Position numbers and translations under genes: made by a program
Part shown: piece by piece, positions 1 to 64,000 of the stretch
Numbering within the stretch: position 1 is the first letter of the stretch
Layout: every line of letters begins with the position of its first letter
Assembly: GCF_900156055.1 (NCBI RefSeq)
Contig: NZ_FTMQ01000001.1
Span: 434,001-498,000, forward strand
Source of the DNA: Rhizobium sp. RU33A
GTDB lineage: Bacteria > Pseudomonadota > Alphaproteobacteria > Rhizobiales > Rhizobiaceae
Direction: 5' to 3'
DNA length: 64,000 bases
Notes under the pieces: model-generated
Told to the model about the DNA's origin: nothing
What the model saw: only the letters and a program-made list of their open reading frames with translations
The model's database searches: none

Positions 1-155
1 CGTGCGATATCTGCCTTCGAGCAGCCTGGATTCTGCCGCACCAGCGATAGCACCAGCCGCTCGTTGTAGGCGCGCACACGAACCTGGTTAGAGCCGCCGC
101 CGGCGCTCACCCTGGGCGCCGGTTCCGCCAGTCGTGCATGATCATCATGTGACAC
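1..155 (-). CDS. frcR: ROK-family transcriptional repressor, N-terminal part (FrcR-like), cut by window edge
   Basis: Only the first 51 codons lie in the window. A GTG start at 153-155 is preceded, on the minus strand, by a strong GGGAGGAG ribosome-binding site nine bases upstream. The peptide contains GSNQVRVRAYNERLVLSLVR and then SKADIA, the usual opening of the winged helix-turn-helix of ROK repressors. ROK proteins bind DNA and respond to sugars or phosphosugars. The gene points away from the fructose importer operon, the position described for frcR in rhizobia, so control of that operon is inferred. The sugar-kinase-like domain is outside the window and the symbol rests on context. Confidence 0.8.
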   Translation of the reverse strand, partial: MSHDDHARLAEPAPRVSAGGGSNQVRVRAYNERLVLSLVRQNPGCSKADIA

Positions 156-241
156 TTGAGGTCGCTCCTCCCGACCGCTTCCATTTACGAAAGCCCCCGC
201 AGAATGTCACACCGATTTAATAATTCAACTGGATTTATTTA

Positions 242-271
242 TTGACAGCCGAAATGTTCTGATGTTCTAAA
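242..271 (+). promoter_or_regulatory. Candidate promoter and operator region of frcB
   Basis: TTGACA at 242-247 is followed after 18 bases by TCTAAA at 266-271, a reasonable housekeeping-type promoter. The spacer and -10 carry the tandem repeat ATGTTCTGATGTTCTA, a plausible place for the divergent ROK repressor. The repressor site is inference; only the sequence pattern is seen. Confidence 0.4.
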
Positions 272-385
272 TGGGGTTGTGGAGGAGTGGGTGCCTGATG
301 GCGCCCGATCGGATTGCCAAGGGCGATCCGTGCCGAAGCATTGCGGCCGGAGGAGCTGGCCGCCACCATTCGGGAGGATACCAAT

Positions 386-1411
386 ATGAAAAAGTCTCTG
401 ATCACTGCTGCCCTGTCGACCCTGGCCCTCGGCGTTGTTTTCGCCGCCCCGGTACAGGCCGCCGACGTTTCCGCCTGCCTCATCACCAAGACCGACACCA
501 ACCCCTTCTTCGTCAAGATGAAGGAAGGCGCGACCGCCAAGGCTGCTGAACTCGGCGTGACCCTGAAGTCCTATGCCGGCAAGATTGACGGCGATTCGGA
601 AAGCCAGGTTGCCGCCATCGAAACCTGCATTGCCGATGGCGCAAAGGGCATCCTGCTCACCGCATCCGACACGCAGGGCATCGTTCCGGCCGTCCAGAAG
701 GCTCGTGACGCGGGTCTCCTCGTCATCGCCCTCGACACGCCGCTGGAGCCGATCGACTCCGCCGACATGACCTTCGCGACCGACAACCTTCTCGCCGGCG
801 AACTCATCGGCAAGTGGGCTGCAGCAACCCTCGGCGACGCTGCCAAGGACGCCAAGATCGCTTTCCTGAACCTCACCCCCTCGCAGCCGTCGGTCGACGT
901 CCTGCGTAACCAGGGCTTCATGAAGGGCTTCGGCATCGACACCGTCGACATCAACAAGATCGGCGACGAAACCGATCCGCGCATCGTTGGCCATGACATC
1001 ACCAACGGCAATGAAGAAGGCGGTCGCACCGCGATGGAAAACCTTCTCCAGAAGGATCCGTCCATCAACGTCGTTCACACCATCAACGAACCGGCAGCTG
1101 CCGGCGCATATGAAGCGCTGAAGGCCGTCGGCAAGGAAGGTGACGTTCTGATCGTGTCGGTCGACGGCGGTTGCCCGGGCGTCAAGAACGTGGCCGAAGG
1201 CGTCATCGGTGCCACCTCGCAGCAGTATCCGCTGCTGATGGCATCGCTCGGCATCGAAGCGATCAAGAAGTTCGCCGACACCGGTGAAAAGCCGGCTGCC
1301 TCCGAAGGCAAGAACTTCTTCGACACGGGCGTCGCTCTCGTCACCGACAAGCCGGCAGCTGGTGTCGAGTCGATCGACACCAAGGTCGGCACCGAGAAGT
1401 GCTGGGGCTGA
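386..1411 (+). CDS. frcB: Fructose ABC transporter, periplasmic substrate-binding protein
   Basis: A 341-residue protein with a clear signal peptide (MKK, hydrophobic core, cleavage after VQA at about residue 25) and a periplasmic sugar-binding fold of the CUT2 type (Peripla_BP_4), as in ribose and fructose binders. The start at 386 was chosen because CGGGAGGAT precedes it and it opens the signal peptide; the frame stays open further upstream. The gene heads frcBCAK, with the permease 140 bases downstream. It would capture fructose (in the family also mannose or ribose) and deliver it to FrcC/FrcA. Two strong hairpins after the stop probably favour high expression of this component over the membrane parts. 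Confidence 0.9.
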
Positions 1412-1440
1412 TCTAAACTCCCGCGCCTGAACTGAAACGT

Positions 1441-1505
1441 CGGCGGGAGTTCGTCTCCCGCCGCTAGGCGCAACGCCCGGCCTTTGCGCGGCGGCAGGCC
1501 GGGCG
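1441..1505 (+). promoter_or_regulatory. Two tandem hairpins between frcB and frcC
   Basis: The first hairpin has 9-bp arms at 1441-1449 and 1455-1463 with loop TTCGT. The second has 10-bp arms at 1474-1483 and 1496-1505. Neither has a T-run, so they look like mRNA-stabilising or partial-attenuation structures that raise binding-protein levels, a common arrangement in ABC importer operons. Confidence 0.6.
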
Positions 1506-1551
1506 TATCCTTCATGTATAATACTGAGACCAACGGCAGGGAGGATGACCC

Positions 1552-2634
1552 ATGCAGCCGGCCAATCCCGAGACGCGGACCACGCAAGAATTTGAGAAGG
1601 TCCTGTCGTCAAGTTCGACCGAAGTCGCCTCGTTCGACCGTCATGAGAAGAGCGCCCTCGAGCGCTTCCAGCATTTTCTGCATTCGAGCCCGGCAGCCGT
1701 AGCGCTGATCGTGCTTGTGCTGTCGATCGCCGTCTTTGGCCTCATTCTCGGCGGCAAGTTCTTCTCCGCCTTCACGCTGACCCTCATTCTCCAGCAGGTC
1801 GCCATCGTCGGCATCGTCGGAGCAGCCCAGACGCTGGTCATCCTGACGAAGGGCATCGATCTCTCGGTCGGCGCCATCATGGTGCTCTCCTCGGTGGTTA
1901 TGGGCCAGTTCGCCTTCCGCTACGGCCTTCCTCCCGAGCTTGCCGTGATCTGCGGTCTCGGCGTCGGCGCATTCTGTGGCTTCATCAATGGCGTGCTCGT
2001 GGCGCGCATGAAGCTGCCGCCCTTCATCGTGACGCTCGGCATGTGGCAGATCGTGCTTGCTACCAACTTCCTCTATTCCGCCAACGAGACGATCCGCAGT
2101 CAGGACATCGACGCCAATGCGCCGATTCTCAAGTTCTTTGGCGAGAACATCCGCATGGGCGGCGCGGTGCTGACCTATGGCGTTGTCGCCATGGTGCTCC
2201 TCGTTGCGCTCCTCTGGTATGTGCTGAACCACACCGCCTGGGGCCGCCATGTCTATGCGGTCGGCGACGATCCGGATGCGGCGGAACTCGCAGGTGTGAA
2301 TGTCAAGCGCATGCTGATCTCCGTCTACACGCTGTCTGGCCTTATCTGTGCACTCGCCGGCTGGGCCCTGATCGGCCGCATCGGCTCGGTTTCCCCGACC
2401 GCCGGACAGTTCGCCAACATCGAGTCCATCACGGCGGTGGTGATCGGCGGCATCTCGCTCTTTGGCGGGCGTGGCTCGATCCTTGGTATGATCTTCGGCG
2501 CGCTGATCGTCGGTGTCTTCCAGCTCGGCCTGCGTCTGATCGGCACGGACCCGCAATGGACCTATCTCTTGATCGGCGTTCTCATCATCGCCGCCGTGGC
2601 AATCGACCAGTGGATCAGAAAGGTAGCAGGCTGA
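1552..2634 (+). CDS. frcC: Fructose ABC transporter permease
   Basis: A 360-residue inner-membrane protein of the BPD_transp_2 (CUT2 sugar permease) family. The first 45-50 residues are hydrophilic and cytoplasmic, followed by about eight to ten hydrophobic segments starting with AVALIVLVLSIAVFGLIL. The motif GIDLSVGAIM and the C-terminal GGISLFGGRGS are typical of RbsC-like permeases and contact the ATPase. AGGGAGGATG precedes the ATG. The stop overlaps the frcA start (TGATG-type junction), so the two are translationally coupled. Confidence 0.92.
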   Translation: MQPANPETRTTQEFEKVLSSSSTEVASFDRHEKSALERFQHFLHSSPAAVALIVLVLSIAVFGLILGGKFFSAFTLTLILQQVAIVGIVGAAQTLVILTKGIDLSVGAIMVLSSVVMGQFAFRYGLPPELAVICGLGVGAFCGFINGVLVARMKLPPFIVTLGMWQIVLATNFLYSANETIRSQDIDANAPILKFFGENIRMGGAVLTYGVVAMVLLVALLWYVLNHTAWGRHVYAVGDDPDAAELAGVNVKRMLISVYTLSGLICALAGWALIGRIGSVSPTAGQFANIESITAVVIGGISLFGGRGSILGMIFGALIVGVFQLGLRLIGTDPQWTYLLIGVLIIAAVAIDQWIRKVAG

Positions 2635-3416
2635 TGACCCAGGAACCCATTCTCACAGCCCGTGGCCTGGTCAAGCGTTACGGCCGTGTCACCGCCCTCG
2701 ATCAGGCAGACTTCGATCTCTATCCAGGCGAAATCCTCGCCGTCATCGGCGACAACGGGGCCGGCAAGTCTTCGCTGATCAAGGCGATTTCCGGCGCTGT
2801 AGTGCCGGACGAGGGCGAAATCCGTTTGGATGGCAAGCCAGTGCAATTCCGCACGCCGATCGAGGCGCGCAAGGCCGGCATCGAGACCGTCTACCAGAAC
2901 CTCGCTCTGTCGCCGGCGCTGTCGATCGCCGACAACATGTTCCTCGGGCGCGAACTGCGCAAGCCGGGCGTCATGGGCAGCCTGTTTCGCAAGCTGGATC
3001 GTCCGGCGATGGAGAAGATCGCCCGCGACAAGCTCTCCGAACTCGGCCTGATGACCATCCAGAACATCAACCAGGCGGTGGAGACGCTCTCGGGCGGCCA
3101 GCGCCAGGGCGTCGCGGTGGCACGTGCTGCAGCTTTTGGATCGAAGGTTATCATCCTCGATGAGCCGACGGCCGCACTCGGGGTCAAGGAAAGCCGCAAG
3201 GTGCTCGAACTGATCCTCGACGTCCGCTCGCGCGGCCTGCCGATCGTGCTGATTAGCCACAACATGCCACATGTCTTCGAGGTGGCCGATCGCATCCACG
3301 TTCACCGGCTCGGAAAGCGTCTCTGCGTCATCAATCCGAAGGACTACACCATGTCGGATGCCGTTGCCTTCATGACCGGCGCCCGTCCGGCCCCAGAGGT
3401 TGAGCGCGCCGCATGA
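2634..3416 (+). CDS. frcA: Fructose ABC transporter ATP-binding protein
   Basis: A 260-residue single-domain ABC ATPase. The P-loop GDNGAGKSS is at residues 39-47, the signature is LSGGQRQGVAVARA, Walker B is VIILDEPTAALG, and the switch histidine lies in LISHNM. Most CUT2 importers use a double-length ATPase of about 500 residues; this one has a single cassette, as reported for FrcA, so it must dimerise. The ATG overlaps the frcC stop by one base, and its own end overlaps the next gene by four bases. It energises the FrcB/FrcC importer at the inner face of the membrane. Confidence 0.92.
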   Translation: MTQEPILTARGLVKRYGRVTALDQADFDLYPGEILAVIGDNGAGKSSLIKAISGAVVPDEGEIRLDGKPVQFRTPIEARKAGIETVYQNLALSPALSIADNMFLGRELRKPGVMGSLFRKLDRPAMEKIARDKLSELGLMTIQNINQAVETLSGGQRQGVAVARAAAFGSKVIILDEPTAALGVKESRKVLELILDVRSRGLPIVLISHNMPHVFEVADRIHVHRLGKRLCVINPKDYTMSDAVAFMTGARPAPEVERAA

Positions 3417-4036
3417 CGCCGGTGCTGGATGATCTGATCGCCGAGATCGAGCGGCGGGCGCAGGATGGCGTCCGCCTGCTCGTCGGCGTGGCTGGACCGC
3501 CTGGTGCGGGAAAGTCGACGCTGGCAGATCGCCTGCACAAGATACTCGTTGAAAGGGGCCACCGCAGCGCGGTCCTGCCGATGGATGGCTTCCACCTCGA
3601 CAATGCAATCCTTGAAAAGCGCGGCGATCTTGCCCGCAAGGGCGCTCCGCATACCTTTGACATCAGGGGGCTTGGCGATCTCCTGAGGGCCGTCAAGGCA
3701 GGCGGCGAAGTCTTCACGCCCGTCTTTGATCGTGATCGCGAACTCGCCATCGCCGCCGCCCGATGCATTGATGCGGAAGATCGCATCGTTATTGCCGAGG
3801 GCAATTATCTGTTGCTCGAGCAGGGACGTTGGGCGAGCCTGGCGGATCTCTTCGACCTCACCGTCATGGTCGCGCCGTCGATCGACGAACTCGAGCGTAG
3901 GCTCGTGGCACGCTGGACCCACTATGGTCTCACAGCGGCACAGATCGAAGCGAAAGTGGAAGGTAATGATTTGCCCAATGGCAGGCTCGTCATCGAGCGC
4001 AGCGCGGCGGCCGATTTCACCTTCGATACGTTCTGA
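3413..4036 (+). CDS. frcK: FrcK: small P-loop kinase of the fructose uptake operon
   Basis: A 207-residue nucleotide-binding protein with P-loop GPPGAGKST at residues 28-36, then MDGFHLDN and a regularly spaced uridine-kinase/pantothenate-kinase-like fold (PRK superfamily). It is the last gene of frcBCAK and overlaps frcA by four bases (ATGA). Its substrate is not established by sequence. It may phosphorylate the incoming sugar, although a separate PfkB-type fructokinase lies at 10737. The family is annotated as a nucleoside/nucleotide kinase family protein. Confidence 0.8.
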   Translation: MTPVLDDLIAEIERRAQDGVRLLVGVAGPPGAGKSTLADRLHKILVERGHRSAVLPMDGFHLDNAILEKRGDLARKGAPHTFDIRGLGDLLRAVKAGGEVFTPVFDRDRELAIAAARCIDAEDRIVIAEGNYLLLEQGRWASLADLFDLTVMVAPSIDELERRLVARWTHYGLTAAQIEAKVEGNDLPNGRLVIERSAAADFTFDTF

Positions 4037-4076
4037 ACTCGCTCGTCTCAGGGCATAGTCGAGCCTACGAAAATTC

Positions 4077-4091
4077 TTAAGTTCTAATTAA
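4077..4091. promoter_or_regulatory. CtrA-type box TTAA-N7-TTAA
   Basis: The sequence TTAAGTTCTAATTAA is an exact TTAA-N7-TTAA match to the alphaproteobacterial CtrA consensus, about 150 bases before the receiver gene at 4239. A further half site, GGTTAAC, lies near 4165-4171. This suggests cell-cycle control of the signalling cluster; binding is not shown. Confidence 0.5.
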
Positions 4092-4238
4092 ATGTGCCAT
4101 CGGTAAAATTGTACCGGTTTGGTTCAGCGAATTTCAGCCTCCCCCTGATACAACTCCTCCATGAAAGGTTAACGCAGTTCCCGTCCGGCCTGGAAGGCTG
4201 ACGGAGCCCGGGCTGGGCGTGTTCATGGGGGTTTGGAA

Positions 4239-4634
4239 ATGGCCATACTAATCGTCGAAGACAATCCGACCAATGCGATGATCATCAAGCATCTCGCAAG
4301 AAAGGTCACCGTTGAGGAGATCAAGGTTGCTGGCGACGGCAACACGGCTCTGATGCTGTGTCATGCCGAGAATTTCGAAATGCTGATTGTCGACCACCTG
4401 CTGCCGGGCATGTCCGGGCTTCAGTTCGTCAAGGCCGTACGCCTGATGGACCGTTACCGTGATGTTCCTGTGGTGATGGTGACGGCGGACGACGAGCCGC
4501 GTCTGCGCGAGGAAGCAAGGGCCGCGGGTATCACGGACTTCCTGCACAAGCCGGTTGAAGCGGTCGCCTTCCGGAAGCTGCTTTCGGATCATCTCGGCGC
4601 GGGCGCCGTGCATCCTGAACTGCGTTCGGCCTGA
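4239..4634 (+). CDS. Single-domain response regulator (receiver only)
   Basis: A 131-residue CheY-like protein with nothing beyond one receiver domain. The acidic pocket is VEDN near residues 6-9, the phosphoacceptor is Asp52 in LIVDHLLPGMSG, and the conserved Thr and Lys occur in VMVTADDE and LHKPVEA. The ATG at 4239 is chosen with a G-run just upstream; a TTG two codons earlier is a poorer start. The gene lies 17 bases before the periplasmic protein and hybrid kinase, so it may accept phosphate from that kinase or act as a shuttle. Its target is unknown. Confidence 0.85.
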   Translation: MAILIVEDNPTNAMIIKHLARKVTVEEIKVAGDGNTALMLCHAENFEMLIVDHLLPGMSGLQFVKAVRLMDRYRDVPVVMVTADDEPRLREEARAAGITDFLHKPVEAVAFRKLLSDHLGAGAVHPELRSA

Positions 4635-4651
4635 TCGGAAGGAGTTGCACC

Positions 4652-5146
4652 ATGAAGAGCATTACCACTGCGATCCTTGCGATTGGTCTCTCTGCGACGG
4701 CCGCCCTGGCGCTGGAAGCGCCGAGCGGTCCGGTCGTACTGACGGTGACAGGCAAGATCTCTAACACCAATTCCGGTGACGTCGCTCAGTTCGACATGGC
4801 GATGCTGGAAAAGCTGAAAGGCCGCAAGGGCGAGATGGAAACGCCCTGGACGACAGGCAGGGTCACCTTCGAAGGTCCGCTCCTGCGCGAGATTCTCGCG
4901 GCCGTCGGTGCGACCGGCACGAGTCTGAAGGTCCGCGCCTTGAACGACTACGCCGCCGATGTGCCGGCCGAAGACGCCAAGCTCGACACGATCCTCGCCA
5001 CCAAGATTGATGGCAAGCCGATGTCGATCCGCGACAAGGGCCCGCTGATGCTGGTCTATCCATTCGATCTGAATGCAGACCTGTTCAACGAGAAGTACTT
5101 CTCGCGGTCTGTCTGGCAGATCAAGGAAATCGAGGTCGGCCAGTGA
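4652..5146 (+). CDS. Periplasmic sulfite-oxidase-fold (molybdopterin-oxidoreductase-like) protein lacking cysteine
   Basis: A 164-residue protein with a signal peptide (MKSITTAILAIGLSATAALA) and sequence typical of small proteins assigned to the oxidoreductase molybdopterin-binding family (for example TGKISNTN, GPLLREILAAVGA, RDKGPLMLVYPFD). It contains no cysteine at all, so the cysteine that ligates molybdenum in catalytic members is missing. GAAGGAG lies before the ATG. Its stop overlaps the GTG start of the hybrid kinase, so the two are translationally coupled. A sensory or ligand-binding role in the periplasm is inferred rather than catalysis. Confidence 0.75.
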   Translation: MKSITTAILAIGLSATAALALEAPSGPVVLTVTGKISNTNSGDVAQFDMAMLEKLKGRKGEMETPWTTGRVTFEGPLLREILAAVGATGTSLKVRALNDYAADVPAEDAKLDTILATKIDGKPMSIRDKGPLMLVYPFDLNADLFNEKYFSRSVWQIKEIEVGQ

Positions 5147-7404
5147 CATTGACAGGCGCCAAAGCACGGAAATTTGCAGGCGGAGGCACCGTTGCCTTCG
5201 TCCTGCAGACCGTGTCTGCGGTGCTTTTGATTGTGCTTCTAGTTCTATTTGTCGATATCGCGCGCCAGTACCGGATCATGGAGGATGGCGTCCGCGAAAA
5301 TTCGCTCTGGTCGGTCTATCAACTGGACCGCGAAGTACGACAGTTCAGTCATAGCCTGAGCAGCGCGAAAGCCGATCCACAGGATCCGCAACTGCTCAAC
5401 GATCTGTCCCTGCGCTACGACATCCTCTATTCCCGCGTCTCGATCCTCGATCAGGCGAAGTTCGGGACCTATTTCTCCGGCGACGAGCTTATTCGCGGCT
5501 ACATCGCCGCCGTGACGGAAGGTGTCCGCAAAGTCCAGCCGATCTTCGATGACTACGCGGCCGGGACAGTGCCAAGTTCCCAGCAGTTGAAAGAGCTCGA
5601 CACAGAGCTGGTGTCCATGGGGCGCGTGGCAGAGGATTTCCTGCTCTATACCAACACCCGTGTCAGCCATGAGCGGGCCGATAGCCGGTCAACGATCCTC
5701 AACCTGGAGCGAACCTCCACCGTCATGCTGACCCTGCTGATGGTGTCGGTCGTCTTCCTCGTCGTCACGCTCAATCGACAGCTTCGCTCGGTCCGTCAGT
5801 CGAGCCACGAATTGCAGGTCATGGCGAGCCAGTTGAGCGAGGCCTACGAAGCGGCTGATGCCGGCAACCGCGCGAAGTCGCAATTCATGGCCACCATGGG
5901 CCACGAGATCCGGACGCCGCTGAACGCGATCCTCGGCATGTCGGAACTGCTCGAGCTATCGGAACTGCCCGACGACACGATCCAGAGCGTCAAAACTATC
6001 CGCTCGTCTGGCGAGGCATTGCTCGAGATCATCAACGAGATCCTCGACTTCTCCAAGATCGAGCACGGCAAGCTGGAGCTGGAGGAGCGTGCCTTCGACG
6101 TCTGCGCGCTTGCTGAAAGCACGGTCAGCATCATCCGCGGCCGCGCCGATGATCACGAGAATACTGTGATCCTCGACCTGCCGGATTCCCTCCAGGCACT
6201 CTTCGTCAAGACCGACCCGACCCGCCTGCGTCAGGTTCTGCTCAATCTGCTGTCGAATGCCGTCAAGTTTACCCATCACGGTACGGTGACGCTGCGTCTG
6301 CGCGACTTCTACCGCGAAGGCAAGCTGATGATCCGCTTCGAGGTGGAAGATACGGGCATCGGCATCGACGAGGCGGGGCTCGACAAGCTCTTCAAGCCCT
6401 TTTCTCAGGTCGATGCCTCGATCAGCCGTCGCTATGGCGGCACCGGTCTCGGCCTCACCATCTGCAAGCAGATCGTCGAAAAGCTCGGTGGTGAGCTTGG
6501 CATGAGCAGCACGGTCGGTGTCGGCTCGATCTTCTGGTTCGAATTGGGCGTTGTCCCGGTCACCCGCGAAGAAGCGAACGGTCTCGCCGCTCAGGTTGTC
6601 GTCGAAGAGACGTTGCCGCGATGCCGCATCCTGTTGGTCGAAGACAACAAGGTGAACCAGATTGTCGCCACTCGTTTCCTGGCGCGCCTGGGCCAGGATG
6701 TCGAGATTGCCAATGACGGTGCGGAAGCCGTGTCCATTTCTCGCGAGAAGCGCTTCGATTTGATCCTCATGGACATGCAGATGCCTGTGATGGACGGCAT
6801 CGAGGCGACGAAGCGCATCATTGCCGAGCGTGGTCCCTCTGCCGATGTGCCGATCATTGCCATGACTGCCAACGCATCTGACGACGATCGACGCCGTTGC
6901 CTTGATGCGGGCATGCAGGGATTTGAATCCAAGCCAGTGACACTTGAGAGATTGAAGAAAATGATTGCCCATGCCACGTCTTCCGCACGCGAAAGCGCGG
7001 CGGCAGCGGCCACGACGACGGCCCCCCAGAAGCTTGAATTGCCTGAGCTCGATCTTGCGGATATCCCGCTTCAGGCCATGCCCGCCCTCGGCATCGAGGG
7101 ACTGGACGAAGCGCGTCACGCCGAACTGGTGGATGCCCTGGGCGAAGAGGTGTTCCAGGAACTGGTGGAATCCTTCTTCGACGATGCGTCCAGTCTGCTC
7201 GATGAGCTGAACGAGGCCCTTCGCCGCAACGACCCTGAGAAAATCGACCGTGTCCTGCACACCATCAAGGGCGCAGCCTCGAATGTCGGCTTGAATGATC
7301 TGGCCGTAAAGGCCCACGCGCTGCGCAGCCAGAGACCGGCTGCCGCGGATATCGAAATGCTGGGCGAGGAAATTCTCGCTCTGAAATTCAAACTGGTTGC
7401 CTGA
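5143..7404 (+). CDS. Hybrid sensor histidine kinase with receiver and Hpt domains
   Basis: A 753-residue membrane kinase. Transmembrane segments lie near residues 16-38 and 190-210, enclosing a roughly 150-residue, mostly helical periplasmic domain. HisKA follows with His254 (GHEIRTPLN), then an HATPase_c domain with N, G1 (DTGIGID) and G2 (GGTGLGL) boxes. A receiver domain has Asp544 (LILMDMQMPVMDG), and an Hpt domain has His706 (HTIKGAASNVG), so a full phosphorelay is in one chain. The start is a GTG overlapping the upstream stop by four bases. The upstream periplasmic protein is the natural candidate for its input partner, and the receiver at 4239 and the HD-GYP protein downstream are candidate outputs. 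Confidence 0.9.
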   Translation: MTLTGAKARKFAGGGTVAFVLQTVSAVLLIVLLVLFVDIARQYRIMEDGVRENSLWSVYQLDREVRQFSHSLSSAKADPQDPQLLNDLSLRYDILYSRVSILDQAKFGTYFSGDELIRGYIAAVTEGVRKVQPIFDDYAAGTVPSSQQLKELDTELVSMGRVAEDFLLYTNTRVSHERADSRSTILNLERTSTVMLTLLMVSVVFLVVTLNRQLRSVRQSSHELQVMASQLSEAYEAADAGNRAKSQFMATMGHEIRTPLNAILGMSELLELSELPDDTIQSVKTIRSSGEALLEIINEILDFSKIEHGKLELEERAFDVCALAESTVSIIRGRADDHENTVILDLPDSLQALFVKTDPTRLRQVLLNLLSNAVKFTHHGTVTLRLRDFYREGKLMIRFEVEDTGIGIDEAGLDKLFKPFSQVDASISRRYGGTGLGLTICKQIVEKLGGELGMSSTVGVGSIFWFELGVVPVTREEANGLAAQVVVEETLPRCRILLVEDNKVNQIVATRFLARLGQDVEIANDGAEAVSISREKRFDLILMDMQMPVMDGIEATKRIIAERGPSADVPIIAMTANASDDDRRRCLDAGMQGFESKPVTLERLKKMIAHATSSARESAAAAATTTAPQKLELPELDLADIPLQAMPALGIEGLDEARHAELVDALGEEVFQELVESFFDDASSLLDELNEALRRNDPEKIDRVLHTIKGAASNVGLNDLAVKAHALRSQRPAAADIEMLGEEILALKFKLVA

Positions 7405-7421
7405 GAAGCACGGAGGCGTTC

Positions 7422-8507
7422 ATGCGTATTTTGTTGGTGGACGACAACAGCACCAATCTGAAGCTCCTGACGAAGCTCGTCGGTAAGCTCGATCACTGCG
7501 AAGCCTTGCCTTTTGCGAGCCCCGATTCCGTGCTGTCAGCCCTGCCGGAGCTCGATTTCGACATTGCCATCATCGATTACCAGATGCCGGTGTATAACGG
7601 GGTGGAGCTCTATACGGAGATCGTCCGTTTCGAGAAATATGCCAACGTCCCGGTGATCTTCGTCACCGCCGACAAGGACATGACGACCCGCATGGCGGCT
7701 CTCAATGCCGGTGCGATCGATTTCCTGACCAAGCCGGTGAACCCGGTCGAGTTTCAGGCGCGTGTGCAGAATATCGTCAGCCTTTCCCGTGCCCGTCGCC
7801 AGCTGGCCGACCAGGCCGAGTGGCTTCGCCGTGAGGTCGAACGTGCCGTGGGCGAACTGCGCGAACGCGAGCAGGAGATCATCCATCGCCTGACGCTCGC
7901 TGCCGAGTACAAGGACCCGGAGACGGCCCGCCACACACTGCGCGTCGCTGCCTATTCGGAAGCGATCGCGATCGAGCTGGGTCTGCCGAGCCATGTCTGC
8001 CACGACATCCGGCTGGCGGCTCCCATGCACGACATCGGCAAGGTCGCGATGCCCGACACGGTTCTTTTGAAACAGGGCCGCCTGACGGAAGCCGAATATC
8101 GCCAGATGCAGTCGCATGCGGAGATCGGTAGCGACATTCTCGGGCGCTCCCGTTCCTCGCTTCTGCAACTGGCCTCTGAGATTGCCGCCAGCCACCATGA
8201 GCGCTGGGACGGACAGGGCTATCCGAACCGTCTCGTGGGGACCGCAATCCCGATCTCCGGGCGCATCGTTTGCGTTGCCGACAACTTCGACGCTTTGACG
8301 ACGGAACGCCCCTACAAGCCGGCCTGGAGCTTCGAGCGCACGGTCGAGCATATCCTCGGCCGCGCTGGCACCCAGTTCGATCCGGATTGTGTGGCCGCCT
8401 TCGAGCGGGCGCTTCCGCGGATCCAGGCGATCATGGAGCAGGATCGCCGCGAGCAGATGGAGGAAGCAGAAAAGACGATCGTGTCAGCGAACGAACGGGT
8501 CGCCTGA
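7422..8507 (+). CDS. Response regulator with HD-GYP domain (c-di-GMP phosphodiesterase, RpfG-like)
   Basis: A 361-residue two-domain protein. The N-terminal receiver has VDDNSTN and phosphoacceptor Asp52 (IIDYQMPVYNG). A helical linker at about 120-155 leads to an HD-GYP domain with the HD pair at residues 203-204 (HDIGKVAMPD) and the signature HHERWDGQGYP. HD-GYP proteins hydrolyse cyclic di-GMP; the metal-binding residues appear intact. It follows the hybrid kinase by 17 bases, so it is the likely output that converts the sensed signal into a change in second messenger. Confidence 0.9.
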   Translation: MRILLVDDNSTNLKLLTKLVGKLDHCEALPFASPDSVLSALPELDFDIAIIDYQMPVYNGVELYTEIVRFEKYANVPVIFVTADKDMTTRMAALNAGAIDFLTKPVNPVEFQARVQNIVSLSRARRQLADQAEWLRREVERAVGELREREQEIIHRLTLAAEYKDPETARHTLRVAAYSEAIAIELGLPSHVCHDIRLAAPMHDIGKVAMPDTVLLKQGRLTEAEYRQMQSHAEIGSDILGRSRSSLLQLASEIAASHHERWDGQGYPNRLVGTAIPISGRIVCVADNFDALTTERPYKPAWSFERTVEHILGRAGTQFDPDCVAAFERALPRIQAIMEQDRREQMEEAEKTIVSANERVA

Positions 8508-8573
8508 TCCTTTGATCCGGCGGGATGGACATGCTAAGGGCGGCGAGTTCTCGTCAAGCCGGAGGCTCGCCCC

Positions 8574-9611
8574 ATGTCATCCCTCACCATCCGCCGCCCC
8601 GACGACTGGCACCTGCATCTGCGCGATGGTGCGATGCTGGAAGGCGTGATCGGCGACACCAGCCGCCACTTCGCCCGTGCGATCATCATGCCGAACCTCG
8701 TGCCGCCGGTGGTGACGACCGATGACGCGCGAGCCTATCGGGAGCGGATCCTGAAGGCGGTGCCGCAAGGCGACCGCTTCGAGCCGTTGATGACGCTCTA
8801 TCTCACAGAGCATACCGATCCCGATGACGTGGAAGAGGGCAAACGCTCCGGCCTGATCACGGCGGTGAAGCTCTATCCTGCCGGTGCAACGACCAATTCC
8901 CATGGTGGCGTGCGCGACATGGAAAAGGCCATGCCCGTTCTGGAGCGCATGGCCAAGGTCGGGCTGCCGCTCTGCGTCCATGGCGAGGTGACGACGCCCG
9001 AAGTCGACATCTTCGACCGCGAAAAGGTCTTTATCGACACGGTTCTCGATCCGCTGCGCAAGCGCCTGCCGGAACTGAAGGTCACGATGGAGCACGTGAC
9101 CACTGAAGACGGCATCGAGTATATCCGATCGGCCGATCGCAATCTGGGCGGCTCGATCACCACGCATCACCTGATCATCAACCGCAACGACATTCTCGTC
9201 GGCGGCATCCAGCCACATTATTACTGCCTGCCGGTCGCCAAGCGCGAGAACCATCGCCAAGCGCTGCGCAAGGCCGCCGTCTCCGGCGATGCCAGGTTCT
9301 TCCTCGGTACTGATAGCGCGCCGCATGTCGACCCGCTGAAGGAATGCGCCTGCGGCTGCGCCGGCATCTATACCTCGATCAACACCATGAGCTGCCTCGC
9401 CCATGTCTTCGAACAGGAGAATGCGCTCGATAGGCTCGAGGCCTTCACCTCGCTGAACGGCCCGGCCTGGTACGGCCTGCCAGTCAACGAGGAGACGATC
9501 ACGCTAGTCAAGCGCGAGGAGCCGGTCGAATTCCCGGGCAAGATCTTCACAGGCGCCGGGCCGGTGACGGTCTTCAATCCGAAATTCCCGCTGCACTGGA
9601 ATGTCGCCTGA
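8574..9611 (+). CDS. pyrC: Dihydroorotase, class II
   Basis: A 345-residue cytosolic zinc amidohydrolase that cyclises carbamoyl aspartate to dihydroorotate, the third step of pyrimidine synthesis. The zinc-binding motif HLHLRDG lies near the N-terminus, the carbamylated lysine is in [11 protein letters not shown], and GTDSAPH near the C-terminus holds the catalytic aspartate. Length matches the E. coli PyrC type rather than the longer class I enzymes. It is followed by a strong terminator, so it is transcribed alone or with genes upstream, and pyrE lies 355 bases downstream. Confidence 0.95.
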
Positions 9612-9620
9612 ACGGAAAAA

Positions 9621-9650
9621 TGCCTCGCTGATAACGCGAGGCATTTCTTT
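9621..9650 (+). terminator. Rho-independent terminator of pyrC
   Basis: Arms TGCCTCGC (9621-9628) and GCGAGGCA (9636-9643) with a 7-base loop, followed by TTTCTTT. An A-run before the stem may let it act in both directions, also ending the small convergent gene. Confidence 0.85.
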
Positions 9651-9680
9651 GAAGGCGTGGAGGGGCTGAAACAGCCTGCG

Positions 9681-9836
9681 TCAGGTTCCGAGCGAGCCGA
9701 GCTGCGGCCAGAGGCCAAGCACGCCGATGACGATGAGATAGATCGCGACCACATAGTTCAAAAGGCGCGGCATGATGAGAATGAGAATGCCGGCGATGAG
9801 AGCGATGAGCGGCTGAATGACGAGCATGTTGTCCAT
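9681..9836 (-). CDS. DUF3096-type small membrane protein
   Basis: A 51-residue protein read on the minus strand, starting MDNMLVIQPLIALIAG and ending with LGLWPQLGSLGT. It is almost entirely two hydrophobic segments split by PRLLNYV, the pattern of DUF3096 proteins, which are small and uncharacterised. It sits between pyrC and pyrE on the opposite strand. The start ATG is followed by good reading frame to a TGA at 9681. No function can be assigned. Confidence 0.7.
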   Translation of the reverse strand: MDNMLVIQPLIALIAGILILIMPRLLNYVVAIYLIVIGVLGLWPQLGSLGT

Positions 9837-9965
9837 GGAGATTTGTCCTTCGTGGATGGTGAGCCGTAAAGATCTGTCGAGGCTGATTGTTCCATGCCAC
9901 GCCCATCTGGCGGGTCGCCCGGCTTGCTGCTATTGCCGAAGAAACCAGAAAGACAGGAGCGCCCG

Positions 9966-10658
9966 ATGATCCAGACCCCCTTCACCGACCCCGCCGTGAT
10001 GGCCGAACTCGTGGCGAAGATGCTCTGGGAGATCAAGGCGGTGCATTTCAATGCGGCCGAGCCCTACAAGCTCTCGTCCGGCATGAAGAGCCCTGTCTAT
10101 ATCGATTGCCGCAAGCTCCTCTCCTATCCGCGCGTGCGCTCCACCGTCATGGATTTTGCCGCAGCGACGCTCATGCGCAATGCCGGCTTCGAGCAGTTCG
10201 ACTGCATCGCGGGTGGCGAGACGGCGGGTATTCCCTTCGCAGCACTTCTCGCCGATCGCCTCGGTCTGCCGATGATCTATGTGCGCAAGGCCCCGAAGGG
10301 CCATGGCCGCAACGCCCAGATTGAGGGCAACATGCCGGAAGGATCGCGCGTCCTCGTCATCGAGGATCTGACGACGGCCGGCGGCAGCATGTTCAAGTTC
10401 ATTGATGCCATCAGGGCAGCCGGCGGCGTGGTCGATCACGGCATCGCGCTCTTCTTCTACGGCATCTTCCCCGAAGCTCAGCAACGCTTCCATGATGGCA
10501 AGGTGAAGCTCCACTACATCGCCACCTGGCGCAATGTCCTGGCCGTTGCCCGCGACCAGAAACTGTTCGACGAGAAGACGCTGTCGGAAGTCGAGGCCTT
10601 CCTCGATGCCCCGCTCGAATGGTCAGGGCGAAATGGTGGGATTTCGTCGCTCGCCTGA
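9966..10658 (+). CDS. pyrE: Orotate phosphoribosyltransferase
   Basis: A 230-residue cytosolic enzyme that joins orotate and PRPP to make OMP. The PRPP-binding motif [14 protein letters not shown] is near residues 120-133, and the active-site loop with [15 protein letters not shown] is intact. The ATG at 9966 was chosen over upstream in-frame codons because ACAGGAGCG precedes it. The length is in the normal range for alphaproteobacterial PyrE. It is followed by the fructokinase in the same direction, but an operator-like palindrome lies between them. Confidence 0.95.
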
Positions 10659-10698
10659 GCAAATGCTCGCAGTCGCTCTGGAAATAAGAGGCGAATTG

Positions 10699-10716
10699 GT
10701 TTAAATCGATTGAAAC
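10699..10716. promoter_or_regulatory. LacI/GalR-type operator upstream of fructokinase
   Basis: GTTTAAATCGATTGAAAC is an 18-base near-perfect palindrome centred on CG, with one mismatched pair. Palindromes with a central CG are typical of LacI-family repressors of sugar genes. It ends 20 bases before the frk start. The regulator is not in this window. Confidence 0.45.
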
Positions 10717-10736
10717 TGATACCTTGGGAGGTCGAG

Positions 10737-11663
10737 ATGATCCTGTGTTGCGGCGAAGCGCTGATCGACATGTTGCCCCGCGAAACCACGCTCGGCGAGC
10801 GGGCCTTTTCGCCCTATGCTGGCGGTGCGATCTTCAACACGGCAATTGCGCTCGGCCGCCTCGGCATCGAGACGGGCTTCTTCACAGGCCTGTCGGACGA
10901 CATGCTGGGCGACATCCTGCGCGACACGCTGAAATCCTCCGGCGTCGATTTCAGCTATTGCGCCACGCTCTCGCGTCCCTGCACGATCGCGCTCGTCAAG
11001 CTGACGAACGGCCAGGCATCCTATGCCTTCTACGACGAAAACACGGCCGGCCGGATGATCACCGAAGCCGATCTGCCCGTGCTCGACGACAGCTGTGAGG
11101 CCCTGCATTTCGGCGCGATCAGCCTGATTCCGGAACCCTGCGGCTCGACCTACGAGGCGCTGATGACCCGCGAGCACAAGACCCGCGTCATCTCGCTCGA
11201 CCCGAACATCCGCCCCGGCTTCATCAAGGACAAGGCCGCCCACCAGGCCCGCATCGCCCGCATGGCCGATATGTCCGACATTCTGAAATTCTCTGACGAA
11301 GACCTCGACTGGTTCGATCTGCCAGGCACCCAGGACGAACGCGCTGCCTATTGGCTGACGCGCGGCGCCAAGCTCGTGGTGCTGACCAAGGGCGCGGAAG
11401 GGGCGACAGCTTACACCGCCAATTTCAAGGTCTCGGTGCCCTCGAACAAGGTCGAAGTCGTCGACACCGTCGGCGCGGGCGATACGTTCGACGCGGGCAT
11501 TCTGGCTTCGCTCAAGCGTCAGGGACTGCTGACCAAGGAGAAGGTTGCGACGTTGTCGGAAGAGGCGGTGCGAGAGGCGCTGACCGTAGGAGCGAAGGCC
11601 GCAGCCGTGACCGTGTCGCGGGCAGGGGCTAACCCGCCGACGGCGGCTGAGATCGGGTTCTGA
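10737..11663 (+). CDS. frk: Fructokinase (PfkB/ribokinase family)
   Basis: A 308-residue cytosolic sugar kinase. The N-terminal GEALIDMLP, the GGAIFNTAIALGRLG glycine motif and the C-terminal DTVGAGDTFDAG (anion hole and catalytic Asp) define the PfkB family. Fructose to fructose 6-phosphate is the likely reaction because of the family, the neighbouring pgi and the fructose importer in the same window. The ATG at 10737 is supported by TTGGGAGGT nine bases upstream; an earlier in-frame ATG lacks this. Substrate is inferred. Confidence 0.85.
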   Translation: MILCCGEALIDMLPRETTLGERAFSPYAGGAIFNTAIALGRLGIETGFFTGLSDDMLGDILRDTLKSSGVDFSYCATLSRPCTIALVKLTNGQASYAFYDENTAGRMITEADLPVLDDSCEALHFGAISLIPEPCGSTYEALMTREHKTRVISLDPNIRPGFIKDKAAHQARIARMADMSDILKFSDEDLDWFDLPGTQDERAAYWLTRGAKLVVLTKGAEGATAYTANFKVSVPSNKVEVVDTVGAGDTFDAGILASLKRQGLLTKEKVATLSEEAVREALTVGAKAAAVTVSRAGANPPTAAEIGF

Positions 11664-11770
11664 GGTAGGCACTACTGCTCTTCGAATCTCAGTAACCCAG
11701 TTTGTAGCGTTTATTGGTGCTCATGTCGGCTGCCCTGTAGTGTCCGGCGGCAATGTCTGAATGAGATCGT

Positions 11771-12292
11771 GTGGTGTTTGGACACGAGTTTTTACCATCG
11801 CCAGATTGGGTTACCGGCAGCAGACCGTACGCAGTTGCTTTAGGAGCACTCGGCGCCGGCGCGGCTTACTCGAGTGTGCGGCGGTTCCTAAATGCGCCGC
11901 CGACTACCAATCGTCATCGGATCATCGCTGATTTGCTGGCGGGGCCGGGTTTCTTCCTGTCTTTGGACAAACGGAAAAAGATTAGCCTCGCGCTCGTTCC
12001 GCTCGCCGGTTTCGCAGCGGGATACGTATCAATTTCTCAGCTGCTGCCGATGTCCATTACGTTTGCCATGGGCAGGCAGACCGAGCGGACATACGAGGTT
12101 GATCGAGTTGAGCAAGATGAAGCCTGCAGATACGCTGTCTATTTGCGTGGCATGCCGTTCGGTCGAAACCCGCTTTGCGGCTTGCCTGAGTGGTTTCGCA
12201 TTTCACTTGAGCCAGGGGACACCCTCTTCATCAAAGGGACAGGGTCAGCCGTGGGCATCTTTGTCGATACCGTGCGCGTTTCTCCGAAATAG
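11771..12292 (+). CDS. Hypothetical protein with two hydrophobic segments (orphan)
   Basis: A 173-residue open frame opening with GTG. Hydrophobic stretches occur near residues 21-36 (YAVALGALGAGAAYSS) and 70-98 (ISLALVPLAGFAAGY onward), and the C-terminal half is polar with two cysteines. I do not recognise a family. The codon use is less biased to G or C in third positions than its neighbours (for example TTT, TTG, CAT, AAA are common), and the gene sits between frk and pgi with about 100 non-coding bases on each side. It looks like a later insertion; it could also be a poorly conserved real gene. Confidence 0.5.
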   Translation: MVFGHEFLPSPDWVTGSRPYAVALGALGAGAAYSSVRRFLNAPPTTNRHRIIADLLAGPGFFLSLDKRKKISLALVPLAGFAAGYVSISQLLPMSITFAMGRQTERTYEVDRVEQDEACRYAVYLRGMPFGRNPLCGLPEWFRISLEPGDTLFIKGTGSAVGIFVDTVRVSPK

Positions 12293-12373
12293 GTGACGTC
12301 GTCACACCGAAGTTAGCTAAGCCATTTCAGCGGAGGCTCCGGAGCGCACTGAGTGTGGCCACCTACGCGCAAC

Positions 12374-14002
12374 TTACCCCCGCTTCCGCTCCGAAAGCGC
12401 CGAGACAAGCCCGACCGTCGAGCTATCGTGCCCTGTGGCCGCAACCTTCCCCTGCACCACCGGCAACAATCCCGTCGCCAGTTCCTTGCCAAGCTCCACG
12501 CCCCACTGGTCGAAGGAATTGATGCGGAAGACGACGCCTTCGACGAAGACGCGGTGTTCGTAGAGCGCGATCAGACGGCCCAGCGTGAAGGGGGTCAGCT
12601 GCTCGTAGACGAAGGTGATCGACGGGCGATTGCCGGAGAAGACGCGGTGCGGGGCGAGGAAGTCGGCTTCTTCGTCGGCAACGCCCTTGGCGGTCAGCTG
12701 GCTTTTGGCTTCGGCAAGCGTGCGGCCCTTCATCAACGCTTCCGACTGCGCCAGGCAATTGGCGATCAAGAGTTCGTGCTGGTGGCGGAGTTCCGGCTCG
12801 AAACCGTTGGCGGCAATCAGGAACTCGGCCGGGATCACGCTCGTGCCCTGGTGGATGAGCTGGTAGAAAGCGTGCTGACCATTCGTGCCGGGCTCGCCCC
12901 AGACGACGGGACCGGAGGCACCCTGGACCGGTTTGCCGTCGATCGTGACACTCTTGCCGTTCGATTCCATGTCGAGCTGCTGCAGATAGGCCGGGAAGCG
13001 CGCGAGGCGCTGGTCATAGGGTAGGATCGCGCGCGTCTGGTAGCCGAGAACATTGCGGTGATAGACGCCGAGTGCGCCGAGCAGCATCGGCAGGTTCTGG
13101 CGGAAGGGCGCATTGCGGAAATGCTCGTCCATGGCATGGCCGCCGGCGAGGAAGTCGCCGAAATTGTCAGGCCCGATCGCGATCATCAGCGGCAGGCCGA
13201 TGGCCGACCAGATCGAGTAGCGCCCGCCGACCCAGTCCCAGAAGCCGAAGACGCGGGATTGATCGATGCCGAAGGCGGCGACCTTGTCGAGCGCGGTGGA
13301 GACGGCGCAGAAATGGTGGCCGACGGCCGCTTCCCCGAGCGCACCGGCAATGAAGGCGCGCGCCGTCTGGGCGTTGGTCATCGTCTCGATGGTGGTGAAG
13401 GTCTTCGAGGCGACGATGAAAAGCGTGGTCTCGGGTGCAAGCGTCTTCAGCGTATCGGCGATATGGGCGCCGTCGATGTTGGAGACGAAATGCAGGCGCG
13501 GGCCGTCATGGAAGGGCGAGAGCGCAAGCGTCGCCATGACTGGCCCGAGATCTGAGCCGCCAATGCCGATATTGACGACGTCAGTGATCGCCTTGCCGGT
13601 GGCACCCTTCATCTCGCCAGAGCGGATTCCCTCGGCGAATTTGCCCATGGCGTCGAGCACGCCGTTGACGTCAGGCATGACATCGCGCCCATCGACGAGC
13701 ACCGGGCGGTTTGAGCGGTTGCGCAGCGCGGTGTGCAGCACGGCGCGGCCTTCGGTGAAGTTGATCGGCGCGCCCGAAAACATCTGATCGCGCTTTTCGG
13801 CGACCCCGGCAGTCGCCAGCAGCTGCTCGAGCTGATCGAGCACCTCGTCGTTTACGGCGCATTTGGAGTAATCCATCATGAGGTCGTCGAACGAAGCGGA
13901 AAACCGGCTGAAGCGCTCAGGATCGGCGGCAAAGGCGGCGCGCAGGTCTTCGGCATGGGTGGCGGCGACCGTGCTCGTCAGCGTGTCGATGATGGATTGC
14001 AT
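12374..14002 (-). CDS. pgi: Glucose-6-phosphate isomerase
   Basis: A 542-residue cytosolic enzyme interconverting glucose 6-phosphate and fructose 6-phosphate. Conserved segments include [23 protein letters not shown] (second phosphate-binding loop) and [21 protein letters not shown]-type signature with the catalytic lysine region near the C-terminus. The length matches bacterial Pgi of the E. coli type. It connects the fructokinase product to glycolysis, the Entner-Doudoroff route and the pentose phosphate pathway. Confidence 0.96.
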
Positions 14003-14070
14003 CGGAATGTCCCTGGTTCGACGATGATGCCGGGGACCTTATTAGTGAGTTGAGACGGGATCAAGACGAA

Positions 14071-14092
14071 GGGGAGGCCGAAGCCTCCCCAA
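14071..14092 (-). terminator. Terminator after fadD
   Basis: Perfect 8-bp stem GGGGAGGC (14071-14078) and GCCTCCCC (14083-14090) with a 4-base loop, 15 bases past the fadD stop. The T content after it on the minus strand is modest, so efficiency is uncertain. Confidence 0.6.
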
Positions 14093-14104
14093 ATTTAAAT
14101 CGAT

Positions 14105-15811
14105 TTATTTTCCGTCGCGCAACTCGCGCCGCAGGATCTTGCCAACATTGGTTTTCGGCAGTTCGGTGCGGAATTCGATGTAGCGCGGCCGCTTGTAGTT
14201 GGTGAGATTGGCGGCGCAATGCGCCTTCAGCTCATCGATGGTCAGGTTCTCGTCCTTCTTGACCACGAAGAGCTTCACCGCCTCACCCGAATGCTCGTCC
14301 GGCACGCCGACGGCGGCGCATTCGAGCACACCAGCATGCATGACGGCCACTTCCTCGATCTCGTTCGGATAGACGTTGAAGCCCGAGACGAGGATCATGT
14401 CCTTCTTGCGGTCGACGATCTTCACGTAGCCGCGTTCGTCCATCAGGCCCATGTCGCCGGAGCGGAAGAAGCCGTCATCGCTCATCACCTTGGCGGTCTC
14501 TTCCGGGCGCTGCCAATAGCCTGCCATGACCTGCGGGCCGCGGATGCAGATTTCGCCGACTTCGCCGATCGCCATCGTGGCGCCGTCCTCGTCACGAATC
14601 TCGATGTCGGTAGAAGGCAGCGGCAGGCCGATCATGCCGGAGAATTCTCGCGCGTCGAGACGGTTGACGGTCGCAACCGGCGACGTCTCGGACAGACCGT
14701 AACCCTCGGTGATCGGACGACCGGTCATCTCCAGCCAGCGCTCGGCCACGGGCCGCTGGATCGCCATGCCGCCGCCGAGCACAAGCATCAGCGACGAGAA
14801 GTCGATCTTCTTGAATTCGGGGTTGTTCATCATTGCGTTGAACAGCGTGTTGAGGCCCGGGAAGACATGTGCCTTGAAGCTCTGCAGCTCTTTGATGAAG
14901 GCCGGGATGTCGCGCGGATTGGCGATCAGCAGGTTGTGCGCACCGAGCGCCACGCCCATCAGCGAATTCACGGTTAGCGCGAAGATATGGTAGAGCGGCA
15001 GCGCACAGACGAAGTTCAGCACATCAGGGCGGTTCTGCCCGGCAAAAGCGGCTTCCAGCCAGAGCGCGATCTGTTGTTTGTTGGCGAGCAGGTTAGCATG
15101 GGTAAGCGTCGCGCCCTTGGAAACCCCCGTGGTACCCCCCGTATACTGCAGAAAGGCGACATCGCTGGACACCACGTCAACTGGCTTCAATGTGAGCTTT
15201 TCGCCTTCGGCCAGCATGGCCTTGAAGCCTTTGTGACCCGGGATCGACCAGGCCGGCACAAGCTTCTTCACCTTGCGAACGACGAGGTTGACGATGTGGC
15301 CTTTGAGGCCGAGCATGTCGCCCATGGTGCAGACCACGACATGCTTGACGTCGGTACGCGCCACGACCTGCTCGACCGTATGGGCGAAGTTCTCCAGCAC
15401 GACGATCGCCTTGGCGCCGGAATCCTTGAGCTGGTGCTCGAGTTCGCGCGGGGTATAGAGCGGATTGACGTTCACGACCGTCATACCGGCGCGCAAGATG
15501 CCGTAGACGGTGACCGGATTCTGCAGGATGTTCGGCGTCATGACGGCAACACGGTCGCCCTTGACGAGGCCCTTCGACTGCAGCCAGGCGCCGACCTTGC
15601 GGGACTGCTGTTCCAGTTCGCGGAAGGTCATGCCGCGGCCCATGCTGGAAAAGGCGAGGCGGTCGGCAAATTTCGCACAACTCGCTTCGAAAAGCGCCCC
15701 GAGCGAGGGATGCGCATGCGGTGCGATCTCGGCCGGAACCGATGCCGGATAGGAGTTGACCCAGATTTTTTCCGCGGCGCGGCCGCTGAGGCGGCTCAGA
15801 GTTTCCGTCAT
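14105..15811 (-). CDS. fadD: Long-chain fatty acid-CoA ligase
   Basis: A 568-residue AMP-forming acyl-CoA synthetase that activates long-chain fatty acids with ATP and CoA for beta-oxidation. The P-loop-like AMP motif YTGGTTGVSKGATLTHAN, the GYGLSETSPV motif, and the C-terminal SGDMGLMDERGYVKIVDRKKD and ILVSGFNVYPNEIEE motifs are all present, with the final catalytic lysine in TNVGKILRR. A TTGACGT/ACGTCAA operator lies 120-135 bases upstream and is shared in type with the beta-oxidation operon at 59561, indicating coregulation. Confidence 0.93.
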   Translation of the reverse strand: MTETLSRLSGRAAEKIWVNSYPASVPAEIAPHAHPSLGALFEASCAKFADRLAFSSMGRGMTFRELEQQSRKVGAWLQSKGLVKGDRVAVMTPNILQNPVTVYGILRAGMTVVNVNPLYTPRELEHQLKDSGAKAIVVLENFAHTVEQVVARTDVKHVVVCTMGDMLGLKGHIVNLVVRKVKKLVPAWSIPGHKGFKAMLAEGEKLTLKPVDVVSSDVAFLQYTGGTTGVSKGATLTHANLLANKQQIALWLEAAFAGQNRPDVLNFVCALPLYHIFALTVNSLMGVALGAHNLLIANPRDIPAFIKELQSFKAHVFPGLNTLFNAMMNNPEFKKIDFSSLMLVLGGGMAIQRPVAERWLEMTGRPITEGYGLSETSPVATVNRLDAREFSGMIGLPLPSTDIEIRDEDGATMAIGEVGEICIRGPQVMAGYWQRPEETAKVMSDDGFFRSGDMGLMDERGYVKIVDRKKDMILVSGFNVYPNEIEEVAVMHAGVLECAAVGVPDEHSGEAVKLFVVKKDENLTIDELKAHCAANLTNYKRPRYIEFRTELPKTNVGKILRRELRDGK

Positions 15812-15929
15812 GTCATCCTCCCGAAAATCATTGGTCTGCCGGCACGCCCTTTCGGGACTGGCTCCTCCTCAGGTCCCGAAAGCTTATGCTTTCACACCGG
15901 CAGTGCAAGTGTATGAAGGCTATATAACC

Positions 15930-15945
15930 TTGACGTAAACGTCAA
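15930..15945. promoter_or_regulatory. Perfect palindromic operator upstream of fadD (shared family)
   Basis: TTGACGTAAACGTCAA is a perfect inverted repeat with 7-bp arms around AA. Closely similar sites stand at 18959-18980 and 59475-59496. It is between fadD and the PRC-barrel gene, so it could also affect the latter. It resembles operators reported for regulators of acyl-CoA metabolism in proteobacteria; the regulator is not identified here. Confidence 0.6.
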
Positions 15946-16039
15946 CATTGCCTTGCTCGGCTTTGTAAGTCGTTTGTGGGGAACCATGCGCTGGGGCGTC
16001 CGTTAGGTCTTCATGCACAACCAAGAAGGAGGACTTCCC

Positions 16040-16435
16040 ATGTTGCAGGAAAACCGTAACACCGCCGCCGGCCAGGATCCTTACGTCAAGGACACCCCGA
16101 GCCTGATCGCCAGCGACAAGGTCGAAGGCACAGCGGTCTATGGCCGCGATGGCGACCGCATCGGCTCCATCCAGCGCGTCATTCTCGAAAAGAAGGGGGG
16201 GCGTGTCGCCTATGCCGTTCTGGGCTTTGGCGGCTTCTGGGGTATCGGCGACGACTACTATCCGCTGCCCTGGGAAAAGCTGACTTATGATGAAAGCCTT
16301 GATGGCTATCGCATCGACCTGACCAAGGAACAAGTCGAGGGAGCGCCGCGCGCTCGCGACGATAGCGATGAGTGGTATCGCAACAACGGTCGCTCGGTCT
16401 ATGACTACTATGGCGTTCCGCCCTACTGGATCTGA
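16040..16435 (+). CDS. PRC-barrel domain protein
   Basis: A 131-residue cytosolic protein. Residues about 20-100 form a PRC-barrel (SLIASDKVEGTAVYGRDGDR, then IGSIQRVILEKKGGRVAYAV and LPWEKLTYD), a small beta-barrel found in RimM and photosynthetic reaction centre H subunits and in many stress-linked bacterial proteins. The tail is rich in Asp, Arg and Tyr. AAGGAGG precedes the ATG, so the start is well defined. Function is unknown; a terminator follows. Confidence 0.85.
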   Translation: MLQENRNTAAGQDPYVKDTPSLIASDKVEGTAVYGRDGDRIGSIQRVILEKKGGRVAYAVLGFGGFWGIGDDYYPLPWEKLTYDESLDGYRIDLTKEQVEGAPRARDDSDEWYRNNGRSVYDYYGVPPYWI

Positions 16436-16462
16436 GCGGACGATCACCAATTGAATTGACGG

Positions 16463-16490
16463 AAGGGCCTCGCAAGACGGGGCCCTTTTG
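16463..16490 (+). terminator. Terminator after the PRC-barrel gene
   Basis: Stem AAGGGCC (16463-16469) with GGCCCTT (16481-16487) and an 11-base loop, followed by TTG. It lies 28 bases after the stop codon. Confidence 0.7.
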
Positions 16491-16668
16491 CCGTTTCGGG
16501 TCGATGGAATTGGGCAAAGTGGACGGCAGCGTAATCGCGCTGCAGCAGGAGAGACGTCAATCAACCCGCCCGAGCCCGTACTAAAGCTTACGGCACTCGC
16601 GCCCGACGGCGCTCATGGCACAGAATGTCTCTGCGGGGAAGGGAAGGGCCTTAGAATATTTCGGTAAA

Positions 16669-16744
16669 TGGTGCCGCTTGCAGGACTCGAACCTGCGACC
16701 CCATCATTACGAATGATGTGCTCTACCACCTGAGCTAAAGCGGC
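16669..16744 (-). tRNA. tRNA-Thr, anticodon CGT
   Basis: Minus-strand cloverleaf of 76 bases including an encoded CCA. The acceptor arm pairs GCCGCTT with AAGCGGC, the D arm holds AGCTCAGGTGGTAGAGC, the anticodon loop is TTCGTAA, and the T arm holds GGTTCGAGTCC. Anticodon CGT reads ACG, threonine. No integrase or duplicated 3' end is visible nearby. Confidence 0.97.
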
Positions 16745-16869
16745 CAGCGCTGGAGCGGGAAAAACCCCGTCGCGTTTGGTGAGGGGCTGATACAGGGATT
16801 GCCCGCTGATTTCAAGACGCATTTCGGCGGCGGCGGAAAAATTCCGCAGCCGCCCTGTTTGCTTTCCGA

Positions 16870-17931
16870 TTATCGGAGAGGCCAGGACTTCGGCCAGATT
16901 GCAGGATCAACGGCCTCGTTTTCGTCGATCTCGGCCGGGCAGTCCCTGAACGCCTCCTCGACGAGCACGAGTTGCGGGCCCATTGCGCCTTTTGCGAACT
17001 TCCATTCGTTGTAGGTTCCGCAATCGCCCACGCCGCGTCCATTGAAGAAGGCGGAGAAGGTCTTCGCCTCGTAATCATAACTCAGATTGAAGGCGCCGGT
17101 GACGGCGCTCGGTGCGCCCTCCTGCATCGTCGGGAAAGGCAGTGTCGATACGGTGCCATAGACTTCCACGAAGACGGCATAGGGAAAGTTGTAGGCACCG
17201 CCTATGCCGCAGGGCGTTATATAAAGTGTCTGCTCCTCGGCGAGTTTGTGGGCAAGCGCGTTGCCGTCAAGCATGGCTTCTTCCGTTTCCGCACATTCGC
17301 CCCCATCGGCGAAGCGGGCTCGGACCGTTTCGGGGAAGTCAGCAAAGCGGCGGATGTCCGATACCGGCGGCGGCGGATTCGGGGCCTTCTCACCCTTGGC
17401 GCTCATGGCATCGACGTGACCGACACGTTTCTGGAACTCGTCGATGAACAGCAGGCTCGCGGCAGCGCCGGCCAGTGGGATGTCGCTTTCGGCTGTCATT
17501 CCACCGCGGGAGATGGTGATCTTTGCCGTGGTGCCGTTCTTCAGGCTGTCGATCAGGCCTTTGCCGATGAAGTCGCCGGACAGCGAAAGAGTGGCGGCAT
17601 TTGCATTGATCTCGATTTCGCTGTCCTTGAAGGTTGCTGGCGCACCGCCGTCGATCGAAATCGCAACGGCAATCTCACCCTCGCCCTCAAGAAGAGCATT
17701 CTCGGAAGGGGAAATCAAAAGCGCGACGGGCGCTTCTGGCAAGCCACTGCGCTGTAGCTCGAAGCCCGAGATCTGGCTGTCGGAGATGAACTGGCGCATG
17801 TTGCAGGACAGCGTCTGCGAGCAACTCACCTGCCAGGATTTGAACTCCTTGTATGCGCCGTCGGCAGCGTTGACGGCAAAGGAGCTGCCGGCCAGAGCGG
17901 CAAGCGTAAGGCTCAGGGTGGATAGACGCAT
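16870..17931 (-). CDS. DUF1176 domain secreted protein
   Basis: A 353-residue protein with signal peptide MRLSTLSLTLAALAGSSFAVNA, then KEFKSWQVSCSQTLSCNMRQ, the usual opening of DUF1176 proteins, with cysteines that could form a disulfide. A second cysteine-bearing region near the C-terminus (GRGVGDCGTYNEW) is also typical. ATG at 17931 is chosen because it begins the signal peptide; an upstream TTG adds only five residues. It is exported to the periplasm. DUF1176 has no assigned function. The gene stands alone, with the nitronate monooxygenase-like gene upstream. Confidence 0.85.
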   Translation of the reverse strand: MRLSTLSLTLAALAGSSFAVNAADGAYKEFKSWQVSCSQTLSCNMRQFISDSQISGFELQRSGLPEAPVALLISPSENALLEGEGEIAVAISIDGGAPATFKDSEIEINANAATLSLSGDFIGKGLIDSLKNGTTAKITISRGGMTAESDIPLAGAAASLLFIDEFQKRVGHVDAMSAKGEKAPNPPPPVSDIRRFADFPETVRARFADGGECAETEEAMLDGNALAHKLAEEQTLYITPCGIGGAYNFPYAVFVEVYGTVSTLPFPTMQEGAPSAVTGAFNLSYDYEAKTFSAFFNGRGVGDCGTYNEWKFAKGAMGPQLVLVEEAFRDCPAEIDENEAVDPAIWPKSWPLR

Positions 17932-17979
17932 GTGGGGTCCCCGCAAATCAGTGTTGCGGGGACGCTAGCAGTGCCAGTC

Positions 17980-18939
17980 TCAGCCGCAAATCGCCTTTTT
18001 TGCGCCTATATATTCGCGCTCCAGCCGATCGACCACAGCAGCGACCGGCTCGACGGCTTTTACCGCTCCGATGCCCTGGCCGCAGCCCCAGATATCCTTC
18101 CAGGCCTTCGCCCCGGTGGTCGCCTTGTCGAAGTCCATCTTTGAGGGATCAGCCACCGGCAGATTGTCAGGATCCATGCCGGCGGCGACGATCGATGGCT
18201 TCAGATAGTTGCCGTGAATGCCGGTAAAATAGTTGGAATAGACAATGTCGTTGGCATGCGCATCGACGATCGCCTGCTTGTATTCGTCAGACGCACGCGC
18301 TTCTTCGGTCGCGATAAAGGGCGAGCCGATATAGGCCATGTCGGCGCCCATCGCCTGGGCCGCCAGCACGGCACCGCCATTGGCAATTGCGCCGGCGAGC
18401 AAAAGCGGCCCGTCGAACCATTCCCGGATTTCCTGGACGAGGGCAAAAGGCGAGAGCGTGCCGGCATGGCCGCCCGCCCCGGTCGCCACCGCAATCAGGC
18501 CGTCGGCACCCTTGCGGATCGCCGAATTGGCATGGCGGTTGTTGATCACGTCATGCAGCACGATACCGCCATAGGAATGCACGGCGGCATTCACCTCCGG
18601 CACAGCGCCGAGCGAGGAAATGACGATCGGCACCTTGTATTTGACGCACATCATCAGGTCATGCTCGAGCCGCTTGTTCGACATGTGCACGATCTGGTTC
18701 ACCGCGAAGGGGGCGGCCGGACGATCCGGGTTCTTCGCGTTGTGAGCGGCAAGATCCTCGGTGATTTCGGCCAACCATTCGTCGAGTTGCGCCTCCGGCC
18801 GGGCATTCAGCGCCGGGAACGAGCCGACGATTCCCGCCTTGCACTGGGCGAGCGTCAGTTTCGGATGCGATATGATGAAGAGCGGCGAGGCGACGACGGG
18901 CAGCCTCAGATTGTCTTTCAGGATCGGCGGCAGGGCCAT
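17980..18939 (-). CDS. Nitronate monooxygenase (2-nitropropane dioxygenase-like) family FMN protein
   Basis: A 319-residue TIM-barrel flavoprotein. Features are RLPVVASPLFIIS at the start, GADGLIAVATGAGGHAGTLSPF (phosphate-binding region for FMN), LLAGAIANGGAVLAAQAMGAD and YIGSPFIATEEARAS. Members oxidise nitronates or act as enoyl-reductase-like flavoproteins. The ATG at 18939 has GGGAGGTG five bases upstream. A fad-type operator sits 20-41 bases before the start, shared with fadD and the acyl-CoA dehydrogenase, so a role linked to acyl or branched substrates is more likely than generic detoxification. Substrate is unproven. Confidence 0.85.
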   Translation of the reverse strand: MALPPILKDNLRLPVVASPLFIISHPKLTLAQCKAGIVGSFPALNARPEAQLDEWLAEITEDLAAHNAKNPDRPAAPFAVNQIVHMSNKRLEHDLMMCVKYKVPIVISSLGAVPEVNAAVHSYGGIVLHDVINNRHANSAIRKGADGLIAVATGAGGHAGTLSPFALVQEIREWFDGPLLLAGAIANGGAVLAAQAMGADMAYIGSPFIATEEARASDEYKQAIVDAHANDIVYSNYFTGIHGNYLKPSIVAAGMDPDNLPVADPSKMDFDKATTGAKAWKDIWGCGQGIGAVKAVEPVAAVVDRLEREYIGAKKAICG

Positions 18940-18958
18940 CACTTCACCTCCCATAAAG

Positions 18959-18980
18959 TTTACGTTTACGCAAACGTCAA
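18959..18980. promoter_or_regulatory. 22-bp operator before the nitronate monooxygenase-like gene
   Basis: Arms TTTACGT (18959-18965) and ACGTCAA (18974-18980) flank an 8-base centre. The layout (7-8-7) equals that at 59475-59496, and the inner part TTTACGCAAACGTCAA aligns with the fadD site. It lies in the leader close to the ribosome-binding site, as expected for a repressor. Confidence 0.6.
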
Positions 18981-19199
18981 ATAGCAGATCATGGACGCCG
19001 AGGAAAGCGGGTCCTATGGTCAACGGCGCCACGCGTGTCGGTTGGCGGTGTCATTGCCATCGACCGCTCGGCCTCATTCCTGTGTTTATTCGGCCCCATA
19101 CGGGTTTTCCGGGCTTGTGCTTGAAATATCCAGAGTTTACCGAATCAAAACTATGATTGCGATGTGGCTGGGGCGATCCCCGAAGGAGTATGGCGGCCA

Positions 19200-20381
19200 A
19201 TGAGCGGATTGGAAACGGCCATCAGAAACGCCTTGGAGCGCGCCGACCGCTCGAATGCGGAGGCCCGTGCCAGGGTGTATCAATCCGCCCGCCAGGCGCT
19301 CGAAACGGGCCTGCGCAAACAGAACATCGATGACCCCGAAGCCGTGAACCATCAGCGTCGCCGGCTGGAGGCGCTGATCCATTCCATCGAACTCGAAGAG
19401 CGCGCCCGGCTGGAGGTGCGTCCCGAACCGGCCGCACCACATCCGGCGGCGCCAGTGGCGCCGCCCCCACAGCGGGCCGCCGAGCCGCCGGCACCAACGG
19501 CGCCCGCCCTGCAAACCGGTCGTGTCGAGCCCGGTTTCACCGCAGGTGATCCGCCACGCGGCGCCCAGCCCGGCTATCGTGATCCCTCCTTCGACGAGCA
19601 GTCCGAGTTTGAGCCGAGGACCTCTGTTGAAGCACATGCTGACGACGAAGGTCCTATGCCGGACATGCGGTCCGAGCGTCCACTGCAAGCACCGCGCCGG
19701 CGCCGCGGGATTGTGGCCCGGCTCACGATCATGTCGATCTTCTTCGCGACGCTTGGGATCGGCGCATGGTGGATCTACTCCTCCGGGCTGCTGCTCACGG
19801 ATGCCGAGCGCGACACCTCTGTGCCCAATCCGCCGCCGCGCGCCGAATCCGAAGACTTTACCGGAGCGCCAGAGGCGGCTGCCCCGGCCGGATCCGCAGG
19901 ACCGCAGGCGCTCGATGCACGTGGCGGCTTCTCGGATGACTGGATCGAGGTCTTTGCGCCGCAGCAGGTCTCGGCACTTCGTCCCAGAGCGAATGCGCTC
20001 GTCGACATTGTTACGGCCAGCGACGGAAGCGCCGCACAGATCGTCTCGCGCAGTGGTGACGAGGCGGGCGCAATCGAAGTGACGGTGCCGACGGAAGTCC
20101 TGCGCGAAATGGCAGGTCGCACCTCGACAATCGCGCTCACGGTGCAGTCGACTGATGACGAGCCAGTGCAGATCTCTGTCGAATGCGATTTCCCGCGCAT
20201 GGGCGACTGCCCGCGCCACCGCTTCACGGTCAACCCGCAAAAGCTCGATGCCCTGTTCCGCGTCTCCTTCGACAACGGCATGGCGCCGTCCACCCCGGGC
20301 CGCCTCCTGATCAATGCGGATCTCTCAGGCAGCGGACGCGGCGTGAACCTTTATGCGATCCGCGTGCTGCCCGGCCAGTGA
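19200..20381 (+). CDS. Hypothetical single-pass membrane protein
   Basis: A 393-residue protein. Residues 1-80 are a helical, charged domain (RADRSNAEARARVYQSARQA), followed by a Pro/Ala-rich linker, then one transmembrane helix near 172-198 (RLTIMSIFFATLGIGAWWIY) and a C-terminal beta-rich periplasmic domain with two cysteines (VECDFPRMGDCPRHRF). The order suggests a cytoplasmic N-terminus and a periplasmic C-terminus. I do not recognise a named family, although such proteins recur in Rhizobiaceae. AAGGAG lies 11 bases before the ATG, a long spacing. It is convergent with ppk2. Confidence 0.75.
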   Translation: MSGLETAIRNALERADRSNAEARARVYQSARQALETGLRKQNIDDPEAVNHQRRRLEALIHSIELEERARLEVRPEPAAPHPAAPVAPPPQRAAEPPAPTAPALQTGRVEPGFTAGDPPRGAQPGYRDPSFDEQSEFEPRTSVEAHADDEGPMPDMRSERPLQAPRRRRGIVARLTIMSIFFATLGIGAWWIYSSGLLLTDAERDTSVPNPPPRAESEDFTGAPEAAAPAGSAGPQALDARGGFSDDWIEVFAPQQVSALRPRANALVDIVTASDGSAAQIVSRSGDEAGAIEVTVPTEVLREMAGRTSTIALTVQSTDDEPVQISVECDFPRMGDCPRHRFTVNPQKLDALFRVSFDNGMAPSTPGRLLINADLSGSGRGVNLYAIRVLPGQ

Positions 20382-20416
20382 TAGTCGCGCAAGGGTGATG
20401 GTGTGGGGCCGACGGG

Positions 20417-20434
20417 CCCCCCCCCCAAAAAAAA
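20417..20434. repeat. Homopolymer tract C10-A8 between convergent genes
   Basis: Ten C residues (20417-20426) directly followed by eight A residues (20427-20434), next to the small inverted repeat GGGGCC/GGCCCC at 20405-20419. It lies in the short gap between the membrane protein gene and ppk2. Such tracts slip easily in replication and sequencing, so the exact length may be unreliable. Confidence 0.8.
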
Positions 20435-20440
20435 CAAAGG

Positions 20441-21322
20441 TCACTTCAGGAAGTCGGGGCCACTGCCGATGATCTTCTTGTCGAGCTTGCCGATCTTCTC
20501 GACATCCTTGCCCTCGTAGTCCAGCGACAGAAGCATGTGGCGGATGAGGTTTAGCCGCGCGCGGCGCTTGTCATTGGCGTGCAACACCGTCCAAGGCGCG
20601 CGCTCGGTGTGGGTTTCCTTCAACATCCGGTCGCGCTTTTTCGTGTAGTCGTCCCACTTGTGAAGTGCGGCAATATCCATCGGTGACAGCTTCCAGCACT
20701 TCAGGGGATCGTGGCGACGGTCATGGAAGCGCTTGAGTTGCATTTCCTGGCCGGTATCCAGCCAGAATTTGAAGAAGCGGATACCTTCCCGTTCGATCAG
20801 CTTCTCGAAGCGGGGTGCCTGCTCGAGAAAGCTTTCGTACTGGTCGGGCGTGCAGAAGCCCATGACCGGCTCGACGCCGGCGCGGTTATACCAGGAACGG
20901 TCGAAGAGAACGAATTCGCCGGCCGTTGGAAAGTGCGAGACATAGCGCTGGAAATACCATTGGCCGCGCTCGGTTTCCGTTGGCTTGGTCAAGGCGACCA
21001 CGCGGGCGGAACGGGGGTTCATGTAGGAAAGTGTTGCATGGATGGCGCCGCCCTTGCCAGCTGCATCCCGGCCCTCCAACAAGGCCATGACACGTTCGCC
21101 GGTCTTTTGCATCCAGAACTGCACCTTCACCAGCTCGATCTGCAGCTGGGTGAGCTCCTTCTCGTAGTCTTTTTCGGAGAGCTTTTTGTCATAGGGAAAG
21201 CCACCGGACTTCAGCGCCTTGTCTTCGATCCAGTCCGGCAGGTCCGGCAGGTCGATGTCGAAGACCTGCTGGGTTCCACCGACCGAGAGGGTAACTGCCC
21301 TCTTTTCCGTTTGCGCGTCCAT
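20441..21322 (-). CDS. ppk2: Polyphosphate kinase 2
   Basis: A 293-residue PPK2-family P-loop kinase that transfers phosphate between polyphosphate and nucleotides. Walker A is [13 protein letters not shown], Walker B and lid region are [19 protein letters not shown], and [10 protein letters not shown] follows, all family hallmarks. Single-domain length fits class I (nucleoside diphosphate) enzymes. The start at 21322 has AAGGGAG upstream and removes a long, unlikely N-terminal extension. It is divergent from phoR and the pst operon, linking polyphosphate to phosphate supply. Nucleotide preference is not settled by sequence. Confidence 0.93.
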
Positions 21323-21501
21323 CCTCGGCTCCCTTTGCCTTGCCCGTTTCGATAGTCTTAATTGAGCCCAAGCCGAAATGAAGTTCAAGCATCTCGGTTC
21401 CATCTTGCGGCACATCGATTGATCCGCCGGGGAAAGGCCCGGCAAGTGATGGTACAGCAGTGTAACTTCTGTCATGAATCAGGGCTATCAGGACTTGGAC
21501 A

Positions 21502-22782
21502 ATGCAGGGTGGAGAACGCGCGCGCATGCAAGAAGATAGGGGTGACGGTTGGCGCAAGGATCTCCGGCGACTGCTTTCTGCCTGGGTCTATATTCTCGCT
21601 GCCGCTGTCCTTTCGGTCAGTGCCTGGGCGACCGGTGCTGCCACCGGCTATGCGATACTGCTGTTCGTCCTGCTCTTCCTGCTCGTGGTTTTTCGGCAGC
21701 TGCCCGAGGACGACACGTCGGCCGCGCCGACGCTAACCGTTGCGGATCCTGATCCGCCGGCTGATCCGCTTCCCCTCATCCTGGCATCGCTCGACGGCCT
21801 CGATATGCCGATCTTCGTCCTCAGTCCTGAGGCCGAGTTGATTGCCCAGAACCAGGCGGCGCATAAGGTGTTCGGCGAGCTCGCCGTCGGTCTGCATGTC
21901 TCGACCCGCTGGCGCTCCCCCGGGATCCTCGACATGATCCGGGAGACGATCGAGACCTCTCAGCCCAACCAGATCGAGCACTCCGAGCGTCACCCCTCGG
22001 AACGGGTCTATGTGGTGCGGGTCGCGCCGATCGACGCCGACGAGGCGGCTGGCGCATCCTATTTCCTGCTGTCGTTCAGGGATATTTCGGAGCTACGCCG
22101 CCTTGATCGCATGCGCAGCGACTTCGTTGCCAATGCCAGTCATGAATTGCGCACGCCGCTTGCATCGCTGCGAGGCTTTATAGAGACCATGCAGGGGCCC
22201 GCCCGCGACGATGCCAAGGCCAAGGACCGGTTTCTCGCCATCATGCTCGATCAGGCGAACCGGATGAGCCGCCTGGTGGATGATCTCCTGTCCCTCTCGC
22301 GTCTGGAGCTCAAGGCCCATGTTGCACCGGAGCAGAGAGTAGAACTTGCGCCGATCCTCGGTCATGTCAGGGACAGTCTCGCTCCGCTTGCAGCCGAACT
22401 CGGCGTCGAGATCCGCCTCGACCTCCCCGAGGAGAAGATCGAGGTCTTGGGCGAGCGCGACGAGCTCGTTGAGGTCTTCGAAAACCTGATCGAAAACGCC
22501 TGCAAATACGGTCAAGACGGGGAAGTTGTGGAGGTTGCGCTGCGTCGCGATGCTGGCGGCGCGACGGAGGTCAGCGTCCGCGACCACGGTCCTGGCATTC
22601 CCGCGGAGCATGTGCCGCGCCTGACCGAACGATTTTACCGCGTCAATGTCGAGGACAGCCGCTCGAAAAAGGGGACGGGGCTCGGCCTTGCGATTGTCAA
22701 GCATATCCTCACGCGCCATCGGGCGCGGCTCGTGGTGAAGTCGGAATTGGGCAGTGGCAGCGTCTTCACCGTGCGTTTCTGA
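21502..22782 (+). CDS. phoR: Phosphate regulon sensor histidine kinase PhoR
   Basis: A 426-residue inner-membrane kinase. One or two hydrophobic segments lie at about residues 28-65 with almost no periplasmic loop, as in PhoR. A PAS-like region follows (LDGLDMPIFVLSPEAELI), then HisKA with His214 (NASHELRTPLASLRG) and HATPase_c (NLIENACKYG, DHGPGIP, GTGLGLAIVKH). It phosphorylates PhoB under phosphate limitation and is restrained by Pst/PhoU. Two ATGs, 21502 and 21526, are possible; the second has GGTGGAGAA at a fair distance. The gene is just upstream of pstS, with a PhoB box between. Confidence 0.9.
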   Translation: MQGGERARMQEDRGDGWRKDLRRLLSAWVYILAAAVLSVSAWATGAATGYAILLFVLLFLLVVFRQLPEDDTSAAPTLTVADPDPPADPLPLILASLDGLDMPIFVLSPEAELIAQNQAAHKVFGELAVGLHVSTRWRSPGILDMIRETIETSQPNQIEHSERHPSERVYVVRVAPIDADEAAGASYFLLSFRDISELRRLDRMRSDFVANASHELRTPLASLRGFIETMQGPARDDAKAKDRFLAIMLDQANRMSRLVDDLLSLSRLELKAHVAPEQRVELAPILGHVRDSLAPLAAELGVEIRLDLPEEKIEVLGERDELVEVFENLIENACKYGQDGEVVEVALRRDAGGATEVSVRDHGPGIPAEHVPRLTERFYRVNVEDSRSKKGTGLGLAIVKHILTRHRARLVVKSELGSGSVFTVRF

Positions 22783-22843
22783 CACATTCAGCCGTATAAG
22801 GCGGGCCTCCTGGAAATTTACCTTTAAATTTCAGTGGCTTGAA

Positions 22844-22872
22844 TTGTCACAAATGTTTCATTGAACTGACAT
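22844..22872 (+). promoter_or_regulatory. Triple PhoB box upstream of pstS
   Basis: Three CTGTCAT-like heptamers, TTGTCAC (22844), GTTTCAT (22855) and CTGACAT (22866), are spaced exactly 11 bases apart with AT-rich 4-base linkers. This is the classic direct-repeat PhoB recognition pattern, about 94 bases before the pstS start, and would replace the -35 of the pst promoter. Confidence 0.85.
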
Positions 22873-22965
22873 AAAAGCAAAGCCGAAGAGCCGCTAAGAC
22901 GTCGTTGCCGGGCCGCGACGGACGCGATTGCGGCCACAGACACAAAAACTCATCCACGGGAGAGT

Positions 22966-24009
22966 ATGATGAACATTCTGAAAATTTCTGTTGCGGCGCT
23001 GGTCGCCTCCGTTGCCGTCACTGGCGCGGCTGCAGCTCGTGATCAGGTCCAGGTTACCGGTTCCTCGACCGTGCTGCCGTATTCCACCATCGTTGCCGAA
23101 GCTTTCGGCGAAAACTTCTCTTTCCCGACGCCGGTCGTTGAAGGCGGCGGTTCGGGTGCTGGCCGCAAGAAGCTTTGCGAAGGCGTTGGCGCCAACACTG
23201 TGGACATCGCCAACTCGTCCTCGCGCATGTCCAAGGGCGACTATGAGCTCTGCGTGTCGAACGGCGTAACCGAGATCCTCGAAGTCCGCTTCGGTTACGA
23301 CGGCATCGTCTTCGCTTCCGACGTCAATGGCCCGGAATTCGCCTTTTCGCAGGCTGACATCCATGGCGCGCTGGCTGCCAAGGTCCTGAAGGACGGCGCT
23401 CTGGTCGACAACACGGCCAAGACCTGGGCTGACGTAAATCCTGCCCTGCCTGCGCAGGACATCATGGTTTTCGTTCCGGGCACCAAGCACGGCACGCGCG
23501 AAGTGTTCGACGAGAAGGTGATTCTCGCCGGTTGCGAAGCAAACGGCACGTATGAAGCCCTGAAGACGGCTGCAAACGGCGACGAAGATGCGGCTGAAGA
23601 AGGCTGCATGGCGCTGCGCACCGACGGTCTGTCGATCGACATCGACGGCGACTACACCGAGACGCTCGCCCGCGTTGACGCCAACAAGAACGGTATCGGC
23701 GTATTCGGTCTGTCGTTCTACCAGAACAACACCGACAAGCTGCGCGTAGCAACGATGGCGGGCATTGTCCCGACCACCGAAGCGATTGCCAAGGGTGAAT
23801 ACCCTGTGTCGCGCCCGCTGTTCTTCTACGTCAAGAAGGCTCACCTCGGCGTGATCCCTGGCCTCCAGGAGTATGTCGACTTCTTCGTATCGGACGACAT
23901 GGCTGGTCCTGACGGCCCGCTGGCTGCCTACGGCCTCGTCTCCGACCCGGAACTGAAGGCGACCCAGGCAATGGTTTCCGCCGGCACGCCAATGGCGCCG
24001 GTCGAGTGA
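22966..24009 (+). CDS. pstS: Phosphate ABC transporter, periplasmic phosphate-binding protein
   Basis: A 347-residue secreted protein. Signal peptide MMNILKISVAALVASVAVTGAAAA is followed by QVTGSSTVLPYS, the N-terminal phosphate loop, then EGGGSGAGRK, and four more Pst-type segments. Cysteines at about 65, 85, 186 and 205 may form disulfides. The length fits the long PstS subgroup of alphaproteobacteria. It binds phosphate for PstC/PstA and is the first gene of pstSCAB-phoU-phoB. A hairpin follows, which would lower expression of the downstream genes relative to pstS. Confidence 0.93.
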   Translation: MMNILKISVAALVASVAVTGAAAARDQVQVTGSSTVLPYSTIVAEAFGENFSFPTPVVEGGGSGAGRKKLCEGVGANTVDIANSSSRMSKGDYELCVSNGVTEILEVRFGYDGIVFASDVNGPEFAFSQADIHGALAAKVLKDGALVDNTAKTWADVNPALPAQDIMVFVPGTKHGTREVFDEKVILAGCEANGTYEALKTAANGDEDAAEEGCMALRTDGLSIDIDGDYTETLARVDANKNGIGVFGLSFYQNNTDKLRVATMAGIVPTTEAIAKGEYPVSRPLFFYVKKAHLGVIPGLQEYVDFFVSDDMAGPDGPLAAYGLVSDPELKATQAMVSAGTPMAPVE

Positions 24010-24024
24010 TCTTCGTCTGAAACA

Positions 24025-24056
24025 GAAGGGCGCCACGAGGCGCCCTTCTTCCTCTT
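24025..24056 (+). terminator. Attenuating hairpin between pstS and pstC
   Basis: Ten-base arms GAAGGGCGCC (24025-24034) and GGCGCCCTTC (24039-24048) with 4-base loop, then TTCCTCTT. It can end part of the transcription after pstS, keeping the binding protein in excess. Confidence 0.75.
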
Positions 24057-24074
24057 GCGAAAACCGGATTTCCC

Positions 24075-25535
24075 ATGAGCGTCGGCATTCTGTCCTTAAT
24101 CCTACTGACATTGGCCGTGATTGGCTTTTTCTTTGGCCGACGTCGCGCGATACAGAGCGCGGGCGGTGACGCTCGGAACCTTCATTCGCTGCCGGGCTAT
24201 TATGGCCAGACGGTTGCGCTGTTTGCCGCAGTGCCGGCTTTCCTACTGATGGCAATCTGGCTTGTCGCGCAGCCTTTGCTGATCGACTCGCGCATTGTCG
24301 GCCTGCTGGGTTCTCAGGTGGCATTCGACGCCACATCCACGACCCTTGCAGTCGAAGACGTGCGCCGCATCGCCGATGGCTTGGATGCCCTGCAGCAGCG
24401 CTCCGGCATGACCGACGATGAGCTGCGCAACATGCAGGCCGGTTTTTCCGATATTCGCGGCCGACTGGCCGAAGTCGGCGTTGCTCTTGGCGCAGAAGTC
24501 AGACCTGAAATCTTTGAGGCGGCCAAGGAATACCGGGTCATGCAGCGCACGGGCGCAATGCTGATGAACGGTGCGGTGTTGGTCCTCGCCGTGGCCGGTT
24601 TCATCTTCGCCTTCATGCGTATACACCGAGACTACCGCGCCCGGAATGTGTCGGAGACCTTTGTGCGCTGGCTGTTGATCGCATCGGCCGGCGTTGCGAT
24701 CCTCACCACATTCGGCATCGTGATGTCGCTCCTGTCCGAGAGTATCCGCTTCTTCGGTCTGTATCCGATCACCGATTTCTATTTCGGCCTGACCTGGAAC
24801 CCGCAGTTCCGTGGCGGTTCGGAACTGGGACTGGCGCCGCTTTTGTGGGGCACGCTCTACATCAGCTTTGTTGCAATGTGCGTATCTGCTCCAATCGGCA
24901 TCTTCGCTGCGATTTACACGGCCGAATATGCTTCGCCGCGGGTTCGGTCGGTCATCAAGCCGGTGATTGAAGTGATCGCCGGTATCCCGACCGTCGTTTT
25001 CGGCCTGTTCGCACTGGTGACGGTTGGCCCATTCCTCCGCGACTATTTCGCTGTACCGACCGGACTGGGCAATTCGGGCTCGTCGGTTCTCACGGCCGGA
25101 CTCGTGATCGGGATCTTGAACATCCCCTTCATTTCGTCGCTGGCCGATGACATCATCAACTCCGTGCCGCAGTCGATGCGCGATGGGGCTCTGGGCCTGG
25201 GTTCGACGAAATCCGAGACCATCCGCAGGGTCGTGCTGCCGGCGGCCCTTCCCGGCATTGTCGGTGCTGTCCTGCTTGCTGCCAGCCGTGCCATCGGCGA
25301 AACCATGATCGTGGTCATGGGGGCAGGGGCAGCCGCCAAGCTGGACTTGAACCCCTTCCAGGCCATGACGACGATCACCGTGAAGATCGTCAGTCAGTTG
25401 ACGGGCGACCTTGCCTTTGACTCGCCGGAGACGCTCGTGGCCTTCGCGCTTGGCCTGACGCTGTTCGTGATTACGCTTGGGCTCAACATCTTCGCGCTTT
25501 GGATCGTGCGCAAATACCGGGAACAATACGAATGA
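24075..25535 (+). CDS. pstC: Phosphate ABC transporter permease PstC (long form)
   Basis: A 486-residue membrane protein. The last 280 residues form the usual permease core with the EAA-type motif DGALGLGSTKSETIRRVVLPAALPG split here by its glycine. The first 200 residues are extra: two hydrophobic helices around a helical periplasmic-type stretch (residues 70-150, with TDDELRNMQAGFSDIRG), a form seen in alphaproteobacteria. It makes the phosphate channel with PstA. Its stop overlaps the pstA start by four bases (ATGA). Confidence 0.93.
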   Translation: MSVGILSLILLTLAVIGFFFGRRRAIQSAGGDARNLHSLPGYYGQTVALFAAVPAFLLMAIWLVAQPLLIDSRIVGLLGSQVAFDATSTTLAVEDVRRIADGLDALQQRSGMTDDELRNMQAGFSDIRGRLAEVGVALGAEVRPEIFEAAKEYRVMQRTGAMLMNGAVLVLAVAGFIFAFMRIHRDYRARNVSETFVRWLLIASAGVAILTTFGIVMSLLSESIRFFGLYPITDFYFGLTWNPQFRGGSELGLAPLLWGTLYISFVAMCVSAPIGIFAAIYTAEYASPRVRSVIKPVIEVIAGIPTVVFGLFALVTVGPFLRDYFAVPTGLGNSGSSVLTAGLVIGILNIPFISSLADDIINSVPQSMRDGALGLGSTKSETIRRVVLPAALPGIVGAVLLAASRAIGETMIVVMGAGAAAKLDLNPFQAMTTITVKIVSQLTGDLAFDSPETLVAFALGLTLFVITLGLNIFALWIVRKYREQYE

Positions 25536-26890
25536 CCGACATCATCGATCGCACTCCTTTCGCCATGCCGCAGTCCAGCAGTTCGCTCATGAGCGAGACC
25601 CCGCTGATGAAGCGTCGCAATGCCGCAGAAATTCGGTTCCGCATGTATGGTGTCGCTGCGATCGTGATCGCGTTGCTCACCCTGGCGATCATGCTGTTCA
25701 CCATCATCCGCGACGGCTCTTCGGCCTTCGTTCAGGCGACGATCAGCTATCCCGTCATGATCGACGCTGCGGTTGTGGACAAGGCCGGCTCGCGCGATCC
25801 GGCGCAGATGGCTTCGGTCACGACGATCGGCTATGCGCGCATCCTGGGGCAATCTCTGGTCAAGCATCTGGCCGATGAGGGTATTGCAGTCGAGGGCATG
25901 TCCGAAAAGGAAGTCACCGACATGATTTCCAAGGATGCTCCGGCTCGGCTGCGCGAAACAGTCCTGGCCGATCCGTCACTGGTAGGCCAGACGATCACTG
26001 TGAACGTTTTCGCCACAGGCCGCGTGGATGGCTATCTCAAGGGTCGCGTGACGCGCGAAATCGCTGAACGGGATTCCAATGTGACGCCCGCGCAGCTGGA
26101 CCTGGCCGACAAGCTGGTCGAAGCAGGCATACTTGAGACGAAGTTCAACTGGAGCTTCATCACGGCGCCTGATGCGTCCGACTTGCGCCCGGAAGCCGCA
26201 GGCCTTGGCATCGCCATCATGGGCACCGCCTACATGATGTTTCTGGTGGTGATCATGTCCTTGCCTCTCGGCGTGGCTGCCGCGATCTATCTCGAGGAAT
26301 TCGCGCCGCGAAACTGGTTCACCGATTTGATCGAAGTGAACATCTCGAACCTGGCTGCCGTGCCGTCGATCGTTTTCGGTATCCTTGGACTTGCGGTCTT
26401 CATCAATTTTGTCGGGCTCCCGGCATCCTCCCCGATTGTGGGTGCGCTGGTCATCACGTTGATGTCGCTGCCGACCATCATCATTGCGACGCGCGCCGCG
26501 ATCCGTGCCGTCCCGCCATCCATTCGCGATGCCGCTCTGGGCGTCGGAGCGTCGAAGATGCAGACGGTGTTCCACCATGTCCTGCCTTTGGCCGCGCCCG
26601 GCATCATGACCGGAGCGATCCTCAGCCTCGCATCTGCAGCGGGTGAAACCGGCCCGCTGCTGCTGATCGGCATGGTTGCCTATGTGGCCAACTATCCGTC
26701 AGGGCCGTTCGAAGGTGGCTTCCTCGACCCGGCGAGCGCACTCCCGGTACAGGTCTACTCCTGGGCGTCGCGTGCCGATCCGGCCTTCATCGAACGGTCC
26801 TCGGGTGCCATCATCGTTCTGCTGCTCTTCCTGCTGGTCATGAACATCCTTGCCATCGTCCTGCGCCGCCGCTTCGAGCGCCGTTGGTAA
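25532..26890 (+). CDS. pstA: Phosphate ABC transporter permease PstA (with DUF3333-type N-terminus)
   Basis: A 452-residue membrane protein. Residues 1-230 carry an N-terminal cytoplasmic segment, one transmembrane helix and a large periplasmic domain (DUF3333 type). The C-terminal permease core has the EAA motif AALGVGASKMQTVFHHVLPLA. The ATG at 25532 is chosen because it overlaps the pstC stop by four bases and gives the usual start MTDIIDRT. Works with PstC and PstB for phosphate entry. Confidence 0.93.
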   Translation: MTDIIDRTPFAMPQSSSSLMSETPLMKRRNAAEIRFRMYGVAAIVIALLTLAIMLFTIIRDGSSAFVQATISYPVMIDAAVVDKAGSRDPAQMASVTTIGYARILGQSLVKHLADEGIAVEGMSEKEVTDMISKDAPARLRETVLADPSLVGQTITVNVFATGRVDGYLKGRVTREIAERDSNVTPAQLDLADKLVEAGILETKFNWSFITAPDASDLRPEAAGLGIAIMGTAYMMFLVVIMSLPLGVAAAIYLEEFAPRNWFTDLIEVNISNLAAVPSIVFGILGLAVFINFVGLPASSPIVGALVITLMSLPTIIIATRAAIRAVPPSIRDAALGVGASKMQTVFHHVLPLAAPGIMTGAILSLASAAGETGPLLLIGMVAYVANYPSGPFEGGFLDPASALPVQVYSWASRADPAFIERSSGAIIVLLLFLLVMNILAIVLRRRFERRW

Positions 26891-26910
26891 ATCCCTGAAG
26901 GACACCCCGA

Positions 26911-27711
<801 letters not shown>

Positions 27712-27757
27712 GCCCTGACGTCATCCACGGTTGAACTCAATTTCAAGGACGTTTCAA

Positions 27758-28471
27758 ATGGGCTCCACTCACATCTACTCGGCCTTCGACGAGGAACTGA
27801 AGTTCCTGATGCGCCGCATCTCCGAAATGGGCGGTCTTGCGGAACAGATGGTCGCCGAAAGCGTGCGCGCGTTGGTCAATTCCGACGCGGCGCTCGCGCA
27901 GAAGGTTATCTCCGACGACGTGCTCATGGATGCCATGGAGCGCGAGATCGGTGACAAGGCGATCGTCACCATCGCAAAACGCCAGCCGGTCGCCTCGGAT
28001 CTGCGCGAAATCATCGGCGCGCTGCGGATCGCTGCCGATCTCGAGCGCGTCGGTGATCTCGGCAAGAGCAACTCCAAGCGTGTCGTCGCCGTTCAGGCAA
28101 CAGGCGTGCCGCGCAAGCTCGCCCGTGGCCTGGAGCATCTGTCTGATCTGGCACTCGCCCAGCTCAAGGAAGTGCTCGACGTCTACACGACCCGTTCGGC
28201 TGAAAAGGCGAAGTCCATCCGTGACCGCGACGAGGAGATCGATGCGATCTACACGTCGCTGTTCCGCGAACTCCTCACCTACATGATGGAAGATCCGCGC
28301 AACATCACGAGCTGCACCCATCTCCTGTTCTGCGCCAAGAACATCGAGCGTATCGGCGACCACGCGACGAATATCGCCGAGACCATTTACTACATGACTA
28401 CCGGCGCCCAGCCGGAAGGCGAACGCCCGAAGGAAGACCTGACCTCTTCCGTTGGCGCGATCACCGAGTGA
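27758..28471 (+). CDS. phoU: Phosphate signalling complex protein PhoU
   Basis: A 237-residue all-helical cytosolic protein of two similar halves, with the metal-binding motifs EREIGDKAIVTIAKRQP and DEEIDAIYTSLFRELLTYM. PhoU connects Pst transport activity to inhibition of PhoR. The start MGSTHIYSAFDEEL was chosen at 27758 (AAGGAC upstream) as in known rhizobial PhoU. It sits between pstB and phoB in the operon. Confidence 0.96.
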   Translation: MGSTHIYSAFDEELKFLMRRISEMGGLAEQMVAESVRALVNSDAALAQKVISDDVLMDAMEREIGDKAIVTIAKRQPVASDLREIIGALRIAADLERVGDLGKSNSKRVVAVQATGVPRKLARGLEHLSDLALAQLKEVLDVYTTRSAEKAKSIRDRDEEIDAIYTSLFRELLTYMMEDPRNITSCTHLLFCAKNIERIGDHATNIAETIYYMTTGAQPEGERPKEDLTSSVGAITE

Positions 28472-28496
28472 TATTGTCCAGCGGGGTTGATGTTTG

Positions 28497-29180
28497 ATGC
28501 AGCCGAAAATTGCCGTGGTGGAAGACGAAGAGGCCCTTTCGGTCCTCCTGCGTTACAATCTCGAAGCCGAGGGCTATGAGGTCGAAACGATCCTGCGGGG
28601 CGACGAGGCCGAGATCCGCCTTCAGGAGCGTGTGCCGGATCTGCTGATCCTGGACTGGATGCTTCCGGGCGTCTCCGGCATCGAGCTGTGCCGGCGCCTG
28701 CGTGTCCGACCCGAGACCGAGCGTCTGCCGATCATCATGCTGACGGCGCGCGGTGAGGAAAGCGAGCGGGTGCGTGGCCTGGCCACGGGTGCGGACGATT
28801 ATGTCGTCAAACCCTTCTCGACGCCGGAGCTGATGGCCCGCGTCAAGGCCATGCTGCGTCGTGCCAAGCCCGAGGTTCTTTCCAGCGTCCTGCGCTGCGG
28901 CGACATCGAACTCGACCGCGAGACCCATCGGGTGCATCGCAAGAGCCGCGAGGTTCGCCTTGGTCCGACGGAATTCCGGCTGCTGGAGTTCCTCATGGCA
29001 TCGCCCGGCCGGGTCTACTCGCGGTCTCAGCTTTTGGACGGTGTCTGGGGTCACGATATCTATGTCGACGAGCGCACGGTCGACGTGCATGTCGGCCGCC
29101 TGCGTAAGGCGCTGAACTTCTCGAACATGCAGGATGTCATCCGCACCGTCCGCGGCGCGGGTTATTCCATGGAAGCCTGA
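28497..29180 (+). CDS. phoB: Phosphate regulon response regulator PhoB
   Basis: A 227-residue OmpR-family regulator. The receiver has VEDEEA, phosphoacceptor Asp53 (LILDWMLPGVSG) and Lys in YVVKPFS. The winged-helix DNA-binding domain ends VDVHVGRLRKALN and VRGAGYSMEA. It binds PhoB boxes such as the triple one at 22844 to activate pst and other genes. ATG at 28497 is favoured over a TTG one codon earlier. It closes the pst operon with a terminator after it. Confidence 0.95.
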   Translation: MQPKIAVVEDEEALSVLLRYNLEAEGYEVETILRGDEAEIRLQERVPDLLILDWMLPGVSGIELCRRLRVRPETERLPIIMLTARGEESERVRGLATGADDYVVKPFSTPELMARVKAMLRRAKPEVLSSVLRCGDIELDRETHRVHRKSREVRLGPTEFRLLEFLMASPGRVYSRSQLLDGVWGHDIYVDERTVDVHVGRLRKALNFSNMQDVIRTVRGAGYSMEA

Positions 29181-29198
29181 AGACGCCAGCTTTCGATT

Positions 29199-29238
29199 GA
29201 GGGGCCGCACGGATCATCCGCTGCGGCCCTCTTCGTTT
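29199..29238 (+). terminator. Terminator of the pst-phoB operon
   Basis: Stem GAGG(G)GCCGCA (29199-29209) pairs with TGCGGCCCTC (29222-29231) with one bulged G, followed by TTCGTTT. It is 18 bases after the phoB stop. Confidence 0.7.
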
Positions 29239-29250
29239 CAGCATAGCCCA

Positions 29251-29276
29251 AAAGAAAACGGGCCCCGAAGGACCCG
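29251..29276 (-). terminator. Terminator of gcrA
   Basis: Reading the minus strand, CGGGTCC (29276-29270) pairs with GGGCCCG (29266-29260), with one G-T pair and a short loop, followed by TTTTCTTTTG. It lies 26 bases after the gcrA stop and faces the phoB terminator. Confidence 0.8.
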
Positions 29277-29302
29277 CTAGATGTCTCGAACTCGCCGATG
29301 GA

Positions 29303-29848
29303 TCAGCGAGCAGCCTTGCGGCGTTCGCTGACCGGCTGGTAGGCGAGCTTCGCGTGATAGGTGCAGTAAGGCGCGCTATCAGCAATTTCGCAGCCGCAAA
29401 AGTGGAAATCATCCTTCATCGGATCGCCGATCGGCCACTTGCAGGTGCGCTCGGTCAGTTCCGTCAGGGCGAGGCGCCGCGAAATCGGCACGACCACGTT
29501 CAGTGGGCGGCGAACTTCGACTTCCTCGTAGGCCTCGACCTCGATCTCTTCCTTCAGCATTGTCGCGCCAGCTGCACGGGTCACGGTTCGCGTGGTCGCC
29601 GTCGCCGCAGGCCGGTTCTGGAAGGTCGCCGGACGCTGGGTCTGCGCCGGACGTTTTGCCGGGCGTGCCGCAGTCGAGCTGCCGCCTGCCTTGGCCCTGC
29701 CCGGCAGGTTGAGGCGGTGAACCTTGCCGATAACGGCATTTCGGCTCACGCCACCGAGTTGCGCCGCAATCTGGCTTGCGCTGAGGCCTTCGGCCCACAG
29801 TCGCTTCAGTCTTTCGACCCTGTCGTCACTCCATTGCGCAGTTGTCAT
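29303..29848 (-). CDS. gcrA: Cell cycle regulator GcrA
   Basis: A 181-residue protein. The N-terminal 50 residues (WSDDRVERLKRLWAEGLSAS, then VSRNAVIGKVHRLNLPGR) form the GcrA helix-turn-helix. A Pro/Ala/Arg linker (APRAKRPAQT type) leads to a C-terminal domain with two to three cysteines (CKWPIGDP, FCGCE, YCTYH) that binds sigma70. GcrA activates promoters methylated at GANTC by CcrM. GGAGAGAAG precedes the ATG. The intergenic region upstream contains eight GANTC sites, suggesting autoregulation. Confidence 0.92.
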   Translation of the reverse strand: MTTAQWSDDRVERLKRLWAEGLSASQIAAQLGGVSRNAVIGKVHRLNLPGRAKAGGSSTAARPAKRPAQTQRPATFQNRPAATATTRTVTRAAGATMLKEEIEVEAYEEVEVRRPLNVVVPISRRLALTELTERTCKWPIGDPMKDDFHFCGCEIADSAPYCTYHAKLAYQPVSERRKAAR

Positions 29849-29883
29849 GCCACTTCTCTCCGCCGCTCGCGTCTGTCATGGCA

Positions 29884-30147
29884 GAATCCGTCACCCCTGC
29901 TTCGAACGAATTCGAAACATAACCGCCTCGTTACTGTCGGTGAGCACTTCCGCCGCATGCAATCTATTAATGAAATTTAACCTAGTGGCACGCTGACTCC
30001 GTGACAAGAGTCGGGGGAATCATCTGGAATCGATTTTCCGGTTTTCCCCAACTTGCTTCCCGAGTGAGTCAAGTATGCAACAGGTGGAATCTAGCCGCGC
30101 ACGCTTCTGGCGCGAACCGGCCAAATCGGCGCCTACTCCTGCGATTC
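29884..30147. promoter_or_regulatory. Cluster of eight GANTC (CcrM) sites between gcrA and argD
   Basis: GANTC occurs at 29884, 29995, 30008, 30017, 30027, 30066, 30087 and 30143; six fall in the 97 bases 29995-30091. By base composition about one would be expected in 264 bases. The spacer also holds TTAA-N6-TTAACC at 29967, a near CtrA match, and no gene. It probably controls gcrA, argD or both by methylation. Confidence 0.7.
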
Positions 30148-30159
30148 CTGCGGAATTCG

Positions 30160-30188
30160 TTGACATTGCAGGGTGAAGTGCCGATAGT
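30160..30188 (+). promoter_or_regulatory. Promoter of argD
   Basis: TTGACA at 30160-30165 and GATAGT at 30183-30188 are separated by 17 bases. The expected start of transcription, about 30195, coincides with the beginning of the next hairpin. Confidence 0.55.
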
Positions 30189-30194
30189 GCCCGC

Positions 30195-30226
30195 GCCGCC
30201 GCAAGGCGGCATTTTTAATTTTTTCG
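30195..30226 (+). terminator. Intrinsic terminator in the argD leader
   Basis: GCCGCC (30195-30200), loop GCAA, GGCGGC (30205-30210), then ATTTTTAATTTTTT. A strong terminator lying 60 bases before argD, either an attenuator of argD or the end of a small upstream transcript. Confidence 0.75.
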
Positions 30227-30285
30227 AGGCCTGCAAAGGGCCGTGCCGTCCCTTGGACGGATCGTCGAGAAGGAACGTGAAAGCC

Positions 30286-31488
30286 ATGGCCGAAGCTACG
30301 CCGCTCTATCAGACCTATAATCGGGCGCCTCTGCGTTTCGAGCGAGGCGAGGGCGTCTGGCTCATGACGGAACGTGGTGAACGTTATCTCGATTTCGCAG
30401 CTGGCGTCGCCGTAACGTCGGTCGGCCATGGTCACCCCCATGTTGTCGGCGCCCTGAAGGAGCAGGCGGACAAGGTCTGGCATCTGTCGAACCTGTATGA
30501 GGTTCCGGGCCAGGAAGTGCTGGCCAAGCGCCTCGCCGATGTGACGTTCGCCGACCGCGTCTTCTTTACCAATTCCGGCGCCGAAGCTCTCGAATGCGCT
30601 ATCAAGACGGCGCGCCGCTATCACTTTGCCAAGGGGCACCCGGAGAAGTTCCACATCATCACGATGGAAGGCGCCTTCCACGGTCGCACCATCGCGACGA
30701 TCGCAGCGGGTGGTCAGGAGAAATATCTCGAAGGCTTCGGTCCCAAGGCCCCGGGTTTCGATCAGGTGCCGTTTGGTGATCTCGACGCCGTCAAGGCCGC
30801 GATAACGGATGCAACCGCTGCGATCCTTGTCGAGCCGGTGCAGGGCGAGGGCGGTATTCGTCCGATCCCGGTGGAGATGCTGCGCGCCTTGCGCGACCTC
30901 TGCGACGAGTACGGCCTGCTGTTGATCCTCGACGAAGTGCAGTGCGGTGTTGGCCGCACGGGCAAGCTTTTTGCCCATGAATGGGCCGGCATCACGCCCG
31001 ACCTCATGGCGGTCGCCAAGGGCATCGGCGGCGGTTTCCCGCTCGGCGCTTGCTTGGCAACCGAAGAGGCCGCTTACGGCATGAAACCCGGAACGCATGG
31101 CTCGACATATGGCGGCAACCCGCTTGGTATGGCCGTCGGCAATGCTGTTCTCGACGTCGTGCTCGGCGACGGTTTCCTCGACAATGTTCGCGACACAGCC
31201 CTCGTCTTCCGCCAGGGTCTCGCCTCGCTGAAGGATCGTTACCCGGATGTGATCGAGGAAGTGCGTGGCGAAGGCCTGATGCTCGGCATCAAGGCCAAGA
31301 TCCCGAACACCGAACTGCTGATGGCAATGCGCGACGAGCATCTGCTCGGCGTTCCCGCCGGCGACAACGTTATCCGTCTCCTGCCGCCGCTGACGGTGAC
31401 CGCGGAAGAAGCTCGCGACGGTCTCGCCCGTATCGAACGCGCCGCGGAGCACATCCGCGCCAAGGCCGCAGTCGCAGCATCCGCCTAA
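30286..31488 (+). CDS. argD: Acetylornithine aminotransferase
   Basis: A 400-residue class III PLP aminotransferase that makes acetylornithine from acetylglutamate semialdehyde in arginine synthesis. Motifs are [35 protein letters not shown] and the lysine motif [13 protein letters not shown], then [10 protein letters not shown]. The ATG at 30286 is chosen, since the open frame upstream is a non-coding extension that includes the terminator. argF follows by 14 bases, so the two form an operon with hslO further on. Confidence 0.94.
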
Positions 31489-31502
31489 GACAGGACCCAT
31501 TC

Positions 31503-32420
31503 ATGGCATCTCCGAAGCATTTTCTCGATCTCTCCGCCATGACGGCCGGGGACCTGCGCGGCATTCTTGAGGACGCGAAGACCCGCAAGCAGGCGACCAA
31601 GGCCGGCACCGCCGACAAGCCGCTCGCCGGCAAGATGCTGGCAATGATTTTTGAGAAGCCGTCCACCCGCACGCGTGTTTCCTTCGATGTCGGCATGCGG
31701 CAGCTAGGTGGCGAGACCCTCTTCCTGTCTGGCACGGAGATGCAGCTCGGTCGCGCTGAGACCATTGGCGACACCGCCAAGGTTCTGTCGCGCTATGTCG
31801 ATGCGATCATGATCCGAACCACTGACCATGCGCGTCTCATGGAGATGGCCGAGCATGCGACGGTTCCGGTCATCAATGCCCTGACGGATCTCACTCATCC
31901 CTGCCAGATTATGGCGGACATCATGACCATCGAGGAGCATCGTGGCTCCGTGGCGGGCAAGACGCTCGCCTGGACCGGCGACGGCAACAATGTCCTGCAT
32001 TCGCTCGTCGAAGGCGCGGCGCGCTTTGGTTACCGAATGAACATGGCCGTGCCGCTGGGCTCCGAGCCCGACGACAAGATCCTGAATTGGGCCCGCAACA
32101 ATGGCGGCGAGATCATGCTGTGCCACGATGCCGATCGTGCGGTCGCCGGCGTTGATGCGGTGATCACTGATACCTGGGTGTCGATGAACCAGGAGCACAA
32201 GGCACGTGGCCATAACGTCTTCCAGCCTTTCCAGGTCAATGCGGAGCTGATGAAGAAGGCGAAGGAGGAGGCCCTCTTCCTGCACTGCCTGCCGGCTCAT
32301 CGCGGCGAAGAAGTCACCGACGAGGTGATCGACGGCGCGCAGTCGGTGGTTTTCGACGAGGCCGAGAACCGCCTGCATGCGCAGAAGTCGATCCTCGCCT
32401 GGTGCCTCGGCGCGATCTGA
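31503..32420 (+). CDS. argF: Ornithine carbamoyltransferase
   Basis: A 305-residue cytosolic enzyme forming citrulline from ornithine and carbamoyl phosphate. Carbamoyl phosphate site [19 protein letters not shown], and the ornithine motif [11 protein letters not shown] are complete. The ATG at 31503 follows AGGACCC. It is 14 bases behind argD, so expression is coupled to the argD leader. Confidence 0.96.
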
Positions 32421-32539
32421 GGCAGGGCAAGGGTGTTCGCGCCCGACTTGACCTTTGGCGCGGGTGATCCCATCTGTGCCGTTTCTGATCGGGCCGCTCG
32501 GGCCCAGCGTTTGGCGCTTCAAGCGCCGGGAGTACATTC

Positions 32540-33529
32540 ATGTCGATGAGACAAGCAGAACTCGGCGAATTCGGTTTCGCCGGTGACGATCGCGTGGTTC
32601 CCTTCCAGGTAGAGGGCCTCGATGTGCGCGGCCGTGCCGTCCAGCTCGGACCGTTGATCAATTCCATTCTCGACCGTCACGCCTATCCGGCGCCAGTCGC
32701 GCGGCTTCTCGCGGAAGCCATCGTCTTGACGGTGCTGATCGGGACGTCTCTGAAGTTCGAGGGCAAGTTTACGGTCCAGACCAAGGGCGACGGCCCGGTC
32801 GATCTGCTGGTTGCCGATTTCAGCTCGCCTGAAAATGTGCGCGCCTATGCCCGCTTTGACGAGCAGGCGGTGGCCGATGCAATCGCTGCCGGTCGTGCTT
32901 CGCCTGAGGAGCTGCTCGGCGTGGGCGTGCTCGCCTTCACCATCGACCAGGGATCCTTCATGCAGCCCTATCAGGGGATCGTGCCGCTCGACGGCACGTC
33001 GCTCGAGGACATCGCAGGTGTCTATTTCCGCCAGTCGGAACAGATCCCGACGCGCGTCCGCCTTGGGGCCGCCGAGCTCTTTGATCGGGATGCCGACGGC
33101 AAACCGCGTCGCACATGGCGGGCAGGTGGTCTCATCGCGCAATTCCTGCCGGAGGCGCCGGAGCGGATGCGCCAGCCGGATCTGCATGGCGGCGATGGCG
33201 ACGACCGCGATGCCGACCTACACGGCGACGATGCCTGGGATGAGGCCCGCGTGCTGGTCGAGACGATCGATGCCGATGAGCTGACCGATCCGCAGGTGGG
33301 TATCGAACGGCTGCTGTTCCGCCTCTTCCACGAGCGGGGTGTGCGGGCTTACGAACCGCAGGCGGTTTACGACCGCTGCAGTTGCTCGCGCGACCGCCTG
33401 AAGGGTGTTCTCCAGGGCTTCTCTGCTGAGGAGATCGAGGCGAGCACCGAAGACGGCAAGATTACCGTGACCTGCGAATTCTGCTCGACCAATTATGATT
33501 TCGAGCCGGGAGAGCTGACGCCGGCTTGA
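32540..33529 (+). CDS. hslO: Redox-regulated chaperone Hsp33
   Basis: A 329-residue cytosolic holdase chaperone. The N-terminal domain is FQVEGLDVRGRAVQLG onward; the C-terminal zinc switch has CSCS and CEFC about 30 residues apart, a full four-cysteine set. Under oxidation the cysteines form disulfides and the protein binds unfolded clients. CCGGGAGTA precedes the ATG. It follows argF by 119 bases and ends with its own terminator. Confidence 0.94.
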   Translation: MSMRQAELGEFGFAGDDRVVPFQVEGLDVRGRAVQLGPLINSILDRHAYPAPVARLLAEAIVLTVLIGTSLKFEGKFTVQTKGDGPVDLLVADFSSPENVRAYARFDEQAVADAIAAGRASPEELLGVGVLAFTIDQGSFMQPYQGIVPLDGTSLEDIAGVYFRQSEQIPTRVRLGAAELFDRDADGKPRRTWRAGGLIAQFLPEAPERMRQPDLHGGDGDDRDADLHGDDAWDEARVLVETIDADELTDPQVGIERLLFRLFHERGVRAYEPQAVYDRCSCSRDRLKGVLQGFSAEEIEASTEDGKITVTCEFCSTNYDFEPGELTPA

Positions 33530-33552
33530 TCGATCGAAATGCTGAAGATGAG

Positions 33553-33582
33553 AAAGGCCGGAGTGATCCGGCCTTTTCTATT
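33553..33582 (+). terminator. Terminator of hslO
   Basis: Ten-base arms AAAGGCCGGA (33553-33562) and TCCGGCCTTT (33567-33576) with loop GTGA, then TCTATTGTT. Suited to stop both strands. Confidence 0.85.
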
Positions 33583-33609
33583 GTTGAATGTAGCAAGCGC
33601 TTTGAGGGT

Positions 33610-34554
33610 TTACACCTGCGATGATGCCGGGTGACCGCCGATCGCCTCCTCCACCGCGATTTCCGCCATGGCGAGGATCGCGTCACGCGAATTTGCTGCC
33701 GCGATGAAGCGGCCGTTGTGACAGAAGGTGGCGCCCTTCACACCGCAGACGGCCTCCAGATCGCCATTGCTCAAACCCGCCCAGGCAGGGGGTAGGTCCG
33801 CGCGCTGCTCGAAACTGCCTTCCGCCTTGCGGATCCCGGTAATGCACCAGTCCTTGTCGCGCGGGTGAATGACGAAGAGCAGATGGTCGGCGCCTGCCTT
33901 GACGATGGCCGGGCGGAACGGCATGCCCATCGGCAATTCCAGGACCCGACCTTCGCCTGTCGCTGCGATCGCTTCCAGAACCATGGTCTCGGCGCGCAGC
34001 TTGGCCGCGCGCTGGCCGATGGCAGCTTCGACGATCATCCGTGCAATCGAAAGGGCGGACTGGAAGCCGCGATCGTCGGCGCCGGGCTCCTTGTTGTCGA
34101 AAACGGGCTTCAGCGTTTCGAGGAGGCTCGGCAGGGTGAGATCGGCCAGTGGCCCGGCCGTGGCAGGGCTGAGCGCGCCATTGTCCATCAGGTCGATGGG
34201 CAGAACAAATTTCGCATCGAAGCCCAGGTGGACCGTCTCGATATGATCGGCCGGGAGACCCATGGCAGCAAGATAGGCACGGCCGTAATGCTTCCAAATC
34301 AGCCCGAAGGAGCTATAGGGCTGACCATCGTCGCGAAGTGGTGCGCCGCGCTGATGGTGGTCGAAGATCTGCGCCTCGGCGTCATAGGCGCCGCCGACAT
34401 CATAAATGATCCGGGCTGCTGCGGGCGTGATCCAGTCCGGTGCGCGGCTGCGCACGATCTGTGCGTCTGGGTAAAGCCTTGACAGGATGACGGACGACAA
34501 GAGTTCGTCGGCATGGAAGCCGCCACTATGGGTGACGAGATGGGTAATGCTCAT
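33610..34554 (-). CDS. MYG1 family protein (predicted metal-dependent hydrolase/exonuclease)
   Basis: A 314-residue protein of the MYG1/UPF0160 family. THSGGFHADELLSSVIL near the N-terminus and IFDHHQRG at about residue 65 are family motifs that carry the metal-binding His/Asp of the DHH-like fold. Eukaryotic MYG1 is a 3'-5' RNA exonuclease; bacterial members are less well studied. It is a single gene between converging hslO and the apaG gene. Confidence 0.85.
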   Translation of the reverse strand: MSITHLVTHSGGFHADELLSSVILSRLYPDAQIVRSRAPDWITPAAARIIYDVGGAYDAEAQIFDHHQRGAPLRDDGQPYSSFGLIWKHYGRAYLAAMGLPADHIETVHLGFDAKFVLPIDLMDNGALSPATAGPLADLTLPSLLETLKPVFDNKEPGADDRGFQSALSIARMIVEAAIGQRAAKLRAETMVLEAIAATGEGRVLELPMGMPFRPAIVKAGADHLLFVIHPRDKDWCITGIRKAEGSFEQRADLPPAWAGLSNGDLEAVCGVKGATFCHNGRFIAAANSRDAILAMAEIAVEEAIGGHPASSQV

Positions 34555-34633
34555 GCCGGTTTAGCCCTCTGGATGGCGTCGGGATCGATGTCTCCAGATA
34601 GCGGTTGGTGCCATTCAACTCAACTGGCAATCG

Positions 34634-35026
34634 TCAATTGAGGGTGCGGACCATGCCCGGGCTGTCGAGGGAAAAGGCCGGGATCTCGACGTCGAAGGTC
34701 TCTCCGTCGTCGGTTTCCATGCGGTAGGTGCCGTACATCATGCCCGAGGGTGTATCGAGCGGACAGCCGGAAGAGTATTCATAGGTGTCGCCAGGATCGA
34801 GGCGCGGCTGTTCGCCCACCACGCCCGGGCCGTTCACTTCGTCAACCTGACCGTTCTGGTCGGTGATGTACCAGTAGCGATGGGTCAGCCGCACGGGTTT
34901 GCCCGAGTGATTGGAGATCACGATCCGGTAGCCCCAGACATAGCGACTGTCATCGGGGTCCGACTGTTCTTCGAGATAGTATGGTTCGACCAGAACCTCT
35001 ATGTCCCGTGTCAGCGCGCGATACAT
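34634..35026 (-). CDS. apaG: ApaG (Co2+/Mg2+ efflux-associated domain protein)
   Basis: A 130-residue beta-sandwich protein with the ApaG domain: [28 protein letters not shown] and the nucleotide-like [17 protein letters not shown]. The start at 35026 (MYRALTRDI) gives the length common in rhizobia; a 17-residue-longer form from 35077 has no visible ribosome-binding site. ApaG is linked genetically to diadenosine tetraphosphate and metal homeostasis; its exact role is unclear. metZ lies upstream on the same strand, with about 190 bases between. Confidence 0.88.
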
Positions 35027-35216
35027 GCCTGGACCCTGAGAAAGCTTGTCATCAACAGTGATAGAGATGGCGCTCATTGTGGCGGCAGCAAGGGCGACAC
35101 ACAAACACCATGCCTTTTGAAGGGATAACGACGCAACTCCTTACGTCAAGGGCAATGCGCCAGCCGCAACGCCTGTCGCGGCTGAATATTTGCGTGCATG
35201 ATCGCGGGCGTTGCGT

Positions 35217-36395
35217 TCAGACTGTCTTGAGTGCCCGTGCGAAATCGTCCAGCAGGTCCTGCGTATCCTCGATCCCGCAGGAGAAGCGAACCGTACCCCC
35301 CGAGATGCCGAGTTCGGCACGCGCCTCGTCGGTCAGGTTCTTGTGGGTGGTGGTCGCCGGATGGGTGATCAGGCTCTTGGCATCGCCGAGATTGTTGGAA
35401 ATCTTGACGATCTCCATGGCATTCTGCAGCTTGAAGGCCGCTTCCTTGCCGCCCTTCAGCTCGAAGCAGACCAGCGTCGAGCCGCCAGTCATCTGCTTGG
35501 CGATGATATCGGCCTGGGGGTGGTCCTTGCGACCGGGATAGATGACCTTGGCAACGGCACTCTGGTCCGCCAGGAAGTCGGCAATCGCAGCCGCACTTGT
35601 CGTCTGCTGCTTCACCCGCAGCGGCAGCGTTTCCATGCCCTTCAGCAGCGTCCAGGCATTGAACGGCGACATGGCAGGGCCCGTATGGCGGAAATAGTCG
35701 TGCAGGTTCTCGTTGATCCATTCCTTCGACGACAAGACCACTCCGCCGAGGCAGCGGCCCTGACCGTCGATATGCTTGGTCGCGGAGTAGACGACGACAT
35801 GCGCGCCGAGTTCCAGCGGCTTCTGGAAGAGGGGGGTCGCAAAGACGTTGTCGACGATCAGCTTCGCGCCGATCTGATCGGCGAGCTTGGCCACACCTGC
35901 TACGTCGATCACTTCGAGCGTCGGGTTGGTCGGGCTTTCCAGGAACATCACCTTGGTGTTCGGCCGGATCGCCGCTTCCCAATTGGCGAGATCACGACCA
36001 TCGACCAGTGTGCATTCCACGCCGTAGCGTGGAGCGAGCGTCTCGACGACATAGCGGCAGGAGCCGAACAGGGCGCGGGCAGCCACGATATGGTCGCCGG
36101 CCTTGACCTGGCAGAGCACGGCAGCAGCAACGGCCGCCATGCCCGACGCCATCGCACGCGCATCCTCGGCGCCTTCCATCATGCACATGCGCTTTTCGAA
36201 CATGTCATTGGTCGGGCTGCCATAGCGGGCGTAGATATAGCCGTCGTTCTCGCCCTTGAAGCGGGCTTCTGCCGCTTCCGAGCTTTCATAGACGAAGCCC
36301 TGGGTGAGGAAGATCGCTTCAGACGTCTCGCCATAAGGAGAGCGCAGCGTGCCGCCATGGACGAGGGTGGTGGCCGGGCGCCAGTTCTTGCTCAT
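35217..36395 (-). CDS. metZ: O-succinylhomoserine sulfhydrylase
   Basis: A 392-residue Cys/Met-metabolism PLP enzyme that makes homocysteine from O-succinyl(acetyl)homoserine and sulfide. Substrate loop YARYGSPTNDMFE, ESPTNPTLEVID and the lysine motif YSATKHIDGQGRCLGG are seen. The start MSKNWRP at 36395 lies behind GAAAGG and is preferred to a GTG/ATG seven codons earlier that would sit in the terminator loop. A SAM-II riboswitch with terminator controls it, so it is repressed when S-adenosylmethionine is plentiful. Confidence 0.95.
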   Translation of the reverse strand: MSKNWRPATTLVHGGTLRSPYGETSEAIFLTQGFVYESSEAAEARFKGENDGYIYARYGSPTNDMFEKRMCMMEGAEDARAMASGMAAVAAAVLCQVKAGDHIVAARALFGSCRYVVETLAPRYGVECTLVDGRDLANWEAAIRPNTKVMFLESPTNPTLEVIDVAGVAKLADQIGAKLIVDNVFATPLFQKPLELGAHVVVYSATKHIDGQGRCLGGVVLSSKEWINENLHDYFRHTGPAMSPFNAWTLLKGMETLPLRVKQQTTSAAAIADFLADQSAVAKVIYPGRKDHPQADIIAKQMTGGSTLVCFELKGGKEAAFKLQNAMEIVKISNNLGDAKSLITHPATTTHKNLTDEARAELGISGGTVRFSCGIEDTQDLLDDFARALKTV

Positions 36396-36414
36396 GCACG
36401 TGCCTTTCGAACAC

Positions 36415-36445
36415 AAAAAAACCGGTCGCGTGAACGGACCGGTTT
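36415..36445 (-). terminator. Riboswitch expression-platform terminator before metZ
   Basis: On the minus strand AAACCGGTC (36445-36437) pairs with GACCGGTTT (36427-36419), followed by a T-run, just before the ribosome-binding site. The arm at 36442-36437 can instead pair with 36458-36453, giving a competing antiterminator. Confidence 0.8.
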
Positions 36446-36460
36446 CGTAAACCCGGTCTA

Positions 36461-36512
36461 TTTAGCCACTTGTTTAACGTGGCTGCAAGCCGACCGGCCA
36501 AATCACCACGGG
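36461..36512 (-). ncRNA. SAM-II riboswitch aptamer
   Basis: The minus strand reads CGTGGTGATTTGGCC, then CTTGCAGCCACG, then TTAAACAAGTGGCTAAA. The P1 helix CGTGGT/GCCACG and the conserved GATTT, TTGCA and GCTAAA elements fit the SAM-II pseudoknot found before met genes of alphaproteobacteria. It binds S-adenosylmethionine and controls metZ. Confidence 0.9.
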
Positions 36513-36593
36513 ATAAGGCAGCAATTACGCTCTTGCGGGCCTTGCGTCAATTGGTGGGCTTTGGTTTTGTCGACCCCAAACAGGATTGAGATC

Positions 36594-37691
36594 ATGACCT
36601 TGAAACCCGGGATTTTGTCCGATCGCGCGATCGGCGCCTTGTTCGGTGGCGGCCAGCTGAAGAGCGAGGTCATGCTCGACAAGGACCAGATCCAGCCGGC
36701 AAGCCTCGACCTGCGTCTGGGCGGCAAGGCGATCCGTGTCCGCGCGAGCTTCATGCCTGGCAGGGGCCACACCGTGGCCGAAAAGCTGGAGCGGCTGACC
36801 CTGCACGAGATCGACCTCGAAAACGGGGCGGTGCTCGAAACCGGCTGCGTCTACATCGTGCCCCTGATGGAAAGCCTCGACCTCCCGGCGGAGATTTCGG
36901 CGTCCGCCAATCCGAAGAGCTCGACCGGCCGCCTCGACATCTTCACCCGGGTGATGGTTGATTACGCCCAGGAGTTCGACAAGGTGCCGGCCGGCTACAA
37001 GGGCCAGCTCTATCTCGAAATCTCGCCGCGCACCTTCCCGATCATCGTAAGGCGCGGCTCGCGCCTCTCGCAGATCCGTTTCCGCACCGGCCATGCGCTG
37101 CTCGGCGAGGCCGAACTCTTCGACTTGCACAAGGCCGAGACGCTGGTGGCGAGCGACATGCCGAATGTCTCGGGCGGTGGCATTGCGCTGTCGATCGATC
37201 TGAAGGGATCGGGACCGCAAGGCCTGATCGGCTATCGCGGCAAGCACCACACCTCGGTCATCGACGTCGACCTGAAAGGCGCCCACGAGGTGCTGGATTT
37301 CTGGGAGCCACTTTACAGCCGCGGTCGCGACGAACTGATCCTCGATCCGGACGAGTTCTACATTCTCGTTTCGAACGAAGCAGTGCATGTCCCGCCTCTC
37401 TATGCTGCCGAAATGACGCCCTATGACCCGCTCGTCGGCGAATTCCGCGTGCACTATGCCGGCTTCTTTGACCCAGGCTTCGGCCATGCGCCGGCCGGCG
37501 GCTCAGGCAGTCGCGCGGTTCTGGAAGTCCGCAGCCACGAAGTGCCCTTCATCCTCGAGCACGGCCAGGTCATCGGCCGCCTGGTCTACGAGCACATGCA
37601 GGAGCGCCCGGAAGGCCTCTACGGCACGGGCCTCGGCTCCAACTATCAAGCGCAGGGCTTGAAGCTCTCCAAGCACTTCCGTTTGCCCTGA
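36594..37691 (+). CDS. dcd: dCTP deaminase-like protein (long form, two dUTPase-fold repeats)
   Basis: A 365-residue protein assigned to the 2'-deoxycytidine 5'-triphosphate deaminase group. Both halves carry parts of the dUTPase fold: the first has IQPASLDLRLG and SANPKSSTGRLDIFTR, the second has DEFYILVSNEAVHVPPLYAAEM and EHGQVIGRLVYEHM. Ordinary Dcd is about 190 residues, so this is an internally duplicated version found in alphaproteobacteria. It would supply dUTP/dUMP for thymidylate synthesis. The ATG at 36594 follows GGATTGAG. metZ is divergent. Confidence 0.85.
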   Translation: MTLKPGILSDRAIGALFGGGQLKSEVMLDKDQIQPASLDLRLGGKAIRVRASFMPGRGHTVAEKLERLTLHEIDLENGAVLETGCVYIVPLMESLDLPAEISASANPKSSTGRLDIFTRVMVDYAQEFDKVPAGYKGQLYLEISPRTFPIIVRRGSRLSQIRFRTGHALLGEAELFDLHKAETLVASDMPNVSGGGIALSIDLKGSGPQGLIGYRGKHHTSVIDVDLKGAHEVLDFWEPLYSRGRDELILDPDEFYILVSNEAVHVPPLYAAEMTPYDPLVGEFRVHYAGFFDPGFGHAPAGGSGSRAVLEVRSHEVPFILEHGQVIGRLVYEHMQERPEGLYGTGLGSNYQAQGLKLSKHFRLP

Positions 37692-37773
37692 CGAAAGAGG
37701 GGCGTCACCGCGCCCCTTTGTATGCCATTCGGCTTGACACCCAGCCCGAACTGTTGGATTCGTCAGACCGCGC

Positions 37774-37847
37774 GCGGGTGTAGCTCAATGGTAGAGCAGC
37801 AGCTTCCCAAGCTGAATACGAGGGTTCGATTCCCTTCACCCGCTCCA
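37774..37847 (+). tRNA. tRNA-Gly, anticodon CCC
   Basis: A 74-base cloverleaf including encoded CCA. Acceptor GCGGGTG pairs with CACCCGC; D arm GTAGCTCAATGGTAGAGC; anticodon loop TTCCCAA gives CCC, reading GGG; T arm GGGTTCGATTCCC. GGG is read by this minor isoacceptor. Confidence 0.97.
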
Positions 37848-37858
37848 GCTTCTTCTCA

Positions 37859-38410
37859 CTACTTCTCCGCAAACTTTGCAAACGCTGCCAGCAGGTCGCC
37901 GAGCCGCTTGGCGGTCGCTTCATCCGTCAACTTGCCGTCGGCATCGAACAGCGTGTGCGCCCGCGACACCATCAGCCGCTTCTCTGAAAACGTCCGGCAG
38001 CCGAGCGTGTGCAGCACCGGGAGCCAGGCATTCTGGCTGAGCAGCGTGCCGAAATTTCCAGGCGACGCGCCGACAAGAGCGAAGGCCTTTCCACCGAAGA
38101 CTCGAGCCATGTCAGACGACGGGCGTGACAGCCAGTCGATGGCGTTCTTGAAGGCGCCGGGGATGCCGTTGTTGTATTCAGGCGTAAACAGGATCACGCC
38201 ATCGGCGGCGATGATCTTTTCCTTGAGCGCGGTGACAGCTGCCGGGATGCCCTCGGCTTCCTCGAGATCACCATCATAAAGCGGTATGCCGTTAATGCCG
38301 GCTATTTCCATCCTGTAACCGTCTGCCGGCAGGGCTGCGGCGGCTTGCATCAGAGCCGTGTTGAGCGAGCCCTTGCGCAGGCTTCCCGAAATGCCGAGCA
38401 GTGTCACCAT
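37859..38410 (-). CDS. NADPH-dependent FMN reductase
   Basis: A 183-residue flavodoxin-fold protein. GISGSLRKGSLNTALMQAA is the phosphate loop for FMN and FTPEYNNGIPGAFKNAIDWLSR is the hallmark of the FMN_red family. It reduces FMN or quinones with NADPH in the cytosol, probably for redox defence. It lies 12 bases after the tRNA-Gly gene on the opposite strand and is 63 bases from the glycosyltransferase gene on the same strand, so they may be co-transcribed. Confidence 0.9.
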   Translation of the reverse strand: MVTLLGISGSLRKGSLNTALMQAAAALPADGYRMEIAGINGIPLYDGDLEEAEGIPAAVTALKEKIIAADGVILFTPEYNNGIPGAFKNAIDWLSRPSSDMARVFGGKAFALVGASPGNFGTLLSQNAWLPVLHTLGCRTFSEKRLMVSRAHTLFDADGKLTDEATAKRLGDLLAAFAKFAEK

Positions 38411-38472
38411 ATCCGTCGTCTCCCGGTTGGATGCGTCGCCTTCACACTATGGTGCCGATGGCGTCCGAGCAA

Positions 38473-40407
38473 TCACTCTGACGCGGGCAAAATGGCTCGA
38501 CTGGGGCGATGCGGTGTCTTGTTCCAGTGAAAAGGCTTCAGCCTGAGTTCGATCACGGCCTTCCAGGCCGCCAGCGACACGGCCATCCAGTAAACCGGGA
38601 TCATTGCCCATTTCCAGCCAACGCCCTCCTTCTCGCCCTTGCTCATCGGGGTCGCGCCGAGCACGAAGAAGATCGCGTAGCTTCCGAGGATGTTGAATAT
38701 GTCCATGGCGAGCATGATCGTCGTGAAGAGGCTCGGCTGCGCAACCGGGACCTGCATCAGGGAGATCGCAAGCAGCGTGAGGAAGACGATCAGGCCGGGA
38801 TGGCTGAGCGCTGCAATCAGCATGCCGCCGACCAGGAGCTGAAAGACGAGGAAGGATAGAAATCCCATGTCGCGCGCGGTTCGCACGGGCTGGCGCATCA
38901 GCACCAGCCAGGTCTGCAGCCATCCCTTGTACCAGCGGGTCCGCTGAGCAAGCCAGATCCGGAAATCGGTCGGCGCATCCTCGTAGGTTGGCAGCGTCAG
39001 GGTCGATGATCGATACCCCATTCTGTAGAGACGCATGCCGAGATCCGCATCTTCGGTGACGTTGTAGGGATCCCAGCCGCCGCTGGCTCTGAGGAGGGCG
39101 GTCTTGAAATGGTTGGAGGTGCCGCCGAGTGGCAGCGGCATGCGGTAGTAGCCGAGGGCTGGCAGCAGTCTGCGGAACAGCGCCGAATATTCGAGCGCGA
39201 AAATGGCGCTGATCCAGCTTTCGCCGGCATTGCCGATCACCAGCGGCGCCTGCAGGCAGGCGAGATCCGGCGGACCGAGCCGGAAGGCGTGATAGGCTTC
39301 CCTCAGCTGCTGCGGATGCGGCCGATCCTCGGCATCGTAGATGGTGAGGAACTCGCCGCGTGCGCCGGCCAGAGCATAGGTGAGTGCCTTGGGCTTGGTG
39401 CGCGGCGCCATGGCCGGCACGGCCACCACCTCGACATGAGGGCCGGGATTGGATCGACGGATCGCCTCGATCGTCGCGTGATCGTCGGCCTCGCAGACCA
39501 GCTTGACGTCCAGGAGACTGCGCGGCCAGTCGAGCGCATCGAGGGCGGCGAGCAGTTGCGGCACGACATCGGCCTCCCGATAAAGCGCCACCATGACGGT
39601 GTAGACAGGCAGAACATCGCTGCCATGCTCGAGCTTTGCTTCGCAGACCCGGTGGCGTCGCCCGTGAGAAACGACGGCCATGCGCAGCATGAGGGCAGCC
39701 GTATGAAAGAGCGAAAGTGTGAGGTGACTGATGACGGCGGCGAGCATCGGCGCCATGATCGAAAAAAGACAGATCAGACAGAGCCCGGCGCCGGCCACGA
39801 AGCCTTGGTCACCGGTCACCACGAGCCGCGCCGAAAGCGGCTGGAGCGTGTCGAACAGACCGCGCACGGCCTGGCCCACGCGTCTGTTTTCCCCCACCTT
39901 CCAGCTGGCACGCCGGATGGCGGTCGGCGTCGTCACGACCAGGGTGCCAGCGCCCGGTCCGTTCCGACCGAAGCGTTTTGCGAGACCCTCCATGTTGAGA
40001 ATGTGCGGGGCAATCGCCACGACCGGCGGCCGGTCGCTGTAGTGTAGCCGCAGCATGCGCGGCTCGGCGAGCTGGGTGTCGCTGTAAGCATGGTCCACAA
40101 GCAGCGAAGGGTCGATCTCCGGCAGGAAGGGCAGGCCATACATCCGCGCAAGCCCGGCAAAATAGGCCTCTTCCTCGACGATGCCGCTGGCGAGCAGTTC
40201 GGCTTCGACAGAGGTCCCGTTGGCCGCGGCGCGTTTTGCCAAGCGGGCAATCAGCGGTTTGGAAATGCCGAGCACATGCAGCAACCGCGCTTCGCATTTC
40301 AGCCGGGCCAGACTTTCCGTGTCGGCCGCGCCTACCGCGCTCCGCTGGTCTTGCCCCCGCGTTGACCCTGGGCGCGCGGCGACCATCCGCGGCCCGTATT
40401 CCCTCAT
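38473..40407 (-). CDS. Membrane glycosyltransferase (GT2) with N-terminal GspE/MshEN-like domain
   Basis: About 644 residues. The N-terminus (residues 20-200) resembles the MshEN/GspE_N module (LLHVLGISKPLIARLAKRA, LARMYGLPFLPEIDPSLL), which in some proteins binds cyclic di-GMP. Two hydrophobic helices follow, then a GT2 catalytic domain with VALYREADVVPQLLAAL, DAED, GGTSNHFKTALLRASGGWD, TEDADLG and the QRTRWYKGW motif of processive synthases, and several C-terminal transmembrane helices. The product polysaccharide is unknown. The start is unsure: ATG at 40386, 40407 or 40431 are possible. It is divergent from a solute-binding protein gene. Confidence 0.85.
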   Translation of the reverse strand: MREYGPRMVAARPGSTRGQDQRSAVGAADTESLARLKCEARLLHVLGISKPLIARLAKRAAANGTSVEAELLASGIVEEEAYFAGLARMYGLPFLPEIDPSLLVDHAYSDTQLAEPRMLRLHYSDRPPVVAIAPHILNMEGLAKRFGRNGPGAGTLVVTTPTAIRRASWKVGENRRVGQAVRGLFDTLQPLSARLVVTGDQGFVAGAGLCLICLFSIMAPMLAAVISHLTLSLFHTAALMLRMAVVSHGRRHRVCEAKLEHGSDVLPVYTVMVALYREADVVPQLLAALDALDWPRSLLDVKLVCEADDHATIEAIRRSNPGPHVEVVAVPAMAPRTKPKALTYALAGARGEFLTIYDAEDRPHPQQLREAYHAFRLGPPDLACLQAPLVIGNAGESWISAIFALEYSALFRRLLPALGYYRMPLPLGGTSNHFKTALLRASGGWDPYNVTEDADLGMRLYRMGYRSSTLTLPTYEDAPTDFRIWLAQRTRWYKGWLQTWLVLMRQPVRTARDMGFLSFLVFQLLVGGMLIAALSHPGLIVFLTLLAISLMQVPVAQPSLFTTIMLAMDIFNILGSYAIFFVLGATPMSKGEKEGVGWKWAMIPVYWMAVSLAAWKAVIELRLKPFHWNKTPHRPSRAILPASE

Positions 40408-40469
40408 CCACACCAAGCTGCTACACGTCATCCGGTCTGAACGACGCCCTACCTTGACCCCGGTTGAAG

Positions 40470-41351
40470 ATGATAGAGATGCGCGCAAAAGTTACATCCC
40501 TAGATTTTGCGGGGTTGTGGCCCTGGGTCACCGCGATTTTGTTCGTCGCGCTGCTGTCGGCGCCGCCTGTGCGGGCTCAGGAAACCGATCTTCCCGTCCT
40601 CTTCGACACACGCGAGCGCCTGGTCCGGCCGGATGTCACAAGCGTGCTGCGGCTGCGTTTCCTGACCACCACGGATTTTCCGCCCTTCAACTTTACCGAT
40701 CAGAGCGGCCGGCTGACTGGCTTCCATGTCGATCTTGCCCGCGCTCTGTGTGACGAGCTCGGTCTTCAGACCCGTTGCCAGATCCAGGCTCTGCCGTATG
40801 AGCAGCTGACGTCGGCGCTGGAAAGTGGGCAGGGGGAAGCGGTGATGGCGGGCGTCGCGGTGACGGAAGAGCTGCGTGAACGGTTCAATTTCACTCGACC
40901 CTATCTGCTGTTGCCTGCACGTTTCCTGGTGCGAAACGACGCGGTCCTTGCTCGTCAGGATGTCGAGGCGCTCACTGGTCGCAAGATTGGTGTCGTCAAA
41001 GATACCGCGCATCAAGCCATGTTGCAGGCCTTCTTTCCCGGCATCACGCCGACAGTTTTCGACGATCAGGGCGCCCTCATGACAGGACTGAAAGAGAAGG
41101 AGGTCGAGGCCGTCTTCGCTGATGCCCTCCAACTCTCCTTCTGGATGATGAGCCCTTCGGCTGCCGGCTGCTGCAGCTTTCTCGATGGGCCCTTTTTGTC
41201 GGAGCGCCATCTCGGTGAAGGCATGACCATCATGGTGGGCGGGCAGGATGGGGCCCTTGCCGCCGCGCTTGAGAGCGCCCTTGCGGCGCTGTCAAAGGAT
41301 GGGCGGCTGGAAGAAATCTATCTGCGCTATTTCCCGGTCGGGCTTTTCTGA
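40470..41351 (+). CDS. Periplasmic solute-binding protein, family 3 (amino-acid-type)
   Basis: A 293-residue secreted protein. A signal anchor WVTAILFVALLSAPPVRA precedes the mature domain, which shows SBP_bac_3 features: FLTTTDFPPFNFTDQSGRLTGFHVDLARAL, split here by its aromatic start, VMAGVAVTEELRERFNFTRPYL and GRKIGVVKDTAHQAML. No permease or ATPase gene follows, so it is an orphan binding protein, perhaps feeding a transporter elsewhere or acting in sensing. ATG 40470 or 40479 may be the start. Divergent from the glycosyltransferase; the shared gap is only about 60 bases. Confidence 0.8.
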   Translation: MIEMRAKVTSLDFAGLWPWVTAILFVALLSAPPVRAQETDLPVLFDTRERLVRPDVTSVLRLRFLTTTDFPPFNFTDQSGRLTGFHVDLARALCDELGLQTRCQIQALPYEQLTSALESGQGEAVMAGVAVTEELRERFNFTRPYLLLPARFLVRNDAVLARQDVEALTGRKIGVVKDTAHQAMLQAFFPGITPTVFDDQGALMTGLKEKEVEAVFADALQLSFWMMSPSAAGCCSFLDGPFLSERHLGEGMTIMVGGQDGALAAALESALAALSKDGRLEEIYLRYFPVGLF

Positions 41352-41355
41352 ACGG

Positions 41356-41769
41356 TCAGACCCGGCGATAGCGGGCTGAGGCGCTGCGCTCCAGGGCGGC
41401 GCAGGTAAGCTTGTCGAGCGCAAGGCGATCCCGCAGCAGCTGCAGCAGGCGCATTTCCTCGGCGCGCAGGGTCAGGTCGACGGCAACGATTTCCACAGCC
41501 AGTGCATAGGCGGTCTCATGCAGCCATTCCGGCAGGGCGTCGCGAATGGTTTCGAGCGCTATGTCCAGACCCTCGGGCCCGGAAAGCAGGGTCGCGCAGC
41601 GCTGCGACACCTCGATGAGGCGCTCCTTGTCGAAATTCTCGAAGACCGGAAGAATATCGATCAGCTGGCCAATCCGCACGAGTTCCTTTTCGGCCATGGC
41701 ATTGTCGACGGCGGACGCCATCACCATGACGAAGATCAGGGCTTCTTCCGGGGATACGGGCTTGTTCAT
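41356..41769 (-). CDS. TerB-family tellurite-resistance-like protein
   Basis: A 137-residue all-helical cytosolic protein with the TerB/DjlA-like motif EALIFVMVMASAVDNAMAEKE and the second acidic helix region TLRAEEMRLLQLLRDRLALD, which bind divalent metals in relatives. It is 54 bases after the degenerate nuclease gene and could be the last gene of an S24-repressor, nuclease, TerB operon. The end lies four bases past the solute-binding-protein stop, on the other strand. Tellurite resistance itself is not implied. Confidence 0.8.
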   Translation of the reverse strand: MNKPVSPEEALIFVMVMASAVDNAMAEKELVRIGQLIDILPVFENFDKERLIEVSQRCATLLSGPEGLDIALETIRDALPEWLHETAYALAVEIVAVDLTLRAEEMRLLQLLRDRLALDKLTCAALERSASARYRRV

Positions 41770-41823
41770 ATAAGATGTTTTCCAGTTGCGGTGGGCAAAG
41801 AGTAGGAGGGCCGACCGGGCGTT

Positions 41824-42555
41824 TCAAGGGAGCGTGCTGGCGCGTTGTGCGGGCTCACCAAAAAGCCCGCGTCTTGCGGCACGGGCTTCCTCGGTCAGAG
41901 CGGCAAGTGCGGAGCCCGGCTCCGCCTCTGCCCATCCGTATTTGGCAAGCCAGGAGGACACATCCTGGACGCCCACCCAGCATCGTGTGCGGATCTCGCC
42001 CAGCCACGCGGTGGCGCTGGTCTCGCAGCTGAGCGAACGGTTTCGCAGGAATTGGCGTTGCTGCGTGCGTGCCATGGCGCCACAGGGCCAAACCTCGCCA
42101 TCCGCCGTGGTACAGATGCGGTCCACAGGCGTCTCGATCAGATCAGCCAGGCGTACGCGTTGATCCGGTCCGAAGGCGACGATCCCGGCGGCGAGGCTCG
42201 ACGGCCGATGCAGGAGAACCACCTTCGGTTTCGTACGCTCGGCGGCATTGGACAACGGTGCGCGCGCCGCCACCCGTTCGAGGTCTTGCGCGTCCTCAAA
42301 TGCCGGCGATCCAAAGGCATCCGGCTCTATGCTGCGTACCTGCCGCCTGGCTTCGATCACCGCTGGTTCTCCGACAGTGTCATCCTGCAGGGAGCCGACA
42401 TCGGGTAAGTCGAGCTCCGACGGATCAGGTACATCGAGGTCCTCGATATTGTAGTCGACAGGATCTTCGCGGAGCGTCGCTCCGGCTGCCATGACGAGAT
42501 AGCCCCACAAGAGGAGCCCGACCGCGCCGGCGATGAAGGTGCTGATCCGTCGCAT
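41824..42555 (-). CDS. Staphylococcal-nuclease-like membrane-anchored protein, probably inactive
   Basis: A 243-residue protein. A signal anchor (FIAGAVGLLLWGYLVMAAGA) precedes an acidic, Pro/Asp-rich stretch and a C-terminal SNase-like domain. Where active thermonucleases have RLxGIDAPE, this one reads RLADLIETPVDR; the catalytic Glu position is Val, and the second aspartate is Glu. The rest (CGAMARTQQRQFLRNRSLSC, GWAEAEPGS) fits the fold. Hydrolysis is therefore unlikely. It lies 12 bases after the S24 repressor gene, in the same transcript. Confidence 0.75.
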   Translation of the reverse strand: MRRISTFIAGAVGLLLWGYLVMAAGATLREDPVDYNIEDLDVPDPSELDLPDVGSLQDDTVGEPAVIEARRQVRSIEPDAFGSPAFEDAQDLERVAARAPLSNAAERTKPKVVLLHRPSSLAAGIVAFGPDQRVRLADLIETPVDRICTTADGEVWPCGAMARTQQRQFLRNRSLSCETSATAWLGEIRTRCWVGVQDVSSWLAKYGWAEAEPGSALAALTEEARAARRGLFGEPAQRASTLP

Positions 42556-42567
42556 AGGCGCGTTTTC

Positions 42568-43236
42568 CTATTGGCTCGCCCAGATGATGCGCGCCACCCA
42601 TTCGACATCACCCATGTCCAGCATGCGCGGAGGGTGATCCGGATTGAGGGATTGCAGCTCGATCGATTTTGCGCTCTGCCGGGCGAGGATCTTCGCCATG
42701 ACTTCGCCTTCGCGGGTCTTCACCACGACGCGGTCGCCACGGCGGACCTGGGCGCCCGGCTCGACGATCAGGATGTCGCCGTCACGGTAGAGCGGCTTCA
42801 TGCTCTCGCCTTGGACCTCCAGCGCATAGACCCCGTTGTTGCGGCCCGGGGCTGCCGGGAACTCGACGAGATCCCAGCCCTGGCCGGCAGGAAAGCCGCC
42901 ATCGTCGAAAAAGCCGCCGGCACCTGCCTGAGCCATGCCGAGCAGGGGGATCGAGCTTGCCTGCGGCGGAAATGTCCCCTGGGGCAGCGGGCTGCTGCGC
43001 AAGGCGTCGGGCGACACATAACGCATGAACTGGTCGAGACTGGCGCCGGTCGCTTCCAGCACCTTGGCGATGGATTCGGTCGAGGGCCAGCGCATCCGGC
43101 CATCGGCACCGACACGCTTGGATTTGTTGAAGGAGGTGGGGTCGAGGCCTGCACGGCGCGCAAGACCTGAAGGCGTCAGCGAATGCTGCTCCGCCAGCCG
43201 ATCGATCGCGGCCCATATGCTGTCATGCGAAAGCAT
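42568..43236 (-). CDS. S24-type transcriptional repressor (LexA/CI-like, XRE helix-turn-helix)
   Basis: A 222-residue regulator. Residues 8-75 are an XRE-type helix-turn-helix (LTPSGLARRAGLDPTSFNKSKR), and the C-terminus is a peptidase S24 fold with Ser145 in GESMKP and Lys182 in VMAKIL, the catalytic pair of LexA/CI proteins. An Ala-Gly bond at about 105-106 could be the self-cleavage point. No phage genes are near, so this is a chromosomal host regulator. It heads the operon with the nuclease-like and TerB genes. Confidence 0.85.
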   Translation of the reverse strand: MLSHDSIWAAIDRLAEQHSLTPSGLARRAGLDPTSFNKSKRVGADGRMRWPSTESIAKVLEATGASLDQFMRYVSPDALRSSPLPQGTFPPQASSIPLLGMAQAGAGGFFDDGGFPAGQGWDLVEFPAAPGRNNGVYALEVQGESMKPLYRDGDILIVEPGAQVRRGDRVVVKTREGEVMAKILARQSAKSIELQSLNPDHPPRMLDMGDVEWVARIIWASQ

Positions 43237-43351
43237 GTTCGCGCCTCTTCAGCGCCGGAACACTTCGGATCCCCGGTCCGGCAATGGCGAAAACAATAGA
43301 TCAGCAAAGGCCGATAGTAAAGCAAAAAGGAATAAAATCCTCTTGCTTGCC

Positions 43352-43999
43352 TCAGGCGACCATGGCCATGTTGATCTTGCCAAGCTGGATCACGGCCTGG
43401 GTGCGGCTGTCCACCTTGAGCTTCAAGAGGATCGCCGAGACATGCGCCTTGATCGTCGCTTCCGACACGCCGAGCTCATAGGCGATCTGCTTGTTGAGCA
43501 GCCCTTCGCCGAGCATGCCGAGCACACGGCTTTGCTGCGGCGTAAGCGTGCGCAGCCGGTTTATCAGATCAGCCACGTCAGGATCCGTCTCCTGGCCGCC
43601 CTGATAGCTTGCCGGCGTGGCGATATCACCTTCCAGCACTGACTGGATGGACGCGCGGATCTCGTCGATCCCCGCTGACTTCGAAATGAAGCCGGAGGCC
43701 CCGAGCTCGAGGGCCCGGCGTATGGTGACGGGATCGTCGGTGGCGGAGACGATGACCAGCGGCAGGCTCGCGAATTCGGCGCGCAGCGCCATCAGACCGG
43801 AAAAACCGGAGACGCCCGGCATGGCGAGATCGAGCAGCATGAGGTCCGCATCCGAATGCTCGGCGGCCGCCTTGCGGGCAGCTTCGAAGTCGCCGGCCTC
43901 GATGATGGTTTGCGTGCCGTCGATGCCGGTTACGGCCTGGCGCAGGGCGCCCCGAAACAGCGGATGGTCGTCGGCGATGATGAAGGTCGATGCAGCCAT
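43352..43999 (-). CDS. LuxR-family (NarL-type) response regulator
   Basis: A 215-residue regulator. The receiver has ADDHPLFRG and phosphoacceptor Asp57 (LMLLDLAMPGVSG), and the C-terminal LuxR helix-turn-helix has LTPQQSRVLGMLGEGLLNKQ followed by IAYELGVSEATIKAHVSAIL. ATG at 43999 is preceded by GGGAGGGGG. No cognate kinase adjoins it. Its targets are not known. Confidence 0.9.
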   Translation of the reverse strand: MAASTFIIADDHPLFRGALRQAVTGIDGTQTIIEAGDFEAARKAAAEHSDADLMLLDLAMPGVSGFSGLMALRAEFASLPLVIVSATDDPVTIRRALELGASGFISKSAGIDEIRASIQSVLEGDIATPASYQGGQETDPDVADLINRLRTLTPQQSRVLGMLGEGLLNKQIAYELGVSEATIKAHVSAILLKLKVDSRTQAVIQLGKINMAMVA

Positions 44000-44120
44000 G
44001 TCACAGCCCCCTCCCAAGAGCGATGTCATTTTGCGCGCGAATGCGTCTCATTCTTTTAGCGCTTGACGACGCACTAGACAATGGTCGTGCAACGAATGGG
44101 TGAACGAGGCCTGTTTGTGG

Positions 44121-44552
44121 TCAGGTTCTGTCCGGAACGGGATCTCCCGATTGATCCTGCTCCTGTCCCTGAAGTTCCTGTACCAGCCCGAAGAAAGTCC
44201 GCATGAAGCGCTCCATGATGCCGATCGAGCGGTCGATCTCCGCATCGCTCGGAAGCTCGCCGCTTTTGGCAGCCGCACCGCCGGCTACCTGTTTTTCCAG
44301 CGCTTCGACCCGCTTTTCCAATCGGGCGAGATCCGCGTCATAAGCGGCACGTTCGTCAGCCGCCATCCGGCAGGTAAGGGTTCCATCGGCTTCGGTGCAG
44401 AGCGTCACTGCCCCCGTCTGCCGATCGAGCCGCACGAAGCCGCTTGCCGATTTCTCCAGCGTGTAGCGGTCGGTGGCGGCATCCTGGGCCATGGCGAAGG
44501 GAACGTCGAGCGATAGGATCGCCAGTGTGAGCACTGTCTTGCCGATGGACAT
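44121..44552 (-). CDS. Hypothetical periplasmic protein with coiled-coil
   Basis: A 143-residue protein with signal peptide MSIGKTVLTLAILSLDVPFAMA, then a small domain with two cysteines (TLCTEADGTLTCRMA), then a short coiled coil (ADLARLEKRVEALEKQ) and an acidic helical tail. AGGAGG precedes the ATG, which makes the start firm. No recognised function. It is divergent from DUF952/pyrD and upstream of the response regulator on the same strand. Confidence 0.75.
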   Translation of the reverse strand: MSIGKTVLTLAILSLDVPFAMAQDAATDRYTLEKSASGFVRLDRQTGAVTLCTEADGTLTCRMAADERAAYDADLARLEKRVEALEKQVAGGAAAKSGELPSDAEIDRSIGIMERFMRTFFGLVQELQGQEQDQSGDPVPDRT

Positions 44553-44651
44553 CTTGTTCCTCCTCCTGGCGTCCGTGTCTCCGGGCGTGGACATTTGGCC
44601 GCGTTTGCGGCAAACCCGCCTCAACCCTGTTGATCTGCGAGAGACCGGACC

Positions 44652-45008
44652 TTGGAAAAGACCATATACAAGATCGTGCCGCGAGAATTATGGCAGGAGG
44701 CGCGCAACGCGGGCCTTTTCAAAGGCGCTTCCATAGATCTCAAGGACGGCTACATCCATTTCTCGACGGGCGCCCAGGCGGTGGAAACTGCGCGTCTGCA
44801 CTTTGCCGGCCAGTCCGATCTGCTGCTTGTCGCGGTCGATGCAGCCGTCTTCGGTGAGGCCCTGAAATGGGAGGCCTCGCGCGGCGGCGACCTGTTCCCC
44901 CATCTTTATGCCGACTTGCCGCTCGACGCCGTGCTCTGGGAAAAGCCCCTAGCCCTCGGTGCTGATGGGCTGCATGTCTTCCCGGATATCGATGCGGAGA
45001 AACGCTGA
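44652..45008 (+). CDS. DUF952 domain protein
   Basis: A 118-residue protein starting at TTG with IYKIVPRELWQEAR and IHFSTGAQAVETARLHFAG, the conserved DUF952 segments, and LYADLPLDAVLW near the end. DUF952 proteins resemble glutathione-linked or arginyl-transferase-like folds by weak similarity, but no function is known. The TGA overlaps the pyrD ATG by one base, so it is co-translated with pyrD. The TTG start is the only suitable one. Confidence 0.85.
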   Translation: MEKTIYKIVPRELWQEARNAGLFKGASIDLKDGYIHFSTGAQAVETARLHFAGQSDLLLVAVDAAVFGEALKWEASRGGDLFPHLYADLPLDAVLWEKPLALGADGLHVFPDIDAEKR

Positions 45009-46096
45009 TGCTGGACCTCTTCTCGCTCGGCCGTCGTGGCCTTTTCCTCTTCGATGCGGAAACCGCCCATGGGCTTTCGGTTGCCGCGCTGAAAACGGGC
45101 TTCGTCCCGACCTGCAAGGCGGCTGCCGATCCGCGTCTGGCCCAGACGGTTGCCGGCATTCACTTCCCCAACCCGCTCGGCATGGCCGCAGGCTACGACA
45201 AGAATGCCGAGGTGCCGGATGCACTGCTGTCGCTCGGTTTCGGTTTTGCCGAAGTCGGCACGCTGACGCCCAAGCCTCAGACCGGCAATCCGAAGCCGCG
45301 CATCTTCCGCCTGGAACGCGACCGCGCGGTGATCAACCGCCTCGGCTTCAACAACGAGGGGCATGAGGCGGCACTGGCTCGGCTAACCACGCGCGGCAAC
45401 CGCGCAGGGATCGTCGGTGTGAACATCGGCGCCAACAAGGACGCGACGGACCGGATCGCCGACTATGTCGCCGGCATCCGCCGCTTCTATCCCGTTGCGA
45501 CCTACTTCACCGCCAACATCTCGTCGCCGAACACCCCGGGTCTGCGTGACCTGCAGGCCAAGGAGAGCCTCGATGCGCTCCTGTTTGCCGTGCTCGCGGC
45601 GCGTTCAGAAGAAGCCTTGCGCGCCGGCAAGCGCCTGCCGGTCTTCCTCAAGATCGCACCGGACCTCACGGAAGAAGGCATGGACGACATCGCCGAGGTC
45701 GCGGCGGCGCATGATCTCGATGGTCTCATCGTCTCCAACACCACGCTGTCACGCGATGGCCTGACGGACCCGACGCTTTCAGGTGAGGCCGGCGGCCTGT
45801 CCGGTGCCCCGCTTTTCGACAAGTCGACCGCCGTTCTCGCCCGTATGCGAAAGCGCGTTGGTCCGGAATTGCCGATCATCGGGGTCGGCGGCGTGTCGTC
45901 CGCGGAGACTGCGCTGGAGAAGATCCGCGCGGGTGCAGACTTGGTGCAGCTCTATTCCTGCATGGTCTATGAAGGACCGGCTCTGCCAGGACGGATCGTC
46001 CGGGGTCTGTCGGGCCTGCTCGATCGTGAAGCGGTCGCCAATATCCACGAATTGCGTGACACGAGGCTCGATCACTGGCTTTCGGTGAAAGTCTGA
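45008..46096 (+). CDS. pyrD: Dihydroorotate dehydrogenase (quinone), class 2
   Basis: A 362-residue membrane-associated flavoenzyme that oxidises dihydroorotate to orotate with quinone. The N-terminal membrane helix is followed by NPLGMAAGYDKNAEVPDAL, then FTANISSPNTPGLRDLQ, KIAPDLTEEG, LIVSNTT and GGVSSAETALEKIRAGA. Class 2 length and the serine in place of cysteine as base fit. It overlaps DUF952 by one base, and its 3' end overlaps the MATE gene by 25 bases on the opposite strand. Confidence 0.95.
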   Translation: MLDLFSLGRRGLFLFDAETAHGLSVAALKTGFVPTCKAAADPRLAQTVAGIHFPNPLGMAAGYDKNAEVPDALLSLGFGFAEVGTLTPKPQTGNPKPRIFRLERDRAVINRLGFNNEGHEAALARLTTRGNRAGIVGVNIGANKDATDRIADYVAGIRRFYPVATYFTANISSPNTPGLRDLQAKESLDALLFAVLAARSEEALRAGKRLPVFLKIAPDLTEEGMDDIAEVAAAHDLDGLIVSNTTLSRDGLTDPTLSGEAGGLSGAPLFDKSTAVLARMRKRVGPELPIIGVGGVSSAETALEKIRAGADLVQLYSCMVYEGPALPGRIVRGLSGLLDREAVANIHELRDTRLDHWLSVKV

Positions 46097-47418
46097 TTGA
46101 TCTTGGGTTTCAGCCGCGCAAGCAGCAACAGACCGCGTAGACCAAGAAACACGTTGAGCGCGATCCAGAGCCCGTGATTGTCAAACAGCGGAACGAGCAC
46201 TGCGACGCTGGCGAGATAGCCCGCCAGCGCGATGAGCATCATGTTGCGCATGTCGGATGACCATGTCGCGCCGATGAAGACCCCATCCATGTGGAAGGCG
46301 AGTGCCCCGGTCAATGCCGTGAGCGCCGCATAGACCAGATAGGTCTCGGCAACGCTGCGCACATCTCCGGCCGTCGTGATGAAGCCGATGATCGCCGACC
46401 CGAAGACCAGAAAGAATGCAAGGCTCGCCAGAGCCAGGCCGAAGGACCAGAACCCTGTCAACTTCACCGCGCGCTCGAAGGCGCGCCGCTGTTTGGCGCC
46501 GATCGTTTCGCCCGTGATCTGCTCGGCCGCCGTTGCCATGCCGTCGAGATAGAAGCTGGCGATCATGAAGAAGTTCATGAGAACGGCATTGGCCGCGAGC
46601 GTCACGGCGCCGAAACCGGCCCCGATCCGCGTCATGACTGTAAAGGCAGTGATCAGCGAGAAGGTGCGGATCAGGATGTCCCGGTTGAGCCGGAACAGCG
46701 CCATCAGCTTTGCGCGGTCGGTGATCATCGAGACCTGCGGGATTGCGGCGTGACCATAGCGCCAGAAGACAAAGGCAAAGCCGGCGATCATGGCGACGAA
46801 CTCGCCGATGACGGTGCCCCAGGCGACACCTGCAATCCCATATCCGAAAGTCAGACCAAGCAGGATCGACATGGCGATGTTGACGCCGTTCAGCAGAATC
46901 TGCAGCGCAAGCCCGACAGAGCCCAGTCCACGGCCGAGCACGAAGCCGAGCAGGGTGAAATTCGAAAGTGTTACGGGAGCCGCCAGAATGCGGATGCCTA
47001 TATAGGTCGCTGCAGCTGCCTGAACGCCACCATCGGCGCCCATCAGCGCGGGGCCAAAGCCGACAATTACGGGAGACACCGCGAGGATCAGCAACCCGAA
47101 GCCGACTGACAAGACGATCGAGCGCCAGAAGACCGCGAAGAGCTCGGATGGCTCCCCGCGTCCCTGCGCCTGGGCAACGAGGGCCGTGGTCGACGCGCGG
47201 AGAAAGTTCAGACTGGCGAAGAGCAGATCGAAGAGCGCCGCTGCAATCGCAAGTCCTGCCAGTTGGGCTGCATCGCCGCTGCGTCCGACGACGGCGGTAT
47301 CGGTCAGCCCCAGAAGCGGCGTCGTGACGAAACCCAGCGTCATCGGCACCGCAATCGCAAGCACGCTGCGATGGTTGACGTCGATGGTCCGGGTGGCGGA
47401 AGAAGATGGGCTATGCAT
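46072..47418 (-). CDS. MATE-family efflux transporter (DinF-like)
   Basis: A 448-residue inner-membrane protein with twelve hydrophobic segments in two similar halves. VLAIAVPMTLGFVTTPLLGLTDTAVVGR and the internal AANAVLMNFFMIASFYLDGMA segment are typical of the DinF/NorM fold; here described by short pieces. It exports drugs or metabolites using sodium or proton gradients; substrate unknown. ATG at 47418 follows CCGGAG. It is the last gene of the DUF6460-CAP-MATE run, 39 bases after the CAP gene. Confidence 0.9.
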   Translation of the reverse strand: MHSPSSSATRTIDVNHRSVLAIAVPMTLGFVTTPLLGLTDTAVVGRSGDAAQLAGLAIAAALFDLLFASLNFLRASTTALVAQAQGRGEPSELFAVFWRSIVLSVGFGLLILAVSPVIVGFGPALMGADGGVQAAAATYIGIRILAAPVTLSNFTLLGFVLGRGLGSVGLALQILLNGVNIAMSILLGLTFGYGIAGVAWGTVIGEFVAMIAGFAFVFWRYGHAAIPQVSMITDRAKLMALFRLNRDILIRTFSLITAFTVMTRIGAGFGAVTLAANAVLMNFFMIASFYLDGMATAAEQITGETIGAKQRRAFERAVKLTGFWSFGLALASLAFFLVFGSAIIGFITTAGDVRSVAETYLVYAALTALTGALAFHMDGVFIGATWSSDMRNMMLIALAGYLASVAVLVPLFDNHGLWIALNVFLGLRGLLLLARLKPKINQTFTESQ

Positions 47419-47457
47419 GGATCGCTCCGGTGGGGACCGGAGCAAAGAGGGAATCAC

Positions 47458-47955
47458 TCAGGCCGAGAGAACCATGGCCCAATAGGGCCGGTTACCGGAA
47501 GCGGAATCCCAGGCGACGGCGACGCCGAGCCCGTTGAAGCTGCCGGTCATGTTGTCGAGATGCCGCTTGGAATCGATCCAGGCCTGCACGGCGCGTTCGA
47601 CGCTATCCTGACCCGCAGCGATGTTTTCGGCCGCAGGCAGCGGCACCCCGTGGCCCTTCATGCGGGCGCCGAAGCTGTCGTTGAAGCCGATCAGATGCGA
47701 CATCTCGCCAGCGCGTGCCATGCGCTTGGCCTGGGCGATGGCCGCCACTTCCGCGGGGCGACTGCGGGAGAGGGAGGAGAGGCCACGCGATTGCCGGAGC
47801 CGGTTCACCATCGGCAACGCGGCGTCCGTCTCAGCCCGGGCCTGGCCGTCATCGGGGTTGAGAATGTCGGTGGACCGGCAGCCGGTGATCGCCGCCGTCA
47901 TGACACCAGCCGAGATCAGGATCAGCCGGCGGCGATGTAAAACAAGCTTGGACAT
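47458..47955 (-). CDS. CAP/SCP domain lipoprotein
   Basis: A 165-residue protein. The N-terminus has a lipoprotein-type signal ending ITGC (Cys26), followed by a CAP domain (NRLRQSRGLSSLSRS, AAIAQAKRMARAGEMSH, AAENIAAGQDSVERAVQAW and SKRHLDNMTG). CAP proteins are secreted and of mixed function. It lies 6 bases after the DUF6460 gene and before MATE, apparently in one transcript. Confidence 0.85.
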   Translation of the reverse strand: MSKLVLHRRRLILISAGVMTAAITGCRSTDILNPDDGQARAETDAALPMVNRLRQSRGLSSLSRSRPAEVAAIAQAKRMARAGEMSHLIGFNDSFGARMKGHGVPLPAAENIAAGQDSVERAVQAWIDSKRHLDNMTGSFNGLGVAVAWDSASGNRPYWAMVLSA

Positions 47956-47961
47956 AGGCCT

Positions 47962-48228
47962 TCAGTTCCGTGACGCAAAGAGGCGGAGCAGGATGAAGGC
48001 GGGAATGACGATCGTAGCGCCGATCAGCAGATACTGCCCGACCCGACCAAGAGCGTCGAACCCCGTGTACCAGAGGTCGATGATGAAGAACCTGATGCCG
48101 TCGAGCAGGTCCATCGGGTCAAGCCCGAAGATCGACATCACAAAGCCGACGATGAGCGAAACGACGATCAGCTTGACGATCGTGCGGCCCGGCGTGTCGC
48201 CGAGAAATCGATTGAGGCCATCAGCCAT
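47962..48228 (-). CDS. Small membrane protein, DUF6460 type
   Basis: An 88-residue protein opening with MADGLNRFLGDTPGRTIVKL and containing two hydrophobic segments (IVVSLIVGFVMSIFG and YLLIGATIVIPAFILLRLF). It matches DUF6460 proteins of alphaproteobacteria, whose role is unknown. It is the first gene of the run with CAP and MATE. Confidence 0.7.
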   Translation of the reverse strand: MADGLNRFLGDTPGRTIVKLIVVSLIVGFVMSIFGLDPMDLLDGIRFFIIDLWYTGFDALGRVGQYLLIGATIVIPAFILLRLFASRN

Positions 48229-48395
48229 GCGTGTCTCCTGTTATCGTCCGCTGATATGGGCGCAGTCGGCCCGCCCTGCAAGCCGGCGAGCCGAGTGCTT
48301 GCGTTAGCACTTGAGTTTTTTCCGGTGATCGGTCAAGACCGCGCGCCCGCTCCATGCTGGATCACCCCATGCTGGCAGGCGCAAGGATCTCTTCG

Positions 48396-49334
48396 ATGCA
48401 TCCCACGCAGTTCTCGTCCGGCGACGTCATCGCCGATCGCCGCGCCGATTATGCCCGCATGCTCGCCGAGAATGGCGAACATGCGGCAGCGGTGGAATTG
48501 ATGGAGCAGGCCCTGGAACTGGTGCCGGACTGGCCAGCCGGACTTCTTCAGCTCGCGGATTACGCCACAAAGGCGGGGCAGGCTGACAAGGCGATCCCGG
48601 CACTACGCCGACTGCTCGTGCTCGACTCAGTCGACCTGTTCGGCGCGCAGTTGAAACTGGCTCTGCTCGGGGCCGAAGATATTCCAGACCAGCCGCCCTC
48701 TCGCTATGTCGAGGCGCTGTTCGATGATTATGCCGATCGTTTTGATACGGCACTGGTCGAGAAGCTCGATTATTCGGTCCCGTCCAAGCTCGCCCAGCTG
48801 ATCGTCGAGCATGAGGATCGGCGCTTCGATCTGGCCGTCGATCTCGGTTGTGGCACGGGTCTTTTCGGTGCCGAGATCCGCGAGAGAGTGGCCCGCCTGG
48901 AGGGTTTCGATCTCTCGGTCAACATGCTCGCAAAAGCGGAGGAGAAGGGTCACTATGACCTCCTTGCCAAGGCCGATCTGTCGCTTGATCCGATGGCGTC
49001 CGGTCTCTTCGATGTGGGGCTTCCGGAGTGCCGAGCCGACCTCGTTTCGGCGGCCGACGTGCTGATGTATCTGGGCGACCTCGCCAACGCCATCGCGCTT
49101 GCGGCGCGGCTCCTGAAACCCGGCTCGCTTCTCGCCTTTTCGGTCGAAGACGCGGGCGAGGGCGACGGCTTTATCCTGGCGCCGAGCCTGCGTTATGCCC
49201 ACACCGAACAGCATGTAAGGCACCGTCTCGATGAAAACGGCTTCGACCTCGTGAAGCTGTCGCGCTCCACCATTCGCATGGATGGCGGAAAACCAGTCTC
49301 CGGCATACTGTTTCTTGCTAGCCGGAAGGCCTGA
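48396..49334 (+). CDS. TPR-containing class I methyltransferase
   Basis: A 312-residue cytosolic protein. Residues 10-85 are TPR-like helices (ADYARMLAENGEHAAAVELM and later repeats), then a Rossmann methyltransferase with LAVDLGCGTGLFGAEIRERV as SAM motif I, then DVLMYLGDLANAIALAARLLKPG. The substrate is unknown. ATG at 48396 with AAGGAT is preferred to one 14 codons upstream. Terminator follows the gene. Confidence 0.8.
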   Translation: MHPTQFSSGDVIADRRADYARMLAENGEHAAAVELMEQALELVPDWPAGLLQLADYATKAGQADKAIPALRRLLVLDSVDLFGAQLKLALLGAEDIPDQPPSRYVEALFDDYADRFDTALVEKLDYSVPSKLAQLIVEHEDRRFDLAVDLGCGTGLFGAEIRERVARLEGFDLSVNMLAKAEEKGHYDLLAKADLSLDPMASGLFDVGLPECRADLVSAADVLMYLGDLANAIALAARLLKPGSLLAFSVEDAGEGDGFILAPSLRYAHTEQHVRHRLDENGFDLVKLSRSTIRMDGGKPVSGILFLASRKA

Positions 49335-49358
49335 CGAGCAGCTTTCTTGCGATTTGCG

Positions 49359-49391
49359 CGATAGGTCAGTTTTGCTGACCTATCGTCCTTG
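49359..49391 (+). terminator. Terminator after the methyltransferase gene
   Basis: Ten-base arms CGATAGGTCA (49359-49368) and TGACCTATCG (49376-49385) with a 7-base loop, followed by TCCTTGTTT. Confidence 0.75.
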
Positions 49392-49449
49392 TTTCCCAGC
49401 GGATCTAGGGTACAATTTGTGCCTGGGAGGTCATTTTCTGGAGAGCGTG

Positions 49450-50088
49450 ATGGCGCAACTGACAAGCATGCTGGGAATCTGGAATTCTAACCCGACCCGC
49501 CACACCCCCGCAGAGGATCTGCAAGGCCTCGTGGCCGGCAGTCTGATCGCCGCACTTGGCCTCTATTTTCTCGCCCAGGTCGGACTTCTGACGGGCGGCA
49601 TGGCCGGCCTCGCCTTCGTCCTCCACTACTGGAGCGGCTGGAGCTTCGGTCTACTTTTCTTCGTGCTCAACCTGCCGTTCTACATTCTTTCGCTGCGTCG
49701 CGTCGGCCTCGATTTCACCATCAAGACCTTTGTCGCCGTCGGCCTCACCTCCTTCATCGTCGAAATCGAGAGCCGCTTCCTCGTGATACAGAGCATCGCG
49801 CCGATCTGGGCGGCGATCCTCGGTGGCCTGCTGCTCGGCTTCGGCCTTCTGGCGCTCTACCGCCACCGCGCCAGCCTCGGCGGCCTCGGCATTCTCGCCG
49901 TCTATATCCAGGACCGCTTCGGCATCCGCGCCGGCCTCGTGCAACTCGCCTTCGACCTCTGTGTCATGGCACTGGCCTTCGCCGTCGTCAGCCCCTCCGT
50001 GGTGCTCTACTCGGTGATCGGCGCCGTGGTGTTGAACCTCTTCCTCGCGATCAACCACCGCTCGGACAGGTATATTGCACTGAGGTGA
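49450..50088 (+). CDS. YitT family membrane protein
   Basis: A 212-residue inner-membrane protein with five hydrophobic segments (LVAGSLIAALGLYFLAQVG through LGGLLLGFGLLALYR and VLYSVIGAVVLNLFLA). TGGMAGLAFVLHYWSG and LGGLGILAVYIQDRFGIRAG are YitT motifs. Transport function is suspected but not known. ATG at 49450 is preceded by GGAGAGCG. It precedes the helicase gene by 49 bases. Confidence 0.85.
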   Translation: MAQLTSMLGIWNSNPTRHTPAEDLQGLVAGSLIAALGLYFLAQVGLLTGGMAGLAFVLHYWSGWSFGLLFFVLNLPFYILSLRRVGLDFTIKTFVAVGLTSFIVEIESRFLVIQSIAPIWAAILGGLLLGFGLLALYRHRASLGGLGILAVYIQDRFGIRAGLVQLAFDLCVMALAFAVVSPSVVLYSVIGAVVLNLFLAINHRSDRYIALR

Positions 50089-50137
50089 TGCCTCTTTCGC
50101 CCCTTCTCTTTCCCCGCCCGTCCACTACCTTGAGGCG

Positions 50138-52657
50138 GTGACGACAGCTGATTCCGCCCTTGCCCTTCTTCCTGCCCCCTTCCTCCGTTGGTTCGGCGAA
50201 AAGGGCTGGCAGCCGCGTGACCATCAGCTGGAGCTGCTGGCCCGGGCGAGATCCGGCGAGAATGGCGGCGAGAGCCTGCTGCTGATCGCACCCACCGGTG
50301 CCGGCAAGACGCTCGCCGGGTTTCTCCCGTCGCTGACGGAACTGACCGAGCGTGGACGGAAAAAACCGGGCGAGGCCTTTACCGGCATTCATACGCTTTA
50401 CATCTCGCCGCTCAAGGCGCTCGCCGTCGATATCGAGCGCAACCTGATGAAGCCCGTCACCGAGATGGGGCTCCCGATCACCATCGAGAACCGCACCGGC
50501 GATACCCCGGCTCACAAGCGTCAACGGCAAAAGACCAATCCGCCGGATATCCTTCTGACGACGCCCGAACAGGTCGCATTGCTTATCTCCCATTCGGACG
50601 CGGAGCGCTTCTTCAAGGATCTGCGCTACGTCATCTTCGACGAGCTGCATTCGCTGGTGACCTCGAAGCGCGGCCATCTGCTGTCGCTCGGTCTTACGCG
50701 GCTGCGGAAACTCGCTCCTGGTCTGAAGACCATCGGGCTTTCCGCCACGGTTGCCCAGCCGATGGACCTGCGCCGCTGGCTGGTGGCGCAGCCTGATGAG
50801 GGCGAGGCAGCGGCGGGGCTGATCACTGTCGGAGGTGGCGCCAGACCCAACATCACCATCCTTCAGACCGACGAACGCATACCCTGGTCCGGGCACAAGG
50901 CACACTATGCCATCCCCGAGGTCTACAAGGTCCTGAAGGACTTTCAGACGACGCTGCTTTTCGTCAACACGCGCTCCCAAGCGGAAATGCTGTTCCAGGA
51001 GCTCTGGACGGTCAATGACGACAACCTGCCGATCGCGCTGCATCACGGCTCGCTCGACGTTTCGCAACGTCGCAAGGTGGAGGCCGCCATGGCAGAAAAT
51101 CGGCTGCGGGCGGTCGTCGCCACCTCGACGCTCGATCTCGGCATCGACTGGGGCGATGTCGATCTCGTCATCCATGTCGGCGCGCCGAAGGGCGCATCGC
51201 GCCTCGCCCAGCGTATCGGCCGCGCCAATCACCGCATGGACGAACCGTCGCGGGCGATCCTGGTCCCGGCCAACCGTTTCGAGGTGATGGAGTGCCAGGC
51301 CGCACTCGATGCCAATTATATCGGCGCCCAGGATACGCCGCCGGTCGGCGAAGGCTCGCTCGACGTGCTCGCCCAGCATGTGCTCGGCATGGCCTGCGCC
51401 GATGCCTTCGACGAAGACGAGTTGTACCACGAGGTGACGACGGCGCTCCCCTATGCGGCCCTGCCGCGCGAGACCTTCACTCGCATCGTCGATTTCGTCG
51501 CGACCGGGGGCTATGCGCTTCGCACCTATGAACGCTACGCCCGCATCCGCCGCCGGAAGGACGGGCTCTGGCGCGTCTCCAACCCACAGGTCGCCCAGCA
51601 GTATCGCCTGAACCTCGGCACCATCGTCGAGATGCCGATGCTCAACGTCAGGCTGGTCAAGCGGAACCATCTGGGCTCAATCGGCCGGGGCGGCATGACG
51701 CTCGGCAAGGTCGAGGAATATTTCTTCGAGCAGCTGACCCAGGGCGACACCTTCCTCTTTTCGGGCAAGGTGCTGCGCTTCGAAGGTATCAGGGACAATG
51801 AATGTCTGGTCTCCAACGCCTTTTCGATGGATCCGAAAATCCCGGCTTATGCCGGCGGCAAGTTTCCGCTCTCGACTTATCTCGCCGAGCAGGTCCGCGC
51901 CATGCTGGATGATCCCGAACGCCGTAAGGGCCTGCCGGACCAGGTACGCGACTGGCTGTCGCTGCAGGCGGAAAAATCGGTGCTGCCCAAGCGCGGCGAC
52001 CTGCTGATCGAGACCTTTCCGCGCGGCGAACGCTTCTACATGGTCATCTATGCCTTCGAAGGCAGGCTCGCCCATCAGACGCTCGGCATGCTGCTCACGC
52101 GCCGGTTGGAGCGCATGCGGGCAAAGCCGCTGGGCTTTGTGGCGACAGACTATGCACTCGCGATATGGGCCTTGGAGGACATGGGCTCGCTGATCGCGCG
52201 GGGAGCACTCAGCCTCGCAGACCTCTTTGACCAGGACATGCTGGGCGATGATCTGGAAACCTGGCTCGACGAAAGCTTCATGCTGAAGCGCACCTTCCGC
52301 AATTGCGCGGTGATCGCCGGCCTGATCGAGCAGCGCCATCCCGGCAAGGAAAAGTCCGGGCGCCAGGTGACGGTGTCCTCGGACCTGATCTACGACGTGC
52401 TGCGTAGCCACGAGCCGGATCATATCCTCATGCAGGCGACGCGACAGGATGCCGCCGCCGGACTTTTGGATATTGCCCGCCTTGCCGATATGCTGGAGCG
52501 AATCAAGGGCCATATCCTGCACAAGCGCCTGACCCAGATCTCACCGCTCGCCGTCCCGGTCATGCTGGAGATCGGCAAGGAGCCGGTGGCAGGTGAGGCG
52601 CAGGAACATGTGCTGTCCATGGCGGCAGACGATCTGATCGCCGAAGCCATGGCGTGA
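50138..52657 (+). CDS. Ligase-associated DNA damage response DEXH-box helicase
   Basis: An 839-residue Lhr-type helicase. RecA-like domain 1 has the P-loop APTGAGKT and DELH box, and domain 2 has STLDLGIDWGDVDLVIH and QRIGRANHRMD. A DEAD/DEAH-associated C-terminal module of about 400 residues follows. It starts at GTG with GAGGCG upstream. Such helicases accompany the PdeM phosphoesterase, an exonuclease and an ATP-dependent ligase in DNA repair clusters. Here only PdeM is adjacent. Confidence 0.92.
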   Translation: MTTADSALALLPAPFLRWFGEKGWQPRDHQLELLARARSGENGGESLLLIAPTGAGKTLAGFLPSLTELTERGRKKPGEAFTGIHTLYISPLKALAVDIERNLMKPVTEMGLPITIENRTGDTPAHKRQRQKTNPPDILLTTPEQVALLISHSDAERFFKDLRYVIFDELHSLVTSKRGHLLSLGLTRLRKLAPGLKTIGLSATVAQPMDLRRWLVAQPDEGEAAAGLITVGGGARPNITILQTDERIPWSGHKAHYAIPEVYKVLKDFQTTLLFVNTRSQAEMLFQELWTVNDDNLPIALHHGSLDVSQRRKVEAAMAENRLRAVVATSTLDLGIDWGDVDLVIHVGAPKGASRLAQRIGRANHRMDEPSRAILVPANRFEVMECQAALDANYIGAQDTPPVGEGSLDVLAQHVLGMACADAFDEDELYHEVTTALPYAALPRETFTRIVDFVATGGYALRTYERYARIRRRKDGLWRVSNPQVAQQYRLNLGTIVEMPMLNVRLVKRNHLGSIGRGGMTLGKVEEYFFEQLTQGDTFLFSGKVLRFEGIRDNECLVSNAFSMDPKIPAYAGGKFPLSTYLAEQVRAMLDDPERRKGLPDQVRDWLSLQAEKSVLPKRGDLLIETFPRGERFYMVIYAFEGRLAHQTLGMLLTRRLERMRAKPLGFVATDYALAIWALEDMGSLIARGALSLADLFDQDMLGDDLETWLDESFMLKRTFRNCAVIAGLIEQRHPGKEKSGRQVTVSSDLIYDVLRSHEPDHILMQATRQDAAAGLLDIARLADMLERIKGHILHKRLTQISPLAVPVMLEIGKEPVAGEAQEHVLSMAADDLIAEAMA

Positions 52658-52686
52658 ATCATTCGGACCGGCTATGACGACGCCGG

Positions 52687-53430
52687 ATGCTGCGGAATGA
52701 GCAAATGACGGGAATGATGGCCGGGCGCCTTGCGCCGATCGAGACAGTGGAGACGACGACCGAGATTGCCCTCTCGGGCGTGGCTGCCGTCTGTGACCTC
52801 ACCGGCGCCATGTACCTGCCCGATCACCGCACCCTCGTCGTGTCAGACCTGCATCTCGAAAAGGGGGCGGCTTTCGCCAGGCGAGGGCAGCTGCTGCCAC
52901 CCTATGACACGCTCGCGACGCTGCGGCTTTTGGAGCGTGTCGTGGCACGGTACCAGCCAGCGACGATCATCAGCCTCGGCGACAATTTCCACGACCGCGT
53001 CGGTTCTGCTCTCATGCCCTCGGTTTTCCGCGAAATGATCCTCGGCCTCGCCGGTGGACGCGAGATCATCTGGATCAATGGCAACCACGATCCGGATGGC
53101 ACGACGGCACTGCCCGGCAGTTCCATGGATGAGTTCTCGCTCGCGGGCCTCACCTTCCGCCACGAACCCTCGCTTGCCCATGGCAAAGGCGAAGTGGCCG
53201 GCCATCTCCACCCGTCGGCCACCGTCCGCCGCCGCGAAAAATCCGTCCGTCGTCCGTGTTTCGCAAGCGACGGCTTGCGCATGATCATGCCCTCCTTCGG
53301 CGTCACCACGGGTGGGCTCGATTTGCGCCACAAGGCCTTCACCGGCCTCTTCGCCCGCACTGACCTGATCGCGCATCTGCTCGGCCGCGACCGGATCTAC
53401 TCGGTGCGTTACGGCAACCTGCTCGGCTGA
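52687..53430 (+). CDS. pdeM: Ligase-associated DNA damage response endonuclease PdeM
   Basis: A 247-residue calcineurin-like metallophosphoesterase. Metal motifs VVSDLHLEKGAAFARRG, SLGDNFHDR, NGNHD and GHLHP are complete. Family members act as nucleases beside the DEXH helicase above. 29 bases separate the two genes. Start may also be ATG 52705 or 52714, giving a shorter leader. It is convergent with the TIGR02186 gene, whose stop is 4 bases beyond. Confidence 0.9.
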   Translation: MLRNEQMTGMMAGRLAPIETVETTTEIALSGVAAVCDLTGAMYLPDHRTLVVSDLHLEKGAAFARRGQLLPPYDTLATLRLLERVVARYQPATIISLGDNFHDRVGSALMPSVFREMILGLAGGREIIWINGNHDPDGTTALPGSSMDEFSLAGLTFRHEPSLAHGKGEVAGHLHPSATVRRREKSVRRPCFASDGLRMIMPSFGVTTGGLDLRHKAFTGLFARTDLIAHLLGRDRIYSVRYGNLLG

Positions 53431-53434
53431 GCCC

Positions 53435-54238
53435 TCAGTCCCTCCGGAAGATCAGGCTCGCGGCCCAGCCGGTTATCAGCGCCAGCACGACGGCAAAGAC
53501 ACCATAGGCCAGCGGCTGCTCGTGGGCAGCTTCGGTGATCGCTTCTTCCAGACCCGTCTTGATGACGCGCAGCGGCAGTTCCCGTCCGCCGATGAACTCG
53601 CCGGACTTGAACAGGTAGGCATGCACGGTATGAACGCCATTCGGGATATTGGCAGGAAGCCGAAGCGTCGCCTGAAACAGGCTTGATGAGACGAAACGCA
53701 CGCCACCCGTGTCGCGCTGGTAGAGACCACCATTCTGTTTCAGTCTGCGGAAAGCGTCGCGGAACTCGCGGAGATTCGCGGAATTGCTGATGAAACCCGT
53801 AGGGGTCAGCGCGAGGTGATCGATGCCGATGCCGAGGGAGGTGAGCGCGTCGTCCTCGGCAATCTCTTCCACAGGCCGGGTGCTGGCCAAAGAATAGGAG
53901 ATCGGCATTTGCTCGAAAGTCAGCGAGGTCCGATTGACCCAGATCCCGAATAGGCGCTCCTTGCGGCGCACGGTCGTCCAGTCGCGTGGCCCTTCCAGGG
54001 TCACGACGATATCGTATTGCCCGATCGCAAGAAGCAGCTGGTCGGTGTTTGTGAGTGCGCCGAAGACGGTGAGATCAGCGCCAGAAAAGTCCGATGTGAT
54101 GGCGATCTCGTTGGTCGAGATGCCGATCTCGAGGCCTTCGCGTTCCGCAAGCTGTGTCGACAGCGGATCCTGGGCCGCAGCCGGGGTCGACCAAGCGGTG
54201 ATTGTAGCCAGAGCAAGAGCGAGGAATGCTGCCTTCAT
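53435..54238 (-). CDS. TIGR02186 family transmembrane protein
   Basis: A 267-residue protein with signal peptide MKAAFLALALATITAWSTPAAA, a beta-rich periplasmic domain (LEIGISTNEIAITSDFSGA, VVTLEGPRDWTTVRRKERL, FGIWVNRTSLTF), and one C-terminal transmembrane helix (LAYGVFAVVLALITGWAASLIF). This matches TIGR02186 proteins, of unknown role. The ATG sits one base past the TauE/SafE stop, so the pair is tightly coupled; it may assist the permease. Confidence 0.85.
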   Translation of the reverse strand: MKAAFLALALATITAWSTPAAAQDPLSTQLAEREGLEIGISTNEIAITSDFSGADLTVFGALTNTDQLLLAIGQYDIVVTLEGPRDWTTVRRKERLFGIWVNRTSLTFEQMPISYSLASTRPVEEIAEDDALTSLGIGIDHLALTPTGFISNSANLREFRDAFRRLKQNGGLYQRDTGGVRFVSSSLFQATLRLPANIPNGVHTVHAYLFKSGEFIGGRELPLRVIKTGLEEAITEAAHEQPLAYGVFAVVLALITGWAASLIFRRD

Positions 54239-54239
54239 C

Positions 54240-55157
54240 TCAGCCTCCAATCGCGAGCGAGTAGATGTCGTCAGGCGTCACCACCAGTTCGATCGCTAGA
54301 CGCACCCCGACCGCGAGCACGAGAAGCCCCAGCAGCGCGCGCAGCTGCTCGCCGCGTAGCTTCTGGCCGACACGCACACCATATTGCGCGCCAATCACGC
54401 CGGCCACCATCAGGATGAAGGCGAGTACGATGTCGACGGAATAGTTTGTCGCCGCCTGGACGATCGTGGTGTAGGCGGTGGTGAAGATGATCTGGAAGAG
54501 CGAGGTGCCGACGACGACATTCGTAGGGATGCGCAGAAGATAGATCATGGCCGGGACCATGATGAAGCCGCCGCCGACACCCATGACCGATGTCAGGATG
54601 CCGATGCCGAACCCGAGTGCCAGGATCGGGATCACGCTCAGATAGATCTTCGATTTCTTGAAGCGCATCTTGAAGGGCAGGCGATGCACCCAGTTGTGCT
54701 GCCCCGGCCGCTTCAGGGGAACAGCTTCGTTGCGGGCGGCCCGGCGAAGCGCCCGCAGGCTCTCCGCCAGCATCAACCCGCCGACGGTTCCGAGGAAGAT
54801 CACGTAGAGCAACGAGATGATCAGATCGAGCTGGCCGAGACGCCTCAGCCAGGAGAAGATGTAGATGCCGATCGTCGCACCAACGAGCCCTCCTATTAAG
54901 AGGACTGTTCCGAGCTTCATATCCAGCGTTCCACGCCGGAAATGCGAAATGGCGCCCGATACGGAGGAAGCCACGACCTGGTTCGCGCCGGTTGCAACGG
55001 CGACGACAGGAGGAATGTTGTAGAAGATCAGGAGTGGCGTGATGAGGAAGCCGCCGCCGACGCCGAACATGCCCGAGAGAAAGCCGACAGCCGCGCCCAT
55101 TCCAAGAATGATGAACACGTTGACCGACAACTCGGCGATCGGCAGATAGATCGTCAC
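54240..55157 (-). CDS. Sulfite exporter TauE/SafE family permease
   Basis: A 305-residue inner-membrane protein of about eight hydrophobic segments. The duplicated motif GFLSGMFGVGGGFLITPLL and GILTSVMGVGGGFIMVPAM is the TauE/SafE hallmark. Family members export sulfite, sulfonates or related organic anions. It is followed directly by the TIGR02186 gene. The long promoter-side region has an 8-bp perfect inverted repeat at 55246-55267 that may be an operator. Confidence 0.9.
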   Translation of the reverse strand: MTIYLPIAELSVNVFIILGMGAAVGFLSGMFGVGGGFLITPLLIFYNIPPVVAVATGANQVVASSVSGAISHFRRGTLDMKLGTVLLIGGLVGATIGIYIFSWLRRLGQLDLIISLLYVIFLGTVGGLMLAESLRALRRAARNEAVPLKRPGQHNWVHRLPFKMRFKKSKIYLSVIPILALGFGIGILTSVMGVGGGFIMVPAMIYLLRIPTNVVVGTSLFQIIFTTAYTTIVQAATNYSVDIVLAFILMVAGVIGAQYGVRVGQKLRGEQLRALLGLLVLAVGVRLAIELVVTPDDIYSLAIGG

Positions 55158-55245
55158 GTCAGGACCTCAAATGCGGGTAGCCGCGCGTTGGGGCGCGGTC
55201 ACGTCAGGGCATTCAGCCCCTCGTTCTCTCTCATGCTGGATAGGC

Positions 55246-55267
55246 GCAAGTCCTTGATCGGACTTGC
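55246..55267. repeat. Perfect 8-bp inverted repeat upstream of the TauE/SafE gene
   Basis: GCAAGTCC (55246-55253) and GGACTTGC (55260-55267) with a 6-base spacer, 89 bases before the TauE start and about 95 bases after the PodJ stop. No T-run follows on the minus strand, so an operator is as likely as a terminator for podJ. Confidence 0.5.
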
Positions 55268-55361
55268 TCCCCTTTGAATTCTTTTCTGCGCCTCAAGGCC
55301 ATCCAAGTCAATTCGAGAGCCCGTCATAGACCCCTATTCGCGGTCTTTTATGACAGCCGCA

Positions 55362-58300
55362 TCATTTGTTGCGGGCCAGAAGCTCGGTCACCAACTTATC
55401 CGTCACCTGACCCGTCGGCTGTTCACCGATCGATGTCTGGAAAGCCTTGATCGCCGACACAGTCTTGGCGCCCATCACGCCGTCGGGCGTTCCAGCGTCA
55501 TAGCCGTTCTTGTTAAGAATGGCCTGGATGTTGCGGATCGCCTTCTTCATGTCGACGCTTGCGGTCTTCAGGCCCTTGCCGGCCCATTCGTCTGGCGTAT
55601 TGACCGAATTGGCGTCCGGGTCCATCTCCTTGGCCTTCCAGAGGTCCACCTCGGCGCGGGCGCGTTCGAGTTCTTCCGGCTTCAGCGCATTGGCCACTTC
55701 GTCGCGCTTTTGCGCAGCATCCGTGTCGCCACCCTTGGCTGCGATCGCAAACCACTTGTAGGACGTCACCAGATCCGGCGAGGTCCCGTTGCCACGGGCA
55801 CTGAGGATCGCGAGGTTGAACTGGCTGTCTGAAATCCCGTATTCGGCGGCCTTGCCAAACCACTCCACTGCCTTGGCATAGTCCTGTGCGCCATCCTTGC
55901 CGGAGGCATAGATGACGGCGAGGTTGTGCATGGCGCTGGCATTGCCGGCATTCGCTGCCATTTCGTAGTAGCGCTTTGCTTCGCCGATATTGGGTGCAAC
56001 GCCCGTTCCCTTTTCGAGGAAATTGGCCAGACGATACTGGGCCGGTGCAAAACCCTTGTCGGCTGCGAGGCGATACCACTTGGCCGCTTCGGCGAAGTCG
56101 TTCGTTACGCCGCGACCTTCGGTATAGCGGGCGCCGATTTCAAAAAGGGCAACGGGATCGCCACCCTTGGCGGCGATCGAAAGCGATGGCGGCGTGATTT
56201 CCGAGGGAACGACGATCTCGGCGGCAGGCGCAGCCGGCGCGATTTCCTCGGCAACGACCATATTGGCCCCGGCATCGGCAACTCTGGTTGGCGCTTCCAG
56301 CGTCTGGCCCGGCGCGCTCGTCGCAGGTGCCATCAGAGCACTGACAGGGGCCGTGTCTTCCGCTTGAACAGGTGCAGGCGGCGCCGATGTGTCCTGAGCG
56401 ACGACAAGATCTTCATCCGTCTCGGCTGGAGGCTCTGCCTGCGCAGACGCCGCAGAAAGTGTCGCGGTGCCGGTGTCGCCCTGGACATCGGCTGCATCAG
56501 CGGTCTCGACCGCGGGGTCTGCAATGACGGCCTCGCTCGTCTCGTCCTGACCGGTCTCTTCGATGGCGACGGGCGCTTCGCTGCGGGTCAGCGTATTGAC
56601 GAGCGGCATGGCCATGGCAACGAGGAGCACGGCACCCACCGCCATCATGATGGGACGGCGATACCGCGCGAAGAGGGAGCTTTCTCCCGACTTCGTCTTG
56701 GCCTTCACATCGGCCATTGTCTTGTTGCCCGTGGGCGCTGCCTTCTGGGCGCGATCCATTTCCATGGCGGCCGCCTGGGCGGCGCGCCGGGCGGCGGCGA
56801 TGTAGTCGGTACGGTCCCCGTTGTCGGCGCCGGCAGGGGTTGCGCCCTTGGCTGCCTGCTGACTGGCACGAACACGCTCAAGGATCTTGCGCACATCGGG
56901 CGCTCCGGAGCCGGGCTCAAGGAGTTCATTCGCATCGTCGGGCGGCAGCACATCGACCGGATCGATCGACGGCGAAGGGTCGACCATCTGGCGAGGCTCT
57001 GTAGGGGCCTTTGGCGCCTTCTTCCCCGGCATCAGCTTCTTGCCCAGGCCGGCGAGCAGGCTGGGCTTCGCAACTTTCTTCTCGCGTGCGGCATCGATCA
57101 CCGGCAGCGCGGTCATGGTCTGGGCGAAATCATCCGCTGCTGCGAGCAGTTCTTGATCGATCGGATGTGTCGGTTCCGCAATCGTTTCGGCAGCCATATG
57201 CGGCGGTTTTGGAGCCGGTGCTGCGGCTTGAGGTACACGCGGTGCCGGTTCGGGTGCAACGGCAGCCTGGGCAAAGAGAGGAGCTGCTTCGGGCTGTTGT
57301 CCGAGATGGTGCAACTCGTCGAGCCGTCCGGCGATCTGCACGAGCGTGTCATGCAGGGCCTCGAAGGTGCGGTGGGTCCGCTCTTCCGAGTGACGGCTAT
57401 AGTCTTCGAGCTGCTTGAGATGATCCGACAGGGCCGACAGAGCGGAGATGTCAGCCGATGCCGCCTGGCTTCCAGCCGGGAAACGCTGAGCGAAATTGGC
57501 CATGACGGTTTCGGCGGCCTGCCGGGCCGCCTCGATGATGTATTCGTCACTCGTCGCAACATAATCCTCGAGTGCCGAAATGCGGCCCGAAACCTCCGGA
57601 TCGGCCGGCGAGGGCTGGCTGATCAGGGCTGAGAGATGGGCGATCTGGTCTTCGAGCCCCTTGAGGCTTGCGCTTTCGCCGGTAGGGGCGGAGGAGCTGG
57701 TTTCCTCAAGACGGTCGACCACGGCATTCAGGCGGTCTTCGAGGTTGCGCAGGGCACTGTCATCGATCATGGCGACCGGCTGCGGCGCGTCGAGCTCCTC
57801 AATGTGGCGCGCCAGGATTTCGAGCCGATCGGCAAGGCGGTCGTTGACGGCACTGCCGTCGAGCGCATCGATCTTGCGAGAGATGTCGGCAAGATAGCCG
57901 GTGAGTTCCGGCGCAGGCGCCGGCCGCTGCACCTTCTCCAGCATGTAGGAGAGCTGGTCGAGCCGTTCTTCGAGCCGGGCAGCACCCTGTTCGGTCGAAA
58001 GTTGCTCGATGCGTTCTGTCAGCAGCTCCAGCCGCTCGGCCATCTCGTGCGAGGCATCCGGCAGCTGCGGTGTGCGCGTTTCGGAGAGGGTCTCGATCTG
58101 GCGCGCGAGACCCGAAAGCCGCTCTTCCAGCCGATGAAACGTCGCCGGGTCGTTGCCCGGACCACTGTTGCGGCTGCCGGCAGCGATGGCGCGGGTGATT
58201 TCGTCGAGTCGCATGTCGAGCGAGGCGAACTGTTCCGTCAGCTTGCGCTCGTTGGGATCGATATGGGCGCCGATGTGTTCGAGTGCTGACGCGACGGTCA

Positions 58301-59165
58301 CAAGCTTGTCTTCGAGAGCCCGGATCGCGCGCGTGTCGCCCATGCCGCCGAGCTGCGACTTGATGTCGTCGAGGCGGTCGGCGATGCGGATGATCTCGTC
58401 GCGCATGGCGCCGGTGTCTAGGCTATCGAGACGGACTTCAACATCGTCCCAGCGGCGCTCTATGCGGCGCATGGAATCCTCGCGGGCAAGGCCGTCCATG
58501 AGCGAGCGCAGGTCGTCGAAGTCCTCACGCAGGCCGTCGGTGCCCGGAGCCTTGATGCCCTCGAGCCGCTGGATGCTTTCGGCCAGACGGGCGATGTCCT
58601 GGCGCATGTCGTCCTGCGGGCGGCTTTCTTCGGCAAGCTGGCGGATCGAGCGCATCTCGTTGCGCAGGCCGGCGATCTCGCGCGACAGGCTTTCGCTGAT
58701 ATCCTGCTTCAATTCGCGGCGAAGACCGCTCAGCGCTTCCGTGATGTCCTGGCTGGCGCGCGCGGGTGGTGCCACGGGAGCGCGAACGGCATAGGCCGGC
58801 TGCGGATCGGAAAGCGGTGGCAGGGGCTGGCGTACTGTCGCGCGCGGCAACGTTTCTTCGCTGCGGCTGTAAAGGCTGTGGTCGGAACTGCGGGCACGGC
58901 TTTCCTCGAGCGCGCGCTGGCGCTGGCGGATTTCGGCAAGCGGATCCGGCCGTGTGTCGCGGACATCGCGTTCGCTGCGCGGAAGGTCGTCGGCGCGGCG
59001 GCCGGGCAGGGGGCGTGCCACCGGCTCGTCTGCACTGCGGCTGCGCGCGCTCTGTTGGCCAATCAGTCCCTCGATGCGAGCCTCAAGCCCTTCGATGGTG
59101 CGGTTCAACGCATCCAGCGAGGACGGGTTGCCGGGCCGTTGGGTCTGGGATCGCGATCCGTTCAT
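55362..59165 (-). CDS. podJ: PodJ-like polar organelle/localisation factor with SEL1 repeats and peptidoglycan-binding domain
   Basis: A 1267-residue protein. Residues about 1-800 are cytoplasmic, rich in Glu/Arg with long coiled coils (DALNRTIEGLEARIEGLIG, LEDKLVTVASALEHIGAHI). One transmembrane helix is near 838-860 (MMAVGAVLLVAMAMPLV). The periplasmic part has a Pro/Ala/Glu linker, three to four SEL1/TPR-like repeats at about 1000-1150 (FEIGARYTEGRGV, LANFLEKGTGVAPN) and a C-terminal PG_binding_1 domain (ILNKNGYDAGTPDGVMGAKT). This order matches PodJ, a cell-pole scaffold for polarity and division. The start MNGSRSQ at 59165 follows GAGGCGAG; a longer upstream extension is open but less convincing. 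Confidence 0.88.
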   Translation of the reverse strand: MNGSRSQTQRPGNPSSLDALNRTIEGLEARIEGLIGQQSARSRSADEPVARPLPGRRADDLPRSERDVRDTRPDPLAEIRQRQRALEESRARSSDHSLYSRSEETLPRATVRQPLPPLSDPQPAYAVRAPVAPPARASQDITEALSGLRRELKQDISESLSREIAGLRNEMRSIRQLAEESRPQDDMRQDIARLAESIQRLEGIKAPGTDGLREDFDDLRSLMDGLAREDSMRRIERRWDDVEVRLDSLDTGAMRDEIIRIADRLDDIKSQLGGMGDTRAIRALEDKLVTVASALEHIGAHIDPNERKLTEQFASLDMRLDEITRAIAAGSRNSGPGNDPATFHRLEERLSGLARQIETLSETRTPQLPDASHEMAERLELLTERIEQLSTEQGAARLEERLDQLSYMLEKVQRPAPAPELTGYLADISRKIDALDGSAVNDRLADRLEILARHIEELDAPQPVAMIDDSALRNLEDRLNAVVDRLEETSSSAPTGESASLKGLEDQIAHLSALISQPSPADPEVSGRISALEDYVATSDEYIIEAARQAAETVMANFAQRFPAGSQAASADISALSALSDHLKQLEDYSRHSEERTHRTFEALHDTLVQIAGRLDELHHLGQQPEAAPLFAQAAVAPEPAPRVPQAAAPAPKPPHMAAETIAEPTHPIDQELLAAADDFAQTMTALPVIDAAREKKVAKPSLLAGLGKKLMPGKKAPKAPTEPRQMVDPSPSIDPVDVLPPDDANELLEPGSGAPDVRKILERVRASQQAAKGATPAGADNGDRTDYIAAARRAAQAAAMEMDRAQKAAPTGNKTMADVKAKTKSGESSLFARYRRPIMMAVGAVLLVAMAMPLVNTLTRSEAPVAIEETGQDETSEAVIADPAVETADAADVQGDTGTATLSAASAQAEPPAETDEDLVVAQDTSAPPAPVQAEDTAPVSALMAPATSAPGQTLEAPTRVADAGANMVVAEEIAPAAPAAEIVVPSEITPPSLSIAAKGGDPVALFEIGARYTEGRGVTNDFAEAAKWYRLAADKGFAPAQYRLANFLEKGTGVAPNIGEAKRYYEMAANAGNASAMHNLAVIYASGKDGAQDYAKAVEWFGKAAEYGISDSQFNLAILSARGNGTSPDLVTSYKWFAIAAKGGDTDAAQKRDEVANALKPEELERARAEVDLWKAKEMDPDANSVNTPDEWAGKGLKTASVDMKKAIRNIQAILNKNGYDAGTPDGVMGAKTVSAIKAFQTSIGEQPTGQVTDKLVTELLARNK

Positions 59166-59560
59166 GGTTCTGCTCGCCTCGATGGTGCCGGACGCAGCGT
59201 GCGTCCGAATGCGTCCAGGTGGTCCTGTGCGACCTCGACGAATGCCTCTTGCCCCAAGGGTCATGAGGGCGCGTCGGAATCGCGGATGGATCACCAGCTT
59301 TCAAACGCAACCTTTCATGAAACATGGTAAACAAGCCGTTAAGCTTCGCGAAAAATCGGTGAATACGGTCATCTCCCGTGTGTCGTAATGCCCCGCACAA
59401 GGGCCTTCCTTTAGAGGCCTTTGATGGACGGGGAGGGGACCGCGGTCCTTGCAAAAATGCCGCGCTTAAAAATTTTGACGTTTACGCGCACGTCAATTAT
59501 TTGTATAAGCCAGAACAGTCCGATCCCGTCGGAACCGAAGTCTTTGGAGGAAGATGACCG
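59166..59560. other. Intergenic region between podJ and the beta-oxidation operon (no gene seen)
   Basis: About 395 bases between divergent genes. No convincing open frame with a ribosome-binding site was seen. It contains the shared operator at 59475-59496 and the TATAAG at 59504-59509. The podJ side (about 59166-59400) shows no clear promoter motif. Confidence 0.6.
59475..59509 (+). promoter_or_regulatory. 22-bp operator overlapping the promoter of the acyl-CoA dehydrogenase operon
   Basis: Arms TTGACGT (59475-59481) and ACGTCAA (59490-59496) flank 8 bases, the same layout as the site at 18959. TTTACG at 59481-59486 and TATAAG at 59504-59509 are 17 bases apart and could be the promoter, which the operator would block or modulate. 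Confidence 0.65.
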
Positions 59561-61354
59561 ATGCCTGTCTACAAGGCCCCCGTAAACGACACGCTTTTCA
59601 TTCTCAACGACGTCCTTGGTCTCGAGCGGTACAACAACCTGCCGGGCTTTGAAGACGCGACCCCCGACATGATCGAGGCGATCGTCGGCGAGGCAGCGAA
59701 GCTCGCGGAAGAGCAGCTTTTCCCGCTCAATCTCTCCGGCGACCAGGAAGGCTGCGTCCGTTCGGACGACGCTTCGGTCAAGACGCCGAAGGGCTTCAAG
59801 CAGGCTTATGACGCCTATTGTCAGGGCGGCTGGCTTGGTCTGGCAGTGCCTGCCGAATACGGCGGTCAGGGCTTGCCTTACGTCCTGCATTCCGCCGTCG
59901 GTGAATACATGTCGTCTGCCAACATGGCGCTGATGATGTATCCGGGCCTCACCCAGGGCGCGATCGCCGCGATCCTGGAGCATGGCTCCGACGAGCAGAA
60001 GCAGAAGTATCTGCCGAAGATGGTCGAAGGCATCTGGACCGGCACGATGAACCTCACCGAGCCGCATTGCGGCACCGACCTCGGCCTGCTGCGCACCAAG
60101 GCGGTTCCCAACGGCGACGGCTCCTACAAGATCTCCGGCCAGAAGATCTTCATCTCGGCCGGCGAACACGACATGTCGGATAACATCATCCACCTGGTGC
60201 TCGCCCGCATCGAAGGTGCACCCGAGGGCACCAAGGGCATCTCGCTCTTCATCGTCCCGAAGTTCATGGTCGGCGACGACGGTTCGGTAGGCAGCCGCAA
60301 CACGGTCACCTGCGGCGCCATCGAGCACAAGATGGGCATCCACGGTAACGCCACCTGCGTGATGAACTATGACGAGGCGACCGGCTACCTGATTGGTGCC
60401 GAGAACAAGGGCCTCGCGGCCATGTTCGTCATGATGAACGAGGCCCGCCTCGGCGTTGGTCTGCAGGGCCTGTCGATCTCCGAAATCGCCTATCAGAACG
60501 CCGCCAATTATGCCCGTGAGCGCATCCAGGGCCGCTCTCTGTCGGGCGTCAAGGCGCCTGAAAAGAAGGCCGACCCGATCATCGTGCACCCGGACATCCG
60601 CCGCGTGCTCTTGACCATCAAGGCCTTCAACGAGGCCGGCCGCGCCTTCACGCTCTGGACGGCGCTCAAGTCCGACGTCGCCCACCGCTCCGGTGACGCG
60701 ACCGAGAAGCAGCTCGCCGACGACGTGCTCGGCCTGATGACGCCGATCCTCAAGGGTGTCTTGACCGACAAGGGTTTCGACCATGCGGTTATGGCCCAGC
60801 AGGTTTATGGCGGTCACGGTTACATCGAAGAATGGGGCATGAGCCAGTATGTCCGCGATGCGCGCATCGCGATGATCTACGAAGGCGCAAACGGCATCCA
60901 GGCACTAGACCTCGTCGGCCGCAAGCTCGGCCTGAATGGCGGCCGTGCGGTGATGGCGCTGTTCAAGGAAATCGGTGATTTCTGCGAAGAGAACCGTGGC
61001 GACGAGAACCTGTCGGCCTACACCAAGAGCCTGAAGAAGGGTCTGAACGACCTGCAGGCCTCGACCATGTGGTTCATGCAGAACGCCATGGCCAAGCCCG
61101 ACAACGCCGGTGCTGGTTCGACGGATTACATGCACCTCTTCGGTCTCGTCGTGCTTGGCTACATGTGGGCCAAGATGGCCAAGGCCGCCAATGACAACCT
61201 GGCCGCAGGCTCTGGCGATGCGGACTACTACAAGAACAAGCTGCTGACCGGCCGTTTCTACATGGAAAAGGTCATGCCGGAGACGGCCCTGCGCAAGGCC
61301 CGCATCGAAACCGGCGCCGACAGCCTGATGGAAATGGCCGCGGAAGCGTTTTGA
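59561..61354 (+). CDS. Acyl-CoA dehydrogenase, long family (AcdB/DmdC-like)
   Basis: A 597-residue FAD enzyme that oxidises acyl-CoA at the alpha-beta bond. Motifs are [46 protein letters not shown] and the catalytic [15 protein letters not shown] with its Glu. About 200 extra C-terminal residues (acyl-CoA dehydrogenase C-terminal type) distinguish it from 380-residue forms. AGGAAGATGACC precedes the ATG. The operon continues with thiolase and FadJ-like, so it acts in fatty acid degradation, under the operator at 59475. Confidence 0.92.
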
Positions 61355-61361
61355 TCTTCCC

Positions 61362-61494
61362 CTTCTCCCCAGCGGGGAGAAGGTGGCCCATTAGGTTAGG
61401 CGCAACGCGTTGCGCCTGGGATGAGGGGGCGCTTGCGCAATCGGCCCCCTCATCGCCTCGCATTCGCTCGGCACTTCTCCCCGCTGGGGAGAAG
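61362..61494. repeat. RIME-type intergenic palindromic repeat, copy 1
   Basis: The end modules CTTCTCCCC..GGGGAGAAG lie at 61362-61382 and 61474-61494. A perfect 20-base palindrome stands at 61398-61417 and GAGGGGGC..GCCCCCTC at 61423-61451. The gap holds no gene. Such mosaic palindromes are typical of Rhizobiaceae intergenic regions; here it separates the dehydrogenase from thiolase. Confidence 0.8.
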
Positions 61495-61537
61495 AGGGAA
61501 AAATTCCGGCGCCCCGTGCGCCCAAGGGAGAGAGACG

Positions 61538-62746
61538 ATGACTGAAGTCTTCATTTACGACCATGTGCGCACGCCCCGCGGGCGCGGCAAGAAGGACGGC
61601 TCGCTGCACGAAGTGCCGACCCCCCGTCTGGCCGCCAAGACGTTGGAAGCGCTGCGCGACCGCAACGGTCTCGATACCTCGACCGTCGATGACATCATCT
61701 TCGGCTGCGTCGATCCGGTCATGGAAGCCGGTGCCGTCATCCCGAAGGCGGCCGCCTTCGAGGCCGGTTATGATTTCGCCGCCCCCGGCATCCAGATCTC
61801 GCGCTTCTGCGCCTCCGGCCTCGACGCGATCAACCTTGCCGCCGGCAAGGTCGTGGCTGGCTCCGATGACATCGTCATCGCTGGCGGCGTCGAAAGCATG
61901 TCCCGCGTCGGCATGGGCATGTCGGGCGGCGCCTGGTACATGGACCCCTCGGTCAACTTCCCCGGCTATTTCATGCCGCAGGGCGTGTCCGCCGACCTGA
62001 TCGCCACCAAGTATGGCTTCACCCGTGACGACGTCGACGCCTATGCCGTCGAGAGCCAGAAGCGCTCCGCCGCTTCCTGGGCTGCCGGCAATTTTGCGAA
62101 GTCCGTCATCCCGGTAAAGGATGGCAATGGTCTAGTGATCCTCGACCGCGATGAGCACATGCGTCCCGGCACCGACATGCAGTCGCTGGCAAGCCTCAAC
62201 CCGTCGTTCCAGATGCCCGGCGAAATGGGTGGCTTCGAAGCCGTGGCCATCCAGGCCCATCCGGAAATCGAGCGTATCAACTACATCCACCACGCCGGCA
62301 ATTCCTCCGGTATCGTCGATGGCGCTGCGGCCGTTCTCGTCGGCTCGAAGGCCGGTGGCGAGAGCATGGGCCTGAAGCCCCGCGCCCGCATCCGCGCCTT
62401 CACCAATATCGGTTCCGATCCGGCGCTCATGCTGACCGGCCCTGTTGACGTGACGGAAAAGCTCCTGAAGCGCACCGGCATGAAGATCTCCGACTTCGAC
62501 CTGTTCGAACTGAACGAAGCCTTCGCCGCCGTCGTCCTGCGCTTCATGCAGCATTTCAATGTCGACCATTCGAAGATGAATGTCGCCGGCGGCGCGATCG
62601 CCATGGGCCATCCGCTCGGTGCCACCGGCGCGATGATCCTCGGCACGGTGCTCGACGAGCTGGAACGCCGCGATCTGAATACCGCGCTGGTCACGCTCTG
62701 CATCGGCGCTGGCATGGGCACGGCAACGGTGATCGAGCGCGTTTGA
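61538..62746 (+). CDS. fadA: Acetyl-CoA C-acetyltransferase (thiolase)
   Basis: A 402-residue thiolase that cleaves 3-ketoacyl-CoA with CoA to acetyl-CoA. The nucleophile Cys91 is in SRFCASGLDA, the His is in AMGHPLGATG and the second Cys in TLCIGAGMG. AAGGGAGAGAGACG precedes the ATG. Its stop overlaps the start of the second palindromic repeat. It partners the following FadJ-like multifunctional protein; the symbol is by role. Confidence 0.92.
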   Translation: MTEVFIYDHVRTPRGRGKKDGSLHEVPTPRLAAKTLEALRDRNGLDTSTVDDIIFGCVDPVMEAGAVIPKAAAFEAGYDFAAPGIQISRFCASGLDAINLAAGKVVAGSDDIVIAGGVESMSRVGMGMSGGAWYMDPSVNFPGYFMPQGVSADLIATKYGFTRDDVDAYAVESQKRSAASWAAGNFAKSVIPVKDGNGLVILDRDEHMRPGTDMQSLASLNPSFQMPGEMGGFEAVAIQAHPEIERINYIHHAGNSSGIVDGAAAVLVGSKAGGESMGLKPRARIRAFTNIGSDPALMLTGPVDVTEKLLKRTGMKISDFDLFELNEAFAAVVLRFMQHFNVDHSKMNVAGGAIAMGHPLGATGAMILGTVLDELERRDLNTALVTLCIGAGMGTATVIERV

Positions 62747-62882
62747 GGGGGAAGCTCCCCCTCATCCGCCTGCCGGCACCTTCTCCCCGCTGGGGAGAAG
62801 AGAGGTCGCCGCAGCGCTGGCCAATCCTCCTCTCCCCTCGGGGAGAGGGTGGCCGAGCGAAGCGGAGGCCGGGTGAGGGGGA
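62745..62882. repeat. RIME-type intergenic palindromic repeat, copy 2
   Basis: Begins within the thiolase stop. Contains GAGGGGG..CCCCCTC at 62745-62763, CTTCTCCCC..GGGGAGAAG at 62780-62800 (the same as both ends of copy 1) and CTCTCCCC..GGGGAGAG at 62830-62847, ending with GGGTGAGGGGGA at 62871-62882, which mirrors the first arm. No coding sequence seen. Confidence 0.8.
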
Positions 62883-62924
62883 TGCTCCTCGCAAAATCGA
62901 ATTTCAGGGAAGAGGAATCCCAAC

Positions 62925-64000
62925 ATGACCTACAAGAACTTCACCATCGAGACCGACGCAGACGGCATTGCCCTGGTCACCTGGGACATGCCCGACAAGT
63001 CGATGAACGTCTTCACCGTGGAAGTGATGGACGAAATCGAGAAGATCCTCGACCAGACCGTTGCCGATGACGGCATCAAGGGCGTGGTCTTCACCTCCGG
63101 CAAGTCGTCCTTCTCGGGCGGCGCCGATCTCACCATGATCAAGGGCATGTTCTCCATGCTCGAAGAGGAAAAGGCCAAGGACCCGACAGCTGCCGTCCAG
63201 AAGCTCTTTGACGCCGCCGGTCGCATGACCTGGCTGTGGCGCAAGATCGAGACCAATGGCAAGCCCTGGGTCTCCGCCATCAATGGTACCTGCATGGGTG
63301 GCGCGACCGAGCTGTCGCTCGCCTGCCATGGCCGCGTGGCGTCGAACGCCAAGTCGGTCAAGATCGGCCTGCCGGAAGTTAAGGTCGGCATCTTCCCCGG
63401 CGCCGGTGGCACCCAGCGCGTTGCTCGCCTCGCCAACACGCAGGACGCCCTGCAGATGATGACCACAGGGCAGACGCTGTCGGCCGCCCGCGCCAAGGCG
63501 ATGAACCTCGTGCATCAGGTCGTCGAGCCGGGCGAACTGATCAATGCTGCCAAGCAGATGATCAAGGACGGTCTGAAGCCGGTCGCCCCCTGGGATGAAA
63601 AGGGCTTCAAGGTTCCCGGCGGCGGCATCTGGACCCCGGCGGCTGCCCAGCTCTGGCCAGCTGCGTCTGCGATCCTGCGCCGCGAAACCGCCGGCAACTA
63701 TCCGGCAGCGCTTGCGATCCTGAAGAGTGTCTATGAAGGCCTGCAGGTACCCTTCGACACGGGCCTTCGCATCGAACAGCGTTATTTCACCGAGATCGTC
63801 CAGACCACCGAAGCCTATTCGATGATCCGCTCGCTCTTCGTCTCGATGCAGGAGCTGAACAAGGGCGCCCGCCGCCCCGCTGGCCAGCCGAAGTCGGAGA
63901 TCAAGAAGGTCGGCGTCGTCGGCGCGGGCTTCATGGGCGCCTCGATCGCCTATGTGACAGCCGCTGCCGGCATCAATGTTGTGCTGATCGACCGTGACAT
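62925..64000 (+). CDS. fadJ: 3-hydroxyacyl-CoA dehydrogenase/enoyl-CoA hydratase (FadJ-like), cut by window end
   Basis: The first 358 codons are visible. The hydratase half has GGADLTMI, NGTCMGGATELSLACHGRV and LPEVKVGIFPGAGGTQRV, the crotonase oxyanion region. The dehydrogenase half begins with KVGVVGAGFMGASIAY, the NAD-binding glycine motif, at about residue 326. Catalyses hydration and oxidation of 2-enoyl-CoA in beta-oxidation. AAGAGGAATCCC precedes the ATG. The rest is beyond the window. Confidence 0.92.
   Translation, partial: MTYKNFTIETDADGIALVTWDMPDKSMNVFTVEVMDEIEKILDQTVADDGIKGVVFTSGKSSFSGGADLTMIKGMFSMLEEEKAKDPTAAVQKLFDAAGRMTWLWRKIETNGKPWVSAINGTCMGGATELSLACHGRVASNAKSVKIGLPEVKVGIFPGAGGTQRVARLANTQDALQMMTTGQTLSAARAKAMNLVHQVVEPGELINAAKQMIKDGLKPVAPWDEKGFKVPGGGIWTPAAAQLWPAASAILRRETAGNYPAALAILKSVYEGLQVPFDTGLRIEQRYFTEIVQTTEAYSMIRSLFVSMQELNKGARRPAGQPKSEIKKVGVVGAGFMGASIAYVTAAAGINVVLIDRD

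Follow-up and report, generated by a model that had tools for sequence, protein, structure and literature searches.

The GANTC array between gcrA and argD in Rhizobium sp. RU33A is a strongly non-random and deeply conserved gcrA promoter, the counterpart of the methylation-repressed gcrA promoter published for A. tumefaciens (PMC11514494). From its sequence and by analogy with that promoter, the array probably renders gcrA responsive to methylation, in that full methylation would lower promoter use and the passage of the replication fork, by leaving the sites hemimethylated, would release it. The array as such had already been described: contrary to the earlier note on this DNA, which knew of no such report, six GANTC sites in the 250 bp before A. 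tumefaciens gcrA, a strong over-representation, were reported in 2024 (PMC11514494). The new part is the map of the sites and the geometry that is fixed across the order, of which we found no description in the main texts of the open-licence literature.

Density and layout of the sites

In the window, that is, the whole 64,000-nt stretch analyzed here, GANTC sites start on the plus strand at 29884, 29995, 30008, 30017, 30027, 30066, 30087 and 30143. The earlier count of eight sites in 264 bp, six of them in 97 bp (29995-30091), was correct at every place. Its estimate that about one would be expected was right in placing the cluster above chance but understated the excess, as the genome-based expectation is 0.28-0.36 per 264 bp. 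The 64-kb window contains 56 GANTC sites versus 363 ± 17 in dinucleotide shuffles, so that the cluster stands on a background that is depleted about 6.5-fold. Within 439 bp around the spacer, GANTC was observed 8 times versus 0.47 expected, the top ratio among the 16 XYNY′X′ pentamers.

We also counted sites in a genome sample consisting of the window and 20 further stretches of its contig (394 kb). These 458 kb, about 9% of the 4.85-Mb genome, contained 489 GANTC sites, or one per 937 bp. The array is the densest cluster of this sample, with 6 sites in 100 bp and 8 in 264 bp; a sliding count gave at most 4 elsewhere, whether per 100 bp or per 264 bp, and the suspicion that such a density might lie within the background distribution was thus not borne out in this part of the genome. 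The DNA called non-coding by a crude ORF model has one GANTC per 725 bp (0.36 per 264 bp), and at this rate the probability of at least eight sites in 264 bp is about 6e-9 for one chosen stretch, uncorrected for the number of stretches. As spurious ORFs run across the gcrA-argD spacer, this model places seven of the eight array sites in coding DNA; the non-coding background is therefore rough, yet it is not raised by the array. The second densest cluster per 100 bp in the sample, four GANTC in 64 bp (L202 17656-17719; G000:C12, around 317.7 kb), sits in a 338-bp gap between predicted ORFs. In the 394-kb part of the sample outside the window, TTGN5-GANTC alone had 11 matches and GANTC-TTGN5-GANTC none. 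An Rfam scan of 28400-32600 with E up to 1 gave no RNA family match in the gcrA-argD spacer, the sole match in this range (20 bits vs a cut-off of 82) being located at 31999-32167 inside an ORF downstream of argD.

The gcrA-argD spacer spans 29849-30285, and its features and flanking genes are as follows.

29303..29848, minus strand: gcrA CDS, 181 aa (PF07750, E 1.4e-57), with the ATG at 29848
29884..29888, minus strand: 5′UTR GANTC (GATTC on the gcrA strand), about +85 from the predicted start; family 133/136, order 26/28
29972, minus strand: predicted transcription start, placed 7 bp past the −10 element, with a 124-nt 5′UTR
29979..29984, minus strand: predicted −10 element TAGGTT; TANNNT lies 17-18 bp from the −35 in 135/158 rows
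29995..29999, minus strand: spacer GANTC between −35 and −10 (GAGTC on the gcrA strand, −27 to −23); family 134/136, order 23/28
30002..30007, minus strand: predicted −35 element TTGTCA; of the 158 rows (out of 168) with TTGN5GANTC, 142 have TTGTCA or TTGCCA here
30008..30012, minus strand: GANTC abutting the −35 (GACTC on the gcrA strand, −40 to −36); family 129/136, pair in the order 15/28
30017..30021, minus strand: upstream GANTC, −49 to −45; 91/136 distinct loci
30027..30031, minus strand: upstream GANTC, −59 to −55; 86/136 distinct loci
30043..30050, minus strand: conserved element TGGGGAAA; 135/136 family and 17/28 order-level loci
30066..30070, minus strand: lineage GANTC; 36/136 distinct loci
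30087..30091, minus strand: narrowly kept GANTC; 10/136 distinct loci
30143..30147, no strand assigned: GANTC nearest argD, present in the window and beyond the aligned 270 bp
30286..31488, plus strand: argD CDS, divergent neighbour (PF00202, E 4.4e-119, aminotransferase class III)

By inspection, TTGTCA and TAGGTT, 17 bp apart, constitute a predicted sigma-70 type gcrA promoter. On the gcrA strand the order is GATTC-N5-GATTC-N4-GACTC-TTGTCA-CG-GAGTC-N10-TAGGTT, and the 5′ ends of the core sites fall at −59, −49, −40, −27 and +85 relative to the predicted start. Two sites are thus on the predicted promoter itself, one in its spacer and one abutting its −35, and the 13-bp pitch of this pair corresponds to about 1.2 helical turns. 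Seven GANTC lie between 29849 and 30098, in line with the six or so in the 250 bp before A. tumefaciens gcrA. The S. meliloti gcrA start at −122 from the AUG (PMC4414408) agrees with the predicted 124-nt leader, which supports the predicted position of the promoter. A simple consensus promoter scan did not list the gcrA promoter because TAGGTT matches TATAAT at 3 of 6 positions and the scan threshold is 4. Conservation of the 5′UTR GANTC, which falls about 85 nt into the predicted gcrA leader, matches that of the promoter sites (133/136, 26/28).

Conservation in the family, the order and the class

We compared 168 gcrA upstream regions, namely the window, 139 loci from genus, family and named-genome searches, and 28 order-level loci (L140-L167, of which L140 belongs to the same family as the window). 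From the 89 distinct matching genomes of the genus and family searches the best 59 loci were taken, the named loci were the best 80 of at least 584 confirmed, and the order search contributed the best 28 new loci from 80 genomes; as best matches were taken first, the locus sets lean towards closer relatives. For the family, L001 (the window's own genome) and identical 270-bp spacers were dropped to leave 136 distinct loci, whereas counts over 168 and 158 rows keep L001, so that the own genome stands twice there. Some species are represented twice with near-identical DNA. The class-level set comprises L168-L196, among which L178, L189 and L196 have no GcrA start and L173 has only 48 bp upstream. 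Some genomes (G007, G010, G044, G129 and others) contain a second, weaker GcrA-like match.

The core sites are kept among relatives, so that the lack of conservation which the earlier note had named as a refuting outcome was not seen. Of the 136 family loci, 134 have GANTC at the spacer position, 129 next to the −35 and 133 in the 5′UTR, and the next two upstream sites are found in 91 and 86. The central bases of the first three are fixed, as GAGTC in 134/134, GACTC in 129/129 and GATTC in 133/133, respectively, indicating that something beyond GANTC is also selected within the family. At the order level, the spacer site is GANTC in 23/28 loci (GAGTC 15, GATTC 6, GACTC 2), the 5′UTR site in 26/28 (GATTC 21, GAGTC 3, GAATC 2) and the −35-abutting site in 15/28 (GACTC 13, GAGTC 1, GAATC 1), with GANTC-TTGN5-GANTC in 15/28. 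The central base of the order-level spacer and 5′UTR sites thus drifts while GANTC stays, as selection on GANTC predicts. In a descriptive count, which was made without a tree and is thus not corrected for relatedness, N was other than G in 8 of the 23 retained spacer sites, and a GANTC-breaking single change that keeps the central G was seen once.

Over 167 loci, GANTC density in the 270 bp before gcrA was 5.04 versus 0.30 in the rest of the same loci; this 16.6-fold enrichment is the highest of 16 like pentamers, followed by TANTA at 5.3-fold. The spacer site is located 144-166 bp before the gcrA ATG in 140/158 rows. The 400 bp before gcrA contain six sites in A. larrymoorei (L082) and five in A. 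vitis (L109). Sites have also disappeared: the spacer site is missing in 2/136 family loci and 5/28 order-level loci, the pair around TTG is missing in 13/28 order-level loci, and the 270-bp region ahead of gcrA is free of GANTC in L113 (Pseudochrobactrum), which suggests that a methylation switch can be diminished or lost altogether. The spacer site is absent from L103, and the 5′UTR site from the Bartonella loci L129 and L130. Per 400 bp before gcrA, there are about 1.4 GANTC in 25 loci outside the order versus 4.5 in the 28 order-level loci, with L179 (4 GANTC) and L192 (5 GANTC) as class-level exceptions. The array characterizes the order rather than the class, being mostly absent from loci outside the order. 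Chance as the origin of the array was ruled out by density and conservation together.

The element TGGGGAAA lies 51-52 bp upstream of the spacer GANTC in 136 of the 146 loci that have both. Canonical DnaA boxes are TGTGGANAA or TTNTCCACA. Since none was present in the 330 bp before gcrA in 136 family and 28 order-level loci, we do not call TGGGGAAA a DnaA box.

Probable methylation response and alternative explanations

A. tumefaciens provides the closest experimental precedent. There, PG-lacZ was less active when methylated, both in A. tumefaciens and in E. coli, and gcrA mRNA was lower upon ccrM overexpression; the authors regarded the effect in E. coli as independent of alphaproteobacterial regulators and proposed that gcrA is released by hemimethylation after firing of ori1 (PMC11514494). 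Mutation of single gcrA-promoter sites is not among the A. tumefaciens results in the excerpted text of that report (PMC11514494). The RU33A array resembles PG in that it belongs to the same gene within the same order and forms a GANTC cluster upstream of it (6 per 250 bp there, 7 per 250 bp here), and the Agrobacterium loci L082 and L109 share its core sites. Beyond the excerpts of that report, the present analysis adds the promoter elements, the conservation of each site and the order-wide geometry, while the methylation effect itself is carried over to RU33A by analogy.

The enzyme for such a response appears to be in place, as the own genome has one RAMA match over the cut-off, a 376-aa ORF with DPPY, which is a methyltransferase of CcrM type. 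CcrM would methylate both strands at the end of the cell cycle and in G1, and RNA polymerase with sigma-70 would then use the gcrA promoter less. Once the replication fork had passed, the GANTC sites would stay hemimethylated until CcrM returned, and the hemimethylated sites would release gcrA; for this last step we adopt the proposal made for A. tumefaciens. The array thus looks like a sensor of replication fork passage. We infer that the GANTC pair in the spacer and against the −35 is the working part of the switch; the additional sites upstream may work via a different factor.

What reads the methylation is the point on which explanations diverge. The earlier note had suggested methylation-timed autoregulation of gcrA, and its timing part is strengthened by the promoter position, the conservation and the A. 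tumefaciens data, whereas the part in which GcrA reads its own promoter is weakened. By that account GcrA would bind methylated GANTC in its own promoter and activate or repress via sigma-70. Indeed, full methylation of a GANTC probe improves its binding by the GcrA orthologs of S. meliloti and B. abortus (PMC3667746), GANTC is enriched 4.4- and 4.7-fold in the ChIP peaks of B. abortus GcrA (PMC6813329), and one site of the array sits within the −35/−10 spacer. However, the extended GcrA motif YGAKTCK, a Caulobacter motif as quoted in PMC8725594 that may differ between species, was matched on either strand by 0/8 sites of the window, 2/133 spacer sites of the family and 4/22 of the order, where we reason that random flanks would give one in four; over all GANTC in the 270 bp it was matched by 113/714 in the family and 13/111 in the order. 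The A. tumefaciens effect also occurs in E. coli (PMC11514494), and we consider GcrA autoregulation unlikely. Given the effect in E. coli and the lack of fit to the GcrA motif, the simplest reading is that methyl groups in and beside the −35 would disturb sigma-70 directly, and RNA polymerase itself would be the reader. The site pair also forms a GACTC-N8-GAGTC dyad around the −35, an inverted repeat with central bases fixed in 129/136 and 134/136 loci, which might be the binding site of another protein, a repressor or activator; CcrM methylation would then be secondary, or blocked by the dyad-binding protein in the way that MucR protects certain promoter GANTC sites of Caulobacter and S. meliloti (PMC5172544). 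Yet the symmetry is often broken at the order level (GACTC with GATTC or GACTC) while GANTC is kept, the upstream and 5′UTR sites are outside the dyad, and the methylation effect in E. coli needs no dyad-binding protein. Both versions of this explanation, with methylation secondary or blocked, seem to us quite improbable.

The array could also belong to something other than gcrA. The gene argD is the divergent neighbour of gcrA in 164 of the 168 rows, so synteny alone hardly separates the two genes, and a promoter-like TTGACA-17-GATAGT (30160-30188) faces argD beyond the array. But the two argD-side sites are poorly kept (36/136 and 10/136), and the distance to argD is variable (319-1186 bp), unlike that from the spacer site to the gcrA ATG. 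Moreover, the four of 168 loci in which no argD was found within 1.5 kb retain 4-6 GANTC sites. The suggestion in the earlier note that the array controls argD is not supported by these observations, and it is very unlikely that the array serves argD or both divergent genes. That note had also considered a replication or segregation site. A replication, segregation or nucleoid site located here by coincidence has only the density of GANTC to speak for it; the geometry of the sites follows the predicted gcrA promoter across the order, and the 128-bp core matched only itself in the own genome. We give this idea almost no credence. Past the argD promoter-like sequence, and likewise beyond the array, a terminator-like hairpin with a T run (30195-30210) would fall at the 5′ end of the argD mRNA; the scan gives as many such sites in shuffled sequence.

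The methylation-responsive gcrA promoter that we favor has relatives among the targets of CcrM. Like Caulobacter ctrA P1, it would be the promoter of a master regulator that needs hemimethylation, hence fork passage, for activity (PMC8116508), but ctrA P1 has one upstream GANTC and GcrA as the reader, whereas five core sites with no fit to the extended motif are present here. Caulobacter ftsZ and mipZ likewise carry GANTC at promoters of CcrM-controlled cell-cycle genes (PMC3708114, PMC3667746); methylation activates there, in contrast to the A. tumefaciens gcrA counterpart, which is repressed. GANTC is also found at the hypomethylated promoters occluded by MucR, with one to four sites in Caulobacter and cases in S. 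meliloti (PMC5172544). A survey from 2010 gave counts of GANTC ahead of cell-cycle genes, and a study of Ensifer methylomes listed cell-cycle genes with GANTC at most 125 bp from the transcript, the gcrA promoter not being singled out in the excerpts of that report (PMC8725594). Other inputs to gcrA have been described in S. meliloti, where a CtrA motif lies over the gcrA start (PMC3616915) and NtrX represses gcrA (PMC9223101).

NrdR-like boxes and implications for the order

Most order-level loci contain a palindrome of the ACGACATCTCGT type downstream of the predicted start. In 26/28 loci it fits C.A.AT.T.G, the core of the NrdR box. This core occurs within 300 bp upstream of gcrA in 26/28 order-level, 16/26 class-level and 45/136 family loci, and the best of 179 other permuted cores was found in 6/28 order-level loci. 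Upstream of gcrA in the window there was none, and among L001-L030 it was found in 1/30; because of its absence from the window we record the NrdR-like box as a side lead. Boxes were located at −153 in L141, at −74 and −43 in L169, and at −102 and −71 in L191, the latter two loci thus having two full cores 31 bp apart. In the order and class sets, a second half-box gives its strongest signal 31 bp upstream; in the family set the peak is 31 bp downstream, with the upstream offset near the mean. Paired NrdR boxes of 16 bp are separated by 15 bp (PMC12176259), which gives the same 31-bp offset, but the position 31 bp upstream overlaps the −10 region, so that part of the half-box signal may stem from the −10.

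Similar boxes were present upstream of nrdJ in the loci scanned, several of them paired 31 bp apart. The own genome has an NrdR-box-like pair 31 bp apart upstream of nrdJ (L244, 963 and 994 in nrdJ orientation), and it also has nrdR. A large regulon study that included NrdR does not mention gcrA in its main text (PMC5343134), and among the literature matches listed for NrdR and GcrA, one paper named both, and it concerns Acinetobacter. The distribution of the boxes suggests NrdR control of gcrA in many alphaproteobacteria.

Taken together, the gcrA promoter might across the order be a sensor of replication progress that is read by RNA polymerase and receives an additional input through NrdR-like boxes in many loci, a combined proposal that we put forward tentatively and with more doubt than confidence. 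CcrM sites would sit in its spacer and also, at a fixed 13-bp pitch, against the −35 in the family and in about half of the order-level loci, and the methylation state would gate sigma-70 without a dedicated reader. With an NrdR-like box in 42/54 order- and class-level loci, often with a half-box 31 bp away, fork passage would be integrated with a dNTP signal. In the Rhizobiaceae around the window, the NrdR-like box would have been lost and the methylation array would have grown.

Should the geometry be functional, a single promoter would explain the order-wide tie of the GcrA pulse to replication, and this promoter is small enough to be tested by a few point mutations. With the sites mapped, predictions at the level of single sites can be derived for any rhizobium from what was reported for A. 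tumefaciens in 2024. The NrdR lead, for its part, would link nucleotide supply to a master cell-cycle regulator.
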